From NCBI GenBank assembly GCA_011526365.1, contig WTIO01000082.1, positions 1 to 64,000 on the forward strand: a DNA stretch of 64,000 bases. The letters are read 5' to 3'. Made by a program: the position numbers and the translations under genes. Origin of the DNA: Flavobacteriales bacterium. GTDB lineage: Bacteria > Bacteroidota > Bacteroidia > Flavobacteriales > Flavobacteriaceae. Under the pieces are notes generated by a model that was given only the letters and a program-made list of their open reading frames with translations, was not told the origin of the DNA and made no database searches. Below, in pieces: positions 1 through 64,000 of this stretch. Every line of letters starts with the position of its first letter. Within the stretch, counting starts at the first letter, position 1.

Positions 1-183
1 ATCTTTTTAGCGGCTTGAAAGCCTAGAAATTTACATTTTAATTAAGTGCTGTTATTAAAATATTGTTTTTCAGTAATTTAATTGAAAAACATAAAGTAAA
101 CAATTAATAATTTATGCCCGTTTCTACTTGCCTTTCTACTATACTTTTCATATTTTTAGATTAAAATTTTACAATAGTTTACA
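1..183. other. AT-rich intergenic leader
   Basis: AT-rich stretch before the first gene. I see no ORF, tRNA-like fold or clear TAnnTTTG promoter element. It presumably holds the promoter of the XRE regulator, but I cannot place it. Confidence 0.4.
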
Positions 184-576
184 ATGTTAAACAAAAAAGA
201 AATAGTAGCGCGCATCAACACCATCCGCGAAGAAAAAGGAGTAACCGCGGCTGCTTTGGCTGAAAAGATCGGAGTGCAACGCTCTTCTTTTTCACATCTT
301 ATTTCAGGGCGCAACAAGCCCAGCCTCGATTTATTGGTGCGCCTCCACGAGGCCTATCCAGAATACAGCTTAGATTGGTTGGTGTTTGGCACCTCCACTC
401 CCCCATCATCGGATAGGTTTGCTGCTGTTGACAAAGAAGTGCTTCCCCCTCCAGACCTTCCTCCGGCGCCCGATCAAAAGATAACTCAAGAGAACCCTCG
501 TATTTCATCTAAAGTCGTCGGTACGATATTATTATTTGAAGACGGTAGTTTTGAGCATTTTTCGTCAAAATCTTAG
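184..576 (+). CDS. XRE-family helix-turn-helix regulator
   Basis: Small DNA-binding protein of 130 residues. Residues about 8-65 form a Cro/C1-type HTH domain: the segment VTAAALAEKIGVQRSSFSHL is the two-helix recognition unit, followed by the usual GRNKPSLDLLVRL. The rest (about 75-130) is a proline-rich, low-complexity tail with no effector domain. The ATG start follows an AT-rich leader. The next gene starts 13 bases downstream on the same strand, so the two may be cotranscribed with terC. The target is unknown; it could be autoregulatory. The family call is firm and the role is open. Confidence 0.85.
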   Translation: MLNKKEIVARINTIREEKGVTAAALAEKIGVQRSSFSHLISGRNKPSLDLLVRLHEAYPEYSLDWLVFGTSTPPSSDRFAAVDKEVLPPPDLPPAPDQKITQENPRISSKVVGTILLFEDGSFEHFSSKS

Positions 577-588
577 TACTTTCGCAGC

Positions 589-960
589 GTGCGAACATTT
601 ACTTTACTCCTGCTTATGCTGCTAGCGAGCTGTTATGCTCCAAAACGCAATTGTCTCCCTTTTCACCAGGGCACCTTTGAGTACACCACAGTGATTAATG
701 GCAGCTTAAAAACGTCCCGTTTCGAGCGTTCGGAAAATTTTGAAGTAGAGTATTATGAAGGAAAAATTGACAGTGCCCGCATTCGGTGGGTGAATGACTG
801 TGATTGTGTTCTCACGCGTTTACGTCCAAATTCCTATCAAGAAAGCCGTCCCTTGCAAATGCGTATTCTTTCCACCACCGAAGACTCCTACACCTTTGAG
901 TTTTCTTATGTTGGGGATGGTAAAAACAAACAACGTGGTACTATTGTTAAAATAAATTAA
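589..960 (+). CDS. small lipoprotein of unknown function
   Basis: Protein of 123 residues starting at GTG, with a short hydrophobic signal ending in the lipobox LLASC (Cys at about residue 15), so probably a lipid-anchored envelope protein. The mature part is a compact, mostly beta-looking domain with no motif I recognise; the Cys pair in NDCDCVL is notable. Its stop shares one base with the terC start (TAATG), which suggests translational coupling. I recall relatives labelled as topoisomerase IV because parC lies nearby; nothing in the sequence supports that label. The upstream sequence TACTTTCG at 577-584 resembles a Bacteroidota -7 box. Confidence 0.7.
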   Translation: MRTFTLLLLMLLASCYAPKRNCLPFHQGTFEYTTVINGSLKTSRFERSENFEVEYYEGKIDSARIRWVNDCDCVLTRLRPNSYQESRPLQMRILSTTEDSYTFEFSYVGDGKNKQRGTIVKIN

Positions 961-1733
961 TGGAAGCCTTTCTTACCCCTGAAATCATTGGTGCTTTTTT
1001 AACCTTAACCTTTTTAGAAATTGTTTTAGGCATCGACAATATTCTTTTTATCTCCATCATTGCAGCCAAACTTCCCGAAGCAAAGCAACAGCTAGTAACT
1101 CGCGTGGGACTTCTACTGGCCATGCTGTTTCGCATTGCCATGTTAATGGGCATTAGCTGGTTGATTGCACTACAAAAACCATTTTTTGAGGTGCACAACA
1201 ATATATTTTCTACTGTAGTGAGCGGACAAGCAGTAGTATTGCTGTTAGGTGGGTTCTTTTTGTTGTACAAAAGCACCAAAGAAATTTTCGAAAAAGTAGA
1301 AGACCCCAGTTCAGATGCTCCAACAGCAACTAAGGCTGCACTTAGCTTTGGACAGGCAATTGTTCAAATTGTATTAATTGATATGGTGTTTTCGTTTGAC
1401 TCCATTTTGACTGCAGTAGGAATGACTAATGGCATCACTAACGCTTTTTGGGTGATGGTGGCTGCGGTAGTCATTGCCGTTGTAGTGATGATGTTGTTTG
1501 CGCATCCTGTAGGGAAATTCATCAACAAACACCCTTCACTTCAAATTTTAGGGCTCTCCTTTTTATTGCTTATTGGCTTTATGCTACTAGCAGAAGCTGC
1601 GCATTTATCGCACACCAAAGTATTAAACACCACAGTAGGCAGCATCCCAAAGGGGTATCTGTATTTTGCAATCAGTTTTTCGCTACTGGTGGAATTTCTT
1701 AATATGCGAAGAAAGAAGGGGACTAAAACCTAG
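960..1733 (+). CDS. TerC family integral membrane protein
   Basis: Multi-pass inner-membrane protein of 257 residues with about seven hydrophobic helices. It carries the family signatures EIVLGIDNILF near the N-terminus and DMVFSFDSILTAVG in the middle, both with the conserved acidic residues in membrane helices. TerC proteins are linked to tellurite resistance and, in better studied cases, to manganese export that protects secreted enzymes; which role applies here cannot be read from the sequence. Its TAG stop overlaps the parC stop on the other strand through the shared palindrome CTAG at 1730-1733. Confidence 0.88.
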   Translation: MEAFLTPEIIGAFLTLTFLEIVLGIDNILFISIIAAKLPEAKQQLVTRVGLLLAMLFRIAMLMGISWLIALQKPFFEVHNNIFSTVVSGQAVVLLLGGFFLLYKSTKEIFEKVEDPSSDAPTATKAALSFGQAIVQIVLIDMVFSFDSILTAVGMTNGITNAFWVMVAAVVIAVVVMMLFAHPVGKFINKHPSLQILGLSFLLLIGFMLLAEAAHLSHTKVLNTTVGSIPKGYLYFAISFSLLVEFLNMRRKKGTKT

Positions 1734-4336
1734 ATGTCTAGCTTGATTTGCGTATCCTCGTCGTTGCTAGACGCTTTTAATTCTTCGCCCTCGTTTACCT
1801 CAATGTCGTCCACCTTGGGAGGTGCAGGCACTTCAAAAGGGGCAGTTGCGGTGATGCTGATGTTTTTAATTCGATTTTTGGACAACTGATTTCCCATAGC
1901 TTTGTAGCCTTTTACTGCTATAAAAGAGTCCACTTCTACTTCAAGTGGGGGCAATTCGGCCTTGCCTTGCGGCTTTACAAAATTAACCGTTAAGGTGGGT
2001 AACCCTTCGGCGGTAATAAACAGCAATTGGCATTCTTCACGAACACAAATGTCAGTTTTAGTGACGTTTTCAATTAAAAATCGCTTGATGTAATTGAACT
2101 TTTTTTCAGGATCAAAATAGATGGCTGTTAAGGGTTTTTGGGGAATCCATTTTTCCATAATATGAATATCATCTTCAAAATGCATATTCAATTCTGGGAC
2201 TACGGTTCGGGTTTTACCGTTGCCACTCACCAAAAGCAAACGATCGTCGCCACTAAAGGCACCCACCAAATCACCTCTACCATCGAGGTTTAAACGTCGT
2301 ACTGTAGGATCAAACCAAATGTTGTGAGGTTTAAGGGTAGATACCCCTTTTTCTTTTAATACAATTTTGCGCACGGCATACTTGGTAACGGTATTCCCAC
2401 GTACCGAACGGCCTTTAATTTGGAGGTCAGCAAAATCCAAATCCCACTTGAGCTTTTTGACGTTTCCACTATTGCGCAAAAGAACGGTCACCACCTCTGC
2501 TTCACCATTGGGGTTGGCGGTAAAATAAAAGACCTCTGTTCCAGGCTTTCCGGGGGTTAAATCGTATTCTTTTTCACGGGTTACCCCACTCACTGCAAAA
2601 CGCTTCATAAAGGTAGTGCCTCCCCTTCCATCGCGATAAATCATATTGTAAATGGCACGAGTGTCTTTACGCTTAAATACTGCAACATGAATAATATCCT
2701 TGCCAACAAACACTTTACTGTCCACCCGAACCACCATCATTTTCCCCGTTTTGGTAAACACAATAATATCGTCAATGTCGGCACATTCACACACGTATTC
2801 TTCTTTGCGCATTCCTGTACCAATAAAACCTTCCGCTCTATTGACGTATAGTTTTTGATTGCGAACAACTACTTTTTTGGCATCCACCGCATCAAAGGTG
2901 CGGATTTCGGTTTTGCGCTCATGCCCTTTTCCGTAGGCTTTTATCAAATGTTCAAAATAGCGGATGGCGTAGTCAATTAGATGCTTGAGGTTGTTTTTAA
3001 CTTCTGCAATATTTGCATCTAGCGCAACAATTTTTTCTTCTGCCTTATCAATATCGAATTTTGAGATGCGCTTAATGCGAATTTCCGTCAAACGAACGAT
3101 GTCTTCTTCTGTAACAGGGCGTTTTAGAATTTTAATGTGCGGCTCCAATCCTGCTTGTATGGCAGCTAGTACTCCTTCCCAGGTTTCTACTTCTTCAATA
3201 TCGCGGTAAATCCGTTTTTCTATAAATATGCGTTCCAAAGAGGCAAAATGCCATTGCGATTCCAGCTCTTCTAATTCGAACTCCAGTTCCTTTCGTAAAA
3301 TATCTACCGTATGATCGGTGGTCAATTTTAACATCTCTGACACCCCAAGGAAAACAGGTTTTTCGTTGTAAATAACACAGCCTATAGGCGAAATAGAGGT
3401 TTCACAGGAGGTAAATGCATAAAGGGCATCAATGGTTTTGTCGGGAGAACTTCCCGAAGGGAGGTGAATTAAGATTTCTACTTGGGCTGCGGTGTTGTCC
3501 TCAATGCGCTTGATCTTAATTTTCCCTTTTTCATTGGCTTTTAAGATGCTTTCAATGAGGCTGCCCGTGTTGGTTCCGTAGGGAATTTCATTAATCACCA
3601 AGGTGTTTTTATCAAACTGACTGATTTTAGCCCGCACACGGACCTTACCTCCCCTTTGACCGTCGTTGTAGTTTTGAATATCAATAGCGCCACCCGTTTG
3701 GAAATCGGGATAAATTTTAAAGCTACGCCCCTTCAAATACTGTATGGCGGCCTTCAACAGTTCATTAAAGTTGTGGGGGAGAATTTTGGTGGATAAGCCT
3801 ACCGCTATCCCTTCTGCCCCTTGGGCAAGCAACAATGGAAATTTAACCGGTAATAGAATGGGTTCCTTTTTACGCCCGTCATAAGAGAGTTGCCAATCAG
3901 TAACTTTAGGCGAGTACACCACCTCCAAAGCAAATTTAGACAAACGGGCTTCAATATATCGCGAAGCTGCTGCGCGATCTCCGGTGAAAATGTTTCCCCA
4001 GTTTCCTTGCATGTCAATAAGCTGTTCCTTTTGCCCCAATTGCACTATGGCATCACTGATACTGGCATCCCCATGAGGGTGGTATTGCATGGTGTGCCCT
4101 ACGATGTTGGCCACTTTGTTGTAACGCCCATCGTCCAAATCTTTCATGGAATGCAATATTCTGCGCTGCACGGGCTTTAAGCCGTCCAGGACGGCAGGAA
4201 TAGCACGCTCGAGAATTACGTAGGAAGCGTAGTCCAAAAACCAATCTTCGTACATCCCTGTAATACGAATACTCCCCGACTCTTCGGGGGAGTTCTCTTG
4301 TGGTACAGCCTTTAAATTAGGGTCGTTTTCTTGCAT
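1730..4336 (-). CDS. parC: DNA topoisomerase IV subunit A
   Basis: Breakage-reunion subunit of 868 residues that, with ParE, decatenates daughter chromosomes. The N-terminal winged-helix region contains DYASYVILERAIPAVLDGLK, the HPHGD loop (residues 86-90) and the active-site tyrosine in RAAASRYIEARLS (Tyr127). The C-terminal third is a beta-pinwheel-like region with loose repeats, ending in an acidic tail. I call it ParC and not GyrA because parE is the next gene upstream and the C-terminal region lacks a clear GyrA box. The residue after HPHGD is Ala91, where quinolone-sensitive enzymes have Ser. It starts at ATG behind a long leader that carries a short ORF. Confidence 0.93.
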   Translation of the reverse strand: MQENDPNLKAVPQENSPEESGSIRITGMYEDWFLDYASYVILERAIPAVLDGLKPVQRRILHSMKDLDDGRYNKVANIVGHTMQYHPHGDASISDAIVQLGQKEQLIDMQGNWGNIFTGDRAAASRYIEARLSKFALEVVYSPKVTDWQLSYDGRKKEPILLPVKFPLLLAQGAEGIAVGLSTKILPHNFNELLKAAIQYLKGRSFKIYPDFQTGGAIDIQNYNDGQRGGKVRVRAKISQFDKNTLVINEIPYGTNTGSLIESILKANEKGKIKIKRIEDNTAAQVEILIHLPSGSSPDKTIDALYAFTSCETSISPIGCVIYNEKPVFLGVSEMLKLTTDHTVDILRKELEFELEELESQWHFASLERIFIEKRIYRDIEEVETWEGVLAAIQAGLEPHIKILKRPVTEEDIVRLTEIRIKRISKFDIDKAEEKIVALDANIAEVKNNLKHLIDYAIRYFEHLIKAYGKGHERKTEIRTFDAVDAKKVVVRNQKLYVNRAEGFIGTGMRKEEYVCECADIDDIIVFTKTGKMMVVRVDSKVFVGKDIIHVAVFKRKDTRAIYNMIYRDGRGGTTFMKRFAVSGVTREKEYDLTPGKPGTEVFYFTANPNGEAEVVTVLLRNSGNVKKLKWDLDFADLQIKGRSVRGNTVTKYAVRKIVLKEKGVSTLKPHNIWFDPTVRRLNLDGRGDLVGAFSGDDRLLLVSGNGKTRTVVPELNMHFEDDIHIMEKWIPQKPLTAIYFDPEKKFNYIKRFLIENVTKTDICVREECQLLFITAEGLPTLTVNFVKPQGKAELPPLEVEVDSFIAVKGYKAMGNQLSKNRIKNISITATAPFEVPAPPKVDDIEVNEGEELKASSNDEDTQIKLDI

Positions 4337-4385
4337 ATTAATGGGCTCCTGTAAAAATAGAATATCCTGCTTTTTTCCTAAAACG

Positions 4386-4502
4386 CTAACCCGCTAAGAA
4401 GTTAACAATACCCGGAAATTTTGTTAAGAACTTCCCAAACCTTGACAAAATAGCTACTTCAGTGGTACAGCAAGCTGCGGTTGTAACATTTTTTGCCCTC
4501 AT
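4386..4502 (-). CDS. candidate 38-residue leader ORF upstream of parC
   Basis: Short ORF of 38 codons in the 342-base parE-parC gap, ending 49 bases before the parC start. It is preceded by AAGGAGG four bases before its ATG, an unusually strong Shine-Dalgarno site for this window. A TAAATTTG element at 4522-4529 (minus strand) could be its -7 box, although I see no good TTG at the right distance. The peptide has adjacent cysteines (AACCTTE) and a mildly hydrophobic C-terminus (GKFLTKFPGIVNFLAG). No function can be assigned. It could be a leader peptide, a small protein, part of an interspersed repeat or chance. Confidence 0.35.
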   Translation of the reverse strand: MRAKNVTTAACCTTEVAILSRFGKFLTKFPGIVNFLAG

Positions 4503-4678
4503 TCGTCCTCCTTATGAACCCCAAATTTACTTGCAATGAACACTTCCATTTACATCGTTAAGATTCCACTTAATCATCCGAAGCCGCGTTACTTTGGTAC
4601 GTATTTCAAATCGTATTTTAAAGAATAGGTACTGTTCTTAGTCTAGCTCCTAAGGACAATTTGCAAAAGCAAAACAGC

Positions 4679-6538
4679 TTAAAGCGCGGCTTCTACAACA
4701 TCCAATTCCACTTTTAAGTTTTCCATAATAAACTTTTGGCGGTCTTGGGTGTTTTTCCCCATATAAAAGGACAACAATTCTTCAATAGTAGTAGAGCGAT
4801 CCATCATCATCGGATCCAAGCGAATATCATCCCCAATAAAATGCTTAAATTCGTCTGGTGAGATTTCTCCTAAACCTTTAAATCGGGTGATTTCAATTTT
4901 TCCTTTGAGTTCTTCAACTGCTGCTCTTCGTTCTGATTCACTGTAACAGTAGCGTGTTTCTTTTTTGTTGCGCACACGGAATAAGGGCGTTTGCAAGATG
5001 TACAAATGACCTTCTTTTATCAGTTCGGGGAAAAATTGCAGGAAGAAGGTGATAATTAGCAAACGAATGTGCATGCCGTCCACGTCGGCATCTGTGGCAA
5101 TCACAATATTGTTGTACCGGAGGTCTTCTAGGCTTTCTTCTATATTTAAAGCGGCTTGCAATAAGTTAAACTCCTCGTTTTCATACACAATTTTTTTGGT
5201 CATCCCATAGGTGTTCAAGGGCTTCCCACGTAAACTGAAAACCGCTTGAGTATTAACATCGCGCGATTTTGTAATTGACCCACTGGCAGAATCCCCCTCG
5301 GTAATGAAAATGGTAGATTCCAAGCGACGTTCTTTTTTAAGATCATTTAAATGCACCCGGCAGTCCCGTAGTTTTTTGTTGTGTAAACTCGCTTTTTTAG
5401 CCCGTTCTCGGGCCAGTTTTCGGATGCCAGAAAGCTCTTTACGCTCCCGTTCGGCTTGAATAATTTTTCGCTGTAGCGCTTCGGCTACTGTAGCGTTCTT
5501 GTGCAAAAAATTGTCAAACTGATGGGATACAAAATCATTGATGTAGGCCCGTACTGAAGGCATATCGCCTCCCATTTCGGTAGAGCCCAATTTGGTTTTG
5601 GTTTGGGATTCAAATACCGGTTCCATTACCTTAATGCTGACCGCCGCTATGATGGATTTTCGGATATCGGCAGCGTCGTAATTTTTATTGAAATGCTCCC
5701 GAACCGTTTTTACTACCGCTTCCCGAAACGCCGCTTGATGCGTTCCCCCTTGCGTGGTATGCTGTCCGTTGACAAAGGAGTGGTATTCTTCGCTGTATTG
5801 GGTTCTGCTGTGACTTAAGGCAATTTCAATGTCTTCTCCCTTTAGGTGAACAATGGGATACAACAGGTCCGAAGCATTGGTTTGGTCCTCTAACAAGTCC
5901 TTTAACCCATTTTCAGAAATGTATTTTTCGCCATTAACACTAATGGTTAATCCGGGGTTGAGATACACATAGTTTTTAACCATGCGTTCTACGTACTCCA
6001 AGCGGTATTTGAAATTTTTAAAGATCTTGGCGTCGGGAACAAAAGTAACTTTAGTACCACGACGTTTTGAAGTACTTTGCTCCTCTTGTTCTTCTATGAG
6101 GTTTCCGTATTCAAAGCGGGCCACTTTTGAGCGTTGTTCTCGAGAAGATTCTACACTAAAACTTGAAGATAGTGCGTTTACTGCCTTAGTTCCCACACCA
6201 TTAAGCCCAACAGATTTTTTAAATGCTCGGGTGTCATACTTCCCTCCTGTATTCATTTTAGACACCACATCTACCAATTTCCCTAGAGGAATACCACGAC
6301 CGTAATCGCGCACAGTAACCATGTTTTCTTTAATGGTAATGTCTATGGATTTACCTGCTCCCATCACAAACTCATCGATACAATTATCGAGTACTTCTTT
6401 GAGGAGAATGTAGATGCCGTCATCCGACGAAGAGCCGTCGCCCAACTTCCCGATGTACATACCGGGCCGTAGGCGTATGTGCTCCTTCCAATCGAGGGAA
6501 CGTATATTGTCTTCGGTGTATTGGGTGTCTTTTGCCAT
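4679..6538 (-). CDS. parE: DNA topoisomerase IV subunit B
   Basis: ATPase subunit of topoisomerase IV, 619 residues. The GHKL ATPase domain shows [19 protein letters not shown] and [15 protein letters not shown] transducer domain follows, then the TOPRIM domain with [11 protein letters not shown] and DADVDGMH, which supplies the magnesium-binding acidic residues. Length fits ParE and not the longer GyrB. It lies upstream of parC on the same strand with a 342-base gap, so the two may share transcription although the gap could hold a second promoter. The start at 6538 gives the usual short N-terminus before [11 protein letters not shown]. Confidence 0.94.
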
Positions 6539-6642
6539 TAGGGCTAAGATAAGCAGATGCCCCTATACATCTAGCGGTTTTATGGCGAAAGAAATTAACA
6601 AATAGCTGTAATTTCTTGTTGAAAAGTCAATGTTTACGGGGG

Positions 6643-7737
6643 TTAAACGTTAAAACGGAAATGCATTACGTCACCATCATCAACTACATACTCCTTGCCT
6701 TCCACGCGCATCTTCCCCGCTTCTTTTACTTTGGCTTCGGTGCCAAACTGTATGTAATCGTCATAGGAAATGACTTCTGCGCGGATAAAGCCCTTTTCAA
6801 AGTCGGTGTGGATTACACCAGCCGCTTGAGGTGCTGTGGCCCCCACGGTAACGGTCCAGGCGCGGACTTCTTTTTCACCTGCGGTAAAATAGGTTTGTTG
6901 CTGCAACAAGGCATAGGTCGCTCGGATTAGTTTGGCTGCACCAGGCTCTTCGAGTCCCAAATCAGACAGAAAGAGTTGCCGTTCCTCATAGGTTTCAAGT
7001 TCATTAATATCCGCTTCTATACTTACCGCCAGCACTAGCAGTTGCGCGTTTTCACTAGCAATAGCTGCTTGTACTTTTTCTACATAAGCATTGCCAGTTG
7101 CGGCATCTGCTTCAGAAACATTACAGATATACAATACCGGCTTGTCCGTTAACAATTGTAAAGGGGCTACAAAGGCCTCGTGATCTTCTTCCTTAAAGGT
7201 AAGTCCCCGTACGTTTTGCGCAGCCTCAAGGCCGGTACATAGGATATTGAGTACATCGAGTTCTTTTTGGGCTTCTTTATTGCCTGTTTTCGCTGCACGC
7301 TGAATTTTATCACGGCGCTTTTCAACGGTTTCTAAGTCCTTTAGCTGCAACTCGATATCAATGGTTTCTTTGTCGCGTAGGGGATCTACGCTCCCGTCCA
7401 CATGTACGATATTGTCATCGTCAAAACAGCGCAACACATGCAATATGGCGTCCGTTTCACGAATATTCCCTAGAAATTGATTCCCTAAACCTTCTCCTTT
7501 ACTAGCGCCACGAACCAAACCAGCAATGTCTACAATTTCCACTGTGGCGGGAATCACTTTTTCGGGCTGCACGCAATCTGCCAAGGCCTGTAGTCTTGGA
7601 TCGGGAACATTTACAACGCCTATGTTGGGCTCAATGGTACAAAAGGGAAAGTTGGCACTTTGCGCTTTGGCATTAGACAAACAATTAAACAGGGTGGATT
7701 TACCTACGTTGGGGAGACCTACAATTCCAGCTTTCAT
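6643..7737 (-). CDS. ychF: YchF-type GTPase/ATPase
   Basis: Obg-family P-loop NTPase of 364 residues, normal length for YchF. Walker A is [15 protein letters not shown], switch region motif is [16 protein letters not shown], and the C-terminal TGS domain ends with [14 protein letters not shown]. YchF binds ATP better than GTP and associates with ribosomes; it acts in stress and translation quality control. The gene starts three bases after the ferredoxin gene ends, so both are probably transcribed from the promoter upstream of the ferredoxin. Confidence 0.94.
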
Positions 7738-7740
7738 AAT

Positions 7741-8088
7741 TTATTTGTGCAAAAAGCTTTGTTTAGAAAGTAGCGTTTCTTCAGATTCTACACGATCGGT
7801 ATCAGGCACACAACAGTCTACAGGACAAACTGCTGCGCATTGAGGTTCTTCGTGAAAGCCCTTGCATTCGGTACACTTATCGGGTACTATAAAATAATAT
7901 TCATCGGAAACGGGCATTTGCAACACCTCTGCATCCACGGCCATACCATTAGGAAGTACAACATCTCCGGTTAGTGAGGTCCCGTCCTTGTAACGCCACT
8001 CTTCTGCTCCTTCATAAATTGCTGTATTGGGGCATTCTGGCTCACAGGCGCCGCAATTGATACACTCATCAGTAATGATTATGGCCAT
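7741..8088 (-). CDS. 4Fe-4S dicluster ferredoxin
   Basis: Ferredoxin of 115 residues with two cluster motifs: [15 protein letters not shown] near the N-terminus and [22 protein letters not shown] in the second half. The insertion between the second and third Cys of motif two is typical of the YfhL/FdxA-like long-chain type. It probably carries electrons for an oxidoreductase in the cytoplasm; the divergently transcribed LuxC-like acyl-CoA reductase is a possible but unproven partner. A good promoter lies 26 bases upstream of the ATG. Confidence 0.9.
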
Positions 8089-8113
8089 TGTAGGATATCT
8101 TCTTAAATTGAGC

Positions 8114-8145
8114 CAAAATTACATCCTCTATAGCTATTGGGCAAA
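8114..8145 (-). promoter_or_regulatory. Bacteroidota promoter of the ferredoxin-ychF operon
   Basis: On the minus strand: TTTG (8142-8145), a 20-base spacer, then TAATTTTG (8114-8121), matching the Bacteroidota primary sigma consensus TTG-N19/20-TAnnTTTG. Transcription would start about 20 bases before the ferredoxin ATG. Confidence 0.6.
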
Positions 8146-8154
8146 TAAGTGTAC

Positions 8155-9174
8155 ATGAAATCACGTTTTAAGGCGCTACAAGAACTCGGAACACTCCTGG
8201 CTTCCGCCAAAGATACCACTACGGCTGCTCCTGCTTTAAATGCAGCTATTGAAAAAGCACAACAGGCCAATGGCTGGTTTACCCCTACAGCTATAGGGCA
8301 TGCGCTTAAGGCTTGGGGAAACGCACTCCGAAAGGACAGATTAGCACAATGGCAGTCCAACTACAACTGGAACAGTCCAACGCCAAAGACCATTGGTTTA
8401 GTATTGGCCGGAAATATTCCCTTTGTGGGGCTCCACGATCTTATTTGCGTTTGGTTGAGTGGCCACAAGGCAATAGTTAAATGCTCTTCAAAAGACCCTT
8501 TTTTACTGCCAGCACTCGTAACACTTCTAGAGTCTTTTGCTCCAGCGGAAAAAGGGCGTTTGCATTTTACTACTGCTCCTTTAAAAGATTTTGACGCAGT
8601 AATTGCCACAGGAAGCAACAATACTGCACGCTATTTTGAGCACTACTTTTCTGGTGTTCCCTCCGTCATAAGGAAAAACCGCAATGGTGTGGCAGTACTT
8701 ACAGGGGACGAAACCGAGGCCGAACTGGAAGCTTTGGGTGCCGATATGCTACATTATTTTGGTTTGGGCTGCAGAAACGTTGCCCAGCTTTTCTTGCCCG
8801 AGGGATACGATTTGAATAATATTTTTGGAGGACTTTTTCCCTACAAGGACGTAATCCAGGTGCAGAAATACGCCAACAATTACGACTACAACAAAGCAGT
8901 ATTCCTAATGAGTGATATTGCCTTTTTAGAAAATGGATTTTTTATGCTGCGCGAAGCACTCAGCTGGTCAGCACCCATCGCTACGGCAAGCTATACCTAT
9001 TACAACGACCTTGCATCTGTTACGAAACTCCTAGCAGAAAATGCAGATAAGGTGCAATGTGTGATAGGAAAAAAATCCCTTGAAAACGCCCTTCCCTTTG
9101 GAACTGCACAACAGCCCCAGTTGTGGGATTATGCCGATGGTGTGGACACGCTATCTTTTTTACTGGAGCTCTAA
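8155..9174 (+). CDS. acyl-CoA reductase (LuxC-like)
   Basis: Protein of about 340 residues related to LuxC, the NADPH-dependent acyl reductase family of the aldehyde dehydrogenase superfamily. The presumed catalytic cysteine lies in HYFGLGCRNVAQLFL. It is shorter than LuxC of luminous bacteria and no lux genes are nearby, so bioluminescence is not implied. I chose the ATG at 8155; a GTG two codons earlier is possible but sits very close to the -33 box of the opposing promoter. Followed by serC and serA on the same strand after an 87-base gap. Substrate is unknown. Confidence 0.82.
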   Translation: MKSRFKALQELGTLLASAKDTTTAAPALNAAIEKAQQANGWFTPTAIGHALKAWGNALRKDRLAQWQSNYNWNSPTPKTIGLVLAGNIPFVGLHDLICVWLSGHKAIVKCSSKDPFLLPALVTLLESFAPAEKGRLHFTTAPLKDFDAVIATGSNNTARYFEHYFSGVPSVIRKNRNGVAVLTGDETEAELEALGADMLHYFGLGCRNVAQLFLPEGYDLNNIFGGLFPYKDVIQVQKYANNYDYNKAVFLMSDIAFLENGFFMLREALSWSAPIATASYTYYNDLASVTKLLAENADKVQCVIGKKSLENALPFGTAQQPQLWDYADGVDTLSFLLEL

Positions 9175-9261
9175 CAATTGTTGACAAGCCCGTGAAAAAT
9201 TATAGCCACAAAACGTGCATTTATCTCGGGATATTATCATCTTTGCAATTGAATTTTGTCT

Positions 9262-10326
9262 ATGAAAAAACACAATTTTAGCGCTGGACCAGCCATCTTG
9301 CCGCAAGAGGTGCTTCAACAAGCCGCCGCTGCAATTCAAGAGCTGGACGGTATTGGATTATCCTTAATTGAAATTTCGCACCGCAGCAAGGAGTTTGTTG
9401 CCATTATGGAAGAGGCACAACAGCTTGCCTTGCGTTTGCTAGGCCTTGAAAACAAAGGCTATCGTGCCTTGTTTTTACAAGGTGGTGCCAATTTACAATT
9501 TTTGATGGTGGCCTACAACTTACTCGAGCACAAAGCCGGTTACATCAATACAGGGACGTGGTCTACAAAAGCCATCAAAGAAGCACAACTCTTTGGTGAA
9601 GTAGAAGAATTGGCCTCCTCGAAAGACAAAAATTTTAGCTACATCCCTAAAGACTATGCCATTTCCAGCGACCTAGACTACATTCACCTAACAACCAACA
9701 ACACCATATTTGGGACGCAGATTAAGGAACTGCCTGTAGCTGCAGCGCCCTTAGTAGCTGATATGAGCTCTGATATTTTCTCCTGGAATATGGACTACAG
9801 CAAATTTGATTTACTCTATGCTGGAGCACAAAAAAATATGGGCCCCGCAGGAACTACCCTTGTTGTGGTAAAAGAATCTATTCTAGGGAAAGTTAGCCGT
9901 AGCATACCCGCAATGCTTGATTATCGGGTGCATCTCGATAAAGACAGCATGTTTAATACCCCCCCGGTGTTTGCGGTGTACACCTCCCTTCTCAATATGC
10001 GTTGGGTTGACCAACAAGGAGGCATTGCGGCTGTAGAAGCACAAAACAGAAAAAAAGCTGAACTGCTCTATAATGAAATTGACCGCAATTCTGCCTTTGA
10101 AGGCTTTGCGGCACCAGAAGACCGAAGTATCATGAACGCAACGTTCAATCTCAGCGATCCTGATACTGCTGCACTTTTTGACTCCTTATGGCAAGAAAAT
10201 GGTATCAGCGGACTCAAAGGACATCGTTCCGTAGGAGGCTATAGGGCCTCAATTTACAATGCAATGCCATTAGAAAGCGTTCAGCTGCTCGTGGACTGCA
10301 TGCAAGCATTTGAAAAGAAAATATAA
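9262..10326 (+). CDS. serC: 3-phosphoserine aminotransferase
   Basis: PLP-dependent transaminase of about 354 residues for the second step of serine synthesis (3-phosphohydroxypyruvate to phosphoserine) and the matching step in pyridoxal phosphate synthesis. The N-terminus KKHNFSAGPAILPQEVL is diagnostic. The PLP-binding lysine is in LLYAGAQKNMGPAG. The ATG at 9262 is preferred over an in-frame TTG two codons earlier because it directly begins the conserved N-terminus. serA follows after nine bases, giving a serine operon. Confidence 0.95.
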   Translation: MKKHNFSAGPAILPQEVLQQAAAAIQELDGIGLSLIEISHRSKEFVAIMEEAQQLALRLLGLENKGYRALFLQGGANLQFLMVAYNLLEHKAGYINTGTWSTKAIKEAQLFGEVEELASSKDKNFSYIPKDYAISSDLDYIHLTTNNTIFGTQIKELPVAAAPLVADMSSDIFSWNMDYSKFDLLYAGAQKNMGPAGTTLVVVKESILGKVSRSIPAMLDYRVHLDKDSMFNTPPVFAVYTSLLNMRWVDQQGGIAAVEAQNRKKAELLYNEIDRNSAFEGFAAPEDRSIMNATFNLSDPDTAALFDSLWQENGISGLKGHRSVGGYRASIYNAMPLESVQLLVDCMQAFEKKI

Positions 10327-10335
10327 TTCCAAAGC

Positions 10336-11286
10336 ATGACTATATTAGCGAATGACGGCATTTCACAATCGGGTGTTAAGGCCCTTGAAGCCGCTGGGTT
10401 TACGGTAGATCTTACCCAAGTAGCCCAAGAACAACTTCAAGATTACATCAATACCAATTCAATCACCGGACTATTGGTTCGTAGTGCTACCACTGTTCGA
10501 AAAGCACTCATCGATAATGTGCCCGGCTTAAAGCTCATTGGGCGCGGAGGAGTGGGTATGGATAACATCGATGTAGACTACGCAAAATCCAAAGGGATTC
10601 ATGTAATCAACACTCCTGCAGCTTCTTCTGCATCTGTAGCCGAATTGGTGTTTGCCCATCTCTATGGTTGTGTGCGTTTTTTATATGACGCCAATAGAAA
10701 TATGCCCTTAGAAGGTGAATCCAATTTTAAAGGGCTAAAGAAAAGTTATGCCAAGGGAATTGAATTACGCGGTAAAACTTTAGGAATCATTGGCTTTGGA
10801 CGAATTGGACAAGAAGTCGCAAAAATCGCTATAGGTGCAGGAATGCAGGTGGTTGCAGCAGACAAATTTATAGACAAGGCCACTTTATCACTTGATTTTA
10901 TGGGCGGGCACAACATTGCCGTTGATATTGCTACGCAACCCATGGAAGAAGTCCTTAAAGTTGCTGATTTTATCAGTCTCCACGTACCGGCACAAAAAAA
11001 CTATGTTATCGATAAAGCAGCCCTCCAAATGATGAAAAAGGGTGCTGGAATTGTCAATGCTGCCCGTGGTGGAGTGGTCGATGAGAGTGCCTTAGTAGAG
11101 GCGCTAGACAACGAGCACCTTGCCTTTGCGGCCCTGGATACCTTTGAAACAGAACCTAGCCCGCATATCAAACTTTTGATGCATCCCAAAATTTCGTTGA
11201 CCCCTCATATTGGTGCAGCGACTTTGGAGGCACAAGATCGTATTGGTGTAGAATTAGCGACTCAAATCGGGGCACTTTTAAAATAA
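10336..11286 (+). CDS. serA: D-3-phosphoglycerate dehydrogenase, short form
   Basis: NAD-dependent D-2-hydroxyacid dehydrogenase of 316 residues. The Rossmann loop is GIIGFGRIGQEVA; the catalytic Arg is in NAARGGVVDE, the Glu in ETEPSPH and the His in LTPHIGAAT. GRGGVGMDNIDV in the substrate domain is typical of phosphoglycerate dehydrogenases. It lacks the C-terminal ACT or ASB domains that mediate serine feedback, so it is probably not inhibited that way. Position directly after serC supports the role in serine synthesis. Confidence 0.9.
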   Translation: MTILANDGISQSGVKALEAAGFTVDLTQVAQEQLQDYINTNSITGLLVRSATTVRKALIDNVPGLKLIGRGGVGMDNIDVDYAKSKGIHVINTPAASSASVAELVFAHLYGCVRFLYDANRNMPLEGESNFKGLKKSYAKGIELRGKTLGIIGFGRIGQEVAKIAIGAGMQVVAADKFIDKATLSLDFMGGHNIAVDIATQPMEEVLKVADFISLHVPAQKNYVIDKAALQMMKKGAGIVNAARGGVVDESALVEALDNEHLAFAALDTFETEPSPHIKLLMHPKISLTPHIGAATLEAQDRIGVELATQIGALLK

Positions 11287-11293
11287 TTCGCCT

Positions 11294-11608
11294 GTGCTAG
11301 AACGCTTAAAATCGCGCTGGAATATTCAATCGAATTTACAGCTGCTCATCATCTTTATTGTATTCGGAATCACAGGGAGTGCCAGTGTTGCCCTTGGAAA
11401 ACCCCTATTGGAGTACTTACAGCTGCAACCAGAGGATTTTCAGGAAGTCCCATTGGGAACCCTGTGGTACTTCATGCTGCGGATACTGCTTATTTTTCCC
11501 CTCTACCAGGTAGTACTCTTGGTGGTTGGAGCAGCCTTTTTTCAATTCAAATTCTTTTGGGAGTTCGAAAAGAAAATGCTCACCAAATTATTTTCTAGAA
11601 AGCGATAG
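11294..11608 (+). CDS. small membrane protein (DUF6787-like)
   Basis: Protein of 104 residues starting at GTG, seven bases after serA ends. Two hydrophobic segments (about 17-36 and 56-80) flank a short polar loop, and both ends are basic (LERLKSRW, KKMLTKLFSRKR), so it is a small inner-membrane protein. It looks like a family common in flavobacteria that I recall as DUF6787. Function unknown; it is probably cotranscribed with serCA. Confidence 0.65.
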   Translation: MLERLKSRWNIQSNLQLLIIFIVFGITGSASVALGKPLLEYLQLQPEDFQEVPLGTLWYFMLRILLIFPLYQVVLLVVGAAFFQFKFFWEFEKKMLTKLFSRKR

Positions 11609-11614
11609 CACGAT

Positions 11615-12208
11615 TTAGCTCAACTGTGAGGTGATCAATTTTAAAAATTCGTTGCGGGTTTCCGTTTCTTTAAATGCGCCTCTAAAACCTGATGTTGTGG
11701 TGGTTGAATTTTGTTTTTGAACCCCACGCATCATCATGCACATATGGGAAGCCTCAATGACAACAGCAACTCCCTTAGGATTTAAGGTGTCATTAATACA
11801 GTCGAGGATTTGTTCTGTCAAACGTTCTTGGACTTGCAAACGTCGTGAAAAAACGTCTACCACACGTGGAATTTTACTCAAACCAACAATATGGCCATTA
11901 GGAATATAGGCGACATGGGCCTTTCCAAAAAAGGGTAATACGTGATGCTCGCACATGGAATACAGTTCAATGTCTTTAACGATTACCATTTCGTTGTAGT
12001 CCTCACGAAACATAGCACTTTGAAGAATTTGTTTGGGATCTTCTTCGTATCCACCGGTTAAAAATTTAATGGCTTTGGCCGCGCGTTCAGGGGTTTTAAC
12101 GAGTCCTTCACGGGCAGGGTCCTCCCCTACTAAATCGATAATTTCACGGTAGTTAGTTTTGATTTCTTCCGTAATTGGAAGGGTTTCGATGTTAAAATTT
12201 TCATTCAT
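11615..12208 (-). CDS. folE: GTP cyclohydrolase I
   Basis: Enzyme of 197 residues that turns GTP into 7,8-dihydroneopterin triphosphate, the first step to folate and some pterins. The zinc and active-site region is clear: [20 protein letters not shown] with Cys and His ligands, then [20 protein letters not shown]. The start overlaps the end of msrA by eight bases, so the two form an operon. The C-terminal half contains [17 protein letters not shown], with the second metal-ligand cysteine, as expected for type IA enzymes. Confidence 0.95.
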
Positions 12209-12737
12209 TTTTAAGCAATTTTTTAAAGTTTAGTGTGAATTTTTCCAGCTTTGGTTCAATCACCGCCTGACAATAAGGATGATTGGTATTGGTGTTATAA
12301 AATTCGTGATGTTCTGCTTCGGCAGGGTAAAAGTTGGTGAAGGCGGTAAGCTCGGTTACTATTGGGGCCGAAAATATTTTTGTGGCAGTTAGCTCATCGA
12401 TAATTGTACTTGCAGTAGCTTGCTGTGTAGCGTCGGTATAAAATATTGCGGAGCGGTATTGGGTCCCCACATCGGCACCCTGACGATTGAGCGTAGTGGG
12501 ATCGTGGCTACTAAAAAAAACTACCACCAAGGTGTGGTAGCTGATTTCTGTTGCATCAAATTGTACTTCAACACCTTCTGCATGCCCTGTTCTCCCCTGA
12601 CACACTTCGCGATACGCAGGGTTTTTAATGGTTCCTCCCATATAGCCCGATTGGACGTTGATCACACCTTTAAGGCGCTGAAAAACAGCCTCAGTACACC
12701 AAAAGCATCCAGCAGCAAAATAGGCAGTTTGTATCAA
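12201..12737 (-). CDS. msrA: peptide methionine (S)-S-oxide reductase
   Basis: MsrA of 178 residues, starting at TTG. The catalytic cysteine is in [16 protein letters not shown]. It repairs methionine sulfoxide in proteins using thioredoxin. The conserved [11 protein letters not shown] and the C-terminal [15 protein letters not shown] (with a possible resolving Cys) are present. No MsrB domain is fused. The TTG start is the only start codon placing the active-site Cys close to the N-terminus as in most relatives. Confidence 0.94.
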
Positions 12738-12895
12738 AATATAGGGATTAACTTGTTTAACAATCGTAATGTAAATATAAACAAATTAATCTTTGTTCAA
12801 TTTTATTCTCAAAAAAAGACTAAAAACAATGAAAATAATAAACAGAATATTGAAATCTTAGTCGAAGTAGTAGAATTTCATTAGGGAGAAAAGAT

Positions 12896-12903
12896 TAATT
12901 TTG
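12896..12903 (+). promoter_or_regulatory. -7 box of the lolD-like gene
   Basis: TAATTTTG, a perfect TAnnTTTG box, ends five bases before the ATG at 12908. No clear TTG lies 19-20 bases upstream. If used, the start of transcription would be at or next to the ATG, giving a leaderless message. Confidence 0.4.
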
Positions 12904-12907
12904 AAGC

Positions 12908-13579
12908 ATGCAAGAATTGGTTACCGCTAAAAATATTTCAAAAACTTACGGCGATTTAAAAGTGCTCAAATCGATTTCGCTTACTGTACAGCCAAAAGAA
13001 ATTTTAGCTATTGTAGGCCCCTCAGGAGCTGGAAAAACCACCTTGTTGCAAATTCTAGGCACCTTGGAAAACTACGATTCTGCTCCAGCTGCAAACCTGC
13101 TGCTAATGGGTAAATCAGTGGGGGCCTTGAAGTCAAAAGAACTGGCCCAATTTCGCAATCGTCATTTGGGTTTTATTTTTCAATTTCACGAACTACTCCC
13201 CGAGTTTAGTGCCCTTGAAAATGTTTGTCTTCCTGCCTGGATTGGAAAAAAAGACACCGAAGCCACTAGAAAACGTGCCAAATCCCTTTTAGATTTAATG
13301 GGACTTAAGGATCGTATGCAGCACAAACCCACGGCCCTTTCGGGAGGGGAACAACAACGGGTAGCTGTTGCTCGCGCCTTAATGAATGCCCCAGAACTTA
13401 TTTTTGCCGATGAACCAAGTGGTAATCTTGATTCTGAAAATGCAGCCCAACTGCACGAACTGTTTTTTAAAATCAGAAAAGAAGTAGGATGTGCTTTTGT
13501 AATTGTTACCCACAACACTGAACTCGCCACCATGGCCGATCGTAAAATCACTTTGGTTGACGGCGCTATTGCATCATGA
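12908..13579 (+). CDS. ABC transporter ATP-binding protein (LolD-like)
   Basis: ABC ATPase of 223 residues with Walker A GPSGAGKTTLLQ, signature SGGEQQRVAVARAL and Walker B ELIFADEPSGNLDS. The pattern FRNRHLGFIFQFHELLPEFSALENV is characteristic of the MacB/FtsE/LolD group, which drives lipoprotein release to the outer membrane or mechanotransmission. No membrane partner is adjacent, so LolD is the most likely role but MacB-type ATPases cannot be excluded. Its last codons overlap the next gene by four bases (ATGA). Confidence 0.85.
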   Translation: MQELVTAKNISKTYGDLKVLKSISLTVQPKEILAIVGPSGAGKTTLLQILGTLENYDSAPAANLLLMGKSVGALKSKELAQFRNRHLGFIFQFHELLPEFSALENVCLPAWIGKKDTEATRKRAKSLLDLMGLKDRMQHKPTALSGGEQQRVAVARALMNAPELIFADEPSGNLDSENAAQLHELFFKIRKEVGCAFVIVTHNTELATMADRKITLVDGAIAS

Positions 13580-14340
13580 CTCTTGCTGAATTAAAGGCAT
13601 TTTTGGATGAAAAGGCAGCCCAATATGAGCATCCTGACTTCATTGGTACCGATCCCATACAAATCCCTCACCGCTACAAACTGCAACAAGATATTGAAAT
13701 AGCAGGCTTCCTCACAGCAACCATATCCTGGGGTAACCGCACTTCTATACTTAAAAGTGCCACTAAAATGATGACCCTGATGGGGAATAGTCCTTATGAT
13801 TTTGTGTGCAACTGCAACACCCAACAACTCGAACAGCTCAATGGCTTTGTTCACCGCACCTTTAATGCGGTAGATTTTAAGTTCTTTGTTTGGGGCTTAA
13901 AAGCGCTTTACGCCTCCTACAACACTATGGAAGACGCCTTTGTTGCTAATACTGAAGCCACCACAGTAGCCGAAATGCAACATCACTTTAGAGCAAAACT
14001 ACTTCAAAACACCCATGAGAAACGGTCCGAAAAACACATTGCCGACCCACTTTCAGGATCTTCAGCCAAGCGGCTAAACATGTTTTTTCGCTGGATGGTG
14101 CGCTCCAATGCAAAAGGTGTAGATTTTGGTTTGTGGAAACATATTAGTCCTGCACAATTATCCATTCCCCTAGATGTACACACTGGAAACATTGCCCGTA
14201 AGTTAAAATTGCTACAACGCAAACAAAATGACGCCAAAGCGCTTGAGCAGCTCGACAAAAAGCTGCGTAAATTTGACGCTACAGATCCAGTGAAATACGA
14301 TTTTGCCCTTTTTGGTCTTGGAGCCTTTGAAAATTTTTAA
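13576..14340 (+). CDS. TIGR02757/DUF2400 family protein
   Basis: Conserved protein of 254 residues without known function. The N-terminal part has IEIAGFLTATISWGNRTSIL and MTLMGNSPYDFV; the C-terminal part has LSIPLDVHTGNIARKL, a pattern I know from the TIGR02757 family. The fold has been related to helix-hairpin-helix DNA glycosylases, and the DVHTGN segment sits where those enzymes have their catalytic Asp, but activity is unproven. It overlaps the upstream ATPase gene by four bases (ATGA), so the two are translationally coupled. Confidence 0.8.
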   Translation: MTLAELKAFLDEKAAQYEHPDFIGTDPIQIPHRYKLQQDIEIAGFLTATISWGNRTSILKSATKMMTLMGNSPYDFVCNCNTQQLEQLNGFVHRTFNAVDFKFFVWGLKALYASYNTMEDAFVANTEATTVAEMQHHFRAKLLQNTHEKRSEKHIADPLSGSSAKRLNMFFRWMVRSNAKGVDFGLWKHISPAQLSIPLDVHTGNIARKLKLLQRKQNDAKALEQLDKKLRKFDATDPVKYDFALFGLGAFENF

Positions 14341-14369
14341 ACACCCCCAGAACATTGGAAGATGTTTCT

Positions 14370-14377
14370 TACTTTTG
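14370..14377 (+). promoter_or_regulatory. -7 box upstream of the dihydroorotase homologue
   Basis: TACTTTTG, a perfect TAnnTTTG box, 30 bases before the ATG at 14408. I see no matching TTG at 19-20 bases, so support is partial. Confidence 0.35.
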
Positions 14378-14407
14378 TCACTACCTGGTTAAACCGGTTC
14401 TTGGTCT

Positions 14408-15661
14408 ATGAAAATCTTAATTCAGCACGCGACAATAGTAGCCCCACACCAAGAACTTCATTTCAAAAAAACGAACATTCAAATTGAAAACGGGAGTATT
14501 ACTGCCCTTGGTACAGACTGCGAAACCACAGCAGACCGCATCATTGAAGGAAAAAATCTCCATGTTTCTCTTGGGTGGTTTGATCCCCATGTGAGTTTTG
14601 GTGAACCGGGATTCGAAGAACGGGAAACCCTAACCAATGGATTGGCGGTAGCAGCAGCCTCAGGTTTTACTGCCATTGGACTCAATCCAGATACCCATCC
14701 CCCTGCTGATAACCAAGCGGTAATCAATCATCTGGCCCAGCAATCCCAGCATACACTCACCCAATTACTTCCTATTGGGTGCCTTACTGAAAACAAGGAA
14801 GGTCAGCATTTGGCCAACCTTTACGATATGCATACTGCTGGTGCACTGGCTTTTGGAGACTATAAGTCCAGTATTTCAAATGCTCAATTACTAAAAATTG
14901 GTTTGCAATACACCCAAAGTTTCAATGGACTGCTATTCTCCCATCCTGCCGCAAAAGATTTAGAAAACAATGGAGTGGTTCATGAAGGAATCACCAGTAC
15001 GCAGTTAGGACTTAAAGGTATTCCCGCCATAGCGGAATCTGTTCAAATTATGCGTGATTTGGAAATTCTCCGCTACACAGGAGGCCGCTTACACTTTCCT
15101 TTTATCACTACCAAAGAAAGTGTTGCACACATCCAGCAGGCCAAAAAAGAAGGATTACAGGTAAGCTGTAGTGTGGGACTGCCACACTTACTGTTTGATG
15201 ACCGGCAATTAGAAAGCTTTGACAGTAATTTTAAATTCTACCCCCCACTCCGCACTGCGGCAGACACCCAAGCCTTAAGAGAAGGCTTGCTTAACGGTAC
15301 TATTGATATGGTAAGTGCCATGCACGAGCCGATGAATGTTGAAATGAAAGAACTGGAGTTTGATTTTGCTGCTCCAGGCTCCATAGGTTTAGAAGCGGCT
15401 TTTGGGGTATTAAATACCTTATTCCCCCTAGAAAAAACAATAGACTTTCTTACTCGGGGCCAAAAGCTGTTTATGAAAACTCTTCCTAAAATTGAAGTTG
15501 GAGCTACTGCTAACCTCACTTGTTTTGACCCTGATCCCAGTGGAACCTTTAAAAAAGAAGCCCTACTGTCCACATCAAAAAATTGTGCCTACCTGGGTAT
15601 AGCAACCCAAGGAGAAGTATGCGCAACCTTACAGCATAAAAAGCTTTGGACCAAAGAGTGA
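14408..15661 (+). CDS. dihydroorotase-like amidohydrolase, probably inactive
   Basis: Amidohydrolase-fold protein of 417 residues, length and order as in type I dihydroorotase. The key sites are changed. The metal motif HxHxRE reads HVSFGE (His61 kept, second His replaced by Ser63, Arg by Gly65). The HVST site reads PFITT without its His. The DHAPH site reads SAMHEPM, so the catalytic Asp is gone. Only isolated residues such as FSHPAAKDL remain. The fold is firm; dihydroorotase activity is unlikely. Non-catalytic PyrC homologues serve as structural partners of aspartate transcarbamoylase in some bacteria. Coupled to the next gene by a GTGA overlap. Confidence 0.8.
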   Translation: MKILIQHATIVAPHQELHFKKTNIQIENGSITALGTDCETTADRIIEGKNLHVSLGWFDPHVSFGEPGFEERETLTNGLAVAAASGFTAIGLNPDTHPPADNQAVINHLAQQSQHTLTQLLPIGCLTENKEGQHLANLYDMHTAGALAFGDYKSSISNAQLLKIGLQYTQSFNGLLFSHPAAKDLENNGVVHEGITSTQLGLKGIPAIAESVQIMRDLEILRYTGGRLHFPFITTKESVAHIQQAKKEGLQVSCSVGLPHLLFDDRQLESFDSNFKFYPPLRTAADTQALREGLLNGTIDMVSAMHEPMNVEMKELEFDFAAPGSIGLEAAFGVLNTLFPLEKTIDFLTRGQKLFMKTLPKIEVGATANLTCFDPDPSGTFKKEALLSTSKNCAYLGIATQGEVCATLQHKKLWTKE

Positions 15662-16317
15662 GCGATTTACAACCCACCTTAAACTACCACATTCGCAAAG
15701 GGGAAAGTACAGCGGCTTCAACACCTTGTATTGTCTTATTACACGGTTATGGCAGTAATAAGGACGACTTATTTAGTTTCCAGTCCTATTTGCCAAAAGA
15801 CCACACCATCATAGCCTTGGAGGCCCCCCATCAGCTTATGGAAAACGGTTTTGCATGGTATGCCCTACACTTTGATGCGGCCGATGGCAAATGGTCCGAC
15901 TTTGATCAGGCACGGGAAAGTATGCAAACCATTCGCCAGCACCTGCAATATTGCATTGCTACTTACCAGCTAGCGCCCAAAAAAATTACGCTTTTAGGTT
16001 TTAGTCAAGGGGCCATATTAAGCTGGGCCCTAAAACTAAATTACCCGAAAGAATTCCATCGAATTATTGCTCTAAGTGGCTATGTACCTCAAGAATTAAT
16101 TCCCTCACCTTTAACTACTGTTCGGGATATTTGTGCTTTTGTTTCACACGGTACAGAGGATCACTTACTTCCGGTCCACCTGGCCCGGGAAACCGTTGCC
16201 CCCCTTGTTGAAAACAATCCACAACTAACCTATCACGAATACCCTCAAGGGCATACTATTGGCAATGACAATTTTATAGCGCTCTTAGCGTGGATTGAGG
16301 CCACAACAAACATTTAA
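15658..16317 (+). CDS. alpha/beta hydrolase (carboxylesterase/phospholipase type)
   Basis: Esterase of about 220 residues in the family of YpfH-like carboxylesterases and lysophospholipases. The nucleophile elbow is LGFSQGAILSW, the acid probably the Asp in GTEDHLLPV, and the His in PQGHTIGND. HGYGSNKDDLFSF near the N-terminus gives the oxyanion region. I prefer the GTG at 15658 because it overlaps the upstream stop by four bases (GTGA); an in-frame TTG at 15646 is possible. Cytoplasmic, as no signal peptide is visible. Substrate unknown. Confidence 0.88.
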   Translation: MSDLQPTLNYHIRKGESTAASTPCIVLLHGYGSNKDDLFSFQSYLPKDHTIIALEAPHQLMENGFAWYALHFDAADGKWSDFDQARESMQTIRQHLQYCIATYQLAPKKITLLGFSQGAILSWALKLNYPKEFHRIIALSGYVPQELIPSPLTTVRDICAFVSHGTEDHLLPVHLARETVAPLVENNPQLTYHEYPQGHTIGNDNFIALLAWIEATTNI

Positions 16318-16325
16318 GAATAGGA

Positions 16326-17780
16326 CTATTCCTCCTCTATCTCTGGGGCTGTGTACACACTTAGTTGGGCGAGCACAGGTGGGGCCAAAGCAGCTGTAAT
16401 TTGGAGTCGTAACCCAGTGTAGGCTGACGTTTTAAAATTAATCAACCGCTTATTCCCAATAGTAGCGCCGGTGGCTAAAGCCTCCCAGCCTGTTCCTGTG
16501 TTTCCTTCTAAGGTGAAGGATACTACACGCTGCCCCAAAGGAAGAAACTCTTGCACCATAAGAGTGTTCACCTGCTGTGGGCGGTTCCATTCCAATTCGA
16601 CCGTTGTAGTTGCTTCTTTTACCACCAGGTAGGTATTGCCCTTAGCATCATTTAATGGGTTATTGGCTTGTAGTTGTTTATCATCCACAGTAAATTGAGC
16701 TTGCTGCGCATAATCGTTAGCGTACATTTCCTTGAGATAATCGGCCAGTTGCAGCAATTGCGCCGCATCATTTTCATGGATTAAGCCTCGGGTATCCACG
16801 GGAATATTGAGTAGCAAGGAACTATTGCGCCCCACAGAATTAAAATAAATAGTGGTCAAATCCGCCAGTGACTTCACCTGATCGTCCTGTTCGGGATGAT
16901 AGTACCACCCCGGGCGAATAGAAACATCCGATTCAGTAGGCACCCAATGTGTCCCCTCAGGGGTGCCCTGTGCATACTGATCGAAGTTGGACATACCGGC
17001 ATAAACCTCCTCCCGTAAAAATGGCGACCAAGTGGCGTCATACGCATAGCCACGCTCGTTCCCCACCCAACGAATGTCGGGGCCAGCGTCACTAAAAATC
17101 ATGGCTTGAGGTTGAAGTTTGCGAACCAAAGCTATGGTATTGGGCCAGTTGTAATAGGTTTTTTTATCTACCCGGCGTTCCTCGTTGGCACCCCCGTAAT
17201 AGCCATCGCCTCCGTTGGCTCCATCAAACCATACTTCAAAAATTGGGCCGTAATTGCTCAGTAGTTCTGTTAACTGATTGCAGTAGTAGGTAATGTACGC
17301 CTCCGTACCATAGTCGGGGTGATTGCGATCCCATGGGGAAAGATATACCCCAAATTTTAGATCAAATTCCTTGCAGGCCGCAGCGAGTTCGCGGATTATA
17401 TCCCCTTCCCCATTTTGCCAGGGACTGTTTTTTACTGAATGCTCGGTATACGCACTGGGCCACAAGCAAAATCCATCGTGGTGTTTGGCGGTAATGATTA
17501 AGCCTTTCATGCCAGCTTGCTTCGCAATTCGGGCCCATTGCCGGGTGTCCAAAGCAGTAGGATTAAATTGTGCTGGTTTTTCGTCTCCATAGCCCCACTC
17601 TTTGTTGGTAAAGGTGTTCATGTTGAAGTGAATAAAACCATAGTATTCCAGCTGTTGCCAGGCCAGTTGAGCATCGTTAGGAAGAGGGCCTATGGGTGCT
17701 GGTGGAGCGGTTTTTTGGTTGCAAGAGGACAACAATACAACTGCTGTAAGCAGCCCCAAGGATGTAAGAAATGTTCTCAT
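16326..17780 (-). CDS. alpha-L-fucosidase, GH29, lipoprotein
   Basis: GH29 retaining fucosidase of 484 residues. An N-terminal signal ends in LLSSC, so it is a lipoprotein. GH29 hallmarks are HHDGFCLWPS and the nucleophile Asp in FEVWFDGANGG. Residues about 385-480 form a beta-rich C-terminal domain resembling F5/8-type carbohydrate-binding modules. It is the last gene of a minus-strand operon, six bases after the sulfatase. Expected to release terminal alpha-L-fucose from an oligosaccharide in the periplasm or at the surface. The tryptophan-rich WYYHPEQDDQV segment fits the GH29-B-like subgroup, but the subfamily call is not certain. Confidence 0.9.
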   Translation of the reverse strand: MRTFLTSLGLLTAVVLLSSCNQKTAPPAPIGPLPNDAQLAWQQLEYYGFIHFNMNTFTNKEWGYGDEKPAQFNPTALDTRQWARIAKQAGMKGLIITAKHHDGFCLWPSAYTEHSVKNSPWQNGEGDIIRELAAACKEFDLKFGVYLSPWDRNHPDYGTEAYITYYCNQLTELLSNYGPIFEVWFDGANGGDGYYGGANEERRVDKKTYYNWPNTIALVRKLQPQAMIFSDAGPDIRWVGNERGYAYDATWSPFLREEVYAGMSNFDQYAQGTPEGTHWVPTESDVSIRPGWYYHPEQDDQVKSLADLTTIYFNSVGRNSSLLLNIPVDTRGLIHENDAAQLLQLADYLKEMYANDYAQQAQFTVDDKQLQANNPLNDAKGNTYLVVKEATTTVELEWNRPQQVNTLMVQEFLPLGQRVVSFTLEGNTGTGWEALATGATIGNKRLINFKTSAYTGLRLQITAALAPPVLAQLSVYTAPEIEEE

Positions 17781-17786
17781 TTAGGT

Positions 17787-19325
17787 TCAGCGTTTTTTAA
17801 ATTTAGGATCAATGAATTCCCAATCGCGGATGTGAGGGTGTCGGTGTGCCAATAGTTGTAAAGAGTCCATTTGACGAATTATTTTAGGATGTGCTGCAGC
17901 AACATCCTGTTCCTCATAGAGATCCGATTTTAGGTTGTAGAGCTCCCAGATGGCGTTGGGATTAGTTTTCATATTCACTTTTACAGCTTTCCAGTCACCT
18001 TTGCGTAAGGCTACCTGCCCACGCTTTTCGGGATATTCAAAGTAAATATAGTCGTGCTGCTGTTGTTTCCCTACGCCCAAAAGCTCAGGAACAAGGGATA
18101 CGCCATCGGGGCTGATAGCGTTACTTCCTGCCAATTGCGCCATAGTGTTAAACATATCCCACTGCCCAGACACTAATGAAGAAGTGCTCCCAGGGGCAAT
18201 TTTCCCTTTCCAATAGGCAATAAATGGAATTCGAATTCCTCCCTCATACACATCCATTTTAAGTCCGCGCAGTCCAGCAGTACTATTGAAATACGAAGCG
18301 TCTACCCCCCCTGCAAAGGTGGGGCCATTGTCGCTAGAAAAAAAGATAATGGTATTTTCTTCTAGCCCTTTAGCTTTTACTGCTTCCCAAATTTTTCCCA
18401 CCTCGTAATCCAAATGGGTAATCATGGCAGCATAGGCCGCATTGGGTGTCTCGTGGGCGGTATAACCTCGATTCCCATAATAGGGTGTTTCTTCAAATTG
18501 GCCTGCATAGGCCGCCACAAGGGAATCGGGCACCTGTAGAGAAACATGTGGTATTGGTGACGGATAATAGAGGAAAAAAGGACTTTCCTGAGACTGTTTA
18601 TCAATAAATGAAAGCGCTTTGTCGAGCATGCGATCTGGGGCATAATCCTTGCCTTTAAATTGCTCAAAGGCTTCGGGTGGACTGTTGGGCGCTATGGGAG
18701 TGTGTACCAAGAAGTAAGGGTTCTCTAGCGGTGCTAGCGTATCATTTTCCCAAAGATGGGTGGGGTAATAATTGTGCGCTTGCTTTTGGTCTAAATAGCC
18801 GTAGTAGTAATCAAAACCCTGGAGGTTTGGACTTCCAGTGGTATCCCCCATTCCGAGACCCCATTTCCCGATCATTGCGGTTGTGTAGCCCGACGCTTTT
18901 AACGTTTTGGCAATGGTAGGGGTATGCTCTGGTATGGGCATTTGTCCGCCTTCGGCAGTATCTGCAAATTGTCCCAATTCATAATTCCCGCGAATGTAAG
19001 CATGCCCAGCATGAGTTCCTGTCATCAGCATATAACGTGAGGGAGCACACACGGGTGCTCCGGTATAATGTTGAGTAAAGCGCATCCCGCCAGCTGCCAA
19101 TTGATCTAAATGGGGTGTTTTTATTTTTTTCTGACCATAGGCACCCAACTCCCCATACCCTAAATCATCTGCAAAAATGTAGATTATGTTAGGAGTAGAT
19201 TGTTCTTGTGATGTTGAACAACTTGTCATTAGAACACCGAACACGACCCCCCATAAAATCCATTGAAGCTGAGTTTTTACACTAGGTCTTGTTCTCTTTA
19301 AAGTAGAAGTTTGTACTACGCTCAT
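17787..19325 (-). CDS. sulfatase of the formylglycine type (family S1)
   Basis: Sulfatase of 512 residues with the formylglycine motif CAPSRYMLMTG, whose Cys is oxidised post-translationally by an anaerobic or aerobic maturase located elsewhere. The metal site near the N-terminus is FADDLGYGELGAYG. The leader ends in MTSC, suggesting a lipoprotein. NGPTFAGG and the late GDWKAVK are usual for arylsulfatase-like S1 enzymes. Its start overlaps the upstream fucosidase stop by four bases (ATGA). Placed between two fucosidases, it most likely removes sulfate from sulfated fucose or a neighbouring sugar; this is inferred from context. Confidence 0.9.
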   Translation of the reverse strand: MSVVQTSTLKRTRPSVKTQLQWILWGVVFGVLMTSCSTSQEQSTPNIIYIFADDLGYGELGAYGQKKIKTPHLDQLAAGGMRFTQHYTGAPVCAPSRYMLMTGTHAGHAYIRGNYELGQFADTAEGGQMPIPEHTPTIAKTLKASGYTTAMIGKWGLGMGDTTGSPNLQGFDYYYGYLDQKQAHNYYPTHLWENDTLAPLENPYFLVHTPIAPNSPPEAFEQFKGKDYAPDRMLDKALSFIDKQSQESPFFLYYPSPIPHVSLQVPDSLVAAYAGQFEETPYYGNRGYTAHETPNAAYAAMITHLDYEVGKIWEAVKAKGLEENTIIFFSSDNGPTFAGGVDASYFNSTAGLRGLKMDVYEGGIRIPFIAYWKGKIAPGSTSSLVSGQWDMFNTMAQLAGSNAISPDGVSLVPELLGVGKQQQHDYIYFEYPEKRGQVALRKGDWKAVKVNMKTNPNAIWELYNLKSDLYEEQDVAAAHPKIIRQMDSLQLLAHRHPHIRDWEFIDPKFKKR

Positions 19326-20683
19326 AATAAATCAATTTGAATCACAGTGGTTATGGGGTCCTTGTCCACCTTACTGAGATCTATGGTGATGCCCAAATCA
19401 TTTTTTTTATAGTCTAAGGGTTTTCCAGTTTTAAAATGCCGGATGGATTTTATGGCTACAGGAACCGGATCCAAGTGCAAGTAGATTGCTTTTTCATCTA
19501 TCAGGTGCAGGTACACAGTTTTCCCCTTTTGGGTGGTCACAAACCGATCATTAGGGTCTATGGGACCCCGCTGGGTGGCATAAATAGTTTTTCCATAGTC
19601 CTTCAACCAGTCCCCCATTTCGTGTAGGGATTGCACATGTTCTTCTTGAATTTTTCCATTGGGCATAGGCCCCACATTGAGCAACAGATTACTGCCGTAA
19701 CCCGCTGCTTTCACCAAATACTGCACCAGTTCTTTTTTCGACTTGTGCCTGCGATCCTGAAGATTAAAGCCCCAAGACCCGTTGATGGTTTCACAAACTT
19801 CCAGGGGGACACTACCTATTTGATCCGATGGTGTTCCCCAGCCGGTGGTGTTTTTTCCTGGTAAATCTTTTTCAAACATTTGAAAATCCTCTCCTTCAAT
19901 AACTGCCAAATGATGGTTGTTCCCCACCAGGGCTTGAGGCTGCAACTTATGAATTAAACTGTAGAGTTCGTCGTAATGCCAATTGACCTTTAACTTGCCA
20001 AAATGTTTTCCGTCCCACTCTTTTTGATCCCAATCGCCATCAAACCAAATCCCACCTATGGGCCCATAATTGGTGAGCAATTCTGTGAGTTGGGCTTTCA
20101 TAAAGGCGATATACTCTTCCCATTCGCCCGTTCCACGCCCAGTAATACCGGTTCCGGTGCGCCCTCTGGGGTAGTAATCATCGCGGTTCCAGTCCAACAA
20201 AGAATAATAGAAAAAGAGTTTTATACCCTCACGATGACACGCTGCTGCAAGCTGTTTTAGAATATCCTTTCCATAGGGGCTTGCATCTACGATGTCGTAG
20301 TCGGTAATTTTAGAATCGAACATGGAAAAACCATCGTGATGCCGGCTAGTGATGGTAATGTATTTCATTCCTGCTCGTTTTACCATTGCAACCCATTCAT
20401 TGGGGTCGAATGCAATGGGATTAAAAAACTGTGGGAGTTTTTCATATTCGGATTTACTGATATTTTGATTGTTCATAACCCATTCGCCATCCCCTAAAAT
20501 GCTGTAGACCCCCCAATGCACAAAAAGACCAAAACGCGCTTCTTGAAACCACGCCCGGGCCTCTAAATTTTCTGGACTGGGCTGATAGCCCTGCTGGCCC
20601 TGTAGAGCGGTACTGGATGTTAGGGTGAACAAAGTCACCGCTAAAGCAGGCAGAAAGGAGGGCAAGGAAAAAAGTGTTCGCAT
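19322..20683 (-). CDS. alpha-L-fucosidase, GH29, secreted
   Basis: Second GH29 fucosidase, about 453 residues from the ATG at 20683, which begins a clear signal peptide (RTLFSLPSFLPALAVTLFTL). The longer ORF start nine codons upstream breaks that signal. Typical GH29 motifs: GLFVHWGVYS, SRHHDGFSMFDS and the nucleophile Asp in GGIWFDGDWD. It is only moderately similar to the lipoprotein fucosidase at the operon end, so they are probably not a recent duplication and may cut different linkages. First gene of the operon. Confidence 0.9.
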   Translation of the reverse strand: MRTLFSLPSFLPALAVTLFTLTSSTALQGQQGYQPSPENLEARAWFQEARFGLFVHWGVYSILGDGEWVMNNQNISKSEYEKLPQFFNPIAFDPNEWVAMVKRAGMKYITITSRHHDGFSMFDSKITDYDIVDASPYGKDILKQLAAACHREGIKLFFYYSLLDWNRDDYYPRGRTGTGITGRGTGEWEEYIAFMKAQLTELLTNYGPIGGIWFDGDWDQKEWDGKHFGKLKVNWHYDELYSLIHKLQPQALVGNNHHLAVIEGEDFQMFEKDLPGKNTTGWGTPSDQIGSVPLEVCETINGSWGFNLQDRRHKSKKELVQYLVKAAGYGSNLLLNVGPMPNGKIQEEHVQSLHEMGDWLKDYGKTIYATQRGPIDPNDRFVTTQKGKTVYLHLIDEKAIYLHLDPVPVAIKSIRHFKTGKPLDYKKNDLGITIDLSKVDKDPITTVIQIDLL

Positions 20684-20842
20684 AAATTCAATTTTTAAAA
20701 TAGCCACTAAAGAGGGTTACCACCTCTATTGCTCTTCAATTTAGGCAATTCTTGTCGAACAATTAAACGCATAAGTAGTGAAGGTTGCGAAATCAAGTTC
20801 CTGAAAAATTGTATTTTAGTGGTGAACCATAAACTAATTCAA

Positions 20843-21628
20843 ATGAAAAAAATCCTTTTATCTGTACTCTTTTTGTGCAGTGGTATTGCCAATGGACAGT
20901 ATGCTTCCACAATTTTCGTTACTCTTAATGACGGCATGGAGCAGGCCTATTTAGACATCGAAATGCTTTGGCAAGCCTATCATGAAGAAACCGTTAAACA
21001 AGGTTTAAAGTCGGGCTGGTCCGTTTGGAAAATTGACCCTGCGGGGTATGACGACAAAATTGAAGCCAGCAGAACCCCTGACTATTTAATCATTGAATCC
21101 TATCCTACAATGGAGGCCATGGAAAAGCAAAACGCTAGCTACACCACGGAAGGCTTTGAAGCTATAGTAAACACGATTAAAAGAAAGTTTAGAGGAAAAA
21201 TTAGTTCCCGAAAAATTGACCGCATGCTGGCGAAAGACGTGAACAAAGAACGACGAACGTATGTGCATCAAATGCTAGCACAAACCCCTTTTACTGGAGG
21301 AGATTTAAAGCCTGGTGAAAAAATGGTATTAGCGCCCATGCAGCAGTTAAAGGACGATTATGAGCAGTATGAAACAGCGTTTTACCAAAAAGTATTTGCC
21401 AATAATGTAATGAAAGGCAACCACAGATGGTGGGCCTTTACTAAGATTATTGATCGAAGTGAGAATGCGATTAACAACACCACACATGCCGCTTGGAATA
21501 TTGGCATTGAAGGTAAATCGATGGATATGCCACAAGATTTTGCTTCTCAAAAAATATTTGAAATTACTTCAGAAGCTCGTAAAATGTACAATCCAATTAC
21601 GCTCGAACTGGTATATACTGTCCAATAA
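20843..21628 (+). CDS. secreted protein of unknown function
   Basis: Protein of about 261 residues from the ATG at 20843, which starts a standard signal peptide (KKILLSVLFLCSGIANGQ). The mature part seems to contain two similar alpha/beta halves, with IIESYPTMEAMEKQ and WAFTKIIDRSENA as parallel elements, reminiscent of dimeric alpha-beta barrel (ABM-like) domains. I recognise no catalytic motif. It is divergent from the fucosidase operon and ends at a strong terminator, so it is a single-gene unit. Confidence 0.7.
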   Translation: MKKILLSVLFLCSGIANGQYASTIFVTLNDGMEQAYLDIEMLWQAYHEETVKQGLKSGWSVWKIDPAGYDDKIEASRTPDYLIIESYPTMEAMEKQNASYTTEGFEAIVNTIKRKFRGKISSRKIDRMLAKDVNKERRTYVHQMLAQTPFTGGDLKPGEKMVLAPMQQLKDDYEQYETAFYQKVFANNVMKGNHRWWAFTKIIDRSENAINNTTHAAWNIGIEGKSMDMPQDFASQKIFEITSEARKMYNPITLELVYTVQ

Positions 21629-21650
21629 TCACAACATATCACAAAACATA

Positions 21651-21676
21651 AAACCCTCCAGTGGAGGGTTTTTTTT
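21651..21676 (+). terminator. rho-independent terminator
   Basis: Nine-pair stem AAACCCTCC / GGAGGGTTT around a three-base loop, running into a T tract, 22 bases after the stop of the secreted protein gene. Through the flanking A bases it may also act on the minus strand. Confidence 0.85.
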
Positions 21677-21695
21677 ATGCGTTAATAGTAGGTTG

Positions 21696-22190
21696 CTATT
21701 CCTCTAAGGGATACAATAAATGAGCAATGGTGTTAAATGTGATTGTGCCCTCTGCAGTGATGGTGTAGGCCACTAAAACCTCGCCCCAGTGGGTACCATC
21801 AGAGAAATCTGCCACTAACCATTTATGATTTAACACTTTTACTTTGTTAAAAAAGAACCTACCGTCCATACCAGCATATGGAATCAATGGATTATTTCCT
21901 TTTTTAACATTGAGATCATACACAGCACTTTCTACTTGAGTTTGCAAGGCTTCTAAATCCGCATTGGGAAAAAAACGCCCTGCCCCTTCATTTTGAGGTA
22001 GTGAAAAATATACTTCATCCTCCAAACGTGCTTGCACATCTTGAAGTTCTTCTTGGAACTGGGAAGCATTTTTTAGTGCATCGCCAAGCTTTGCATCTTG
22101 TGCCTGCAGCACTTTATTAGAATTCACCAATTGAAAAATGAGGATGAGTAAAGTAAATACAAAAAGGTATAAGGTGATGTTCTTTTTCAT
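21696..22190 (-). CDS. membrane-anchored protein of unknown function
   Basis: Protein of 164 residues with an N-terminal hydrophobic anchor (KKNITLYLFVFTLLILIFQL), a short helical and probably coiled stretch (about 30-60), and a small soluble domain with DFSDGTHWGEVLVAYTI. No enzymatic motif is visible, though relatives are, as I recall, sometimes labelled hydrolase. It lies 12 bases downstream of the MBL hydrolase gene on the same strand and is likely cotranscribed with it. Confidence 0.65.
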   Translation of the reverse strand: MKKNITLYLFVFTLLILIFQLVNSNKVLQAQDAKLGDALKNASQFQEELQDVQARLEDEVYFSLPQNEGAGRFFPNADLEALQTQVESAVYDLNVKKGNNPLIPYAGMDGRFFFNKVKVLNHKWLVADFSDGTHWGEVLVAYTITAEGTITFNTIAHLLYPLEE

Positions 22191-22202
22191 AGGAAGCGTG
22201 TT

Positions 22203-22970
22203 TTAAACGTGAATGGTGAGGGTATCGTAGGCTAAAAATACATTTTCGGGGAGGGTTTTAGAAACTTCTTCATAAAAGCCCATGCGATGACTGATGTGGG
22301 TAAAATAGGTGCGTTTGGGTTGGAGTTCTGCTACCAGGGCAAGCGCTTCTTCGAGATTTAAATGCGTAGGATGGGGTTCTTTTCGCAGGGCATTTACCAC
22401 CAAAACTTCTAGGCCCTGAAGTTTTTCTTTTTCGGCTTTTGCTATGGTTTTCACATCGGTTAAATAGGCAAAGTCATCTACGCGAAAACCCAAAACAGGC
22501 AGCTTCCCATGCAATACTTCAATGGGAATAAACCGCTTGCCCTTGACCTCAAAAGCAGTGGTTTTATCAATGGAGTGTAAAAATAGTTCGGGTACCCCAG
22601 GGTAGCGATTTTCAGTTTCAAAAAAATAAGCAAAACGTTGCTTTAAGGCCTTTTCCACTAAGGTGTCAGCATAAACAGCTATAGGCCCCTGACGAAAATA
22701 AAACGGCCGAATATCATCTAGTCCTGCGGTATGGTCTGCGTGTTCGTGGGTAAACAATAACGCGCTTAGTTCTGTAATGGGTTGGCGCAATAATTGTTGT
22801 CGAAAATCGGGGCCACAGTCGATAACTACTCCACCCTCTTCCCAGGAAATGGAAATGGACACTCTGAGGCGATGATCCTTAGGATCTTTACTTTGACAGA
22901 CAGGATGTGAACTGCCAATTACAGGAACGCCCTGAGAAGTACCGGTACCGAGAAAACATATTTGTAACAT
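22203..22970 (-). CDS. MBL-fold metallo-hydrolase (PhnP-like)
   Basis: Metallo-beta-lactamase-fold hydrolase of about 255 residues. The metal motif is LLFTHEHADHTAGLDDIR, with further ligands in DCGPDF and FTHISHRMG. GTGTSQGVPVIG at the N-terminus and the Cys in HPVCQSKDPKDHR mark the PhnP/lipoate-like phosphodiesterase group. Cyclic phosphodiesterase activity is the likely chemistry, but no phn genes are nearby. I prefer the ATG at 22970; one at 22982 is four codons upstream. Confidence 0.85.
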   Translation of the reverse strand: MLQICFLGTGTSQGVPVIGSSHPVCQSKDPKDHRLRVSISISWEEGGVVIDCGPDFRQQLLRQPITELSALLFTHEHADHTAGLDDIRPFYFRQGPIAVYADTLVEKALKQRFAYFFETENRYPGVPELFLHSIDKTTAFEVKGKRFIPIEVLHGKLPVLGFRVDDFAYLTDVKTIAKAEKEKLQGLEVLVVNALRKEPHPTHLNLEEALALVAELQPKRTYFTHISHRMGFYEEVSKTLPENVFLAYDTLTIHV

Positions 22971-22991
22971 GGATGGAATCAAATATAATGC

Positions 22992-23022
22992 TTGTGCAGC
23001 AATAAAACATATACTACCTTTG
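22992..23022 (+). promoter_or_regulatory. Bacteroidota promoter of the 484-residue unknown
   Basis: TTG at 22992-22994, a 20-base spacer, then TACCTTTG at 23015-23022, matching TTG-N19/20-TAnnTTTG. The predicted leader is about 10 bases before the ATG at 23039. Confidence 0.6.
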
Positions 23023-23038
23023 ATAAAACACAGTTTGA

Positions 23039-24493
23039 ATGAGTGCCTACCTTTCCGGAGATCCGTCCTTTGAAAACGTTCCTTCTATAGAGCAAAAAGC
23101 CCTTCGCATTAACCTTAATAAAAACATTTACGGCACCTTTGCCGAAATTGGTGCCGGCCAAGAAGTTGCCAGGCACTTTTTTAGAGTGGGTGGGGCTTCG
23201 GGAACCATTGCAAAAACCATTAGTGCCTACGACAAGCACTTTAGCGACAACATTTATGGGGAAGAAGAAGACGGCCGTTATGTTACCGAAACCCGTTTGG
23301 AACATATGCTCGACCACGAAATGCGTTTGCTTGAAAAGCGTATCCCCGAGGAAACCCAATCAGAACGCCTGTTTTTTACCCTTGCCAATACGGTAGCTAC
23401 CATTGACTTTGCTAAAAAGTATAAAGGTCACGGTTGGATGGGTATTCGTTTTCAGGTAGAACCCAACACCCCCTACAGTGAAATTATTCTTCACGTTCGT
23501 TTTCACCAAACCGAAGCGCGCTTGCAACAGGAGGTGATGGGGCATGTGGGCGTAAATTTAATATACGGTGCCTTTTACAAGCACCAGGACCCCAACAAAC
23601 TGCTCCGTTATCTGTACGATCATATCGACAAGGATGCCATTGAAATTGACACTATTAACTTTTCTGGCCCCCTATTTAAGCAGGTAGATAACCGCCTGAT
23701 TAGTTTACAATTGATTAAAAACGGAATGACCCAGGCCGTGATGTTTGATGCTTCAGGGGACAACATACTTCCTGCGCGTTTATTGTACAAAAAAAACATA
23801 TTGGCCCTCAGAGGAAGCTTTCGTCCGGTAACTAAGGTTAATGTGGATATGTTTGAAAAGTCCTATAATATCTTCCTTCAAGAACCTAACGTGAACGAAA
23901 AACACACGGTGTGCATCTTTGAAATCACCCTTTCTAACCTGATGTCGCAGGGCGAGTTGGATGAAAAAGATTTTATGGATCGTGCACGACTCCTGTGTAG
24001 TTTAGGGCATACAGTAATGATATCCAATTTTAAAGAGTACTACCGTTTGGTGGATTATTTTGCAGACTATACCAAAAAACAAACAGCCCTAACAATGGGG
24101 GTGTCTAACTTTTTGGAGATTTTTAAGGAAGATTACTACACCGATCTAAGCGGTGGGATTTTGGAAGCCTTTGGAAAGATGTTTTACAACAATTTAAAAG
24201 TGTACCTCTACCCCACTCAAGATGCAGAAACAGGTGAAATTATCAACAGCAATAACCTGAAACTACATCCAAGGATGAAAGAATTTTACAAATTCTTCAA
24301 ATACAACGGTAAGGTGGTGGATATTTTTGATTTCGAAAAGAAATACCTATCCATCTTCTCCAGAGAAATCCTTCAAAAAATCAGCAATAATGTTAGTGGA
24401 TGGGAAGAAAGTCTCCCCAAAGGAATTGCTGAGTTGATTAAGGAATATGAAATGTTTGGCTATAAAAAAGTTAAAGAAAAAGCTGCCAACTAA
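23039..24493 (+). CDS. conserved cytoplasmic protein of unknown function
   Basis: Protein of 484 residues without signal peptide or membrane segment. It has strongly conserved-looking blocks, such as NIYGTFAEIGAGQEVARHFF and GRYVTETRLEHMLDHE near the N-terminus and GVSNFLEIFKEDYY late. I recall relatives in many Bacteroidota carrying conflicting labels such as TonB-dependent receptor or nicotinate-nucleotide adenylyltransferase; the sequence supports neither (no signal peptide, no HxGH motif). It is expressed from its own good promoter and its stop overlaps that of bcp on the other strand by four bases. Function unknown. Confidence 0.75.
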   Translation: MSAYLSGDPSFENVPSIEQKALRINLNKNIYGTFAEIGAGQEVARHFFRVGGASGTIAKTISAYDKHFSDNIYGEEEDGRYVTETRLEHMLDHEMRLLEKRIPEETQSERLFFTLANTVATIDFAKKYKGHGWMGIRFQVEPNTPYSEIILHVRFHQTEARLQQEVMGHVGVNLIYGAFYKHQDPNKLLRYLYDHIDKDAIEIDTINFSGPLFKQVDNRLISLQLIKNGMTQAVMFDASGDNILPARLLYKKNILALRGSFRPVTKVNVDMFEKSYNIFLQEPNVNEKHTVCIFEITLSNLMSQGELDEKDFMDRARLLCSLGHTVMISNFKEYYRLVDYFADYTKKQTALTMGVSNFLEIFKEDYYTDLSGGILEAFGKMFYNNLKVYLYPTQDAETGEIINSNNLKLHPRMKEFYKFFKYNGKVVDIFDFEKKYLSIFSREILQKISNNVSGWEESLPKGIAELIKEYEMFGYKKVKEKAAN

Positions 24494-24948
24494 AGTACTT
24501 CCAGTAGCTGCGCTGCGTGTTCCTTAGTTTTTACTTTTTCTATAACGTGCGTAACCACTCCCTCGGCATTCACTACAAAGGTCATCCGGTGTATTCCGTC
24601 ATACTCGCGACCCATAAACTTTTTAGGCCCCCAAACGCCAAAGGCTTCAATGGCTTGTTTTTCGGTATCAGCCAATAAAGGGTAAGGGAAATCAAATTTG
24701 TCGGCAAAGTTTTTTTGTTGACGCTCTGTATCAGCGCTCACCCCCAAAATCTGATAGCCTAAGTCTTGCAGTTCCTTGTAGTGATCTCTTAGGTTACAGG
24801 CTTCTGCTGTACATCCAGGAGTATTGGCTTTAGGATAAAAGAACACGATGTAGGCTTGTTCTAAAAAGGAGTCAGAAGAAAATGCAGCCCCGTCGTGAGT
24901 AGTCCCACTAAAGGCGGGCACCTTATCTCCAATTTTTAATGTTTTCAT
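24490..24948 (-). CDS. bcp: thioredoxin-dependent thiol peroxidase (BCP)
   Basis: Atypical 2-Cys/1-Cys peroxiredoxin of 152 residues that reduces hydroperoxides with thioredoxin. The active site is FYPKANTPGCTAEACNLRD, with the peroxidatic Cys in TPGCT and the resolving Cys five residues on, as in E. coli BCP. The Arg in GREYDGIHRMTF completes the site. No signal peptide, so cytoplasmic. Single gene divergent from nth. Confidence 0.94.
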   Translation of the reverse strand: MKTLKIGDKVPAFSGTTHDGAAFSSDSFLEQAYIVFFYPKANTPGCTAEACNLRDHYKELQDLGYQILGVSADTERQQKNFADKFDFPYPLLADTEKQAIEAFGVWGPKKFMGREYDGIHRMTFVVNAEGVVTHVIEKVKTKEHAAQLLEVL

Positions 24949-24985
24949 AGATATTTTATTTAGTTTACAAATCTAAAATTTCTGT

Positions 24986-25642
24986 ATGACAAAAAAAGAA
25001 AAAGTAGCCTACATCATAGAAACACTGGATCGGCTGTATCCTGAAATCCCTATTCCACTAGATCATACGGATCCTTACACCCTGCTTATTGCAGTGCTAC
25101 TATCTGCACAAAGTACCGATGTACGGGTAAATAAAATTACACCAAAGCTTTTTGCAGTTGCCAAAACTCCCGAAGAAATGATTCAACTGGACATTCCTAC
25201 GATTAGAGAAATCATTAAACCCGTGGGGCTTTCCCCCATGAAGTCAAAAGGAATTTATGAGCTTTCGCATATTTTAATCAACGAACACGGTGGGCAGGTT
25301 CCTCAAAGTTTCGAAGCGCTAGAAGCTTTACCCGCAGTAGGCCATAAAACCGCCAGTGTAGTGATGGCTCAGGCATTTGGTGTCCCCGCTTTTCCTGTAG
25401 ATACACATATTCACCGGTTGCTCTACCGCTGGGGGCTTTCCAATGGGAAGAATGTAGTTCAAACTGAACGGGATGCGAAACGCCTATTTCCAAAAGAATG
25501 TTGGAATGATTTACACCTTCAAATCATATGGTATGGCAGGGAATATTGCCCGGCACGTGGGTGGGCCATTGAAAACGACGAAATTACCCTAAAAGTGGGG
25601 CGGAAAAGTGTTTTAAAAAAACAAGGTGTAAACGCTAATTAG
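24986..25642 (+). CDS. nth: endonuclease III homologue lacking the Fe-S loop
   Basis: Base-excision DNA glycosylase/AP lyase of 218 residues. The helix-hairpin-helix is LPAVGHKTASVV, with the catalytic Lys in GHKT, and the catalytic Asp is in FPVDTHIHR. LLSAQSTDVRVNKITP is the conserved N-terminal block. The usual C-terminal cluster pattern C-x6-C-x2-C-x5-C is reduced to one Cys (Cys188 in YCPARGW), followed by IENDEITLKVG, so a [4Fe-4S] cluster is unlikely. Activity on oxidised pyrimidines remains plausible, as cluster-free members are known. Convergent overlap with a small gene at its end. Confidence 0.9.
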   Translation: MTKKEKVAYIIETLDRLYPEIPIPLDHTDPYTLLIAVLLSAQSTDVRVNKITPKLFAVAKTPEEMIQLDIPTIREIIKPVGLSPMKSKGIYELSHILINEHGGQVPQSFEALEALPAVGHKTASVVMAQAFGVPAFPVDTHIHRLLYRWGLSNGKNVVQTERDAKRLFPKECWNDLHLQIIWYGREYCPARGWAIENDEITLKVGRKSVLKKQGVNAN

Positions 25643-25775
25643 AAGTTTTAGACTGAGACACTTTTTCGTTTTCAAGCGCTTTAGAAAACGCTAAAATGCG
25701 ATCAATAACCAACTTTCTTGGAAGCTGTTGTGGTTGTTGCGGGGAATTATTGCGTTTCGAGTAATTGTTTTTCAC
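25635..25775 (-). CDS. 46-residue protein downstream of the sigma factor
   Basis: Short ORF of 46 codons starting at GTG, 26 bases after the sigma factor gene on the same strand. Its end overlaps the nth stop by eight bases. The peptide is basic and polar at first (KNNYSKRNNSPQQPQQLP), then a probable helix (RKLVIDRILAFSKALENEKV). Codon use looks real and the position fits an accessory protein or anti-sigma-like partner, but no membrane segment is present. It was found by translating the gap by eye; function unknown. Confidence 0.55.
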   Translation of the reverse strand: MKNNYSKRNNSPQQPQQLPRKLVIDRILAFSKALENEKVSQSKTSN

Positions 25776-25801
25776 GCTATTATAACGTCGTTACAAGAAA
25801 C

Positions 25802-26407
25802 TTATTGCCTATTATCCACCAAAAGTGTGATTTGGTTGCTTTCAATTAATTTTCTAAGGTTAATGACGGCATAACGCATACGCCCCAGGGCAGTATTTAT
25901 ACTAACACCAGTGTTTTCTGCAATTTCCTTAAAGCTCATGTCACGATAAATACGCATCATTAGTACTTCGCGTTGATCTTCAGGTAATTCAAGTATAAGG
26001 CGCTGTATATCTTCGTTAATTTGTTCTTCGATTAATGCTTCTTCTGCATTAACAGCACCATCACCTATAAATTGAAAAATATCAAATTCATCCGTGTTTT
26101 CAAACAATGGAATACGATTGTTCTTTCTAAAAAAGTCAATTACCAAATTGTGAGCAATACGCATCACCCAGGGCAAAAACTTGCCTTCTTCGTTGTAGTG
26201 GCCCTTTTTCAGCGTGTTTATTACCTTAAAAAAGGTTTCCTGAAAGATATCTTCCGAAATTTCACGGTCGTGAATTTTAGAAAGAATAAAATTAAAAATT
26301 CGCTGCTGGTGCTTGTCAATCAACTGTTTTAAAGCTTTTTCGCTGCCTTCTATGTAAGCAGATACAAGCTGTGCGTCAGTAGTAGATGATGAAAGAGTTG
26401 TGTCCAT
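25802..26407 (-). CDS. RNA polymerase ECF sigma factor
   Basis: Sigma-70 family protein of 201 residues with only regions 2 and 4, so extracytoplasmic-function type. Region 2 contains DIFQETFFKVINTLKKG and LPWVMRIAHNLVIDFFRK, region 4 has LPEDQREVLMMRIYRDMSF and the HTH KEIAENTGVSINTALGRMRY. No membrane anti-sigma factor follows, only a 46-residue protein, so regulation is not of the usual ECF/anti-sigma type. A 12-base palindrome (GCCTCTTGAGGC) lies in its leader at 26423-26434. Confidence 0.92.
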   Translation of the reverse strand: MDTTLSSSTTDAQLVSAYIEGSEKALKQLIDKHQQRIFNFILSKIHDREISEDIFQETFFKVINTLKKGHYNEEGKFLPWVMRIAHNLVIDFFRKNNRIPLFENTDEFDIFQFIGDGAVNAEEALIEEQINEDIQRLILELPEDQREVLMMRIYRDMSFKEIAENTGVSINTALGRMRYAVINLRKLIESNQITLLVDNRQ

Positions 26408-26593
26408 ACAATTACTTTTAAAGCCTCTTGAGGCGATGAAACTTACGTTATAATTAAAAGTAATTGTTTGTTATAAGCATTTGTGTTTGAAACAAATATA
26501 CGATTATTTCACATTCCTAGCAAAATCTCCTCTTTTTTAGGAATTTGGCTATCAATTTCCAAGCTAAAGAAGTATTTTTACCACTTGCATTTT

Positions 26594-29386
26594 ATGAAAA
26601 AGATTGAAGCGTATAATCCGAAGGACTTTATAATCATCCAAGGGGCTCGACTGCACAACCTCAAGGGAATCGATTTAGCCCTCCCCCGAAATCAGTTAAT
26701 TGTAATTACGGGGCTATCGGGATCGGGAAAAACTTCTTTAGCCTTCGATACCCTATATGCGGAAGGGCAACGGCGGTATGTGGAAAGTCTTTCTTCTTAT
26801 GCGCGTCAGTTTATGGGGCGTTTAAGCAAACCCAAGGTAGATCAAATAAAAGGAATTGCCCCTGCAATTGCAGTAGAGCAAAAGGTGAATACAGCAAATC
26901 CCAGATCCACTGTGGGAACCCGAACGGAAATCTATGACTACATCAAATTATTGTTCGCCCGAATAGGAAAAACCTACTCCCCCGTTTCTGGAGAAGAAGT
27001 AAAAAAAGACAGTGTTTCCGATGTTATTGCTGCCACAAAAAAATTTCCAGAGCGTAAAAAAATGCTGCTATTGGCCCCTGTCCTTAACATCCCTGAAAGA
27101 ACCCCAGAGGAAGTCTTTAATATCATACGCCAACAGGGATTTTCCAGAATATACAGCGAGGGAAAAATACTTCGTTTAGACCAAACCGAAACGCCCCCTA
27201 CTGCTCCATTTGAGTTGGTGGTTGACCGTTTAATTATTCGTCACGACACCGATTTTTTCCATCGCCTTTCTGATGCTGTTGAGCTTGCGTTTTACGAAGG
27301 CAAAGGCAGTTGTTCCTTGTTAGATCTCGACACTGAGGAACGCCTCCCCTTTTCTAATAGTTTTGAACGCGATGGGATGCAGTTTTTAACCCCCAATGTG
27401 CATTTGTTTAGCTTTAGCAACCCCCATGGGGCCTGTAAAAAGTGTGAAGGCTTTGGCGACATCATAGGCATAGACACCGATTTGGTGATCCCTGACAAAA
27501 GCCGTTCTGTTTATGATGATGCCATTGCACCCTGGCGGGGTACAGGTTTGCGAAAGTACTATAAAACCCTTGTGGACAACGCCTATAAATTTGATTTCCC
27601 CATTCACAAACCCTATCACGAGCTAAGCGCTGAGCAGCAAACACTCCTTTGGGAGGGAAATAGCTATTTCACAGGCATCAATGCTTTCTTTAAGCGAATT
27701 GAAGCCAAAAACTATAAAATCCAAAATCGTGTACTGCTTTCCCGCTATAGAGGGAAAACCCGTTGTGATGCCTGTAACGGCAGTCGTCTCCGTAAAGAAG
27801 CACAGTATGTGAAAATTGCAGGGGTGCATTTGCCGGAACTTTTGGAGTACAGTTTAGACGAGCTGGCAGAATTCTTTAACGGACTCCAATTGAGTTCACA
27901 CGATCAACAAATTGCCGAACGCCTGTTAAAAGAAATCAACAGTCGTATTGCTTTTATGCAAGAAGTAGGTTTAGGGTATTTGACCCTCAACCGAAAATCG
28001 AATACCCTTTCAGGTGGGGAATCCCAACGCATCAACCTGGCGACTTCTTTGGGAAGTAGTTTGGTAGGCTCCATGTACATTTTGGACGAGCCTTCCATTG
28101 GTTTGCACTCAAGGGACAATCAGCGCTTAATTGGGGTACTGGAACGCCTTAGAGACCTTGGAAACACCGTTATCGTAGTGGAGCACGATGAAGAAATAAT
28201 TCGCGCAGCAGATAAAATTGTGGATATTGGGCCCGAAGCTGGTGTCAATGGAGGGACTGTTGTGGCTGAAGGCAACTTTAAAGAATTGCTGCAATCCAAC
28301 TCCTTAACGGCAAAATACCTCAATCAGGATTTAAAAATTGCGCTGCCCGAAAAACGCAAAACCTCCACGGGACACCTAAATATTCTTGGAGCGCGTGAAA
28401 ACAACTTAAAGAATATAGACATCTCCATCCCCCTAGGCTGCCTTAGCGTAGTTACCGGAGTATCTGGAAGTGGGAAATCGACGCTGGTAAAGAAAATTGT
28501 GTACCCTGCCCTACAACGGGAAATGGGCATTTACAATGATAAGCCTGGAGATTTTTCTGGAATCGAAGGTTCTTTGGAAAAGCTTAAAGCGGTAGAATTC
28601 ATTGATCAAAACCCTATTGGACGTTCCTCACGCTCCAACCCTACTACCTACATCAAAGCCTACGACGACATTCGTGCTTTGTTTGCCAAACAACCCCTAG
28701 CCAAGCAACGAGGCTTGCAACCCAAGCATTTTTCCTTTAATGTCGATGGGGGCCGCTGCGACACCTGTAAGGGAGATGGCACTACTACCATAGAAATGCA
28801 GTTTATGGCCGATGTGGTCTTAGAATGCGAGCAATGCAAAGGCAAGCGTTTTAAGAAAAACATCCTCGAAATCAAATATCAAAATCATTCCATAGACGAT
28901 TTGTTGCGTTTGAGCGTAGATGAAGCTATTGCACTTTTCGAAAAGCACAACGAAAAGCGATTGGTCACCAGACTCCACCCCCTACAAGCCGTAGGTTTGG
29001 GCTATGTAGCCTTGGGGCAGTCCTCTGCCACCCTTTCGGGAGGAGAAGCCCAACGCATAAAACTCGCTTCATTTATCAGCAAGGGGGTCACCAAAGAAAA
29101 GGTGTTCTTCATTTTTGACGAACCCACTACAGGCCTTCACTTTCACGATATCAACAAGCTCCTTGCAGCCTTTCAAATGCTCATTTCTCAAGGACACACC
29201 CTACTGGTAGTAGAGCATAATTTAGAATTGATTAAATGCGCCGATCACGTTATTGAACTGGGTCCCGAAGCAGGGAAAAATGGTGGCCATTTGGTAGGAG
29301 AAGGTACGCCAGAGGAAATTTGTGCGCTGGCAGCATCACATACGGGACATTACCTGCAAGCCAAACTAAAGGAAGTTGCGTCCTAG
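26594..29386 (+). CDS. uvrA: excinuclease ABC subunit A
   Basis: Nucleotide excision repair ATPase of about 930 residues. Walker A motifs are GLSGSGKTSLAFDTL and GVSGSGKSTLVKK; signatures are NTLSGGESQRINLATSL and ATLSGGEAQRIKLA. The zinc finger of the second half is complete (RCDTCKGDG ... VLECEQCKGKRF). The first zinc finger lacks its leading CPxC pair and keeps only GACKKCEGFG. The ATG at 26594 is chosen because the 37 residues before it are not conserved-looking. Start and end fit a single-gene unit; the end overlaps the flippase gene on the other strand by 21 bases. Confidence 0.94.
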   Translation: MKKIEAYNPKDFIIIQGARLHNLKGIDLALPRNQLIVITGLSGSGKTSLAFDTLYAEGQRRYVESLSSYARQFMGRLSKPKVDQIKGIAPAIAVEQKVNTANPRSTVGTRTEIYDYIKLLFARIGKTYSPVSGEEVKKDSVSDVIAATKKFPERKKMLLLAPVLNIPERTPEEVFNIIRQQGFSRIYSEGKILRLDQTETPPTAPFELVVDRLIIRHDTDFFHRLSDAVELAFYEGKGSCSLLDLDTEERLPFSNSFERDGMQFLTPNVHLFSFSNPHGACKKCEGFGDIIGIDTDLVIPDKSRSVYDDAIAPWRGTGLRKYYKTLVDNAYKFDFPIHKPYHELSAEQQTLLWEGNSYFTGINAFFKRIEAKNYKIQNRVLLSRYRGKTRCDACNGSRLRKEAQYVKIAGVHLPELLEYSLDELAEFFNGLQLSSHDQQIAERLLKEINSRIAFMQEVGLGYLTLNRKSNTLSGGESQRINLATSLGSSLVGSMYILDEPSIGLHSRDNQRLIGVLERLRDLGNTVIVVEHDEEIIRAADKIVDIGPEAGVNGGTVVAEGNFKELLQSNSLTAKYLNQDLKIALPEKRKTSTGHLNILGARENNLKNIDISIPLGCLSVVTGVSGSGKSTLVKKIVYPALQREMGIYNDKPGDFSGIEGSLEKLKAVEFIDQNPIGRSSRSNPTTYIKAYDDIRALFAKQPLAKQRGLQPKHFSFNVDGGRCDTCKGDGTTTIEMQFMADVVLECEQCKGKRFKKNILEIKYQNHSIDDLLRLSVDEAIALFEKHNEKRLVTRLHPLQAVGLGYVALGQSSATLSGGEAQRIKLASFISKGVTKEKVFFIFDEPTTGLHFHDINKLLAAFQMLISQGHTLLVVEHNLELIKCADHVIELGPEAGKNGGHLVGEGTPEEICALAASHTGHYLQAKLKEVAS

Positions 29387-30829
29387 GCGGCGAGCAAAAG
29401 CAAGTAGTTCCTGTAAGAGACCAAGCCAATACGCCAACACCATATACAGCACCCCTATAGCTACAGTTCGAAGGAGTATTCCCCAAAATGGCCCTAACTG
29501 AAAAGGAATCCATTGAAAAACAACAAACAGCACCCCAATTAAAAGTAACTGCAGAAGGGTTTGCTTGCTGTAGGGATGAATTTTAAAATAAAAATACACC
29601 ACACCAATTTTTAACGCATTGGTGAGCACCATAACAGCAAGTGTTGCATAGGCTGCGCCTAACAATCCAATCTTAGGAATTAAAACCAAATTAAGGCCTA
29701 CGGCCAAAAGAGCAGCAAACATAGAAAAAAACATCACATAGCGGTAATACGAGGAATTGCTTATAATCATATTAATGCACCCCATAGACATGCTGAATAA
29801 TTTTCCAACAGAAATTAAACCTACCACAAGAAATGCCACCTGGTATTCTGGTTGCTCGATAAACAAATAGAAATCAGTGAGATTTAAATTAATAAGAAGA
29901 AAAAACAAACCACTGACTAACAATAGATTAGTGGCACTTTTATGAAGTAACTGTTTAAGACGATTTGCGTCGTTATTATTGATGGCTGCAGCTACCATGG
30001 GACTAACAATTTGAAACATGGCACGGCCGGGAAGCTCAACTACTGTGGCAATAAACAATGCCACACTGTAATAGGCTACCATTTCTACTGGCATTAGATT
30101 GGACAACATAGATTTGTCAATATCCAACAAAAAGCTAGAGGCTACCCCAGCTAAAAGTATCCACAAACTATACACCAACACCTTTTGAAATCCAGCAGGG
30201 AGTTGCAAACGGAAACTTGGCCGATACACCACCAAATTATACCCTATGATTATGGCCAAACGCAAGTAGTACCCCAACAACAGTGCATAGAAAAACCCGT
30301 CAAAATCAATGTATTCTAGGGCATAAGCCCCAATGAGAAGCCCAATTAAAGCCCGGGGATAAAATTCTTTTAAGAAATTTCCAAAAACAGTGGTGTATTG
30401 CACGCGTAGCCAATTGTAGAAAATTTCAAACAAGGCTGTAGCTATAGCAATTAGTAAAATCATAAAAGCGTAGCGCCCCATATCGGGGTTAGTTGATGCC
30501 ACAAGTGCTACAATAGCATCATACTGCCACCAAAAAATGAGACTCGAAAATAAAATTATGCCTAAGGGAAACACCACTGCAGCCGTTAGTAGTGCATCGC
30601 GGTCGTTTTTTTTATCATAGGAAGAATAGAACTTAACCACGGCATGTTGCATCCCCATGGAGAGCAAAGGCTGTACCAAATTGGAAAGGGCTAAAATGGC
30701 TACCACCAAGCCTTGGCGCGTACTTCCCAAAAACATAGGGTACAACACCACGGTGTTAATTGCCCCCAGCAAAAATGCCAGCGCAATACTGATTAAGTTA
30801 GAAAAAGACTGTTTGGCAATGCCACCCAT
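29366..30829 (-). CDS. polysaccharide flippase (Wzx/MATE-like)
   Basis: Integral membrane protein of about 487 residues with roughly 12-14 hydrophobic helices and the oligosaccharide flippase pattern (ISIALAFLLGAINTVVLYPMF at the start, PLLSMGMQHAVVKFYSSYD). It probably flips lipid-linked glycan units across the inner membrane. I chose the ATG at 30829, one base after the YfhO stop; the longer ORF adds 13 polar residues within yfhO. Likely in one operon with the YfhO and DUF4834 genes. Confidence 0.87.
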   Translation of the reverse strand: MGGIAKQSFSNLISIALAFLLGAINTVVLYPMFLGSTRQGLVVAILALSNLVQPLLSMGMQHAVVKFYSSYDKKNDRDALLTAAVVFPLGIILFSSLIFWWQYDAIVALVASTNPDMGRYAFMILLIAIATALFEIFYNWLRVQYTTVFGNFLKEFYPRALIGLLIGAYALEYIDFDGFFYALLLGYYLRLAIIIGYNLVVYRPSFRLQLPAGFQKVLVYSLWILLAGVASSFLLDIDKSMLSNLMPVEMVAYYSVALFIATVVELPGRAMFQIVSPMVAAAINNNDANRLKQLLHKSATNLLLVSGLFFLLINLNLTDFYLFIEQPEYQVAFLVVGLISVGKLFSMSMGCINMIISNSSYYRYVMFFSMFAALLAVGLNLVLIPKIGLLGAAYATLAVMVLTNALKIGVVYFYFKIHPYSKQTLLQLLLIGVLFVVFQWIPFQLGPFWGILLRTVAIGVLYMVLAYWLGLLQELLAFARRLGRNFL

Positions 30830-30830
30830 A

Positions 30831-33242
30831 CTAGCTGTTTTTGAATTCTTTACGTACAACTCCAGCAAAAACCAAAATCAAAAGTAGGGCTGCTCCACCT
30901 CGAAGTGTGGTTCCAAGGGTAAGGAAAGAAGGGCGAAATTCAAAAACCACCTCGTGCTTCCCTTTTTCTAAGGGCAATCCCCTCAGGATGTAATTTACAG
31001 GATAATGCGCTACCGATTTCCCATCTATAAAAGCCTGCCACCCTTTGGGATAATAAATTTCTGAAAAAACAGCGAATTGAGCCGTTGTGCTCTCAAAATC
31101 ATATACTAACCGCTGTGGATGCGCCGATTTCAGCTCCATACGCGCCAGGGTATCACGTTGTGCTGGAAGTGAAGGAATACGAGCGGCATCTTTTTGCAGT
31201 ACTAAAGCTTCCTCTGGCAGGGCTAAGGTTTTTAGGTTTTGCAATAGTGCATCGGCATCCTCTGCTGGCACAATTCGGTCTACCAACCACACCGGGCCTA
31301 AAGCTTCGGGATTGATGAGGGCCTGTGCTGCGCCGTCATCTTCCTCATAGATCACATATTTTGTGTTTAACATATTCAAAAAGCCAGACCACTGTTGGCT
31401 TACGAAATAATCATAGGCCTCTTGAAAACGCCCAATTTTGGCACCGTGGTAGCCCCCAATGGCATTGTGGAAATAGGCTGTTCGTGCCCCGCTTAAACGC
31501 AAGGAAGGCTCATATACTCGATATCGGGTAGTGTCTTGCAAGATTATTGCATTGGCATTGGTGGGACGCCATTGCTGTTGTACTACACGTGGACTAAGGA
31601 ATTGATCGCGATGGATGTACCGTTCTCCTACGCTTAGTAAATCAAAAAGCACCACGGCCAGTACTACCAACGTGAACTGTGTAGGCTTTAATTTTTTGGC
31701 TAACAATGCCCCTCCTAATCCACTCAATACCACACTAATACCTATTGCACGTAAAACATCTGTTGAAAATACTTCTTTACGTGTTTGCAAAATTAATTCA
31801 AAAAGTTCGGGGCCGTAGGCTTCTTGTAAATAGCCATCCATAGGACCACGAAAACTAAGTGCACTTTTGCTGAGCAATAAAACAACCAAACCACCAATAA
31901 AATAAGAACTGTATCGCAACCATTGTGCTGTTGTAATTGGTGCTGTTTTGGTCCATTTGTGTAACCCTAGCATTGCCAGTACAGGGAAACAGAGTTCCAG
32001 TATCACCTGAGCCGAAGAGACTGCTCTAAATTTGTCATACAAGGGAAAGTAATCGATCATAAAAGCGGTAAACCCCGCTACGTTTTTTCCCCATGACAAA
32101 AGCAAGGAGACTACTATTGCTGCTAGGAGCGCGTTGCGTTTACGCCCTTTTAAAGTAAATAAAGCAATAAAGGCAAGGAAAACAATACTCACGCCAATGT
32201 AAGCAGGAGCTTCCAAAATGGGCTGGTCTCCCCAATACAAGGGAACGGCTTCAACAAAATTTGCTGCCTGCGGAGCAGGTACACCCTGACGCACTAGAAA
32301 TTGATAGAGATCAGAGGTGGTTCCTACAGCTTCTCGAGAACCACCCCCCTGCACGCGGGGCACAAGGAGGCTAAGACTCTCAAAGATCCCATAGCTGTAT
32401 TGGGTAATGTACTCAAAATCAAGGCCCGAAACGGTAGTTTTAGGGGTGCCTTCAACAGTCATTTTTAAGGGACTAGGGCCGCGAGTACTATAGCTGCTGT
32501 ATTCTGCTGTAGCCAACAAAGGTGTTGCATTGAGTCCTAATGCCAAGACCCCCGCACTAGCGAAAAGCGCTAGTTGTTTCATGAATTTTAGCAGTTGTTT
32601 TTGACGGTAGGCGGCAATGGCATAGACCACTACAAAACACCCCAAAAGAAAAAGGAGATAGTAGGTCATTTGATAGTGGTTGGCACGAATTTGCATGCCT
32701 AAGGCCAGCACACTGAGCAACCATCCCCAGCCTTTCTTTCCTTGAAAAATTAAAAACCAACCTGCCAATACCAGAGGCATATACGCAATGGCTTCTGCTT
32801 TGGTGTTATGCCCTACTTGAAGGATAATTAATAGGTAGGTAGAAAAACCAAACCCTGCGGCACCTATTAGGGCCGTTCGCCAGGGAAGCTGTAACACCAA
32901 CAGCAAGCAATAGGTGCACAAGAGGTATAAAAAAAGGAGGTGTGCAGGACGTGGAAAAATTCGGGTAAGCTGATATACTGGAGCTAAAATATCCAATGGG
33001 TATTTTACCCCTAACTGATAGGTAGGCATCCCGCCAAAGGCATTGTCAATCCAGTAGAGTTCCTCACCAGTAGCTTCCCGATGTTCTTTAAGTTGGCGGG
33101 CCATCCCTTCGTACTGCTGAATGTCGGATTGCAGCATTATTTTTCCTGAAAGTACAGGATAGTAAAACCCTAGTGCCGCAGCACTAAAAAGAAGTACCGC
33201 AATTAGCTGTGGGGTCCACTGGCGTAACGAAAAATTAGTCAT
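30831..33242 (-). CDS. YfhO family membrane protein
   Basis: Large membrane protein of about 803 residues with many hydrophobic helices, a glycosyltransferase-C-like arrangement and an extracytoplasmic C-terminal domain (FSEIYYPKGWQAFIDGK is typical of YfhO). YfhO of Firmicutes glycosylates lipoteichoic acid; in Bacteroidota the substrate is unknown. The N-terminal loop SDIQQYEGMARQLKE matches the catalytic first loop of GT-C enzymes. The ATG at 33242 overlaps the DUF4834 stop by eight bases; starts at 33254 or earlier are possible. The neighbouring flippase suggests envelope glycan work. Confidence 0.85.
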   Translation of the reverse strand: MTNFSLRQWTPQLIAVLLFSAAALGFYYPVLSGKIMLQSDIQQYEGMARQLKEHREATGEELYWIDNAFGGMPTYQLGVKYPLDILAPVYQLTRIFPRPAHLLFLYLLCTYCLLLVLQLPWRTALIGAAGFGFSTYLLIILQVGHNTKAEAIAYMPLVLAGWFLIFQGKKGWGWLLSVLALGMQIRANHYQMTYYLLFLLGCFVVVYAIAAYRQKQLLKFMKQLALFASAGVLALGLNATPLLATAEYSSYSTRGPSPLKMTVEGTPKTTVSGLDFEYITQYSYGIFESLSLLVPRVQGGGSREAVGTTSDLYQFLVRQGVPAPQAANFVEAVPLYWGDQPILEAPAYIGVSIVFLAFIALFTLKGRKRNALLAAIVVSLLLSWGKNVAGFTAFMIDYFPLYDKFRAVSSAQVILELCFPVLAMLGLHKWTKTAPITTAQWLRYSSYFIGGLVVLLLSKSALSFRGPMDGYLQEAYGPELFELILQTRKEVFSTDVLRAIGISVVLSGLGGALLAKKLKPTQFTLVVLAVVLFDLLSVGERYIHRDQFLSPRVVQQQWRPTNANAIILQDTTRYRVYEPSLRLSGARTAYFHNAIGGYHGAKIGRFQEAYDYFVSQQWSGFLNMLNTKYVIYEEDDGAAQALINPEALGPVWLVDRIVPAEDADALLQNLKTLALPEEALVLQKDAARIPSLPAQRDTLARMELKSAHPQRLVYDFESTTAQFAVFSEIYYPKGWQAFIDGKSVAHYPVNYILRGLPLEKGKHEVVFEFRPSFLTLGTTLRGGAALLLILVFAGVVRKEFKNS

Positions 33243-33438
33243 CAAGTTCTTCATAGTCAACATATTCACCAAAATCTGATGCCGTTGTTTTGTTTGATGA
33301 GGGGGGCGGTTGTGGCGGTGGGTTTTGCATCTTTTTTGCCATCCGCTGTAGCATATATTTTAACAGGTAGGGCATTGCGAAACGCAACAGATAAATTCCT
33401 AAGAGGAGGAATAGAAAAAATTTCAGCAATCCTAACAA
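33235..33438 (-). CDS. DUF4834 family small membrane protein
   Basis: Protein of 67 residues with a TTG start, one hydrophobic helix (LLKFFLFLLLGIYLLRFAMPYLL), a basic stretch (QRMAKKM), a proline run (NPPPQPPPSS) and the acidic ending YVDYEELDD. This architecture is that of DUF4834, found in flavobacteria next to YfhO. Function unknown. First gene of the DUF4834-YfhO-flippase operon. Confidence 0.8.
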   Translation of the reverse strand: MLGLLKFFLFLLLGIYLLRFAMPYLLKYMLQRMAKKMQNPPPQPPPSSNKTTASDFGEYVDYEELDD

Positions 33439-33444
33439 TTATTA

Positions 33445-33468
33445 TACCTTTGGTTAATACCAAATGTA
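33445..33468. promoter_or_regulatory. face-to-face -7 boxes in a 24-base dyad
   Basis: TACCTTTG (plus strand, 33445-33452) and TACATTTG (minus strand, 33461-33468) lie head to head inside an inverted repeat with one mismatch, arms TACCTTTGGT and ACCAAATGTA around TAAT. The first serves the outer-membrane protein gene, the second the DUF4834 operon. Upstream TTG elements are weak on both sides. Confidence 0.45.
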
Positions 33469-33480
33469 AAGAATTTGTAG

Positions 33481-34581
33481 TTGCATTTCACTTCCCTAAA
33501 GAAAAATATACACCGCGTCCTCAGACCCCCCTTTACACTGCAGTTTTGTGTAACTGTACTGCTTTTTTGTGGACTACAATCCCTTCGTGGACAGTATACC
33601 GATCAAATCAACTCCAATCGTCCCGGGATGTCTGTGGGTGCCTTTGCAGTGGGGAAAAATGTAGTGCAAATGGAAACCGGACTTGCCTTTCGATCCTACC
33701 GCCATTCGGGCTACAACAACAGTACTTCCGAAGGTTTACTTAGTTTTTTATCCCTTCGTTGGGGCTTCTTAATGGAACAATTGGAATTGCTTTATGAAGG
33801 AGCGTTTTACTGGGATACCTTTACAAACCACCTCGCCAACGCTCCAATAGTATCAAAGCGCAAAGGGTTTCTCCAAAACTTTATTGGCCTAAAGTTTCTT
33901 TTTTATGATCCGTTTAAAAACGGCGATGAGGCAAACATTTACAGTTGGAAGGCCAACAATGGCTTTAAATTGAAGCAGTTACTCCCCGCTATTTCGCTGA
34001 CTGCCGGGGCCAACCTCGATCCCCTAAAAACACGGCCCTTTTCCTATGGTGATGTTTTTAATACCCTTTATAACCCTCTATTCTATCAAAACTTGGGTCT
34101 AGTTACAGATCAAGAAACTCCTGTGAGTTTGCGCACTACATTGGCTACCCAAAGTCACTTTTTAGGTACCTGGGTGTTTGTTACCAACTGGAACTACAAC
34201 AGAATTCTCAGCGATAGCCCCGAAATGAGCTATATCCTTACCCTAACCCACACCTTTCATCCCCTGTGGTCGGTGTATGTTGAGCATCAAGGGATATACA
34301 GTTCGGCCATTGAAGATAATCTCTTTAGAGTTGGTGCTGCATATTTGGTGAATAACAACATACAAGTGGAGGCTACGCTGGGAAGCAACACCAAAAAAAC
34401 TCCCAACCAACTCTTTGTAAATGCAGGGGTGTCCTATCGTTTGGACTTCCACAAAGACTTTATTAGCGGAGAAGAACGCGAAGCAAAAAAATTAAAAAAA
34501 GAAGAAAGAAAGCTTAAAAAAACCATGCGTAAAAGCACAAAGAAAGAGCGCAAACGCGCTCGAAAAGCCAAAAGAAACTAA
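33481..34581 (+). CDS. outer-membrane transporter-like beta-barrel protein
   Basis: Protein of 366 residues starting at TTG, with a signal-like segment LQFCVTVLLFCGLQSLRGQ. The mature protein alternates polar and hydrophobic residues as a beta-barrel and opens with TDQINSNRPGMSVGAFAVGK, a pattern seen in the phenol MetA-pathway/transporter family in Bacteroidota. The C-terminus (from about 325) is a run of Lys, Arg and Glu (KKLKKEERKLKKTMRK) after the barrel ends, probably periplasmic. Function unknown. Followed after three bases by the GNAT gene. Confidence 0.7.
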   Translation: MHFTSLKKNIHRVLRPPFTLQFCVTVLLFCGLQSLRGQYTDQINSNRPGMSVGAFAVGKNVVQMETGLAFRSYRHSGYNNSTSEGLLSFLSLRWGFLMEQLELLYEGAFYWDTFTNHLANAPIVSKRKGFLQNFIGLKFLFYDPFKNGDEANIYSWKANNGFKLKQLLPAISLTAGANLDPLKTRPFSYGDVFNTLYNPLFYQNLGLVTDQETPVSLRTTLATQSHFLGTWVFVTNWNYNRILSDSPEMSYILTLTHTFHPLWSVYVEHQGIYSSAIEDNLFRVGAAYLVNNNIQVEATLGSNTKKTPNQLFVNAGVSYRLDFHKDFISGEEREAKKLKKEERKLKKTMRKSTKKERKRARKAKRN

Positions 34582-34584
34582 GCT

Positions 34585-35718
34585 ATGGAAACCGTACACC
34601 TCAAAGAAGTTACCAGCTCCAAGGAGTTGCTGCGTTTCATCAAATTTGCTCCAGCATTATACCGCAACAACCCCTACTATGTTCCCCCATTGCATCAAAG
34701 TGAACGCTACACCTTGGACCGTGCAACCAATCCTATTTTTAAAGATGCTGAAGCACGCTACTTTCTTGCCCTCAAGGGCGAAAAAATTGTAGGGCGCATT
34801 GCCGTACTGATCAATTGGATAGAAGTAAAAGAACTCCAAAAAAAACGCATCCGCTTTGGCTGGTTTGACGTTATTGACGATCCCGAAGTAAGTGCCTTAC
34901 TACTAAACAAAGTAATTGAAATAGGCAAAGCACAAGGATTTGATACCATAGAAGGCCCAATGGGCTTTTCCAATTTAGATAAAGCCGGTATGCTCATTAA
35001 GGGCTTTGAGGAGCCCAACACCATGATTACCTGGTACAATGCCCCTTACTATGCAGAACATTTAAAGCAAATGGGCTTTAAAAAACAAGCCGAATGGGTG
35101 GAGTTTGAAATGAAAATTAAACCGTTTGAAGACTCTCCCGAAAAAGTAAAACGCTTTGCTGAGCTTATTGTACAACGCTATAAGCTGAAGCACATTAATT
35201 TTAAAAGTACTTCAGAAATTTTACCCTATGTGGACGAGATGTTTGACTTACTTCAAAAGACCTACGATAAGTTGCAAACCTTTGTTCCAGTCCAAAATTA
35301 TCAAATTGAATATTACAAAACTCAATTCATAAAATTTGTACATCCTGAGTTTATTAAATGTATAGCCGATGCGTCGGGAAAATTGGTAGCCTTTGCCATA
35401 ACCATGCCCTCGTTTACAGCAGCCTTAAAAAAGGCCAATGGAAGCCTGTATCCCTTTGGGTTTTTCCATTTGATGCGCGCGCGTAAAAACAATTCAAGGG
35501 CTTCGCTTTATTTAATTGGTATCCGCCCGGATTACCAAAACAAAGGAGTAACATCCATTATATTTAATGAACTGCAAAAAACCTTTAACAAACACGGAAT
35601 TACAGAAGTAGAAACCAATCCAGAGTTGGTCGAGAACGGTGCCATCCAACGGTTGTGGAAAAATTATGAGCACCGGGAGCACAAACGCCGAGCTACCTTC
35701 TATAAGGCCTTAACATAG
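34585..35718 (+). CDS. GNAT-type N-acetyltransferase-like protein
   Basis: Protein of 377 residues whose two halves resemble acetyltransferase domains. In the C-terminal half, LYLIGIRPDYQNKGVTSIIF is the acetyl-CoA pyrophosphate-binding stretch (motif A, Q/RxxGxG-like, here QNKGVT). The N-terminal half contains EGPMGFSNLDKAGMLIKGFE, conserved in this family of uncharacterised proteins. Substrate unknown. Cotranscribed with the preceding outer-membrane protein gene and probably with mnmE, which starts 39 bases downstream. Confidence 0.75.
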   Translation: METVHLKEVTSSKELLRFIKFAPALYRNNPYYVPPLHQSERYTLDRATNPIFKDAEARYFLALKGEKIVGRIAVLINWIEVKELQKKRIRFGWFDVIDDPEVSALLLNKVIEIGKAQGFDTIEGPMGFSNLDKAGMLIKGFEEPNTMITWYNAPYYAEHLKQMGFKKQAEWVEFEMKIKPFEDSPEKVKRFAELIVQRYKLKHINFKSTSEILPYVDEMFDLLQKTYDKLQTFVPVQNYQIEYYKTQFIKFVHPEFIKCIADASGKLVAFAITMPSFTAALKKANGSLYPFGFFHLMRARKNNSRASLYLIGIRPDYQNKGVTSIIFNELQKTFNKHGITEVETNPELVENGAIQRLWKNYEHREHKRRATFYKALT

Positions 35719-35757
35719 CGTGCAAATAAGCCGTACCTTTACCGAGGAAACACAAAT

Positions 35758-37140
35758 ATGATCAGTCAGGGAACCATAGTGGCCATTGCTACCCCCTCAG
35801 GTGCTGGGGCCTTGGGTATAATTCGCCTTTCGGGACCAGAAGCCCAACAAATACTGGCCCCTTATTTTAAGGCCAAGTCGGGGAAAAAGCTGTTGGACTT
35901 AGCCCCCAAGGAAACCGCCTTTGGCACCTTACAGCAGGAAGATGGCCGCCTGTTAGACGAAGTGCTCCTCTGCTGTTTTAATGCTCCAAACTCTTTTACC
36001 GGAGAAAATGTCGTAGAACTTTCTTGCCACGGATCTTCCTACATCTTGCAAGAAGTCGTTCAGCTGTGCTTGCGCAATGGTGCAGTACCCGCACAGGCAG
36101 GAGAATTTACTCTTCGTGCCTTTTTGAATAAAAAAATGGACCTGAGTCAGGCCGAAGCCGTGGCCGATCTTATCGCTTCAGATTCTAAAGCAGCCCACAC
36201 AGTGGCACTACAGCAAATGCGTGGGGGCTATTCTAAAGAAATTCAAGAACTGCGCCAAGAATTGCTCAACTTTGCTTCCCTTCTGGCCCTAGAATTAGAT
36301 TTCTCTGAAGAAGATGTTGAATTTGCCGACCGCAAAGAACTCTTGGAACTTTTAGAGCAACTGCTTAAAAAAATTGAAAGCCTAGTAGCTTCTTTTTCTT
36401 ATGGCAGCGTTCTTAAAACAGGTATTCCGGTTGCTATCGCAGGAAAGCCCAATGCGGGCAAGTCCTCCTTGCTCAATGCCTTTTTAAATGAGGATAAAGC
36501 CATAGTGTCGGACATCGCAGGGACTACCCGCGATAGCATAGAAGATACGCTTGTTATTGATGGGGTGCGCTTCCGCTTTATTGACACTGCCGGAATTCGT
36601 GATACTGAGGACAGTATTGAAGCAATGGGCGTGGCACGGGCCTTAGCACAAGTAAAAAAGGCACAATTACTGCTGTATGTGTTTGATTGTAGTACGGCAT
36701 CCCCTGACGAAGTAATTAGCGCCATCAAAGCAATTGATAGGCCAGAGCTTAACGTACTCGCAATAGGGAACAAAACAGACTTGGTAACTGCAGCGCAACG
36801 GGCCAAATTTGAGAATATCCAACCAAACTATCCGCTTCATTTTATTTCCACTCGTGACACCGCTACAATAAAAGCACTACAACAAATACTGGTTGCTGAT
36901 GTAAAACACACCACTACAGGTACCGATATAGTAGTTACCAACGCACGGCACTACAGTGCACTTAATACCGCAGCAAGCGCCATTAAAACAACCCGTAATA
37001 GTTTAATAGAAGGGGTTTCTGAAGATTTGGTAAGTGTGGATTTACAAGTAGCTATAAATGCTTTAGGGGAAGTCACTGGAGCCTTTAGTACCGATGAGCT
37101 CTTAGGAAATATCTTTGCAAATTTTTGTATTGGGAAATAA
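35758..37140 (+). CDS. mnmE: tRNA modification GTPase MnmE
   Basis: GTPase of 460 residues that with MnmG installs the 5-carboxymethylaminomethyl group on wobble uridine. The N-terminal formyl-THF-binding domain has SGAGALGIIRLSG, the G domain has AGKPNAGKSSLLNAFL, SDIAGTTRDSIED, DTAGIRDT and GNKTDL, and the C-terminus ends FCIGK, the invariant catalytic tail with its cysteine. Length and all motifs are complete. The region immediately downstream carries no intact gene on this strand. Confidence 0.96.
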   Translation: MISQGTIVAIATPSGAGALGIIRLSGPEAQQILAPYFKAKSGKKLLDLAPKETAFGTLQQEDGRLLDEVLLCCFNAPNSFTGENVVELSCHGSSYILQEVVQLCLRNGAVPAQAGEFTLRAFLNKKMDLSQAEAVADLIASDSKAAHTVALQQMRGGYSKEIQELRQELLNFASLLALELDFSEEDVEFADRKELLELLEQLLKKIESLVASFSYGSVLKTGIPVAIAGKPNAGKSSLLNAFLNEDKAIVSDIAGTTRDSIEDTLVIDGVRFRFIDTAGIRDTEDSIEAMGVARALAQVKKAQLLLYVFDCSTASPDEVISAIKAIDRPELNVLAIGNKTDLVTAAQRAKFENIQPNYPLHFISTRDTATIKALQQILVADVKHTTTGTDIVVTNARHYSALNTAASAIKTTRNSLIEGVSEDLVSVDLQVAINALGEVTGAFSTDELLGNIFANFCIGK

Positions 37141-37490
37141 GAAAGTCTGGCAATACCCCCTTAAAAATGCTTTGGCAAACACCACATCTAATGCAGCGCA
37201 AGGCTTAACATCCCCATGTATACTTGGCTCTTTTTGGAATGCATAGGGCTGGAAGGCATCATGCATTACGCCTGAATTCCACCAAAAAATGCTCAAAAGA
37301 TGTCTAATTGTAAATGCAAGTTCATTATTTACAGTAGATTATGTTAATTGAGTATAAATACATTAAATTATATATCAGATAAAAAATCAGGAAAATAGTG
37401 CTATCACTAAACCATAACTATTTTATGGTTTCCAATTAAAGATAAAATTGAATGATACTGAAAAAGTTAAATGAGTAGTAAAAAAAGAAC
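37141..37490. other. gene-poor region downstream of mnmE
   Basis: 350 bases without an ORF I can defend. The first 150 bases are moderately GC-rich and carry broken frames on both strands (for example a minus frame across 37102-37296 that runs into mnmE), which may be decayed coding sequence. The rest is AT-rich. An imperfectly placed hairpin (AAACCATAA / TTATGGTTT, 37409-37431) is not followed by a T tract. Confidence 0.45.
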
Positions 37491-37607
37491 TTACTGCTTC
37501 CTGCTTTTCTTTTCCTTTCGAACCAAAATTATTGCAACTACTATAGGTAGCAGCACAATTAGTGCGGGAATGCCCAACTGAACAATGTTTTCCCACCAAA
37601 CGTTCAT
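37491..37607 (-). CDS. 38-residue single-span membrane protein
   Basis: ORF of 38 codons translated by eye. It starts MNVWWENIVQLG, has one strongly hydrophobic helix (IPALIVLLPIVVAIILV) and ends with the basic tail RKEKKSRKQ, a topology expected of a small membrane protein with its C-terminus in the cytoplasm. It sits directly after the broken lipoprotein frame on the same strand. No homologue recognised. Hydrophobic and charge pattern argue against chance, but there is no visible ribosome binding site. Confidence 0.45.
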   Translation of the reverse strand: MNVWWENIVQLGIPALIVLLPIVVAIILVRKEKKSRKQ

Positions 37608-37868
37608 ACGTAAATAAATCATGATCAGCGCCGTCGTTTAAAGCGTAAAAGAAATCCTTTTTCTCATAATCAATTGCCTGACTGACATTAGAACCATCTC
37701 CTAAAATTAAATTCCAGTGCTAAAAAAAAGGTATGACCTTACTTGGTGTTGTAGTTATTACTTGACTTTTAGGATGATTTGAGGCTTTTTGTTTTTTTTC
37801 ATCATTGCATCCCTCTAAATAAAAGGTCGCAATGATCGTAAGTACGAATAATGCTGTTTTTTAATCAC
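37608..37868 (-). pseudogene. broken lipoprotein, resembles an alginate lyase N-terminus
   Basis: One minus-strand frame reads KTALFVLTIIATFYLEGCNDE (a lipoprotein signal with Cys), then a polar linker with KVIPFF, then a TAG stop at 37720-37722, and continues in the same frame as HWNLILGDGSNVSQAI, DYEKKDFFYALNDGA. The start is out of frame by one base: GTG at 37866-37868 would join the signal if the A run (six T on the plus strand, 37857-37862) had one more base. So there are two lesions plus truncation. The post-stop part resembles, from memory, the N-terminus of exolytic PL7-type alginate lyases. Confidence 0.5.
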
Positions 37869-37957
37869 TATCACATTTTTAATTGGTAATCCAAATTGTT
37901 TCCAATATATAAAGATTTTTAAGAAAGAAAAATTTGTAAAGATGTATTAACAAATAC

Positions 37958-38677
37958 TTAGGTAGGAATCTTCAAAATTGAAACCATTTTTTTAATGGTT
38001 TCAAAATCACTATGTCCTCCTGGGGGTAGTGCAAAGGGATCGTTGGGATCTATGGTGTCTAAGGGAATTGTTGGGGTAAAGGCAGAACAATGCAGGTGCT
38101 TGAAGCCTGCTTCTTGAAACGCCTTGCAGTTCGTAGTGTTTACTCCCCCTCCGGGTTGAAATGCAAGTCCCTTTGGGCTTGCGGTTTCCCATGCTTTTAG
38201 CTTGGCCAGTCCCTCATATGCTGATGGAGCAGCCCCAGTACTTAAAATTCTACGGAACCCCATTGCCGCTAATTGTTGGATCACTTCTTCCGGATGCTGC
38301 ACTGCGTCAAACGCACGATGAAAACTCAGTTCAAGCCCTACGGCTTCAACCATCATGGCCTCTAAAGCAGGAAGGTCTAATGCACCCTCTGGTGTTAAAG
38401 CCCCTACTACTACTCCTGCAGCTCCTACTTCACGGGCCATGCGAATGTCTTCACACATGGTGGCCACTTCGTCTGGAGCATAACAAAAGTTTCCTTCTCG
38501 TGGACGAATTAAACAATGAATAGGGATTGTTTTTAGCGCCACACTAGACTGTAGTAATCCCCATGAAGGGGTAAGCCCTCCTAGGGCATAGCCCGAACAC
38601 AACTCTACACGACTTGCTCCGGCTTGTGCCGCATTGCGAACAGATGTTAGGGAGGTAGCACAAATTTCTAGTTCCAT
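37958..38677 (-). CDS. cutC: CutC family protein
   Basis: TIM-barrel protein of 239 residues with the CutC signature ELEICATSLTSVRNAAQAGASRVELCSGYALGGLTPS (given in parts: the start ELEICATSLTS and RVELCSGYALGGLTPS) and the internal HRAFD. CutC was linked to copper tolerance in E. coli, a role later questioned; its biochemical function is unsettled. C-terminal CSAFTP and the glycine-rich FQPGGGVNTTN are as expected. Divergent from the glycosylasparaginase gene with 50 bases between. Confidence 0.92.
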   Translation of the reverse strand: MELEICATSLTSVRNAAQAGASRVELCSGYALGGLTPSWGLLQSSVALKTIPIHCLIRPREGNFCYAPDEVATMCEDIRMAREVGAAGVVVGALTPEGALDLPALEAMMVEAVGLELSFHRAFDAVQHPEEVIQQLAAMGFRRILSTGAAPSAYEGLAKLKAWETASPKGLAFQPGGGVNTTNCKAFQEAGFKHLHCSAFTPTIPLDTIDPNDPFALPPGGHSDFETIKKMVSILKIPT

Positions 38678-38727
38678 AATACTTACTTAAAGGTAGGTGT
38701 TTGGTATAAATTTTATACTTTAAAATC

Positions 38728-39702
38728 ATGAAAAGAAGAGATTTTATTCAAAAAAGTACTGCAGTAATATCGGCACCACTTATTGCACCGCAGTTTTTTC
38801 AGCCACATAAAACACTACCCCTACAGGGAAACACTTCTCCTATTGCCGTTTGCACTTGGAACTTCACTGCTGCCAACGCCAAAGCCGGAGTTGCATTAGA
38901 AGCAGGAAAAACCGCGCTTAAAGCTGCTATTGAAGGGGTGGCAGTAGAAGAAAACAACCCCAAAAATACAACGGTGGGTTACGGAGGTGCTCCAGATCGG
39001 GAGGGGCATGTTACCCTAGATGCTTGCGTGATGAACCACCAAGGGAATTGTGGGGCTGTACTCGCTGTAGAACAGGTAAAAAATGTTGCTGCTCTGGCTT
39101 ATGATGTTATGGAACACACCCCACATGTAATGCTGGCAGGTGAAGGAGCATTACAATTTGCTAAAGAACGAGGCTACACTACGGAAGAATTACTTACTCC
39201 TGAAAGTAAAAAAAGATGGAAGGAATGGCTGAAAAATGCAAAATACCAACCCATCATTAACATAGAAAACCACGATACTATTGGGATGTTATGCCGGGAT
39301 AAAAACGGAAATATTGAAGGAGTTTGTACCACCAGTGGTCTTGCCTACAAAATGAGAGGGCGCATTGGGGACTCCCCTATCATCGGCTCGGGCTTGTTTG
39401 TGGATAATAATGTAGGAGGTGCAGTTGCTACTGGGATGGGAGAAGAAGTAGTGAAAACCGTAGGTAGCTTTTTGATTGTTGAATTCATGCGCCAAGGCCA
39501 TACACCGCAAGAGGCTTGTGAACTGGCTGTGCAACGTGTTTTAGAAAAACAAAAAGGGAAACCTAACTTTCAGGTGGCTTATTTGGCCTTGAATAAAAAG
39601 GGTGAAGTTGGGGCTTACAGCATCCATGGCGGATTTACGTATATGCACTATCAGCAGCAAAAAAATACAGGCCATAAAGCCAATGCCGCCTATTCCTTGT
39701 AA
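38728..39702 (+). CDS. glycosylasparaginase (N4-GlcNAc-asparaginase)
   Basis: N-terminal nucleophile amidohydrolase of 324 residues. The leader starts KRRDFIQKST followed by a hydrophobic stretch, a twin-arginine-type signal, so it is exported folded. Autocleavage occurs before the Thr in NHDTIGMLCRDKNG, which becomes the nucleophile of the beta subunit. GRIGDSPIIGSGLFVDN and AVATGMGEEV are typical. It cleaves GlcNAc-Asn bonds left from N-glycoprotein breakdown. No endo-glycosidase is adjacent. A signal on the opposite strand follows the gene. Confidence 0.92.
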   Translation: MKRRDFIQKSTAVISAPLIAPQFFQPHKTLPLQGNTSPIAVCTWNFTAANAKAGVALEAGKTALKAAIEGVAVEENNPKNTTVGYGGAPDREGHVTLDACVMNHQGNCGAVLAVEQVKNVAALAYDVMEHTPHVMLAGEGALQFAKERGYTTEELLTPESKKRWKEWLKNAKYQPIINIENHDTIGMLCRDKNGNIEGVCTTSGLAYKMRGRIGDSPIIGSGLFVDNNVGGAVATGMGEEVVKTVGSFLIVEFMRQGHTPQEACELAVQRVLEKQKGKPNFQVAYLALNKKGEVGAYSIHGGFTYMHYQQQKNTGHKANAAYSL

Positions 39703-39721
39703 TCTCCCCGCCTATACCCGA

Positions 39722-39784
39722 TAAAAAAGGCGCTCCGCAGAGCGCCTAGAACCATAAACCAATTAAAATCAAAAGTATAATTGC
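39722..39784 (-). ncRNA. candidate small RNA with own promoter and terminator
   Basis: Predicted transcript of about 60 bases on the minus strand. A promoter matching the consensus exactly (39789-39818) is followed by about 40 bases with no convincing ORF (AT-rich, containing TTTTAATTGGTTTATGG) and then a canonical terminator. It does not overlap a protein gene: the glycosylasparaginase ends at 39702 on the other strand and the zinc-ribbon gene upstream has its own terminator at 39831-39860. I cannot say whether it matches a known RNA family; Flavo-1 is one to test. Confidence 0.42.
39723..39747 (-). terminator. rho-independent terminator of the candidate small RNA
   Basis: Perfect eight-pair GC-rich stem (AGGCGCTC / GAGCGCCT on the plus strand, 39728-39747) with a four-base loop; read on the minus strand it is followed by six T. 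On the plus strand no T tract follows, so it is oriented for minus-strand transcription. Confidence 0.75.
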
Positions 39785-39788
39785 TGCG

Positions 39789-39818
39789 CAAAAATACTAA
39801 AAAATGACACTGTGTCAA
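39789..39818 (-). promoter_or_regulatory. perfect promoter with palindrome over the -33 box
   Basis: Minus strand: TTG (39816-39818), exactly 19 bases, then TATTTTTG (39789-39796). The -33 box overlaps the perfect palindrome TGACAC-A-GTGTCA (39805-39817), a likely operator. Confidence 0.55.
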
Positions 39819-39830
39819 GTTTTTGATTAT

Positions 39831-39860
39831 AAAAAACCCTCCCAAGATGCTGGGAGGGTT
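39831..39860 (-). terminator. rho-independent terminator of the zinc-ribbon gene
   Basis: Ten-pair stem AACCCTCCCA / TGGGAGGGTT (39835-39860) with a six-base loop. On the minus strand it runs into a T tract from the A run at 39831-39836. It lies about 100 bases after the stop of the zinc-ribbon gene and just upstream of the next promoter. Confidence 0.75.
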
Positions 39861-39961
39861 ACTTTAGATCAACTAAAAACAAATCAATCACTTATGAAAA
39901 AAGATCTATATAAATAAGACGAACTGATTTCGATTTAGTTTCATAACAAAACGTTAAAAGT

Positions 39962-40165
39962 TTAAACACTACAGCTCATGTCTTCTCCACAACACATGGG
40001 CGATTTAATTTTTCCTGAGCAATCGGGGCAAATGGAAATTTGAACCTTAGTTCCATCGTCTAGGGACAGCCAATCATTTTGAAGTGGTGTGTTACATTTT
40101 GCACATTGTGCGTTAACCTGCATATCACATTTGGAACAGGAATACGTGGGTTGTGTCATTGTCAA
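39962..40165 (-). CDS. small zinc-ribbon protein
   Basis: Protein of 67 residues with repeated Cys pairs: CSKC, CAKC, CPDC and CC near the end (MCCGEDMSC), so it likely binds one or two zinc ions. It has no other domain. The ATG at 40165 is followed by a second in-frame ATG two codons on; either may be used. Isolated gene with its own terminator. Role unknown; similar small zinc ribbons are common in Bacteroidota. Confidence 0.75.
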   Translation of the reverse strand: MTMTQPTYSCSKCDMQVNAQCAKCNTPLQNDWLSLDDGTKVQISICPDCSGKIKSPMCCGEDMSCSV

Positions 40166-40307
40166 TTAATTTTATTTGAAGTTAGGCAAATTTATCTAGT
40201 TATTTATAAGGTTGAAATAGTTGACTGAAAATCAATTAAGATTTGACAGTATGAACAACATTTATTAATTTTAAAATTCAAATCTTCTTTTTAACACGAA
40301 AAAAAAG

Positions 40308-40325
40308 GATTCCTGCTAGGGAATC
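40308..40325 (-). terminator. hairpin with T tract, minus orientation
   Basis: Stem GATTCC / GGAATC with loop TGCTAG, preceded on the plus strand by eight A, so it would terminate minus-strand transcripts. It sits just before the recombinase ATG. It may insulate the zinc-ribbon gene from antisense reading or mark an old element boundary. Confidence 0.45.
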
Positions 40326-40335
40326 ACTCCAAAAA

Positions 40336-41547
40336 ATGCGCGTAAAGCTTCGTCAACTGAAAAGAAAGAATGGTACTATCGCTCTGCGTCTGGATACGTT
40401 TTTGGGGTATTATACGGACGAAAAAGGAACACGGAAAGCCAAGCGCATACGAGAAACCTTACCACTACACATTGCCCCTGCAGATGCAATTTCACCTGAT
40501 GTACGACAATCCATTTTACAACAGGCAGAACAAATCAGGCTTAAAAAAGAACGCGAACTTCAAGAAACTGGGCTCTACCCCTACTTTAAAAAGAGAAAAT
40601 CTAATACATCTTTACTCCTCTATTTGGAAGCCTACATTGGATCGCAAAAGCAACACAAAAGTAACATTGCACTTTGGCGTGGATTGCAAAAGCGACTGGA
40701 GTTGGTTTGTTCTCGTGAAATGCAGTTTAAAGATGTCAATGTGGCCTTTTGCGAACAAGTACTTTCTAGTTTGATTCAAGGGAGTACTAACGGGGAATTA
40801 AAACCGCTTGCCCCAAATACAGTTAAAAATTATTTTAGCCGATTTATTCGGTTTCTGCGACACGCAAAAAAGGAGGGACTGCTCAAAACAGTGCCTAAAT
40901 TTCAACCAAAGTTAACGCCTTCAAAAAATAACAGGAGTTATTTAAGATCTATTGAAATTCAAGAACTTAAAAATACATTTTGTAGTAATCAAGACCTTAA
41001 AAATGGCTTTTTATTTGCTGTAGAAACCGGACTGTACTTTCATGAAATCCAAAAATTAAAATGGGCTAACATTCAAAATGAAAATAAATTATGGCTCTTG
41101 GATGTGCCGGGAAGACCCACTGCAAACGGAATTCGTTTAAAACTATCCCCTGATGCAATTGCCCTATTGGGAGAACCAGGCCCAAATTCAAAGTTGGTAT
41201 TTCCACGTTTAAAAAGTACGCAGGAAAATAATATTCAGTTGCTAAAATGGGCTGTAAAAGCCAATTTAGGGAAACCCATTACATTTTCAATTTCACGAAA
41301 AACCTATGCGTATTTATCTGTTTCAAAAAAGTTGTCCCTAAACACTATCAACCTAGGACTTGGCCATAAGGACCTAAAGACCACCCAGCAGTTTTTAACT
41401 AGTCTTAAACTTAAGGTTCAAAAACCGAGTGCATCAAATTCTACTAAAGCTTTATTTCTGTCTAAGTCCCACAGCAGCCAAAACCTACTTTCAAAATCAA
41501 TTCGTTTGCAGTTGCGTAATTACAATCATGTCTTTATTCATGTTTAG
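40336..41547 (+). CDS. tyrosine recombinase homologue lacking catalytic residues
   Basis: Protein of 403 residues laid out as a Bacteroidota integrase: an N-terminal arm-binding domain (about 1-75), a SAM-like core-binding domain (about 90-185) and a catalytic domain (about 205-365). The catalytic residues are mostly lost: the first Arg, normally in TGLR, is Tyr234 (TGLYFHEI); the HxxR motif reads SISR (Ser318, Arg321 kept); the nucleophile Tyr is Phe353 (KTTQQFLTS). LGH is retained. It should still bind DNA but not cut it. No intact mobile element surrounds it. Confidence 0.85.
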   Translation: MRVKLRQLKRKNGTIALRLDTFLGYYTDEKGTRKAKRIRETLPLHIAPADAISPDVRQSILQQAEQIRLKKERELQETGLYPYFKKRKSNTSLLLYLEAYIGSQKQHKSNIALWRGLQKRLELVCSREMQFKDVNVAFCEQVLSSLIQGSTNGELKPLAPNTVKNYFSRFIRFLRHAKKEGLLKTVPKFQPKLTPSKNNRSYLRSIEIQELKNTFCSNQDLKNGFLFAVETGLYFHEIQKLKWANIQNENKLWLLDVPGRPTANGIRLKLSPDAIALLGEPGPNSKLVFPRLKSTQENNIQLLKWAVKANLGKPITFSISRKTYAYLSVSKKLSLNTINLGLGHKDLKTTQQFLTSLKLKVQKPSASNSTKALFLSKSHSSQNLLSKSIRLQLRNYNHVFIHV

Positions 41548-41558
41548 GCACCCCATCC

Positions 41559-41798
41559 ATGTTGTTCAAGATCAAACACCTTCCCAGTCCTATAGCCATT
41601 TTAATTTTCCTTACTTTAGGGTGCGGTAAAGAAAAAAAATCCGACGATTGTATTGATGAAGATGCTATCACCCCTGAAGCCCCTTGCATAAAAATTTATG
41701 CTCCAGTATGTGGCTGTAATGACATCACCTACGGAAACAGTTGTGAAGCTACTAATGCCGGAGTACTTCGTTGGACTTTGGGCCCTTGTAAAAACTAA
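41559..41798 (+). CDS. Kazal-type protease inhibitor lipoprotein
   Basis: Protein of 79 residues: a signal ending in FLTLGC (lipoprotein Cys), a short acidic linker, then one Kazal domain, CIKIYAPVCGCNDITYGNSC ending GPC. PVCG, TYxNxC and the spacing of cysteines are diagnostic. Exposed on the outer membrane or in the periplasm, it probably inhibits a serine protease, possibly from a host, predator or competitor. Twelve bases after the recombinase gene and followed by a tiny membrane ORF. Confidence 0.85.
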   Translation: MLFKIKHLPSPIAILIFLTLGCGKEKKSDDCIDEDAITPEAPCIKIYAPVCGCNDITYGNSCEATNAGVLRWTLGPCKN

Positions 41799-41810
41799 AA
41801 ATTAAAGCCT

Positions 41811-41900
41811 ATGGAATGGTATATGAAAAATAGATGGTGGATTTGGTCCATCACAGGAGTGTATTTAACCTATAGAATTGTACTCGCTTTTTTATACTAA
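41811..41900 (+). CDS. candidate 29-residue membrane peptide
   Basis: ORF of 29 codons, 12 bases after the Kazal gene and 16 bases before the next gene. It has an aromatic-rich single hydrophobic segment (WWIWSITGVYLTYRIVLAF) with basic residues at the N-side (KNR). Spacing and composition suggest a small membrane protein made with the Kazal lipoprotein, but the evidence is compositional only. Confidence 0.35.
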   Translation: MEWYMKNRWWIWSITGVYLTYRIVLAFLY

Positions 41901-41916
41901 CACTAATCCTTCTTTT

Positions 41917-42975
41917 ATGGAAAAAATTCGCGTGCTCGTTGTGGGCTGTGGAAATATGGGAAGCTCCCATGCTATTGCATATGAAAATCATCCTGGTTTT
42001 GAAATTTGTGGATTGGTCTCCCGTGGTGCTAGCAAGGAGTTGCTGCAAAAAAAATTAGCCCAAAACTATCCCCTATTTGATACCTATAGCACTGCCTTGG
42101 CGACAACACAACCCGACGCCGTTTGCATTAACACCTATCCAGAAACTCATGAACCCTACAGCTTAGAGGCGTTGGATTGTGGCTGCCATGTTTTTCTTGA
42201 AAAACCCATAGCCACCACCGTAGCAGGTGGAAAGCGTGTTATTGAACGTGCCCAACAACAAAATAAAAAAGTTGTGGTGGGCTACATTTTACGTCATCAT
42301 CCCGTGTGGCAGCTTTTTGTAGCAGAAGCCAAAAAACTGGGAAAGCCTCTTGTGATGCGTATGAATCTTAATCAACAAAGTGAAGGACAAATGTGGACGG
42401 TACATAAAAACCTGATGCAATCCCTAAGCCCTATTGTAGATTGCGGTGTACACTATTTGGATGTAATGTGCCAAATGACGGCCGCAAAACCCCTGTGTGT
42501 TTCAGCTATTGGCGTTCGATTAACCGACGCTATTCCAGCAGACAATTACAACTATGGGCAGTTGCAAATTAGTTTTGACGATGGCTCCGTAGGCTGGTAT
42601 GAAGCCGGCTGGGGACCCATGATGAGTGAAAATGCGTTTTTTATCAAAGATGTTATTGGGCCTAAAGGTGCCGTTTCTTTGGCGCAAGAAGAAAAGGATT
42701 CCGATAATATTGACGGGCATACGCAAACCGATACCATGCGGATTCACCATGCACAAATTGATGCTAACAATGCCTTCACCAAAGAGGATGAACTCAAAAG
42801 CTTTGCACAAGCCCCAAACCACCAAGAGTTGTGTGATCGTGAGCAGGATTATTTTTTTACTGCTATTCAACAAAACATCGATTTAACACAGCATTTAAAT
42901 GACGCCGTAGGCAGCCTGCAAATTGCTTTGGCCTGTGACGAGGCTGTAAAAACTGGACAAACTATTTTACTTTAA
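41917..42975 (+). CDS. Gfo/Idh/MocA family oxidoreductase
   Basis: NAD(P)-dependent oxidoreductase of about 352 residues. The Rossmann motif is VLVVGCGNMGSSHAIAY; the conserved EKPIATT carries the catalytic Lys region. The ATG at 41917 begins the fold directly; the longer ORF from a TTG adds 13 residues that overlap the small ORF. Cytoplasmic (no signal). Substrate probably a sugar or inositol-like compound; the neighbours give no hint. Starts 15 bases before the acylase gene's start region, same strand. Confidence 0.87.
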   Translation: MEKIRVLVVGCGNMGSSHAIAYENHPGFEICGLVSRGASKELLQKKLAQNYPLFDTYSTALATTQPDAVCINTYPETHEPYSLEALDCGCHVFLEKPIATTVAGGKRVIERAQQQNKKVVVGYILRHHPVWQLFVAEAKKLGKPLVMRMNLNQQSEGQMWTVHKNLMQSLSPIVDCGVHYLDVMCQMTAAKPLCVSAIGVRLTDAIPADNYNYGQLQISFDDGSVGWYEAGWGPMMSENAFFIKDVIGPKGAVSLAQEEKDSDNIDGHTQTDTMRIHHAQIDANNAFTKEDELKSFAQAPNHQELCDREQDYFFTAIQQNIDLTQHLNDAVGSLQIALACDEAVKTGQTILL

Positions 42976-42990
42976 TATCACTAATTCCCT

Positions 42991-45051
42991 TTGAAAACAC
43001 ACAGCACTTTATTGCTACTCTTTTTTTATAGTAGCACACTACTCGCACAAATTAATCCCAACGATATCACCATTGTTCGTGATGGCTATGGAGTACCCCA
43101 CATTTATGCTGCCACAGATGTCGAGGTAGCCTATGGTTTGGCTTGGGCTCATGCAGAAGATGATTTCAACACCATACAATTGGCCTATTTGGCAGGAAAT
43201 GCCCTATTGAGCAGTTATAATGGGAAGGCAGGCGCTCCTGCAGATTTCGTCAGTCAGTTTATTCAATCTAAAGAATTAATTGAGGCAAACTATTCCTCTA
43301 CTATAAGCGCCCCTTTTAAAAAGGTACTAGAAGGCTATGCCGCAGGACTTAACGCTTATGCCAAAGCATATCCTGAGGAAGTGCTGGAGGAAACACTCTT
43401 TCCCGTAAACCCCAAAAAAATGTTGCGATACGCCCAATTGCAGCTGTTTATTTCTAGTAATGGGGATCGGTGGATAAATGCCATTTTAGGCAATCGTGTG
43501 CGTTTAGAGCTAGACCCCAGAACTCCTACAAAAGGGTCAAATACTTTTGCCTTCAACAGCAAACGAACAACCGATGGGGCAACCTACTTAGCCATCAATA
43601 CCCACCAACCACTTAACGGCCCTGTGTCGTGGTATGAAGTTCACCTGCATAGTGAGGAAGGCACTAACATCTTGGGAGCCCTATTCCCGGGTAGCCCCGT
43701 AGTTTTTATTGGGGCAAACGAAAATTTAGCCTGGTCGCATACTGTAAACAACCCCGACAAAACAGATGTTTTTGCCCTGGAAATGCATCCTAAAAACAAG
43801 CTGCAATACCGTGTAGATTCCACCTACTATACTCTAGAGAAGCACAAGGCAAAAATGCGCATTAAACTTCTTGGAATACCCATTGGCATCTCCAAAACCT
43901 TTTATAAGAGTATTTATGGGCCTGCCCTAAAAAACAAACACGGTTACTACGCCATTCGCACGCCCATACTCAACGAAATAGGAGCTTTGGAACAATGGTG
44001 GCACATGAATAAGGCCAACAACTTTAGCGCGTTTTACAAAGCGCTAAAGCGCAAATCGCTACCGGGCTATAACATTGGCTACGCAGATAAGAACGATACC
44101 ATTTTTTATATTTCAAACGGTTTAATTCCTAAACGCGCCTATGGCTACAAATGGGAAGATGTGGTCCCCGGAAATACGTCCAAAACACTGTGGAAAAACA
44201 CCTACCCCATAGAGGAATTACCACAAGTAATTCAACCTAAATCGGGTTTTGTGTACAATGCCAACCACGCCCCATTTTTTAGTTCTGCCGCCACGGATAA
44301 CCCTCAACAAGACGATTTTAACCCTAATATGGGGTTTGAAACCTTCCATAACAACCGCTCTACACGCTTAAAAAACCTTATTGATCAATACCCAAAACTG
44401 GATTTTGAGGATTTTAAAACCATAAAATACGACAAACAATACCCCCAGCCATTTCAATTTAATTTTATGAACATCAACGGGCTGTACCGCATTGATGCTG
44501 CACGCTATCCGGATATTCAGCACCTTATTGAACGACTTCAAAACTGGGATAAAAAAGCAACAGCAAACTCCCTAGGAGCGGCTACATTTGCCCTCTTTTA
44601 CGCGAAACTGGGGAAGTATTTTCCTCAACTTCCTCCTCCTAAAATTTTTCCCAATCATTTGTTAGTGCAAGCCATACGTGACGTAAAAGATCACATGTTC
44701 AAGCATTTTAAAACCACGGAACTGCAATTGGGAGAGGTTCAAAAACTAGTGCGTGGCGGAAAAGAGTATCCTATTTTTGGTCTGCCCGATGTGATTACAG
44801 CCATGCATGCAGTGCCTTACAAAGACGGAAAACGAGAAGTCGTTAGTGGAGAGTCCTATATTTCTCTGGTGCGTTTCACTGCTGATGGGCCCGAAATTGA
44901 ATCGGTGATGGCCTATGGAAACTCGGACAAGCCAAATTCCTCACATTTTGATGACCAAATTGCCCTATACCAACAGGGCAAAACCAAAAAAATGTCTTTG
45001 GATAAGGCTGCTGTTATGGCTACCGCCAAAAAGGTGTATCACCCTAAATAA
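42991..45051 (+). CDS. penicillin acylase family protein
   Basis: Secreted Ntn-hydrolase precursor of 686 residues, TTG start, signal peptide [19 protein letters not shown]. The precursor is cleaved to expose the nucleophile Ser of TKGSNTFAF at about residue 182. The alpha part has VRDGYGVPHIYAATDVEVAYG, typical of the family. Members hydrolyse amides such as beta-lactams, acyl-homoserine lactones or lipopeptides (quorum quenching or scavenging); the sequence does not tell which. Convergent with bshA, five bases apart. Confidence 0.9.
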   Translation: MKTHSTLLLLFFYSSTLLAQINPNDITIVRDGYGVPHIYAATDVEVAYGLAWAHAEDDFNTIQLAYLAGNALLSSYNGKAGAPADFVSQFIQSKELIEANYSSTISAPFKKVLEGYAAGLNAYAKAYPEEVLEETLFPVNPKKMLRYAQLQLFISSNGDRWINAILGNRVRLELDPRTPTKGSNTFAFNSKRTTDGATYLAINTHQPLNGPVSWYEVHLHSEEGTNILGALFPGSPVVFIGANENLAWSHTVNNPDKTDVFALEMHPKNKLQYRVDSTYYTLEKHKAKMRIKLLGIPIGISKTFYKSIYGPALKNKHGYYAIRTPILNEIGALEQWWHMNKANNFSAFYKALKRKSLPGYNIGYADKNDTIFYISNGLIPKRAYGYKWEDVVPGNTSKTLWKNTYPIEELPQVIQPKSGFVYNANHAPFFSSAATDNPQQDDFNPNMGFETFHNNRSTRLKNLIDQYPKLDFEDFKTIKYDKQYPQPFQFNFMNINGLYRIDAARYPDIQHLIERLQNWDKKATANSLGAATFALFYAKLGKYFPQLPPPKIFPNHLLVQAIRDVKDHMFKHFKTTELQLGEVQKLVRGGKEYPIFGLPDVITAMHAVPYKDGKREVVSGESYISLVRFTADGPEIESVMAYGNSDKPNSSHFDDQIALYQQGKTKKMSLDKAAVMATAKKVYHPK

Positions 45052-45056
45052 AAAGT

Positions 45057-46178
45057 TTAACCAACAGCTTTGGCGTACAAGCCTTCGTAGCTAGAAATCA
45101 CTCGGTTTAAATCGAAGCTTTTTGCATGTTCGTAGGCATTTTCTTTAAAGGTATTGTGCAGCTCTGGATTGGTTAGTAAACTTAAAGCACCTTTTGCCAT
45201 TGCGGCTACATCACCCACGGGGTAGAGATAGCCTGTTTTTCCATGACTGTTTACCTCGCTTAAGCCTCCGGCATTAGAAGATATTACAGGTACTTTATGG
45301 AGCATTGCCTCTAGGGCAGCCAAACCAAAACTTTCTTTTTCTGATGGCAGTAAAAATAAGTCGGTATAGCACAGTATTTTATCAATCTCAGAGCTTTTGC
45401 CTAAAAACACCACCTTATCAACAAGTTTTAGGCGTTTTACTAAAGCGATGGCTTTAGATTTATCGGGGCCTTCCCCTACGATGAGTAATTTTGCAGGAAT
45501 AGCAGCAGCAATGGTATTAAAAATTTGAATTACATCCCCGATGCGTTTTAATGGCCTAAGGTTACTAATATGCGTAACTATAGCCTCTTCCTCATTGGCT
45601 ATCAAACTTCTTTTGCAGGGTTTGTCCCTTGGGTTGTATTTCGTTGGGTCGATAAAGTTGGGGACCACATGAATGTCTTGCTTTACATCAAATAACTTGA
45701 GGGTATCTTGCTTTAAGCTTTCAGAAACCGCTGTTACCACATTGGAGTGGTTAATACTAAAGGTGACAGCACTTTTGTAGAAAGGGTGGCTGCCCACCAG
45801 GGTAATGTCCGTACCGTGAAGCGTGGTTACTATAGGGATGTGAATCCCTGCATCCTTAAGAATTTGCTGTGCCATATAGGCCGCATAGGCATGAGGTATG
45901 GCATAATGCACGTGGAGTACATCAACATCATGTTCTTTTACAACGTCAACTAATTTAGAGGACAAGGCCAATTCATAGGGTTGGTATTTGAACAAATCAT
46001 ATTTGGGGACATGCACCTCATGGAAGTGTAAATTGGCATTGAGGGTTTCCAACCGAACCGGTTGGTGGTAGGTAACAAAGTGAATTTCGTGGCCTCTTTT
46101 AGACAAAGCAATGCCTAATTCTGTGGCAACTACACCACTACCTCCAAAAGTTGGGTAACAAACAATTGCTATTTTCAT
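45057..46178 (-). CDS. bshA: N-acetyl-alpha-D-glucosaminyl L-malate synthase BshA
   Basis: GT4 glycosyltransferase of 373 residues for the first step of bacillithiol synthesis (UDP-GlcNAc plus malate). Signatures: YPTFGGSGVVATELGIALSKRGH at the N-terminus (quoted in part: FGGSGVVATELG), HVHYAIPHA, and the donor site PSEKESFGLAALEAM with E-x7-E. bshB and bshC are not in the window. It lies just downstream of the GH3-serine hydrolase gene (three-base gap), same strand. Confidence 0.93.
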   Translation of the reverse strand: MKIAIVCYPTFGGSGVVATELGIALSKRGHEIHFVTYHQPVRLETLNANLHFHEVHVPKYDLFKYQPYELALSSKLVDVVKEHDVDVLHVHYAIPHAYAAYMAQQILKDAGIHIPIVTTLHGTDITLVGSHPFYKSAVTFSINHSNVVTAVSESLKQDTLKLFDVKQDIHVVPNFIDPTKYNPRDKPCKRSLIANEEEAIVTHISNLRPLKRIGDVIQIFNTIAAAIPAKLLIVGEGPDKSKAIALVKRLKLVDKVVFLGKSSEIDKILCYTDLFLLPSEKESFGLAALEAMLHKVPVISSNAGGLSEVNSHGKTGYLYPVGDVAAMAKGALSLLTNPELHNTFKENAYEHAKSFDLNRVISSYEGLYAKAVG

Positions 46179-46181
46179 ATT

Positions 46182-49088
46182 TTAATCCATTAAGGCCTCA
46201 TAAATTAAACCCTGCATTCTGGTGCGCACATCGTGTTCGCCTAAAAGGTTATTGTCGCGTGTGGGATAGGTACGATTGGAAAGAAAAACAAATACAATTT
46301 CTTTTTCAGGATCAGCCCAGGTGTAGGTTCCTGTGAATCCGAAGTGACCAAAGCTATCCTTGGAAACACAGCCGCAGGTTGAGCCACGACCCGAAATTTG
46401 GGGCTTATCAAAACCAATACCTCTTCTATTGTCCTGATCGCAGTAATAACAAACGTTAAATGCATCAAAAGTAGCTGCATCAAAATAGCGTTTTCCATTG
46501 TACACTCCTTTTTGCAAAAACAGCTGCATGAGTACAGCAACTTCATAGGCGTTTGAAAACAAACCGGCATGCCCCCCTACGCCACCCAACATGGCGGCAC
46601 CCTCGTCGTGCACATAGCCTTGAAGCTTTTGGTAACGAAAGAAATTATCATCTTCTGAAGGAATAATTCGATTTAAAGGAATACGGTCAGCAGCGTTATA
46701 AAGTGTGTTTTTAAGGCCCAAAGGGGCATAAAAATTACTGTGTACCAACACATCGAGGGGTGCATCATACTCGCGCTCCAGGAAGTACTTCATGGTGTAA
46801 AAAGTAACATCAGAATACTTGTATTCCAAAGTGTCTCTAAGACTACTTTTTTTAATTTCCTCATACATTTTTTTAGGATAGGAAGAGCGCAAGTAAAGCT
46901 GATCGGTTACCCGAACCCCAAAACGTTTTGACGGGGCTGTACGGTAGTAACGCCGTCGCGGTTTTCCCTCACGGTTTAAGGTGTTTTTATAAAAAGGAAT
47001 AAAGGGAATCAAACGCGCATAGTGCGAAAGCACCTCTCGAGCGGAAAGTCCTTCTTTATTGGTGTTTTTCCAATCTGGAATAAGTGTAGCTACGGCCGAA
47101 TTTAGGTTAAACTTTCGATCGTCATAGGCTTTGAGTACCATAGGCATGGTACCTAAAATTTTGGTCAGGGACGCCAGGTCGTAGATGTCGGTGTTGCGTA
47201 CCTTTTGCTTTTTTGCATAGGTGTGGTGGCCAAAACTTTTATGAAAAACAATTTTTCCCTTTCGGGCCACCAGCATTTGAAGGCCTGGTGTCATCGCAGA
47301 ATCCAAAACAACCTTTGCAAAGGCTTCTATTTTTTTAAACTTCTTCGTATTGAACCCCTGTAAGACTGGTGTTGAATAGCCCAGTCGCTGTTGTGCTGCC
47401 AAAGAAATTCCTGTCCCTACAGGATACTCTTTGGAAGCGGTTACCGGAAGACTCCCCTCTGCTGCGGTTGCTCCCCACATGATGTCAGCACTAATTTGCT
47501 GTGAAATGGCAGTGTTTTGATAGCTGACCATCACAGCCATATCTTTTGTTTGACCTTCGAGGGCATTTAAGATGTAAGGTTTTGTAAAGAAATTAAGATA
47601 TACTGGGTGCTTTTGGGCTATTGCCTGAATGAGTGCAATATCGTTTTTACTAAGAACGGCCTTTTTGTAGGGACTGGCGGCCGAAGTATGATAACTGATG
47701 ATTACGCCGTCTACATCTTCTAACTGCGATTGAACTGTTGCAATATCGTTTCCACTAATTGCTTTTACAGCTCCATAACGTTGCAACTGAGCTAAAAAAG
47801 GTTTAGAAGCTGTTGGGCCTAAGGGAAGTAGTCCGTATTTTTTATCAGATTGAAGCGGGAGTAACTGCCGAGGATTATTAAGTACTGTGATCGCTTTTTC
47901 CATGGCTTGTGCTACAAGCATGGTATCACGTGCTGTAGAAAGTGCTACAAGGTCTTTCTCCAAGGCGATGGGGGAATACTGCTGTAAACCCACCTTATAT
48001 TTGGCCTTTAAAATCTTTTTAACCGAATGGGCCAAGCGCGCTTCGGTGATAATTCCACGCTTGTAAGCTCTGGCAAAAACTTTTAGGCTTTTGGCGATAT
48101 CTACAGAAATCAAAAGCAAGTCGTTTCCCGCTAAAAAAGCTTCCAGATCAGCATTTTTTATTCCTTTATATTCTGCAACACCTTTCATGTTCATCGCATC
48201 GGTGACCACCAAACCGTTAAAACCCATTTGAGTTTTGAGCAAGTCGTGTACGGCTGCTTTAGAAATGGACATCGGCTTTCCAGAGGGGTCTAGGCTGGGA
48301 ACATTCAAATGTGCTACCATGATAGATGAAATACCCGCAGCAATCAATTCCCGATACGGATACAACTCTTTTGCTTCTAAACGATTGCGATCAAAAGTAA
48401 CTGTCGGAAGGGTTTTGTGAGAATCTTGTGCGGTGTCACCATGGCCAGGAAAATGTTTCCCAGAAGTTAAAATACCTGCCTTGTGCATGCCTTTCATCAT
48501 AGCAATCCCCTTTACTGTAACACGTTGTGGGTCTTCTCCAAAAGAACGGTTGCCAATAATGGGGTTTAATGGGTTGGTATTTATATCTAGAACGGGAGCA
48601 TAATTCATATGCACCCCCAACTGCTTTAATTGCCGTCCGATACGGTAGCCTATTTCTTCTATTATCGTATTATCCTTTAGGGCCCCTAGCGTCATATTCC
48701 AAGGATAGGGAAGCACAGTATCCAAACGCATGGCAGCCCCCCATTCGGCATCTAAACTCACCAATAGTGGCACTTTAGCCTTTTGCTGCAAGGCGTTTAC
48801 CCAGTTGCTTTGTCGCTCTGGGGTACCCGTAGAGAAAATAACACCTCCCCACTGCTGGGCTTCAAAAGCCTTCAATTGCTCCTTAAAATGCGCTTCCCCT
48901 TGTTTGGGGTACAACATGGGGAAAAACAATTGCCCAATTTTTTCATTTAAAGTAAGGGACTTGTAGACACTATCTACCCATTGGTATTGTGCAATGGGAT
49001 CTGCTGCACGCAAGGGATCGGGTTGCTGTCCAAAAAGTGGTAAGTGTGACAGCAGTAAAATGCTCAACAAAAAAAAACGGTTTTTCAT
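46182..49088 (-). CDS. GH3 beta-N-acetylhexosaminidase fused to a serine hydrolase
   Basis: Two-enzyme fusion of 968 residues with a signal peptide (RFFLLSILLLSHLPLFGQ). Residues about 30-400 are GH3 of the NagZ type, with KHFPGHGDTAQDSHKTLP supplying the acid/base loop and VVTDAMNMKG the nucleophile Asp. Residues about 590-960 are a beta-lactamase/PBP-like serine hydrolase with SxxK in DLASLTKILG and tyrosine motif YSDVTFY. It probably acts on peptidoglycan fragments, removing GlcNAc and a peptide or ester in the periplasm. This fusion is known in Bacteroidota. Forms an operon with bshA. Confidence 0.92.
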   Translation of the reverse strand: MKNRFFLLSILLLSHLPLFGQQPDPLRAADPIAQYQWVDSVYKSLTLNEKIGQLFFPMLYPKQGEAHFKEQLKAFEAQQWGGVIFSTGTPERQSNWVNALQQKAKVPLLVSLDAEWGAAMRLDTVLPYPWNMTLGALKDNTIIEEIGYRIGRQLKQLGVHMNYAPVLDINTNPLNPIIGNRSFGEDPQRVTVKGIAMMKGMHKAGILTSGKHFPGHGDTAQDSHKTLPTVTFDRNRLEAKELYPYRELIAAGISSIMVAHLNVPSLDPSGKPMSISKAAVHDLLKTQMGFNGLVVTDAMNMKGVAEYKGIKNADLEAFLAGNDLLLISVDIAKSLKVFARAYKRGIITEARLAHSVKKILKAKYKVGLQQYSPIALEKDLVALSTARDTMLVAQAMEKAITVLNNPRQLLPLQSDKKYGLLPLGPTASKPFLAQLQRYGAVKAISGNDIATVQSQLEDVDGVIISYHTSAASPYKKAVLSKNDIALIQAIAQKHPVYLNFFTKPYILNALEGQTKDMAVMVSYQNTAISQQISADIMWGATAAEGSLPVTASKEYPVGTGISLAAQQRLGYSTPVLQGFNTKKFKKIEAFAKVVLDSAMTPGLQMLVARKGKIVFHKSFGHHTYAKKQKVRNTDIYDLASLTKILGTMPMVLKAYDDRKFNLNSAVATLIPDWKNTNKEGLSAREVLSHYARLIPFIPFYKNTLNREGKPRRRYYRTAPSKRFGVRVTDQLYLRSSYPKKMYEEIKKSSLRDTLEYKYSDVTFYTMKYFLEREYDAPLDVLVHSNFYAPLGLKNTLYNAADRIPLNRIIPSEDDNFFRYQKLQGYVHDEGAAMLGGVGGHAGLFSNAYEVAVLMQLFLQKGVYNGKRYFDAATFDAFNVCYYCDQDNRRGIGFDKPQISGRGSTCGCVSKDSFGHFGFTGTYTWADPEKEIVFVFLSNRTYPTRDNNLLGEHDVRTRMQGLIYEALMD

Positions 49089-49091
49089 AGG

Positions 49092-49574
49092 CTAAAAGAA
49101 ACGTTGGTGCCAACTCTCGCTTGCAGGAAGCTCCCAACTTTGCTCATATTCTTCCTTGGTGGCTACCAGATTATTAAATACTATTGTATTTGAAGATACT
49201 GCTTTGTTTTTAACCATTGCCCTAAACGCTTTAAGATCCTTGTAACTCACATACGCTCCTTGCTTAAAGGTCACATTCATTTTATCGAGCAATACAATAG
49301 CAAATTGTCGCTCCAAATCTTGTATAAAATGAACAGAAGCATCAATGGAACAACCCGAGGCGGCGTATTGGGCTTCGTCTAAAGCAATAACAATAAATTG
49401 ATTGTAGGGCAATGAAAAACTGGCCTTAAGCACTTGGCCGTGTGCTGTCCATTGTTCTAAAAACGACCTACAAAGGGTACCAATTTTTTCAGCTTCCTCA
49501 TCGGAAAACTTTCGGTTGGAGGGGTACACCCAAATCCGTGCCGTGGCAGGTAAGTTTTCAAAGGGTACAAACAC
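49092..49574 (-). CDS. conserved protein of unknown function
   Basis: Protein of 160 residues. Beta-alpha pattern with ARIWVYPSNRKFSDEEAEKI and SGCSIDASVHFIQDLE, which reads as a small folded cytoplasmic domain. Flavobacterial relatives are, as I recall, labelled ABC transporter ATPase, but no Walker motif is present, so I reject that label. Three bases downstream of the Fe-S protein gene, so in its operon. Confidence 0.7.
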   Translation of the reverse strand: MFVPFENLPATARIWVYPSNRKFSDEEAEKIGTLCRSFLEQWTAHGQVLKASFSLPYNQFIVIALDEAQYAASGCSIDASVHFIQDLERQFAIVLLDKMNVTFKQGAYVSYKDLKAFRAMVKNKAVSSNTIVFNNLVATKEEYEQSWELPASESWHQRFF

Positions 49575-49576
49575 AA

Positions 49577-50362
49577 CTATAGATTTTTAGCTTCTGCGAT
49601 TAACTCTACTACGTCTTTAACAACTACTGCCTCCTGTTGTTCTTTCCCCTTGATGCCATCTGTGAGCATGGTATTACAAAACGGACAGGCTGCCGCTACA
49701 TAAGACGCATCGGTTTTTAAGACTTCTTCGGTGCGTTTTTCATTTATCTCTTGGGTGCCTTTTTCCGCTTCTTTAAACATTTGAGCACCTCCAGCGCCAC
49801 AACAAAGACCTTTAGATTTGCAATTGCGCATTTCTATTAATTCTGCGTCTAGCTTTTTAATCAATTCTCGGGGCGCTTCATAGATACCGTTGGCCCTACC
49901 GAGATAACAAGGGTCGTGATAGGTGATTTTTTTGCCCTTAAATTTTCCCCCTTCTACACTCAGTTTTCCTTTGTCTAAAAGTTGCTTTAACAAGGTGGTA
50001 TGGTGAATTACTTCATAGTGTCCTCCAAGTTCTGGGTATTCATTTTTAAGGGTGTTAAAGCAGTGCGGACAGGCGGTAACAATTTTGTTCACTCCATAAC
50101 CGTTGAGTACCGCAATATTTGAAAGGGCTTGCATTTGGAACAGCATTTCGTTGCCCGCGCGTTTTGCAGGGTCACCAGTGCAACTTTCCTCTGTACCTAA
50201 AACAGCATAGGACACTTCACATTGCTTTAAAATTTTAATGAAGGCCTTAGTGATATTTTTGGCACGATCGTCAAAACTTCCAGCGCAGCCAACCCAAAAA
50301 ACATATTCAGGAGATTCGCCCTTAGCAATAAGTTCTGCAACTGTTGGAATATGCATTGGCAT
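49577..50362 (-). CDS. CCG-domain Fe-S protein (HdrB/GlpC-like)
   Basis: Protein of 261 residues with two CCG domains: EESCTGDPAKRAG and ITACPHCFNTLKN in the first part, GLCCGAGGAQMF and ACPFCNTMLTDG in the second. CCG domains in HdrB bind noncubane clusters at disulfide sites. It probably partners the membrane Fe-S protein encoded two genes upstream, together making a heterodisulfide reductase- or glycerol-3-phosphate dehydrogenase-like electron-transfer complex at the membrane. Starts one base from the HAD gene's stop. Confidence 0.85.
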   Translation of the reverse strand: MPMHIPTVAELIAKGESPEYVFWVGCAGSFDDRAKNITKAFIKILKQCEVSYAVLGTEESCTGDPAKRAGNEMLFQMQALSNIAVLNGYGVNKIVTACPHCFNTLKNEYPELGGHYEVIHHTTLLKQLLDKGKLSVEGGKFKGKKITYHDPCYLGRANGIYEAPRELIKKLDAELIEMRNCKSKGLCCGAGGAQMFKEAEKGTQEINEKRTEEVLKTDASYVAAACPFCNTMLTDGIKGKEQQEAVVVKDVVELIAEAKNL

Positions 50363-50808
50363 TATTGAGATTTTCCGTCGTCAAATACTTCTATAGTGAC
50401 CTCTTTTTCAATCAAATCGGTAAACTTTCCGTTGTACCGTGTTGCACGCACCAAGTGATTGTCAATCCAGTGGTAGTTTCCTCCACGAGGTTTTCCCATC
50501 AACAAGCTGTGGTATTTAAAGCCGTGTTGCTGCAACCATTTTTCGGTAACACCTCGGTGGGCTTCAACTCGGGAGGTGAAAAAACAAATTAAATGACCTT
50601 CATCATACCATTTGTTTAGCGTCTCAAGTGCGTCGGGATAGAGCTTAGCAGTAGCCATGCGCTCGGGTTCTTCGTTGGGAATATCGTCACAAATGGTGCC
50701 GTCAATATCAATAAGATAATTTTTAATTCCTTCGGGAAGAACAGGACTCACCGTAGTACCGCGTTCTACTTTCTGATGAAGATAATCTTCCGCTTCTTCT
50801 TTTTTCAT
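50362..50808 (-). CDS. HAD-like phosphatase-type protein
   Basis: Protein of about 149 residues. The HAD motif I is NYLIDIDGTICDD (DxDGT) and motif IV-like acidic residues occur in HWIDNHLVRA and EVFDDGK. The family is sometimes named phosphoheptose isomerase, without support here. ATG at 50808 is chosen; the longer ORF runs into the upstream gene with an unlikely N-terminus. Enzyme activity unknown. It is placed between the two Fe-S genes, so is likely linked to them. Confidence 0.75.
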   Translation of the reverse strand: MKKEEAEDYLHQKVERGTTVSPVLPEGIKNYLIDIDGTICDDIPNEEPERMATAKLYPDALETLNKWYDEGHLICFFTSRVEAHRGVTEKWLQQHGFKYHSLLMGKPRGGNYHWIDNHLVRATRYNGKFTDLIEKEVTIEVFDDGKSQ

Positions 50809-50821
50809 GGTTGTATTAAAA

Positions 50822-52153
50822 TTAATTAGTGGTTTTTGCCCATTCCAGGCGATCTTGATTATTAAATGGCCATGGGGCTCCATTATTTTCGATATTGCTC
50901 ATCATGGCATTGAGTTCTGTAGGGGCAGCAGATTCTTCCATCACGAGGTATTGTCGCATATCCATGATGATAGATAAGGGGTCGATGTCCACTGGACAGG
51001 CTTCCACACATGCATTGCATGAAGTGCAGGCCCACAGCTCTTCAGCAGTGATGTAGTCGCCCAACAATTGTTTTCCATCTCCTGCAAACTTTTCCCCCTG
51101 CTTTTGGAGTATAGGTCCAATTTCGGTGATACGATCTCGGGTGTCCATCATTATTTTTCTGGGAGAGAGCTTTTTCCCGGTTTGATTGGCTGGGCATTCA
51201 CTGGTGCAACGGCCACATTCGGTGCAGGTGTAGGCGTTTAATAATTGTACCCAACTGAGGTCAGTGACATCTGCAGCACCAAAGCGTTCATCTGCGGCAG
51301 GTGGTGGTGCAGCATAGGGGTCGGCATTGGGGTCTAACATCAACTGTACTTCTTGGGTTACGGTTGAATTGTTCTTAAACTGCCCTTTAGGATTTAAATT
51401 GGCATAAAAAGTATTGGGAAAGGCCAACAGAATATGCAGGTGTTTGGAGTAGTACAAATAGTTTAAAAACCCAAGAATACCTAGGATATGTGCCCACCAA
51501 AATACCCGCTCAAAAACAATTAGCTTGGAAGTGGTGGTCGTTTCAAATAGGGGAAGTAAAAATTGTGAAATGGGAAAACTACCGGCCTGAATATAGCCCG
51601 GTGTTTCACGCAATTGCAGGGCGTAGTCTGCGGCATTCATAGTGAGAAACAATCCCATGAGTACCACCTCGAAATAAAGAATAAGGTCGGCGTCCCACTT
51701 GGACCACCCTTTCATTTCATCGCTCAAAAAACGCTGTAGGCGAAGCACATTTCTTCGCAACCAAAAAACAATTACCGTAGCTAAAACGGCCAATGCCAAA
51801 ACTTCAAACGATGCAATTAAAAACGGATATACACCACCTAAATAAGGTGCCAATACTCGGTGTGTCCCTAAGATGCCGTCTACCACAATCTCCAATAATT
51901 CGATGTTTATTATTATAAAGCCAATGTATACCACAACATGCAATAGTCCTGCTATTGGTCTTTTCACCATTTTAGACTGACCCAAAGCAATGCGAAACAT
52001 ATTGTTCCAACGGGCCTTGGACTGGTCGGAGCGATCGGTAGGCCTTCCCAATTGGATGTTTCTGAGAATTTGCCGGATGTTGCGTGTAAAAATAGCAACA
52101 GCAACACTGAGAACAACTACAAAAAGGAAATTGGGTAAGTATGCCATCAACAC
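50822..52153 (-). CDS. membrane-bound 4Fe-4S redox protein
   Basis: Protein of 443 residues. An N-terminal membrane part of about five helices (NarI-like, with helix starts near 5, 70, 110, 155, 215) is followed by two cluster motifs in the soluble C-terminal half: CTECGRCTSECPANQ and CTSCNACVEACPVDI. This build is that of membrane-linked HdrC/HdrE-type fusions that pass electrons between quinone and a CCG protein. Start at 52153 or two codons later. Followed by the HAD and CCG genes. Confidence 0.87.
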   Translation of the reverse strand: MLMAYLPNFLFVVVLSVAVAIFTRNIRQILRNIQLGRPTDRSDQSKARWNNMFRIALGQSKMVKRPIAGLLHVVVYIGFIIINIELLEIVVDGILGTHRVLAPYLGGVYPFLIASFEVLALAVLATVIVFWLRRNVLRLQRFLSDEMKGWSKWDADLILYFEVVLMGLFLTMNAADYALQLRETPGYIQAGSFPISQFLLPLFETTTTSKLIVFERVFWWAHILGILGFLNYLYYSKHLHILLAFPNTFYANLNPKGQFKNNSTVTQEVQLMLDPNADPYAAPPPAADERFGAADVTDLSWVQLLNAYTCTECGRCTSECPANQTGKKLSPRKIMMDTRDRITEIGPILQKQGEKFAGDGKQLLGDYITAEELWACTSCNACVEACPVDIDPLSIIMDMRQYLVMEESAAPTELNAMMSNIENNGAPWPFNNQDRLEWAKTTN

Positions 52154-52156
52154 AAT

Positions 52157-53104
52157 TTATTTTTTGTCACTTTTTGGTTGATACGGTTTGTTTTTACGTC
52201 CAAAAAGGGAGAAATGGACATAGCGCTTGGGGTTTTCCTTTAAATCCGACAACAAGGCTTCTAATTCTGCAAGTGTAGCATTGAGAATGTCATATACATC
52301 AGTGTTATTAATGAGTTTTCCTGCCGTCCCCTCCCCTGCTTCAATGGCTCCTAAAATGGTGTCTAATTTTACCGCAATGGCATCGTATTTCGAAAGGATA
52401 GCTTTAACGTCCAGTGTGGCTAAAGAATCTGAAATGGTGGTGATGTTATCTGTTGTAGCCGCTAGGTTTTTGAGCGTGGTATCAATTTCGTTTTTATTGG
52501 CATCCACTATTTTTTCCATAGTGTTGGTAAGCCCATCGATATTTTTAATGGTGCGCGACAAGCCTTCCAATGATGTTTTCAGATTTGTTTGTGTTTGTGC
52601 ATCCAGTACATTGCGAACACCCACAAACAACGAATCTACACTGGTGAGTGTACTTGTAATTTTTTGCTGTAATGGAGCAATTTGCTGATTGATCAATTGG
52701 GTAAGCCCGGGTTGCACTGCAGCGGGCAACGTGTCACCGCTTTTGATGACTGCCCCAGAAGCAAAATCAGGTGAAATGGAAATTGCCTTCCCCCCTATAA
52801 GCCCTGCCTCATAGAGCACCGCTGTACTGTTGGGAGAAAATTTCATATCGGGGCGTAAGCGCATGGTTACTAAAATTTTAGTTGTGCCTGGGTACAGGTC
52901 AATATTGGAAACTTTCCCAATATTTAACCCATTGATGGTTACTTTAGCCCCTAACTCGAGCCCTTCTACCTCATCGTAAAGCGTGTATACTTCCTTTTGA
53001 TTGTTAAAGATGGATTTGCCTTTTAAAAAATTAAAGCCAAAATAAAACATGGCCAGGCCGATGCTTACAAAAAAGGTGGTTTTTATTTCACGAGATATTT
53101 TCAA
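52157..53104 (-). CDS. MlaD/MCE family protein
   Basis: Protein of 315 residues with an N-terminal membrane anchor (TTFFVSIGLAMFYFGFNFL) and an MCE domain (YDEVEGLELGAKVTINGLN, IGKVSNIDL). The rest is a long helical stretch (about 140-290, many Asn/Thr/Leu heptads) and a basic C-terminus (FGRKNKPYQPKSDKK). MCE proteins bind lipid between membranes, so it likely takes part in lipid transport between inner and outer membrane. No Mla ABC genes are nearby. First of the operon with the Fe-S redox genes (three-base gap). Confidence 0.9.
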   Translation of the reverse strand: MKISREIKTTFFVSIGLAMFYFGFNFLKGKSIFNNQKEVYTLYDEVEGLELGAKVTINGLNIGKVSNIDLYPGTTKILVTMRLRPDMKFSPNSTAVLYEAGLIGGKAISISPDFASGAVIKSGDTLPAAVQPGLTQLINQQIAPLQQKITSTLTSVDSLFVGVRNVLDAQTQTNLKTSLEGLSRTIKNIDGLTNTMEKIVDANKNEIDTTLKNLAATTDNITTISDSLATLDVKAILSKYDAIAVKLDTILGAIEAGEGTAGKLINNTDVYDILNATLAELEALLSDLKENPKRYVHFSLFGRKNKPYQPKSDKK

Positions 53105-53168
53105 AATAAGATACTTGAATTACAAACTTACGAAATTATTAGCCCGTTGATTGACGATAGCAAAAGCA

Positions 53169-54287
53169 TTATAAAACATTTTTTAACGGGACTTTTTTTC
53201 CGTTTTTAAAGGCCACTATAAAGGCCTCTTTATAGCCTTTCCTTTTGGCTTTGGAGAGAGCTCTTTTCGCTTGGTTGTAGCTGGACGAGGCTCCGAAATA
53301 GTAGCGGTATAATTTCCCCTCTTTGCTTCTTGTAATATCTTTTAACCCCTTAAAATTGTAACTTTTTGTTGCTACTGCCTTTCGGGACGCAGCTATTTGC
53401 ACCTTAAAGGTTACGGCTGTGGTGGTAGGTTGGGCTGCTGTATCGGAAACAGTTTCCTCAGCCGGAGGTAAACTGCTGCTGACATCCGCAATATTGGTTT
53501 GCAAATCGCTTTTGTAATCTACAATAGCTTGTGCTATGGTACTGGCCATTTGCGATTGCCCCTTTTTGGAGTTGAGATAGGCCCCTTCTTTTCTATTGGT
53601 TAAAAAACCTGTTTCTACCAACACACTGGGCATGTAGGAGTATTTTAAAACAATAAAACCTGCCTGTTTTACGGTACGGTCTTTACGCCCTAAATTTCTT
53701 ACAAACCGCTTTTGTATGGCAGCAGCTGCCACAATGCTCTGATCTAAATAGGTTTCTTGCATCAGGGTGAGTCCAATAACTGCTTCGGGATTGTTGGGGT
53801 CAAACCCTTCGTACTTGGCTTCGTAATTGTCTTCAAAAAAGATTACAGAATTTTCCTTCCGTGCTACTTCAAAATTCCTTTGATTGGCATGAAGTCCCAA
53901 AACAAAGGTCCCGGCACCATAGGCTTGGGAGGTATGGGCATCACAATGAATGGAAACAAACAAGTCCGCATCTGCTCTATTGGCAATATTGGCGCGTTCA
54001 ATGAGATCAATATACTTGTCTGTTTTTCGGGTGTAGAGCACTTTGATATCTTTGCGCTTTTCTAAAATTTTACCTATTTGCAAGGCAATACTTAAGGCAA
54101 TTTTCTTTTCAAAATACCCATTTCCTCTATTTCCTGGATCCTTACCCCCATGCCCTGCGTCGAGGACAACAACAAACTGTTCACTTGGTGGAGGGGTATC
54201 CTGGGCTAAGGTACCATAAAGCGCAAAAGGAAAATAAAAGCACAATAATAGGGTTAAAAACCGGAAAATAAATTGCTTTTTTAGCAT
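53169..54287 (-). CDS. N-acetylmuramoyl-L-alanine amidase
   Basis: Zinc amidase of about 372 residues, Amidase_3 type. Metal and catalytic sites: VVLDAGHGGKDPGNRG, FEKKIALSIA, FVSIHCDAHTSQ and SVLVETGFLTN. It has a signal peptide. The C-terminal 80 residues (FKVQIAASRK ... FGASSSYNQAKRALSKAK) resemble a SPOR domain that binds denuded glycan, so it may act at the septum. ATG at 54287 is preferred; the ORF extends seven codons further. Divergent from the lptD gene. Confidence 0.9.
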   Translation of the reverse strand: MLKKQFIFRFLTLLLCFYFPFALYGTLAQDTPPPSEQFVVVLDAGHGGKDPGNRGNGYFEKKIALSIALQIGKILEKRKDIKVLYTRKTDKYIDLIERANIANRADADLFVSIHCDAHTSQAYGAGTFVLGLHANQRNFEVARKENSVIFFEDNYEAKYEGFDPNNPEAVIGLTLMQETYLDQSIVAAAAIQKRFVRNLGRKDRTVKQAGFIVLKYSYMPSVLVETGFLTNRKEGAYLNSKKGQSQMASTIAQAIVDYKSDLQTNIADVSSSLPPAEETVSDTAAQPTTTAVTFKVQIAASRKAVATKSYNFKGLKDITRSKEGKLYRYYFGASSSYNQAKRALSKAKRKGYKEAFIVAFKNGKKVPLKNVL

Positions 54288-54330
54288 TCTATTATGTTTT
54301 AAAACCACAGTCCACTCTAAAAATTATGTG

Positions 54331-54338
54331 TAATTTTG
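54331..54338 (+). promoter_or_regulatory. -7 box within the 5' end of the LptD ORF
   Basis: TAATTTTG, a perfect TAnnTTTG box, lies inside the first codons of the longest ORF. If used, transcription starts near 54343 and the true start codon must be downstream, at TTG 54380. The upstream TTG is weak. Confidence 0.35.
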
Positions 54339-54379
54339 GCCGACGGGTTGAACTGCTAACAAATTTAGGATTAATCATC

Positions 54380-56968
54380 TTGCAAGCAAAGTCTTTTTAT
54401 ACACTAGGGTTGTTAATATGTTTTACGCTAGCTCCTGTGTTTGCGCAAAATCCAACAGCAGCGAAAGCAACTCCTACAACACCAACTACCTCCGAAGTAC
54501 TGCAAGACAGCCTACCCCAAAATGAACCCCTTCTTTTGGATAAGGTGCGTTACAAAGCCAAGGATTCCATTATTATTGATAAGAAAAACAACAAGCTCTA
54601 CTTGTACAACGAAGCAGAAATGGAATACCAGGACATGTTGATACAATCGGGCTTAATAGTTTTAGACTACAAAAACAACGAAGTCTATGCGGGACGTATT
54701 GCCATTGACACCGCTGGTACCTTGGCACAATACCCCTATTTTAAACAAGCCGGTAATGAAGTAAACCCTGACTCTATACGTTTTAATTTTACGACCCAAA
54801 AGGCACTTATTTGGAATTCGAAGTCATCGGAAGCAGGAATGAATGTGTTTGCTGGCTACACCAAAAAAGAAAACGATTCGGTGTTTTACCTTCAAAATGC
54901 CAAAGTAACCACCGCAGGGGAATTGGAAGATGCCGATTACTATTTTAAAACCCGCCGTGCCAAACTGGTGCCTGGAGGAAAAATTGTCACAGGATTCACC
55001 AATATGTTTATTGCCGATGTCCCTACTCCAGTAGCCTTGCCCTTTGCGTACTTCCCTTCCAATCAAAGTCAGGCTTCGGGCTTTATATTTCCAACCATAG
55101 GCGAAAACAACAACCGGGGCTATGCCATACAAAACGGAGGGTACTATTTTGATTTGTCGGAATATTTTAACCTCAGCCTAATGGGGGATTACTATACCAA
55201 TGGTAGTTATGGGTTTCGAGTGGACAGTCAATATAGGAAACGCTACAAATACTCAGGGAACCTTAGTTTTCGTTATGAAAATTTAATTGCTGGAGCGCGA
55301 GGGCTTCCTGGCTATTCTAAATCCACCGTGTACAACATCCGTTGGTCACACGCAAAGGATACTAAGGCCAGTCCCTATTCTAACTTTTCTGCCTCAGTAA
55401 ACTATGGGAGTAGCGACTACTACCAACAGTCGGTAAACAATTTAAATTCGCCCAATTTTTTAAATAACAATTTAAGTTCCTCCATATCTTACAACAAAAC
55501 CTTTCCAGGTTCACCTCGGGTTAACACTTCAATTACCACCTCTTTATCACAAAATTCAAATACCAAGCAGGTGAACCTAACGCTCCCTACATTTCAGGCC
55601 AATATGGAGCGTATTTTCCCCTTTGCCCCTAAAAACGGCACCAAAAAAGGGTTTATTCAAAACATCAACTTTCAATATACCACACGAGCAGAGCAACGCA
55701 TTATAACTCAGGAGGATCAACTGTTTCAAAAAGGGATGTTTAAAAACGCACGCTCGGGCATGATTCACAACATCCCCCTAACGACAAACTTTAAATTGTT
55801 CAAGTACCTCAGTGTGTCTATGGGAGGAAATTACAAAGAGGTGTGGACCCCAAAAACTGTTCGCTATCAAAATTATGATGCCACCCTTGGCGCTGCTGTT
55901 TTAGACACCATCAACAAGTTTGATGCATTTAGAACCTACAATATGAGTGCGAGTATGGGAACTACGGTATATGGTGTAGTGAATTTTGAAAAGGGAAAAA
56001 TTCGTTCTGTACGACATACCATCCGCCCTTCCATCAGTTACTCTGTTAACCCTAGTTTTGAACAGTATTACGATGAGTACATTATTGATGCCGAAGGAAA
56101 TACGCGTGAGTACACCCGTTTTCAAACCAGTCTTTTTGGCACTCCAGGGAAAAGCTTTTCCAGTAGTATGGGAATTAGTGTTGCTAATAATTTCGAAGCA
56201 AAGGTGGTAGACAAGGACACCACAAACACCGAACTCAAAAAAATCAATCTACTAAAAAACCTCAACTTTTCTACAGCATACAACTTTGCTCAAGACTCCC
56301 TGCGTTGGAGTCCTGTGCGAATGACTACAGGAATAGATGCCTTACAAGGAAAAATGAATATTAATGTGGGGGCCACCTTTGATCCCTACGGCCTAGACGT
56401 AAACAATCAACGGTATAATACCTTTGATTTTCGCATGACCAGTGCTAATGTAAATATGAGTTATTCCATAAACAGCAGTGCTTTTGACGGCGGTGAAGGA
56501 GTAGAAGACAACTTTGAAACCGCTTCCAGTGGTGGCCGCTCCGACGATTTATTTGGCCAAGCACCCAGTATTACAAATAGAAATACAGGAGATGAAGAGG
56601 AATCCCCAGTTAAAACCTATCCCCTATTTCGAACAAAAATTCCATGGAACCTAAAAATCGCCCATTCCCTTACCTATAGCAATAGTAGGGGGCAAAACGA
56701 TTTTTCTAATAATTCGCTTATGTTTTCGGGCAATATAGAACTCACTCCAAAATGGAAGGTAGGCCTCTCCTCTGGTTATGACTTTAAGGGGAAAGGTTTC
56801 ACCTACACCCAATTGCGTTTTGACCGAAACCTCGACAGCTGGAAAATGAACTTCAGCTGGGTACCTTTTAGTGACCGTTCCTCTTGGAACTTCTTTATCG
56901 GTATCAAGTCAGGGATGTTAAGTGATATCAAATACGAGAAAAACCGCGAACCCGATCGATCTTTATAA
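54380..56968 (+). CDS. LPS assembly outer-membrane protein LptD-like
   Basis: Beta-barrel outer-membrane protein of about 862 residues. After a signal (FYTLGLLICFTLAPVFAQ) the N-terminal domain (about 50-260) has OstA/LptA-like jellyroll sequence (DSIIIDKKNNKLYLYNEAEM). A large barrel follows with GYYFDLSEYFNLSLMGDYYT and many aromatic-ended strands. It inserts lipopolysaccharide into the outer leaflet. I prefer the TTG at 54380 over the ATG at 54326 because a promoter box lies between. RidA follows after nine bases. Lipoprotein partner LptE is not in the window. Confidence 0.83.
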   Translation: MQAKSFYTLGLLICFTLAPVFAQNPTAAKATPTTPTTSEVLQDSLPQNEPLLLDKVRYKAKDSIIIDKKNNKLYLYNEAEMEYQDMLIQSGLIVLDYKNNEVYAGRIAIDTAGTLAQYPYFKQAGNEVNPDSIRFNFTTQKALIWNSKSSEAGMNVFAGYTKKENDSVFYLQNAKVTTAGELEDADYYFKTRRAKLVPGGKIVTGFTNMFIADVPTPVALPFAYFPSNQSQASGFIFPTIGENNNRGYAIQNGGYYFDLSEYFNLSLMGDYYTNGSYGFRVDSQYRKRYKYSGNLSFRYENLIAGARGLPGYSKSTVYNIRWSHAKDTKASPYSNFSASVNYGSSDYYQQSVNNLNSPNFLNNNLSSSISYNKTFPGSPRVNTSITTSLSQNSNTKQVNLTLPTFQANMERIFPFAPKNGTKKGFIQNINFQYTTRAEQRIITQEDQLFQKGMFKNARSGMIHNIPLTTNFKLFKYLSVSMGGNYKEVWTPKTVRYQNYDATLGAAVLDTINKFDAFRTYNMSASMGTTVYGVVNFEKGKIRSVRHTIRPSISYSVNPSFEQYYDEYIIDAEGNTREYTRFQTSLFGTPGKSFSSSMGISVANNFEAKVVDKDTTNTELKKINLLKNLNFSTAYNFAQDSLRWSPVRMTTGIDALQGKMNINVGATFDPYGLDVNNQRYNTFDFRMTSANVNMSYSINSSAFDGGEGVEDNFETASSGGRSDDLFGQAPSITNRNTGDEEESPVKTYPLFRTKIPWNLKIAHSLTYSNSRGQNDFSNNSLMFSGNIELTPKWKVGLSSGYDFKGKGFTYTQLRFDRNLDSWKMNFSWVPFSDRSSWNFFIGIKSGMLSDIKYEKNREPDRSL

Positions 56969-56977
56969 CTTTTAACT

Positions 56978-57358
56978 ATGAAAAAAATAATTACTACCGT
57001 TGATGCCCCTGCACCCATTGGACCTTACAATCAAGCTGTGCAGCACGGGGATACAATTTTCTTATCTGGACAAATTGCGCTTGATCCTGCTACAATGATA
57101 TTGGTCAATGGCACGATAAAAGAGGAAACCGAACAAGTAATGCAAAATCTGGCGGCTGTACTTAAAGCTGCTGGATCAGATTTCAGTAAGGTGATAAAGA
57201 CCACTATTTTCCTCAGTGATATGGACTATTTTCAAGAGGTAAATGAAGTTTATGGAAGTCATTTTGACGAAGTCATAGCCCCAGCACGAGAAACGGTTGC
57301 AGTACGTACGTTACCAAAAAGTGTAAACGTTGAAATTGCAATGATTGCCCACGTTTGA
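56978..57358 (+). CDS. ridA: RidA family enamine/imine deaminase
   Basis: Protein of 126 residues forming trimers that hydrolyse reactive enamine intermediates from PLP enzymes. Typical sequence: IGPYNQAVQHGDTIFLSGQI, and near the C-terminus the conserved Arg in APARETVAV and Glu in VNVEIAMIA. Cytoplasmic. Ends four bases from the convergent sugar kinase gene. It may be cotranscribed with the lptD gene. Confidence 0.93.
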   Translation: MKKIITTVDAPAPIGPYNQAVQHGDTIFLSGQIALDPATMILVNGTIKEETEQVMQNLAAVLKAAGSDFSKVIKTTIFLSDMDYFQEVNEVYGSHFDEVIAPARETVAVRTLPKSVNVEIAMIAHV

Positions 57359-57362
57359 TCTT

Positions 57363-58229
57363 TTAGGGGAAAGATTTGTCGAGTTTGTTTTTGTGGTAAG
57401 CTACCAAACCGTCTATTGGGCGCTTGATAACATTTCCCATGGACAAATTAAATTCCTCTAGCACCTGCTCAAGTTCTTTTTGAAGGAAATGTGAAATAGA
57501 TCCTACAAAGTGAATGGGAATCTCTTGAGCATCTGGAAATTGCAAAATTTGATGCTTGACGAAGCGAATAATTCCATTGCGGATAATCTCCTGAAATATT
57601 GGGTGCTGTTTGTGCTCAATTATAAACTTTGCAAAACGCGCCAAATAGGTGTTGGGATTTTCTTTACGGTAGATGTTCTCTTTAATTACATCTGCGCTTA
57701 AGTCGTACTCCTTTTCAAATTTTTCGGCCAATTCTTTTGGCATTTCATTAAAGTAATAACTGCGAATCAATTGCTTGCCGTAAAAATTACCGCTGGCCTC
57801 ATCCATTAAAACATAACCGAGGGAAATTACTCTTTGATCGATGTTTTCTCCATCAAAATAGGTACAGTTAGAACCTGTCCCAAGAATGCATACAATGGAA
57901 GGAGTTCCCATGGTAGCTGCAGAATACACTGCAGCGTAGGTATCTTCTTTTACAATGAGCTCTGCGGCGGTAAAAATCTCGCGGAATACTTTTGTTATGC
58001 GTTCTTGTGGTGATGCTACCCCACAACCTGCACCATAAAAATACAAGTGGGTTACTTTTTCCCTGTTCTGATACAGCTCAAAGTTGTTAATGATCCGTTC
58101 ATTGAGTATAGCACTGGAAAGTACCTGAGGGTTTAGTCCTAAGGTTTGGGTAGAAAATAATACCACTCCCTTATTATCTATGGCAATCCAGTCCGTTTTG
58201 GTGGATCCACTATCAACTACAAGTATCAT
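57363..58229 (-). CDS. BadF/BadG-type sugar kinase (N-acetylglucosamine kinase-like)
   Basis: ASKHA-fold kinase of 288 residues. The first phosphate loop is VVDSGSTKTDWIAID, the second ILGTGSNCTYFDG, and DEASGNFYGKQLI is typical of the BadF/BadG/BcrA/BcrD family. Relatives phosphorylate N-acetylglucosamine or related amino sugars; activation of benzoyl-CoA reductase is excluded by its lack of cluster Cys. Last gene of the pfkA-gapA operon, separated by one base, so it may feed amino sugars into glycolysis. Confidence 0.85.
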   Translation of the reverse strand: MILVVDSGSTKTDWIAIDNKGVVLFSTQTLGLNPQVLSSAILNERIINNFELYQNREKVTHLYFYGAGCGVASPQERITKVFREIFTAAELIVKEDTYAAVYSAATMGTPSIVCILGTGSNCTYFDGENIDQRVISLGYVLMDEASGNFYGKQLIRSYYFNEMPKELAEKFEKEYDLSADVIKENIYRKENPNTYLARFAKFIIEHKQHPIFQEIIRNGIIRFVKHQILQFPDAQEIPIHFVGSISHFLQKELEQVLEEFNLSMGNVIKRPIDGLVAYHKNKLDKSFP

Positions 58230-58230
58230 C

Positions 58231-59229
<999 letters not shown>

Positions 59230-59249
59230 TTAATTTGATTTTATTGTGT

Positions 59250-60233
59250 TTAAATTGTTAGTATATCCGAAACGCGGATAAGATTTTTGTTGATATTTGA
59301 TTTTCCTTTAATAGCCTTATCTAAGTCGGTAAGTATCATTGTATCGTTGTCGATACCTACCATGATGTTGGACTTTCCATCCAAGAGAGATTCTACAGCA
59401 AATACCCCCATACGTGAAGCCAATACACGATCGAAACAGCTGGGAGCGCCGCCACGTTGCATGTGTCCAAGAACAGATACACGAACCTCATAATGGGGCA
59501 TGTTTTTTTCGACATAAGCAGCCAACTCAAATACATTTTTCCCGGTTTTATCACCTTCGGCAACCACAACGATACTAGATGATTTTCCAGACTTTTCACT
59601 ACGTTTTAAGGAGTCTAGCATACGTTCAATTCCCATGTCTTCTTCGGGAATTAATATTTCTTCTGCGCCAGAGCCAATACCTGCATTTAATGCAATGTGA
59701 CCTGCATCACGTCCCATAACTTCCACAAAAAACAAACGGTTGTGAGAAATGGCCGTATCGCGGATTTTGTCAATCACCTCGGTAACGGTGTTAAGGGCGG
59801 TGTCGTAGCCAATAGTATGGCTCGTTCCAAAAATATCGTTGTCTATAGTTCCTGGAATGCCAATTACGGGCACTCCAAACTCTTTTTGGAAGATCATAGC
59901 TCCGGTAAAAGATCCGTCACCTCCAATTACCACTAAAGCATCAATATTGTTTTTATTAATATTCTCATAGGCTTTTTTGCGTCCTTCCTTAGTTCGGAAT
60001 TCCAAGCACCGTGCTGATTTTAACATGGTACCCCCTTTATTGATAATATTGTTTACACTGCGAGGAGTGGTAGAAACAATATCGTTGTCAATAAGCCCTT
60101 GGTAACCGCGGTAGATGGCCTTACATTTTTTGTCGTGAAAAATTGAAGCACGTACTACAGCGCGAATAGCGGCGTTCATCCCGGGAGCATCGCCCCCTGA
60201 AGTTAATACGCCTATGGTGTTAATCGCATTCAT
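59250..60233 (-). CDS. pfkA: ATP-dependent 6-phosphofructokinase
   Basis: PfkA of 327 residues. ATP and substrate sites: TSGGDAPGMNAAIRAV, IGGDGSFTGA (ATP-type Gly at the key position), IPGTIDNDIFGTSHT (catalytic Asp) and EVMGRDAGHIA. It phosphorylates fructose-6-phosphate and controls entry into glycolysis. First gene of the operon with gapA and the sugar kinase. The promoter lies in the 58-base gap after the TamB gene's end. Confidence 0.95.
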   Translation of the reverse strand: MNAINTIGVLTSGGDAPGMNAAIRAVVRASIFHDKKCKAIYRGYQGLIDNDIVSTTPRSVNNIINKGGTMLKSARCLEFRTKEGRKKAYENINKNNIDALVVIGGDGSFTGAMIFQKEFGVPVIGIPGTIDNDIFGTSHTIGYDTALNTVTEVIDKIRDTAISHNRLFFVEVMGRDAGHIALNAGIGSGAEEILIPEEDMGIERMLDSLKRSEKSGKSSSIVVVAEGDKTGKNVFELAAYVEKNMPHYEVRVSVLGHMQRGGAPSCFDRVLASRMGVFAVESLLDGKSNIMVGIDNDTMILTDLDKAIKGKSNINKNLIRVSDILTI

Positions 60234-60291
60234 AAAATCCGACGCAATTTACTATTATTTTGCTTGTGATTTTTGGAAATACTAAAAAAAT

Positions 60292-63200
60292 CTAATTGTT
60301 CTTAGGAACTATATTTACCCCGGCTTCTTGAAATGTGGTAGGGGTCGGCTGTTTATTTTCCTGTGCTCCTTTTACAATTTTATTGAGCAATTCAGAAAAT
60401 GTATCAAAATCTACCTGATAGTTGAGCCCCATGCCTTGGGTGTAGCCCAACTGATCGCCAAAAAATCGGAATTCATTTTCTTTATTGAACACTTTTGCTT
60501 TTAGGGTACCTTCTTCGTTGAGGATAAAGTCAATTTGCACATTACCCACAATAAGGGTTTCTTCTACTCCACCCACAGGAACACCAATTTTTCCATTGAT
60601 TAAAATTCGATCGCTTATTTGAGTTGAAAGTGTAAGTCCTAAGCGGTCTTCGGACACTAAATCCACGGGGCTACTTTTATCCCCCTGTAAATAGTTAACC
60701 CCTACTTTAAGTTTTTCGTTGTTTTCATCTAAAAGGCTGGAGAAAACATCTGAAGCTTTTTCGTAGAGATTATTTGCCAACCCTTGCATGGATACCCCAA
60801 CATCGCTAATAAAAATACCTTGCGATAAAAGTGATAGGGCTTGCAATTGGCTTCGCTGGGGATCATTTAGGCGGTATTGCAACTCTGTAACTACTGCTCC
60901 CCCAGTGGTAGGAAAATCAATTTCAAATGTAGGATCGTCGGGTCGGAGTAAATCTCCCTGTAAACGAATGCGAACATCAGTAGGGATTTTTCGATTGAAA
61001 TCGGGATTGTCAAGTAACAACGCTGGATTAGCACCTCCTGGTACTGCGTACACAGCTTCAAAATCCATTTGTGCTCCTAGGGGATCTCCTTCCCATACGA
61101 CAGTTCCTCCGGGGCGCAAACTAAATTTTTTGTCCAAAACACCTAAATTCCTAAAGTTGTACACACCTTCGGTAGCAATAAAATCGCCCCACATATTAAA
61201 ACTCCCTTTGGTGTTATAGGTCATTAATAAATTCCCTAGTCCACTGCCATTGAGGGTGCTGTTTGTCTCAGGGTCAATGACAATTCCTATAGCTGCATCT
61301 GGGGTTAGTTCTAGCTCCATACGAACTTCGAGCCCCGATTGAGTATCGGTAGGTGTGGCTTCATCATTGGTTGCATTTTTGTTGACAAACGAAATAAAAG
61401 AGGTGTCAGCAGCATCAGGAGTATCGTTCCAGGGAATTTCAATTGCTGTCTTAGGTTCTGTTTTTCCTTGCAATACCAATTCAGGAGATTTAAAAGGTCC
61501 TGTTAAATCAATAGTGCCCGAAAAAAATCCTTGACCATAAAAGGAAGCAGATGGACTAGGAGGTGTATTGAGCAAATGTAAACCCGGAGTGGTAATTGCA
61601 AGGTTCGATCGCCAATCCTTAAAGTTGTTGTGCAGCAATTGTCCGTTGAGCACTGCATTGTCTTCAGCTTCGGCACTTTTTATGGTAACTGTATTAAAAG
61701 TAAAGGTATTGTCCGTCAATTGAACCCTTGCGCCAGATTGGACCTTATATTCCGTATTTAAAACTGGTATTTGAAAGCCTGCCTCATTCATTGTCCAACG
61801 CCCTTGATGCTGAAGTGCAGCAATAGGACCGAAAAGACTTGTTGTTCCACTGACGTTTCCCTTAATGTTCGTAAGGGCATTTCCTCCCAGCGGATTTAAA
61901 AAGGCCAAAGGAAACGTATCAAACGTTAAATTTAAATCCAATTTTGGCTGGGCTTCTGAAAAGGTTAAACTTCCATTTCCTTGTAACAAACGCCTGTTTT
62001 TGGTTGTCGTGTTAAAGTTTAATGCATAGGCTCCAAAAGCGGTATTTCCTTTACTGTCAACAGTGAATTTTCCCAACAGAGTGTTGTTAATGCTAAATGT
62101 ATCTATTCCCCCGTTGAGCAGAAAAACGTTTTGTTCGGCAGAACGTTGTACCTGAACATCAAGTGTGGCTTCCCCTTTAAACTCAAAGTTTTTAGTTTTT
62201 GGCAGTACACTCTCTAAGGCCACCTCAATAAGTGAGACATCAGCACTAAAGTTATTTAAAGCAACAAAATACCCTTTAGCTTGAATAAAGTCTTTTGGTG
62301 CACGCGCTGCGAATTCTAGGACATCTAACCGTCCTGTGGAAGTATTATACTGAAAACCGTGATTGTGACTATTCATGGGATTTAGTTGCCAGGATTTTCC
62401 ACGAAAACGAATGCCTGAGGGAGCGATATAAAAAAACTGATTCCCACCATTTTGGCGTTGCCTCAATTGGAACTCAAACTGGTCTTCCTGAGGGCCAAAA
62501 GCCTTTGTATCAATAGCAAGGCCTTCATCGGTTTGTACACTTTTGATGGCTACTGAATGAAATGGGTACTTATTGACCCAAAGACGCTCCATGGTAAGGG
62601 TGCTTTCTTGGGCCTTGTCAGCTAAAATCGTAATAGCAATCCCCGCAGCTTCTGTGGTGTTATTTCGCCACTTGGGCATCTTTAAATTCAAAAATCCCAA
62701 ATTGGCTGCGGTGGTTAATTTTCCTTTGATGGTAACCTCTTTTTCACTTTGCCAATTAGGGTCTAAGGCTGAAAAAATCTTTTTCCCGATAATGATATCA
62801 ATATCACAATAACTTCCGGGGACTACATATTGATTTTTAAAAAAGGGAAAGGCCCCGTTTAGTGTTTTAAGCACTAGTGCAGGAAGTGCTGTGATGGCAA
62901 ATTGGCCCTTGAGTACTCCTCGAATAAGATCAGCATCTTGTATGATAAGCTGACGTTCTTGATCGGTTTTCTTAAACTGAAGTACAAAATCTTTAAACTG
63001 GGTTGTGGTGGCCGTATTGGTAAGTTGTAAGGCATTGGTACTAATATTCCCTACTACATCTTGTAATGTACTGCCTTGAAGCGTTCCTACAAACTTCCCC
63101 GACATACGGTAAACCTCTGGGGTGGTGCTGCCTAGGAGTGGGAATTGTGCTTCTGTTAGGTTGGTAATAAATGTATGCCGTGGAACGGCTTCGTTTAGTG

Positions 63201-64000
63201 TATGGGTGCTAAGAAAATTTACTTTAACGGCAGCATCGTTCAACTGGGCATTGGTGTTTAAGGTTCCCTGTTGCAGATTGCCTGAAGCCTTAAATGCTGT
63301 AAAACGCCGAGTTCCTAATTCAAAGTAATCTAAGCCTGTTTCCAAAGACCAAGTTGCCGTGGACAAATTAAATCCGTGTCCATTGAGTGTCAATTGCCCC
63401 TGAGCGGTGATTGGTGTTTTAGGCACTCCAAAACGATTTACACTAAAGTATGGAAGGTGTAAAGCAATGGTAGGAGCCGCGTCAAAAGGATTTAACACCT
63501 GAGCTTCAAGTACAATTTTTTGTGCTTCTTTTTGCAATTGTAAATTGGCCACTATGGCTTTAGAAGTATAGTTCAATTTCCCTGAGGAAGTAAAATGCGT
63601 TAGGCTATCCAGCCACAGATTAGACTTAAAATTGGGGACTAATTCTTGAACTGCAGTCCATGCAACAGGGTGCAATTGCAAAGTAGTAATAGTAGCGTCA
63701 ACCCTCCGCTTTTCGGGTGAGGTGAATTGCTTAACCGCAAGATCTCCCTCAAAAACAGGTGCCTGATAGCGGAGTCGAGCGTTGGAAAGCTTGAAATCAT
63801 TTAAGGTACCCTTAAGCTGAAATGCTCCGGTCAATGGATGCTCCAAGGTTTTATTAATCAGTAACTGTTGTACATCTTCACCCAGTGACAACTGAGCTGC
63901 TGTTGCATCTATGGTTACTTTTGAGGCGAAGGCGCTAAGGCCGCCTAAGGGATAATTTAGCTCAATATCACCGTCAAAGGTGCTACTGGCTGTTTCCATT
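60292..64000 (-). CDS. TamB family translocation/assembly protein, C-terminal part
   Basis: Partial gene: the minus-strand 5' end lies beyond the window, leaving about 1,236 codons. The sequence is mostly repeating beta strands, a long hydrophobic groove expected of AsmA/TamB-like lipid-bridge proteins. The C-terminal region (DUF490) has GTVVWEGDPLGAQMDFEAVY, FPTTGGAVVTELQYRLNDP and a final barrel-binding segment (VGVNYLQGD, LIVGNVQIDFILNEEG, FRFFGDQLGYTQGMGLNYQV). It works with a BamA-like protein in outer-membrane assembly or phospholipid transport. A start at 63999 is an artefact of the cut. Confidence 0.88.
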   Translation of the reverse strand, partial: METASSTFDGDIELNYPLGGLSAFASKVTIDATAAQLSLGEDVQQLLINKTLEHPLTGAFQLKGTLNDFKLSNARLRYQAPVFEGDLAVKQFTSPEKRRVDATITTLQLHPVAWTAVQELVPNFKSNLWLDSLTHFTSSGKLNYTSKAIVANLQLQKEAQKIVLEAQVLNPFDAAPTIALHLPYFSVNRFGVPKTPITAQGQLTLNGHGFNLSTATWSLETGLDYFELGTRRFTAFKASGNLQQGTLNTNAQLNDAAVKVNFLSTHTLNEAVPRHTFITNLTEAQFPLLGSTTPEVYRMSGKFVGTLQGSTLQDVVGNISTNALQLTNTATTTQFKDFVLQFKKTDQERQLIIQDADLIRGVLKGQFAITALPALVLKTLNGAFPFFKNQYVVPGSYCDIDIIIGKKIFSALDPNWQSEKEVTIKGKLTTAANLGFLNLKMPKWRNNTTEAAGIAITILADKAQESTLTMERLWVNKYPFHSVAIKSVQTDEGLAIDTKAFGPQEDQFEFQLRQRQNGGNQFFYIAPSGIRFRGKSWQLNPMNSHNHGFQYNTSTGRLDVLEFAARAPKDFIQAKGYFVALNNFSADVSLIEVALESVLPKTKNFEFKGEATLDVQVQRSAEQNVFLLNGGIDTFSINNTLLGKFTVDSKGNTAFGAYALNFNTTTKNRRLLQGNGSLTFSEAQPKLDLNLTFDTFPLAFLNPLGGNALTNIKGNVSGTTSLFGPIAALQHQGRWTMNEAGFQIPVLNTEYKVQSGARVQLTDNTFTFNTVTIKSAEAEDNAVLNGQLLHNNFKDWRSNLAITTPGLHLLNTPPSPSASFYGQGFFSGTIDLTGPFKSPELVLQGKTEPKTAIEIPWNDTPDAADTSFISFVNKNATNDEATPTDTQSGLEVRMELELTPDAAIGIVIDPETNSTLNGSGLGNLLMTYNTKGSFNMWGDFIATEGVYNFRNLGVLDKKFSLRPGGTVVWEGDPLGAQMDFEAVYAVPGGANPALLLDNPDFNRKIPTDVRIRLQGDLLRPDDPTFEIDFPTTGGAVVTELQYRLNDPQRSQLQALSLLSQGIFISDVGVSMQGLANNLYEKASDVFSSLLDENNEKLKVGVNYLQGDKSSPVDLVSEDRLGLTLSTQISDRILINGKIGVPVGGVEETLIVGNVQIDFILNEEGTLKAKVFNKENEFRFFGDQLGYTQGMGLNYQVDFDTFSELLNKIVKGAQENKQPTPTTFQEAGVNIVPKNN

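Follow-up and report, generated by a model that had tools for sequence, protein, structure and literature searches.

Does the compact unit next to a zinc-ribbon gene in a Flavobacteriales bacterium encode a regulatory RNA and, if so, which genes does that RNA act on and which signals control it? The window analyzed here is the whole 64,000-nucleotide stretch of contig that contains the unit. A preliminary description of this DNA had proposed a separate small-RNA-like gene with a palindrome over its promoter, without reporting a family, targets, or the restriction of the palindrome to this copy. We find it likely that positions 39723 to 39785 of the minus strand encode an RNA of ~63 nt, belonging to a set of four paralogues, that would act in trans by base pairing and repress target leaders. 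In the absence of transcript data, its transcription is inferred.

Architecture of the unit

The elements named in the preliminary description were all found at their places on the minus strand. The -33 box, TTG (39818-39816), as read from the sequence, is separated by a 19-base spacer from the -7 box, TATTTTTG (39796-39789), which fits the Bacteroidota form TAnnTTTG, and a perfect palindrome, TGACAC-A-GTGTCA (39817-39805), spans and separates the two promoter boxes. The RNA body (39785-39723, with the 5' end inferred from the -7 box) includes a 5' hairpin, in which the left arm CAAUUA (39783-39778) pairs with the right arm UAAUUG (39765-39760), an invariant core, AAUUGGUUUAUGGUU (39764-39750), antisense to the target leaders described below, and a terminator stem-loop, supported by sequence and fold, with a GC stem (39747-39728) and then six T (39728-39723). 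The predicted fold consists of the 5' hairpin and the terminator (-18.6 kcal/mol; z, -2.6). The zinc-ribbon gene that lies upstream (39962-40165) ends at its own terminator (39860-39835, minus strand), which is separate from that of the unit. A 403-aa ORF adjoining the zinc-ribbon gene (40336-41547, plus strand) looks like a tyrosine recombinase of the phage or conjugative type, an impression from the sequence without a profile search.

The only ORF of at least 40 aa across the unit is a mechanical 51-aa frame with a TTG start, which begins in the neighbor's terminator, crosses both hairpins, and lacks conservation among family members; it was rejected, and the unit was indeed without a plausible ORF. 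The unit thus has the own promoter and intrinsic terminator, with no ORF, expected of a trans-acting base-pairing RNA in general. By itself, this pattern is not beyond chance: a 3-kb region held 5 promoter-like sites versus 6.5 expected in shuffled sequence and 3 terminator-like sites versus 3.3, with no excess of either. The case for an RNA gene is comparative.

Copies, spread, and structure of the RNA family

A covariance model built from ten members, with the window sequence left out of the seed, detected four copies in this genome (G000; 47.5 to 78.6 bits), each with its own promoter, and one of these is the window unit (47.5 bits; E = 2.7e-4 for the genome). The exact 15-mer core AATTGGTTTATGGTT occurs six times in this genome versus zero for the reversed control; G162 and G209 have four occurrences apiece, and G002, a sister species, has two. 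A blastn-type search within this genome returned two kinds of partial match, of the palindrome and promoter at C47 and of the RNA body at C11 and C69. Because of the comparative evidence (i.e., the model built without the window and the six-to-zero count of the core), and not because of the pattern alone, we accept 39723-39785 as very probably a real small-RNA gene and one of four family copies in this genome.

Members share a layout composed of TAnnTTTG, 3 to 5 nt (the distance from the -7 box to the body in most of them), the hairpin CAATTC...GAATTG, the core GGTTTATGGTT, and then a GC hairpin that varies between members and is followed by a T-run. When 397 Flavobacteriaceae genomes were searched with the covariance model, matches were obtained in 12 genomes of 7 genera, one of them weak, and a pattern scan over 257 billion bases, with each species represented by a single genome, produced 51 exact matches, all in records titled Flavobacteriaceae, Flavobacteriales, Flavobacteria, Bacteroidetes, or Bacteroidota. 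Nearly all of these 51 come from metagenome-assembled or single-cell genomes, many of them marine. In total, the family comprises ~60 distinct genes from at least 6 genera; the named records are all Flavobacteriaceae or Bacteroidetes, mostly uncultured. A viral collection yielded one weak match only. The view of the unit as a separate gene for a base-pairing RNA, of ~63 nt, was accordingly upheld by paralogues that keep the same promoter-hairpin-core-terminator order at unrelated places in this genome and in at least 6 genera.

Among 67 distinct aligned sequences, 98.7% of the cells are paired, and 12 of the 16 pairs show changes on both sides; none of 500 shuffles was as high, and slid versions of the alignment were also far below. 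This covariation, one of the checks that the preliminary description had suggested, lies mostly in the terminator, and the alignment, a few rows of which are weak, had been fitted to the structure. Across the family, the 5' stem is nearly constant, the core AAUUGGUUUAUGGUU is nearly invariant, and the terminator is variable.

Conservation beyond close strains, whose absence the preliminary description had named as grounds for refutation, holds for the family and thus does not refute the RNA, although the window copy itself was absent from all other genomes searched and no conserved synteny was found for it. DNA matches of the window locus in G001 and G002 proved to be of the neighbor's terminator only, inside an unrelated (fabF-like) gene, and were discarded. 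Its score, the lowest of the four, and its lack of a counterpart elsewhere could indicate that there is no functional RNA here, only a chance promoter and terminator around a decayed family copy. We regard such a pseudogene as very improbable: the promoter spacing is exact, both hairpins are intact, and the change in the 5' stem relative to the family (CAAUUA..UAAUUG versus CAAUUC..GAAUUG) is a compensated double change, from C-G to A-U at the inner pair. The altered arm also fits AAUUAAAAUG, the most frequent form of the leader, with a match of 20 pairs.

Several further loci were observed. The members at L082:2613-2679 (C19:70112-70178 of this genome, minus strand) and L064:1363-1426 (G002) are orthologous between two species of the genus, and both are followed by the same gene, alanine dehydrogenase-like, with a product that starts MKIGVP. 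Three copies (L130, L134, and L146) lie on one 1.1-Mb contig, CALSLW010000001.1, of isolate V_MB133, and at L120 a second hairpin-core sequence, CAATTCGATGAATTGGTTTATGATT, stands directly upstream of the copy, as if it were a tandem duplicate.

The Rfam models suggested in the preliminary description (Flavo-1 and other Bacteroidota RNAs) did not match; no family of Rfam 15 matched the window unit or 12 member loci, even though the host ranges of Flavo-1 and other Bacteroidota RNAs overlap with that of the present family. A literature search with the core sequence found no relevant paper. The family is new to Rfam 15 and, within the limits of the open literature searched, to that literature.

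Complementary leaders and predicted duplexes

The core is the reverse complement of a leader motif, AACCAUAAACCAAUU (often AACCAUAAAU..), which lies ~7 to 11 nt ahead of the AUG of mostly secreted-protein genes. The RNA thereby also shows the conserved region complementary to several unlinked mRNA leaders that is expected of trans-acting base-pairing RNAs in general. One predicted target site lies in the window itself (AACCATAAACTAATTCAA-ATG; 20825-20845, plus strand), at the start of a gene (20843-21628, plus strand) for a 261-aa protein with a signal peptide and no Pfam family. Others in this genome are at C47:17744, C1:14094, C1:14957, C16:21303, C52:24, C52:600, C62:74849, C73:109, C76:489, and C82:15145, with weaker pairing at C6:111349, giving a set of about a dozen genes. 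Most encode proteins of about 230 to 270 aa with a signal peptide; the remainder include a SnoaL-like protein, a RidA-like lipoprotein, and two small membrane proteins, where assignments not made by Pfam are a reading of the sequence. Of ten targets scanned with Pfam, two had a family (SnoaL_2 and Cupin_2) and most had none. A dimeric-barrel (ABM-like) reading of the targets is a sequence impression only, since the AlphaFold2 model of the window target (pLDDT, 46.6) was not used.

The leader motif accompanies the RNA. In 11 RNA-holding genomes, the pattern AACCATAAACN{2,18}ATGA was found 54 times versus 8 for the control (2.63 versus 0.39 per Mb, about sevenfold), and in 69 genomes of the same bacterial family without the RNA it was found 130 times versus 143 (0.58 versus 0.64 per Mb). 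These counts were obtained by pattern searches; some occurrences of the motif in the RNA-holding genomes were already known, and among the 54 are a few matches to the RNA genes themselves, on their antisense strands. The correspondence is imperfect: in the sister species G002, which has two RNA copies, the motif is not in excess (7 versus 6), and the fragmented assembly G001 has the leaders with no RNA copy detected.

To what extent could the motif be explained without an RNA? It may be an element for translation or protein binding that gene duplication has spread, with the small RNAs mainly as decoys for the protein that binds it or as by-products of inverted leaders. In keeping with this, the plus strand of the window copy, AACCATAAACCAATTAAAATCAAAAG, closely resembles a target leader, AACCATAAATCAATTAAAATGAAAAA, many targets are paralogues, and, since some of them share promoter sequence too, gene duplication may account for some of the conservation seen in the leaders. 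We nonetheless consider this explanation very doubtful indeed. The RNA holds the complement of the motif rather than the motif and cannot be a copy-type decoy, and its promoter, hairpin, and terminator are maintained from genus to genus, with compensatory changes. Moreover, the motif is common to targets of unrelated families with unrelated upstream DNA. In 35 leaders whose upstream 38 bases were <60% alike, the upstream columns carried ~0.1 bit, and conservation began at the motif, whose columns were fixed by the search itself, and continued past it. In nearly all of these leaders, the AUG stands 8 to 11 bases after ACCATAAA, and nearly all of the ORFs open with a signal-peptide-like stretch.

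Two related observations concern copies of the leader sequence. The resemblance of window positions 39750 to 39785 (plus strand) to an inverted target leader suggests how such genes may arise. A target mimic, TAACCATAAACCAATTT, without a following ATG and just before an intrinsic terminator, occurs at two loci in two genera (L080:4718-4772, i.e., C69:62717-62771 of this genome, plus strand, and L079:4239-4188, on C44 of G162, minus strand); both adjoin a gene for a target-type secreted protein and may be sponge RNAs or the ends of 3' untranslated regions.

According to RNAduplex, the C11 paralogue and the window target would be joined by 23 contiguous pairs that take in the AUG and reach the second codon (-30.5 kcal/mol); the window RNA would form 20 contiguous pairs with the C16 leader (-25.5 kcal/mol) and a duplex of -28.4 kcal/mol with the C52b leader. 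Background start regions, which include a few of the targets, average about -12 kcal/mol. The predicted pairing element on the RNA side is GGUUUAUGG, and the altered arm of the window copy, UUUUAAUUGG, fits the commonest leader version, AAUCAAUUAAAAUG; its pairing with leaders has a mismatch at the G of the AUG. The core AAUUGGUUUAUGGUU and the loop of the 5' hairpin would thus pair with AACCAUAAAYYAAUUnnnAUGA, the leader shared by about a dozen mRNAs, although duplex formation in the cell is inferred from complementarity.

The predicted duplexes cover the initiation region, with the AUG itself included in many pairs. Ribosomes of Bacteroidota work without Shine-Dalgarno pairing (PMC9976891); for this reason, we infer that initiation should be blocked by an RNA that lies over the AUG and the short, A-rich leader. 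The best duplexes, which run through the start codon, would exclude the ribosome from leaders without Shine-Dalgarno sites, and a group of mostly secreted proteins would then be made in smaller amounts, switched off together. The same pairing might instead activate or stabilize the mRNAs, e.g., by shielding short 5' leaders from decay. Pairing does start near the inferred mRNA 5' end, so protection is possible there, and in Flavobacterium psychrophilum some predicted target mRNAs decrease when Rfp18 is lost (PMC9723704). We cannot rule out activation by this kind of mRNA protection, but we judge it rather unlikely, as a duplex over the initiation region should block ribosomes; repression is the inferred direction.

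Probable inputs of the copies and comparison with known RNAs

The palindrome had been suggested to be a control site, a suggestion that is moderately supported. In this genome, it recurs only at C47:11379-11403 (core, 11385-11397), in the same position at a promoter, with an SCP2-like gene on one side and a divergent 3-hydroxyacyl-CoA dehydrogenase/enoyl-CoA hydratase gene on the other, and it is also present at the G002 counterpart of that site. It was not found in 28 other genomes examined, and a large regulon was rejected, with matches beyond the two strong sites at control level. The site, TGACACAGTGTCA, is probably a repressor site, given its recurrence beside a beta-oxidation gene and its center ~26 bases ahead of the inferred RNA start; its function is inferred, and the regulator is unidentified. 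A protein bound there would block RNA polymerase at a site shared with a beta-oxidation promoter. Upstream of a hydroxyacyl-CoA dehydrogenase gene in G022 (L235), another palindrome, TTTATTATGCGCGCATAATAAA, replaces the TGACA..TGTCA of the window genus.

Among the family copies, the palindrome is specific to that of the window. Five other paralogues (L071, L112, L146, L154, and L156) carry TGTRAY-N4-RTYACA ~40 bases upstream of the RNA (5 observed versus 0.005 expected from shuffles), a CRP/FNR-like site in an activator position whose regulators are unidentified. The copies thus share an output and differ in input, and the same core behind different promoters would wire each of them to a different signal. 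A more elaborate network, with many inputs and one output, can be put forward only tentatively. In it, each paralogue would answer to a different transcription factor (through the beta-oxidation-type palindrome at the window copy and the CRP/FNR-like sites at others), copies would arise by inverted duplication of leaders, and the target-mimic RNAs (C69 of G000 and C44 of G162) would act as sponges.

Multicopy RNAs with one pairing core and one target set are represented in other phyla by Qrr of Vibrio and LhrC of Listeria; the present family differs in pairing with leaders that lack Shine-Dalgarno sites and in having copies with visibly different operators. Functionally nearest is FopS/GibS of Bacteroides thetaiotaomicron (RF04319), a multicopy RNA with a shared seed and a Rho-independent terminator that pairs near the start codon and represses outer-surface genes (PMC11697453). 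Both are paralogous Bacteroidota RNAs with own terminators (four copies in G000) and start-region pairing, which is predicted in the present family, but they are different families: the RF04319 model had no match in the 12 member loci (E up to 1) or the window unit (E up to 10), and FopS/GibS has a single-stranded 5' seed and one terminator hairpin in place of the 5' hairpin CAAUUC/GAAUUG, for which 98.8% of cells are paired. Its targets are susC-type polysaccharide loci, whereas those predicted for the window family are small secreted proteins. Rfp18 of F. psychrophilum, a conserved trans-acting RNA, resembles the family in its Flavobacteriaceae host range and its several predicted secreted-protein targets (PMC9723704). 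By description, without a sequence comparison, it is a different RNA, with the pairing region in a third stem-loop and metalloproteases and an adhesin as predicted targets; the window family has two hairpins.

Marine Flavobacteriaceae have a major role in the breakdown of algal matter in the sea, most of them are uncultured, and their regulation by RNA is scarcely known. The present results provide a defined RNA family with covariation and about a dozen predicted target genes, as well as a simple testable rule, nine bases of pairing adjoining the AUG, in organisms without Shine-Dalgarno pairing. They also single out a large family of secreted proteins whose function is unknown and which are apparently controlled together.
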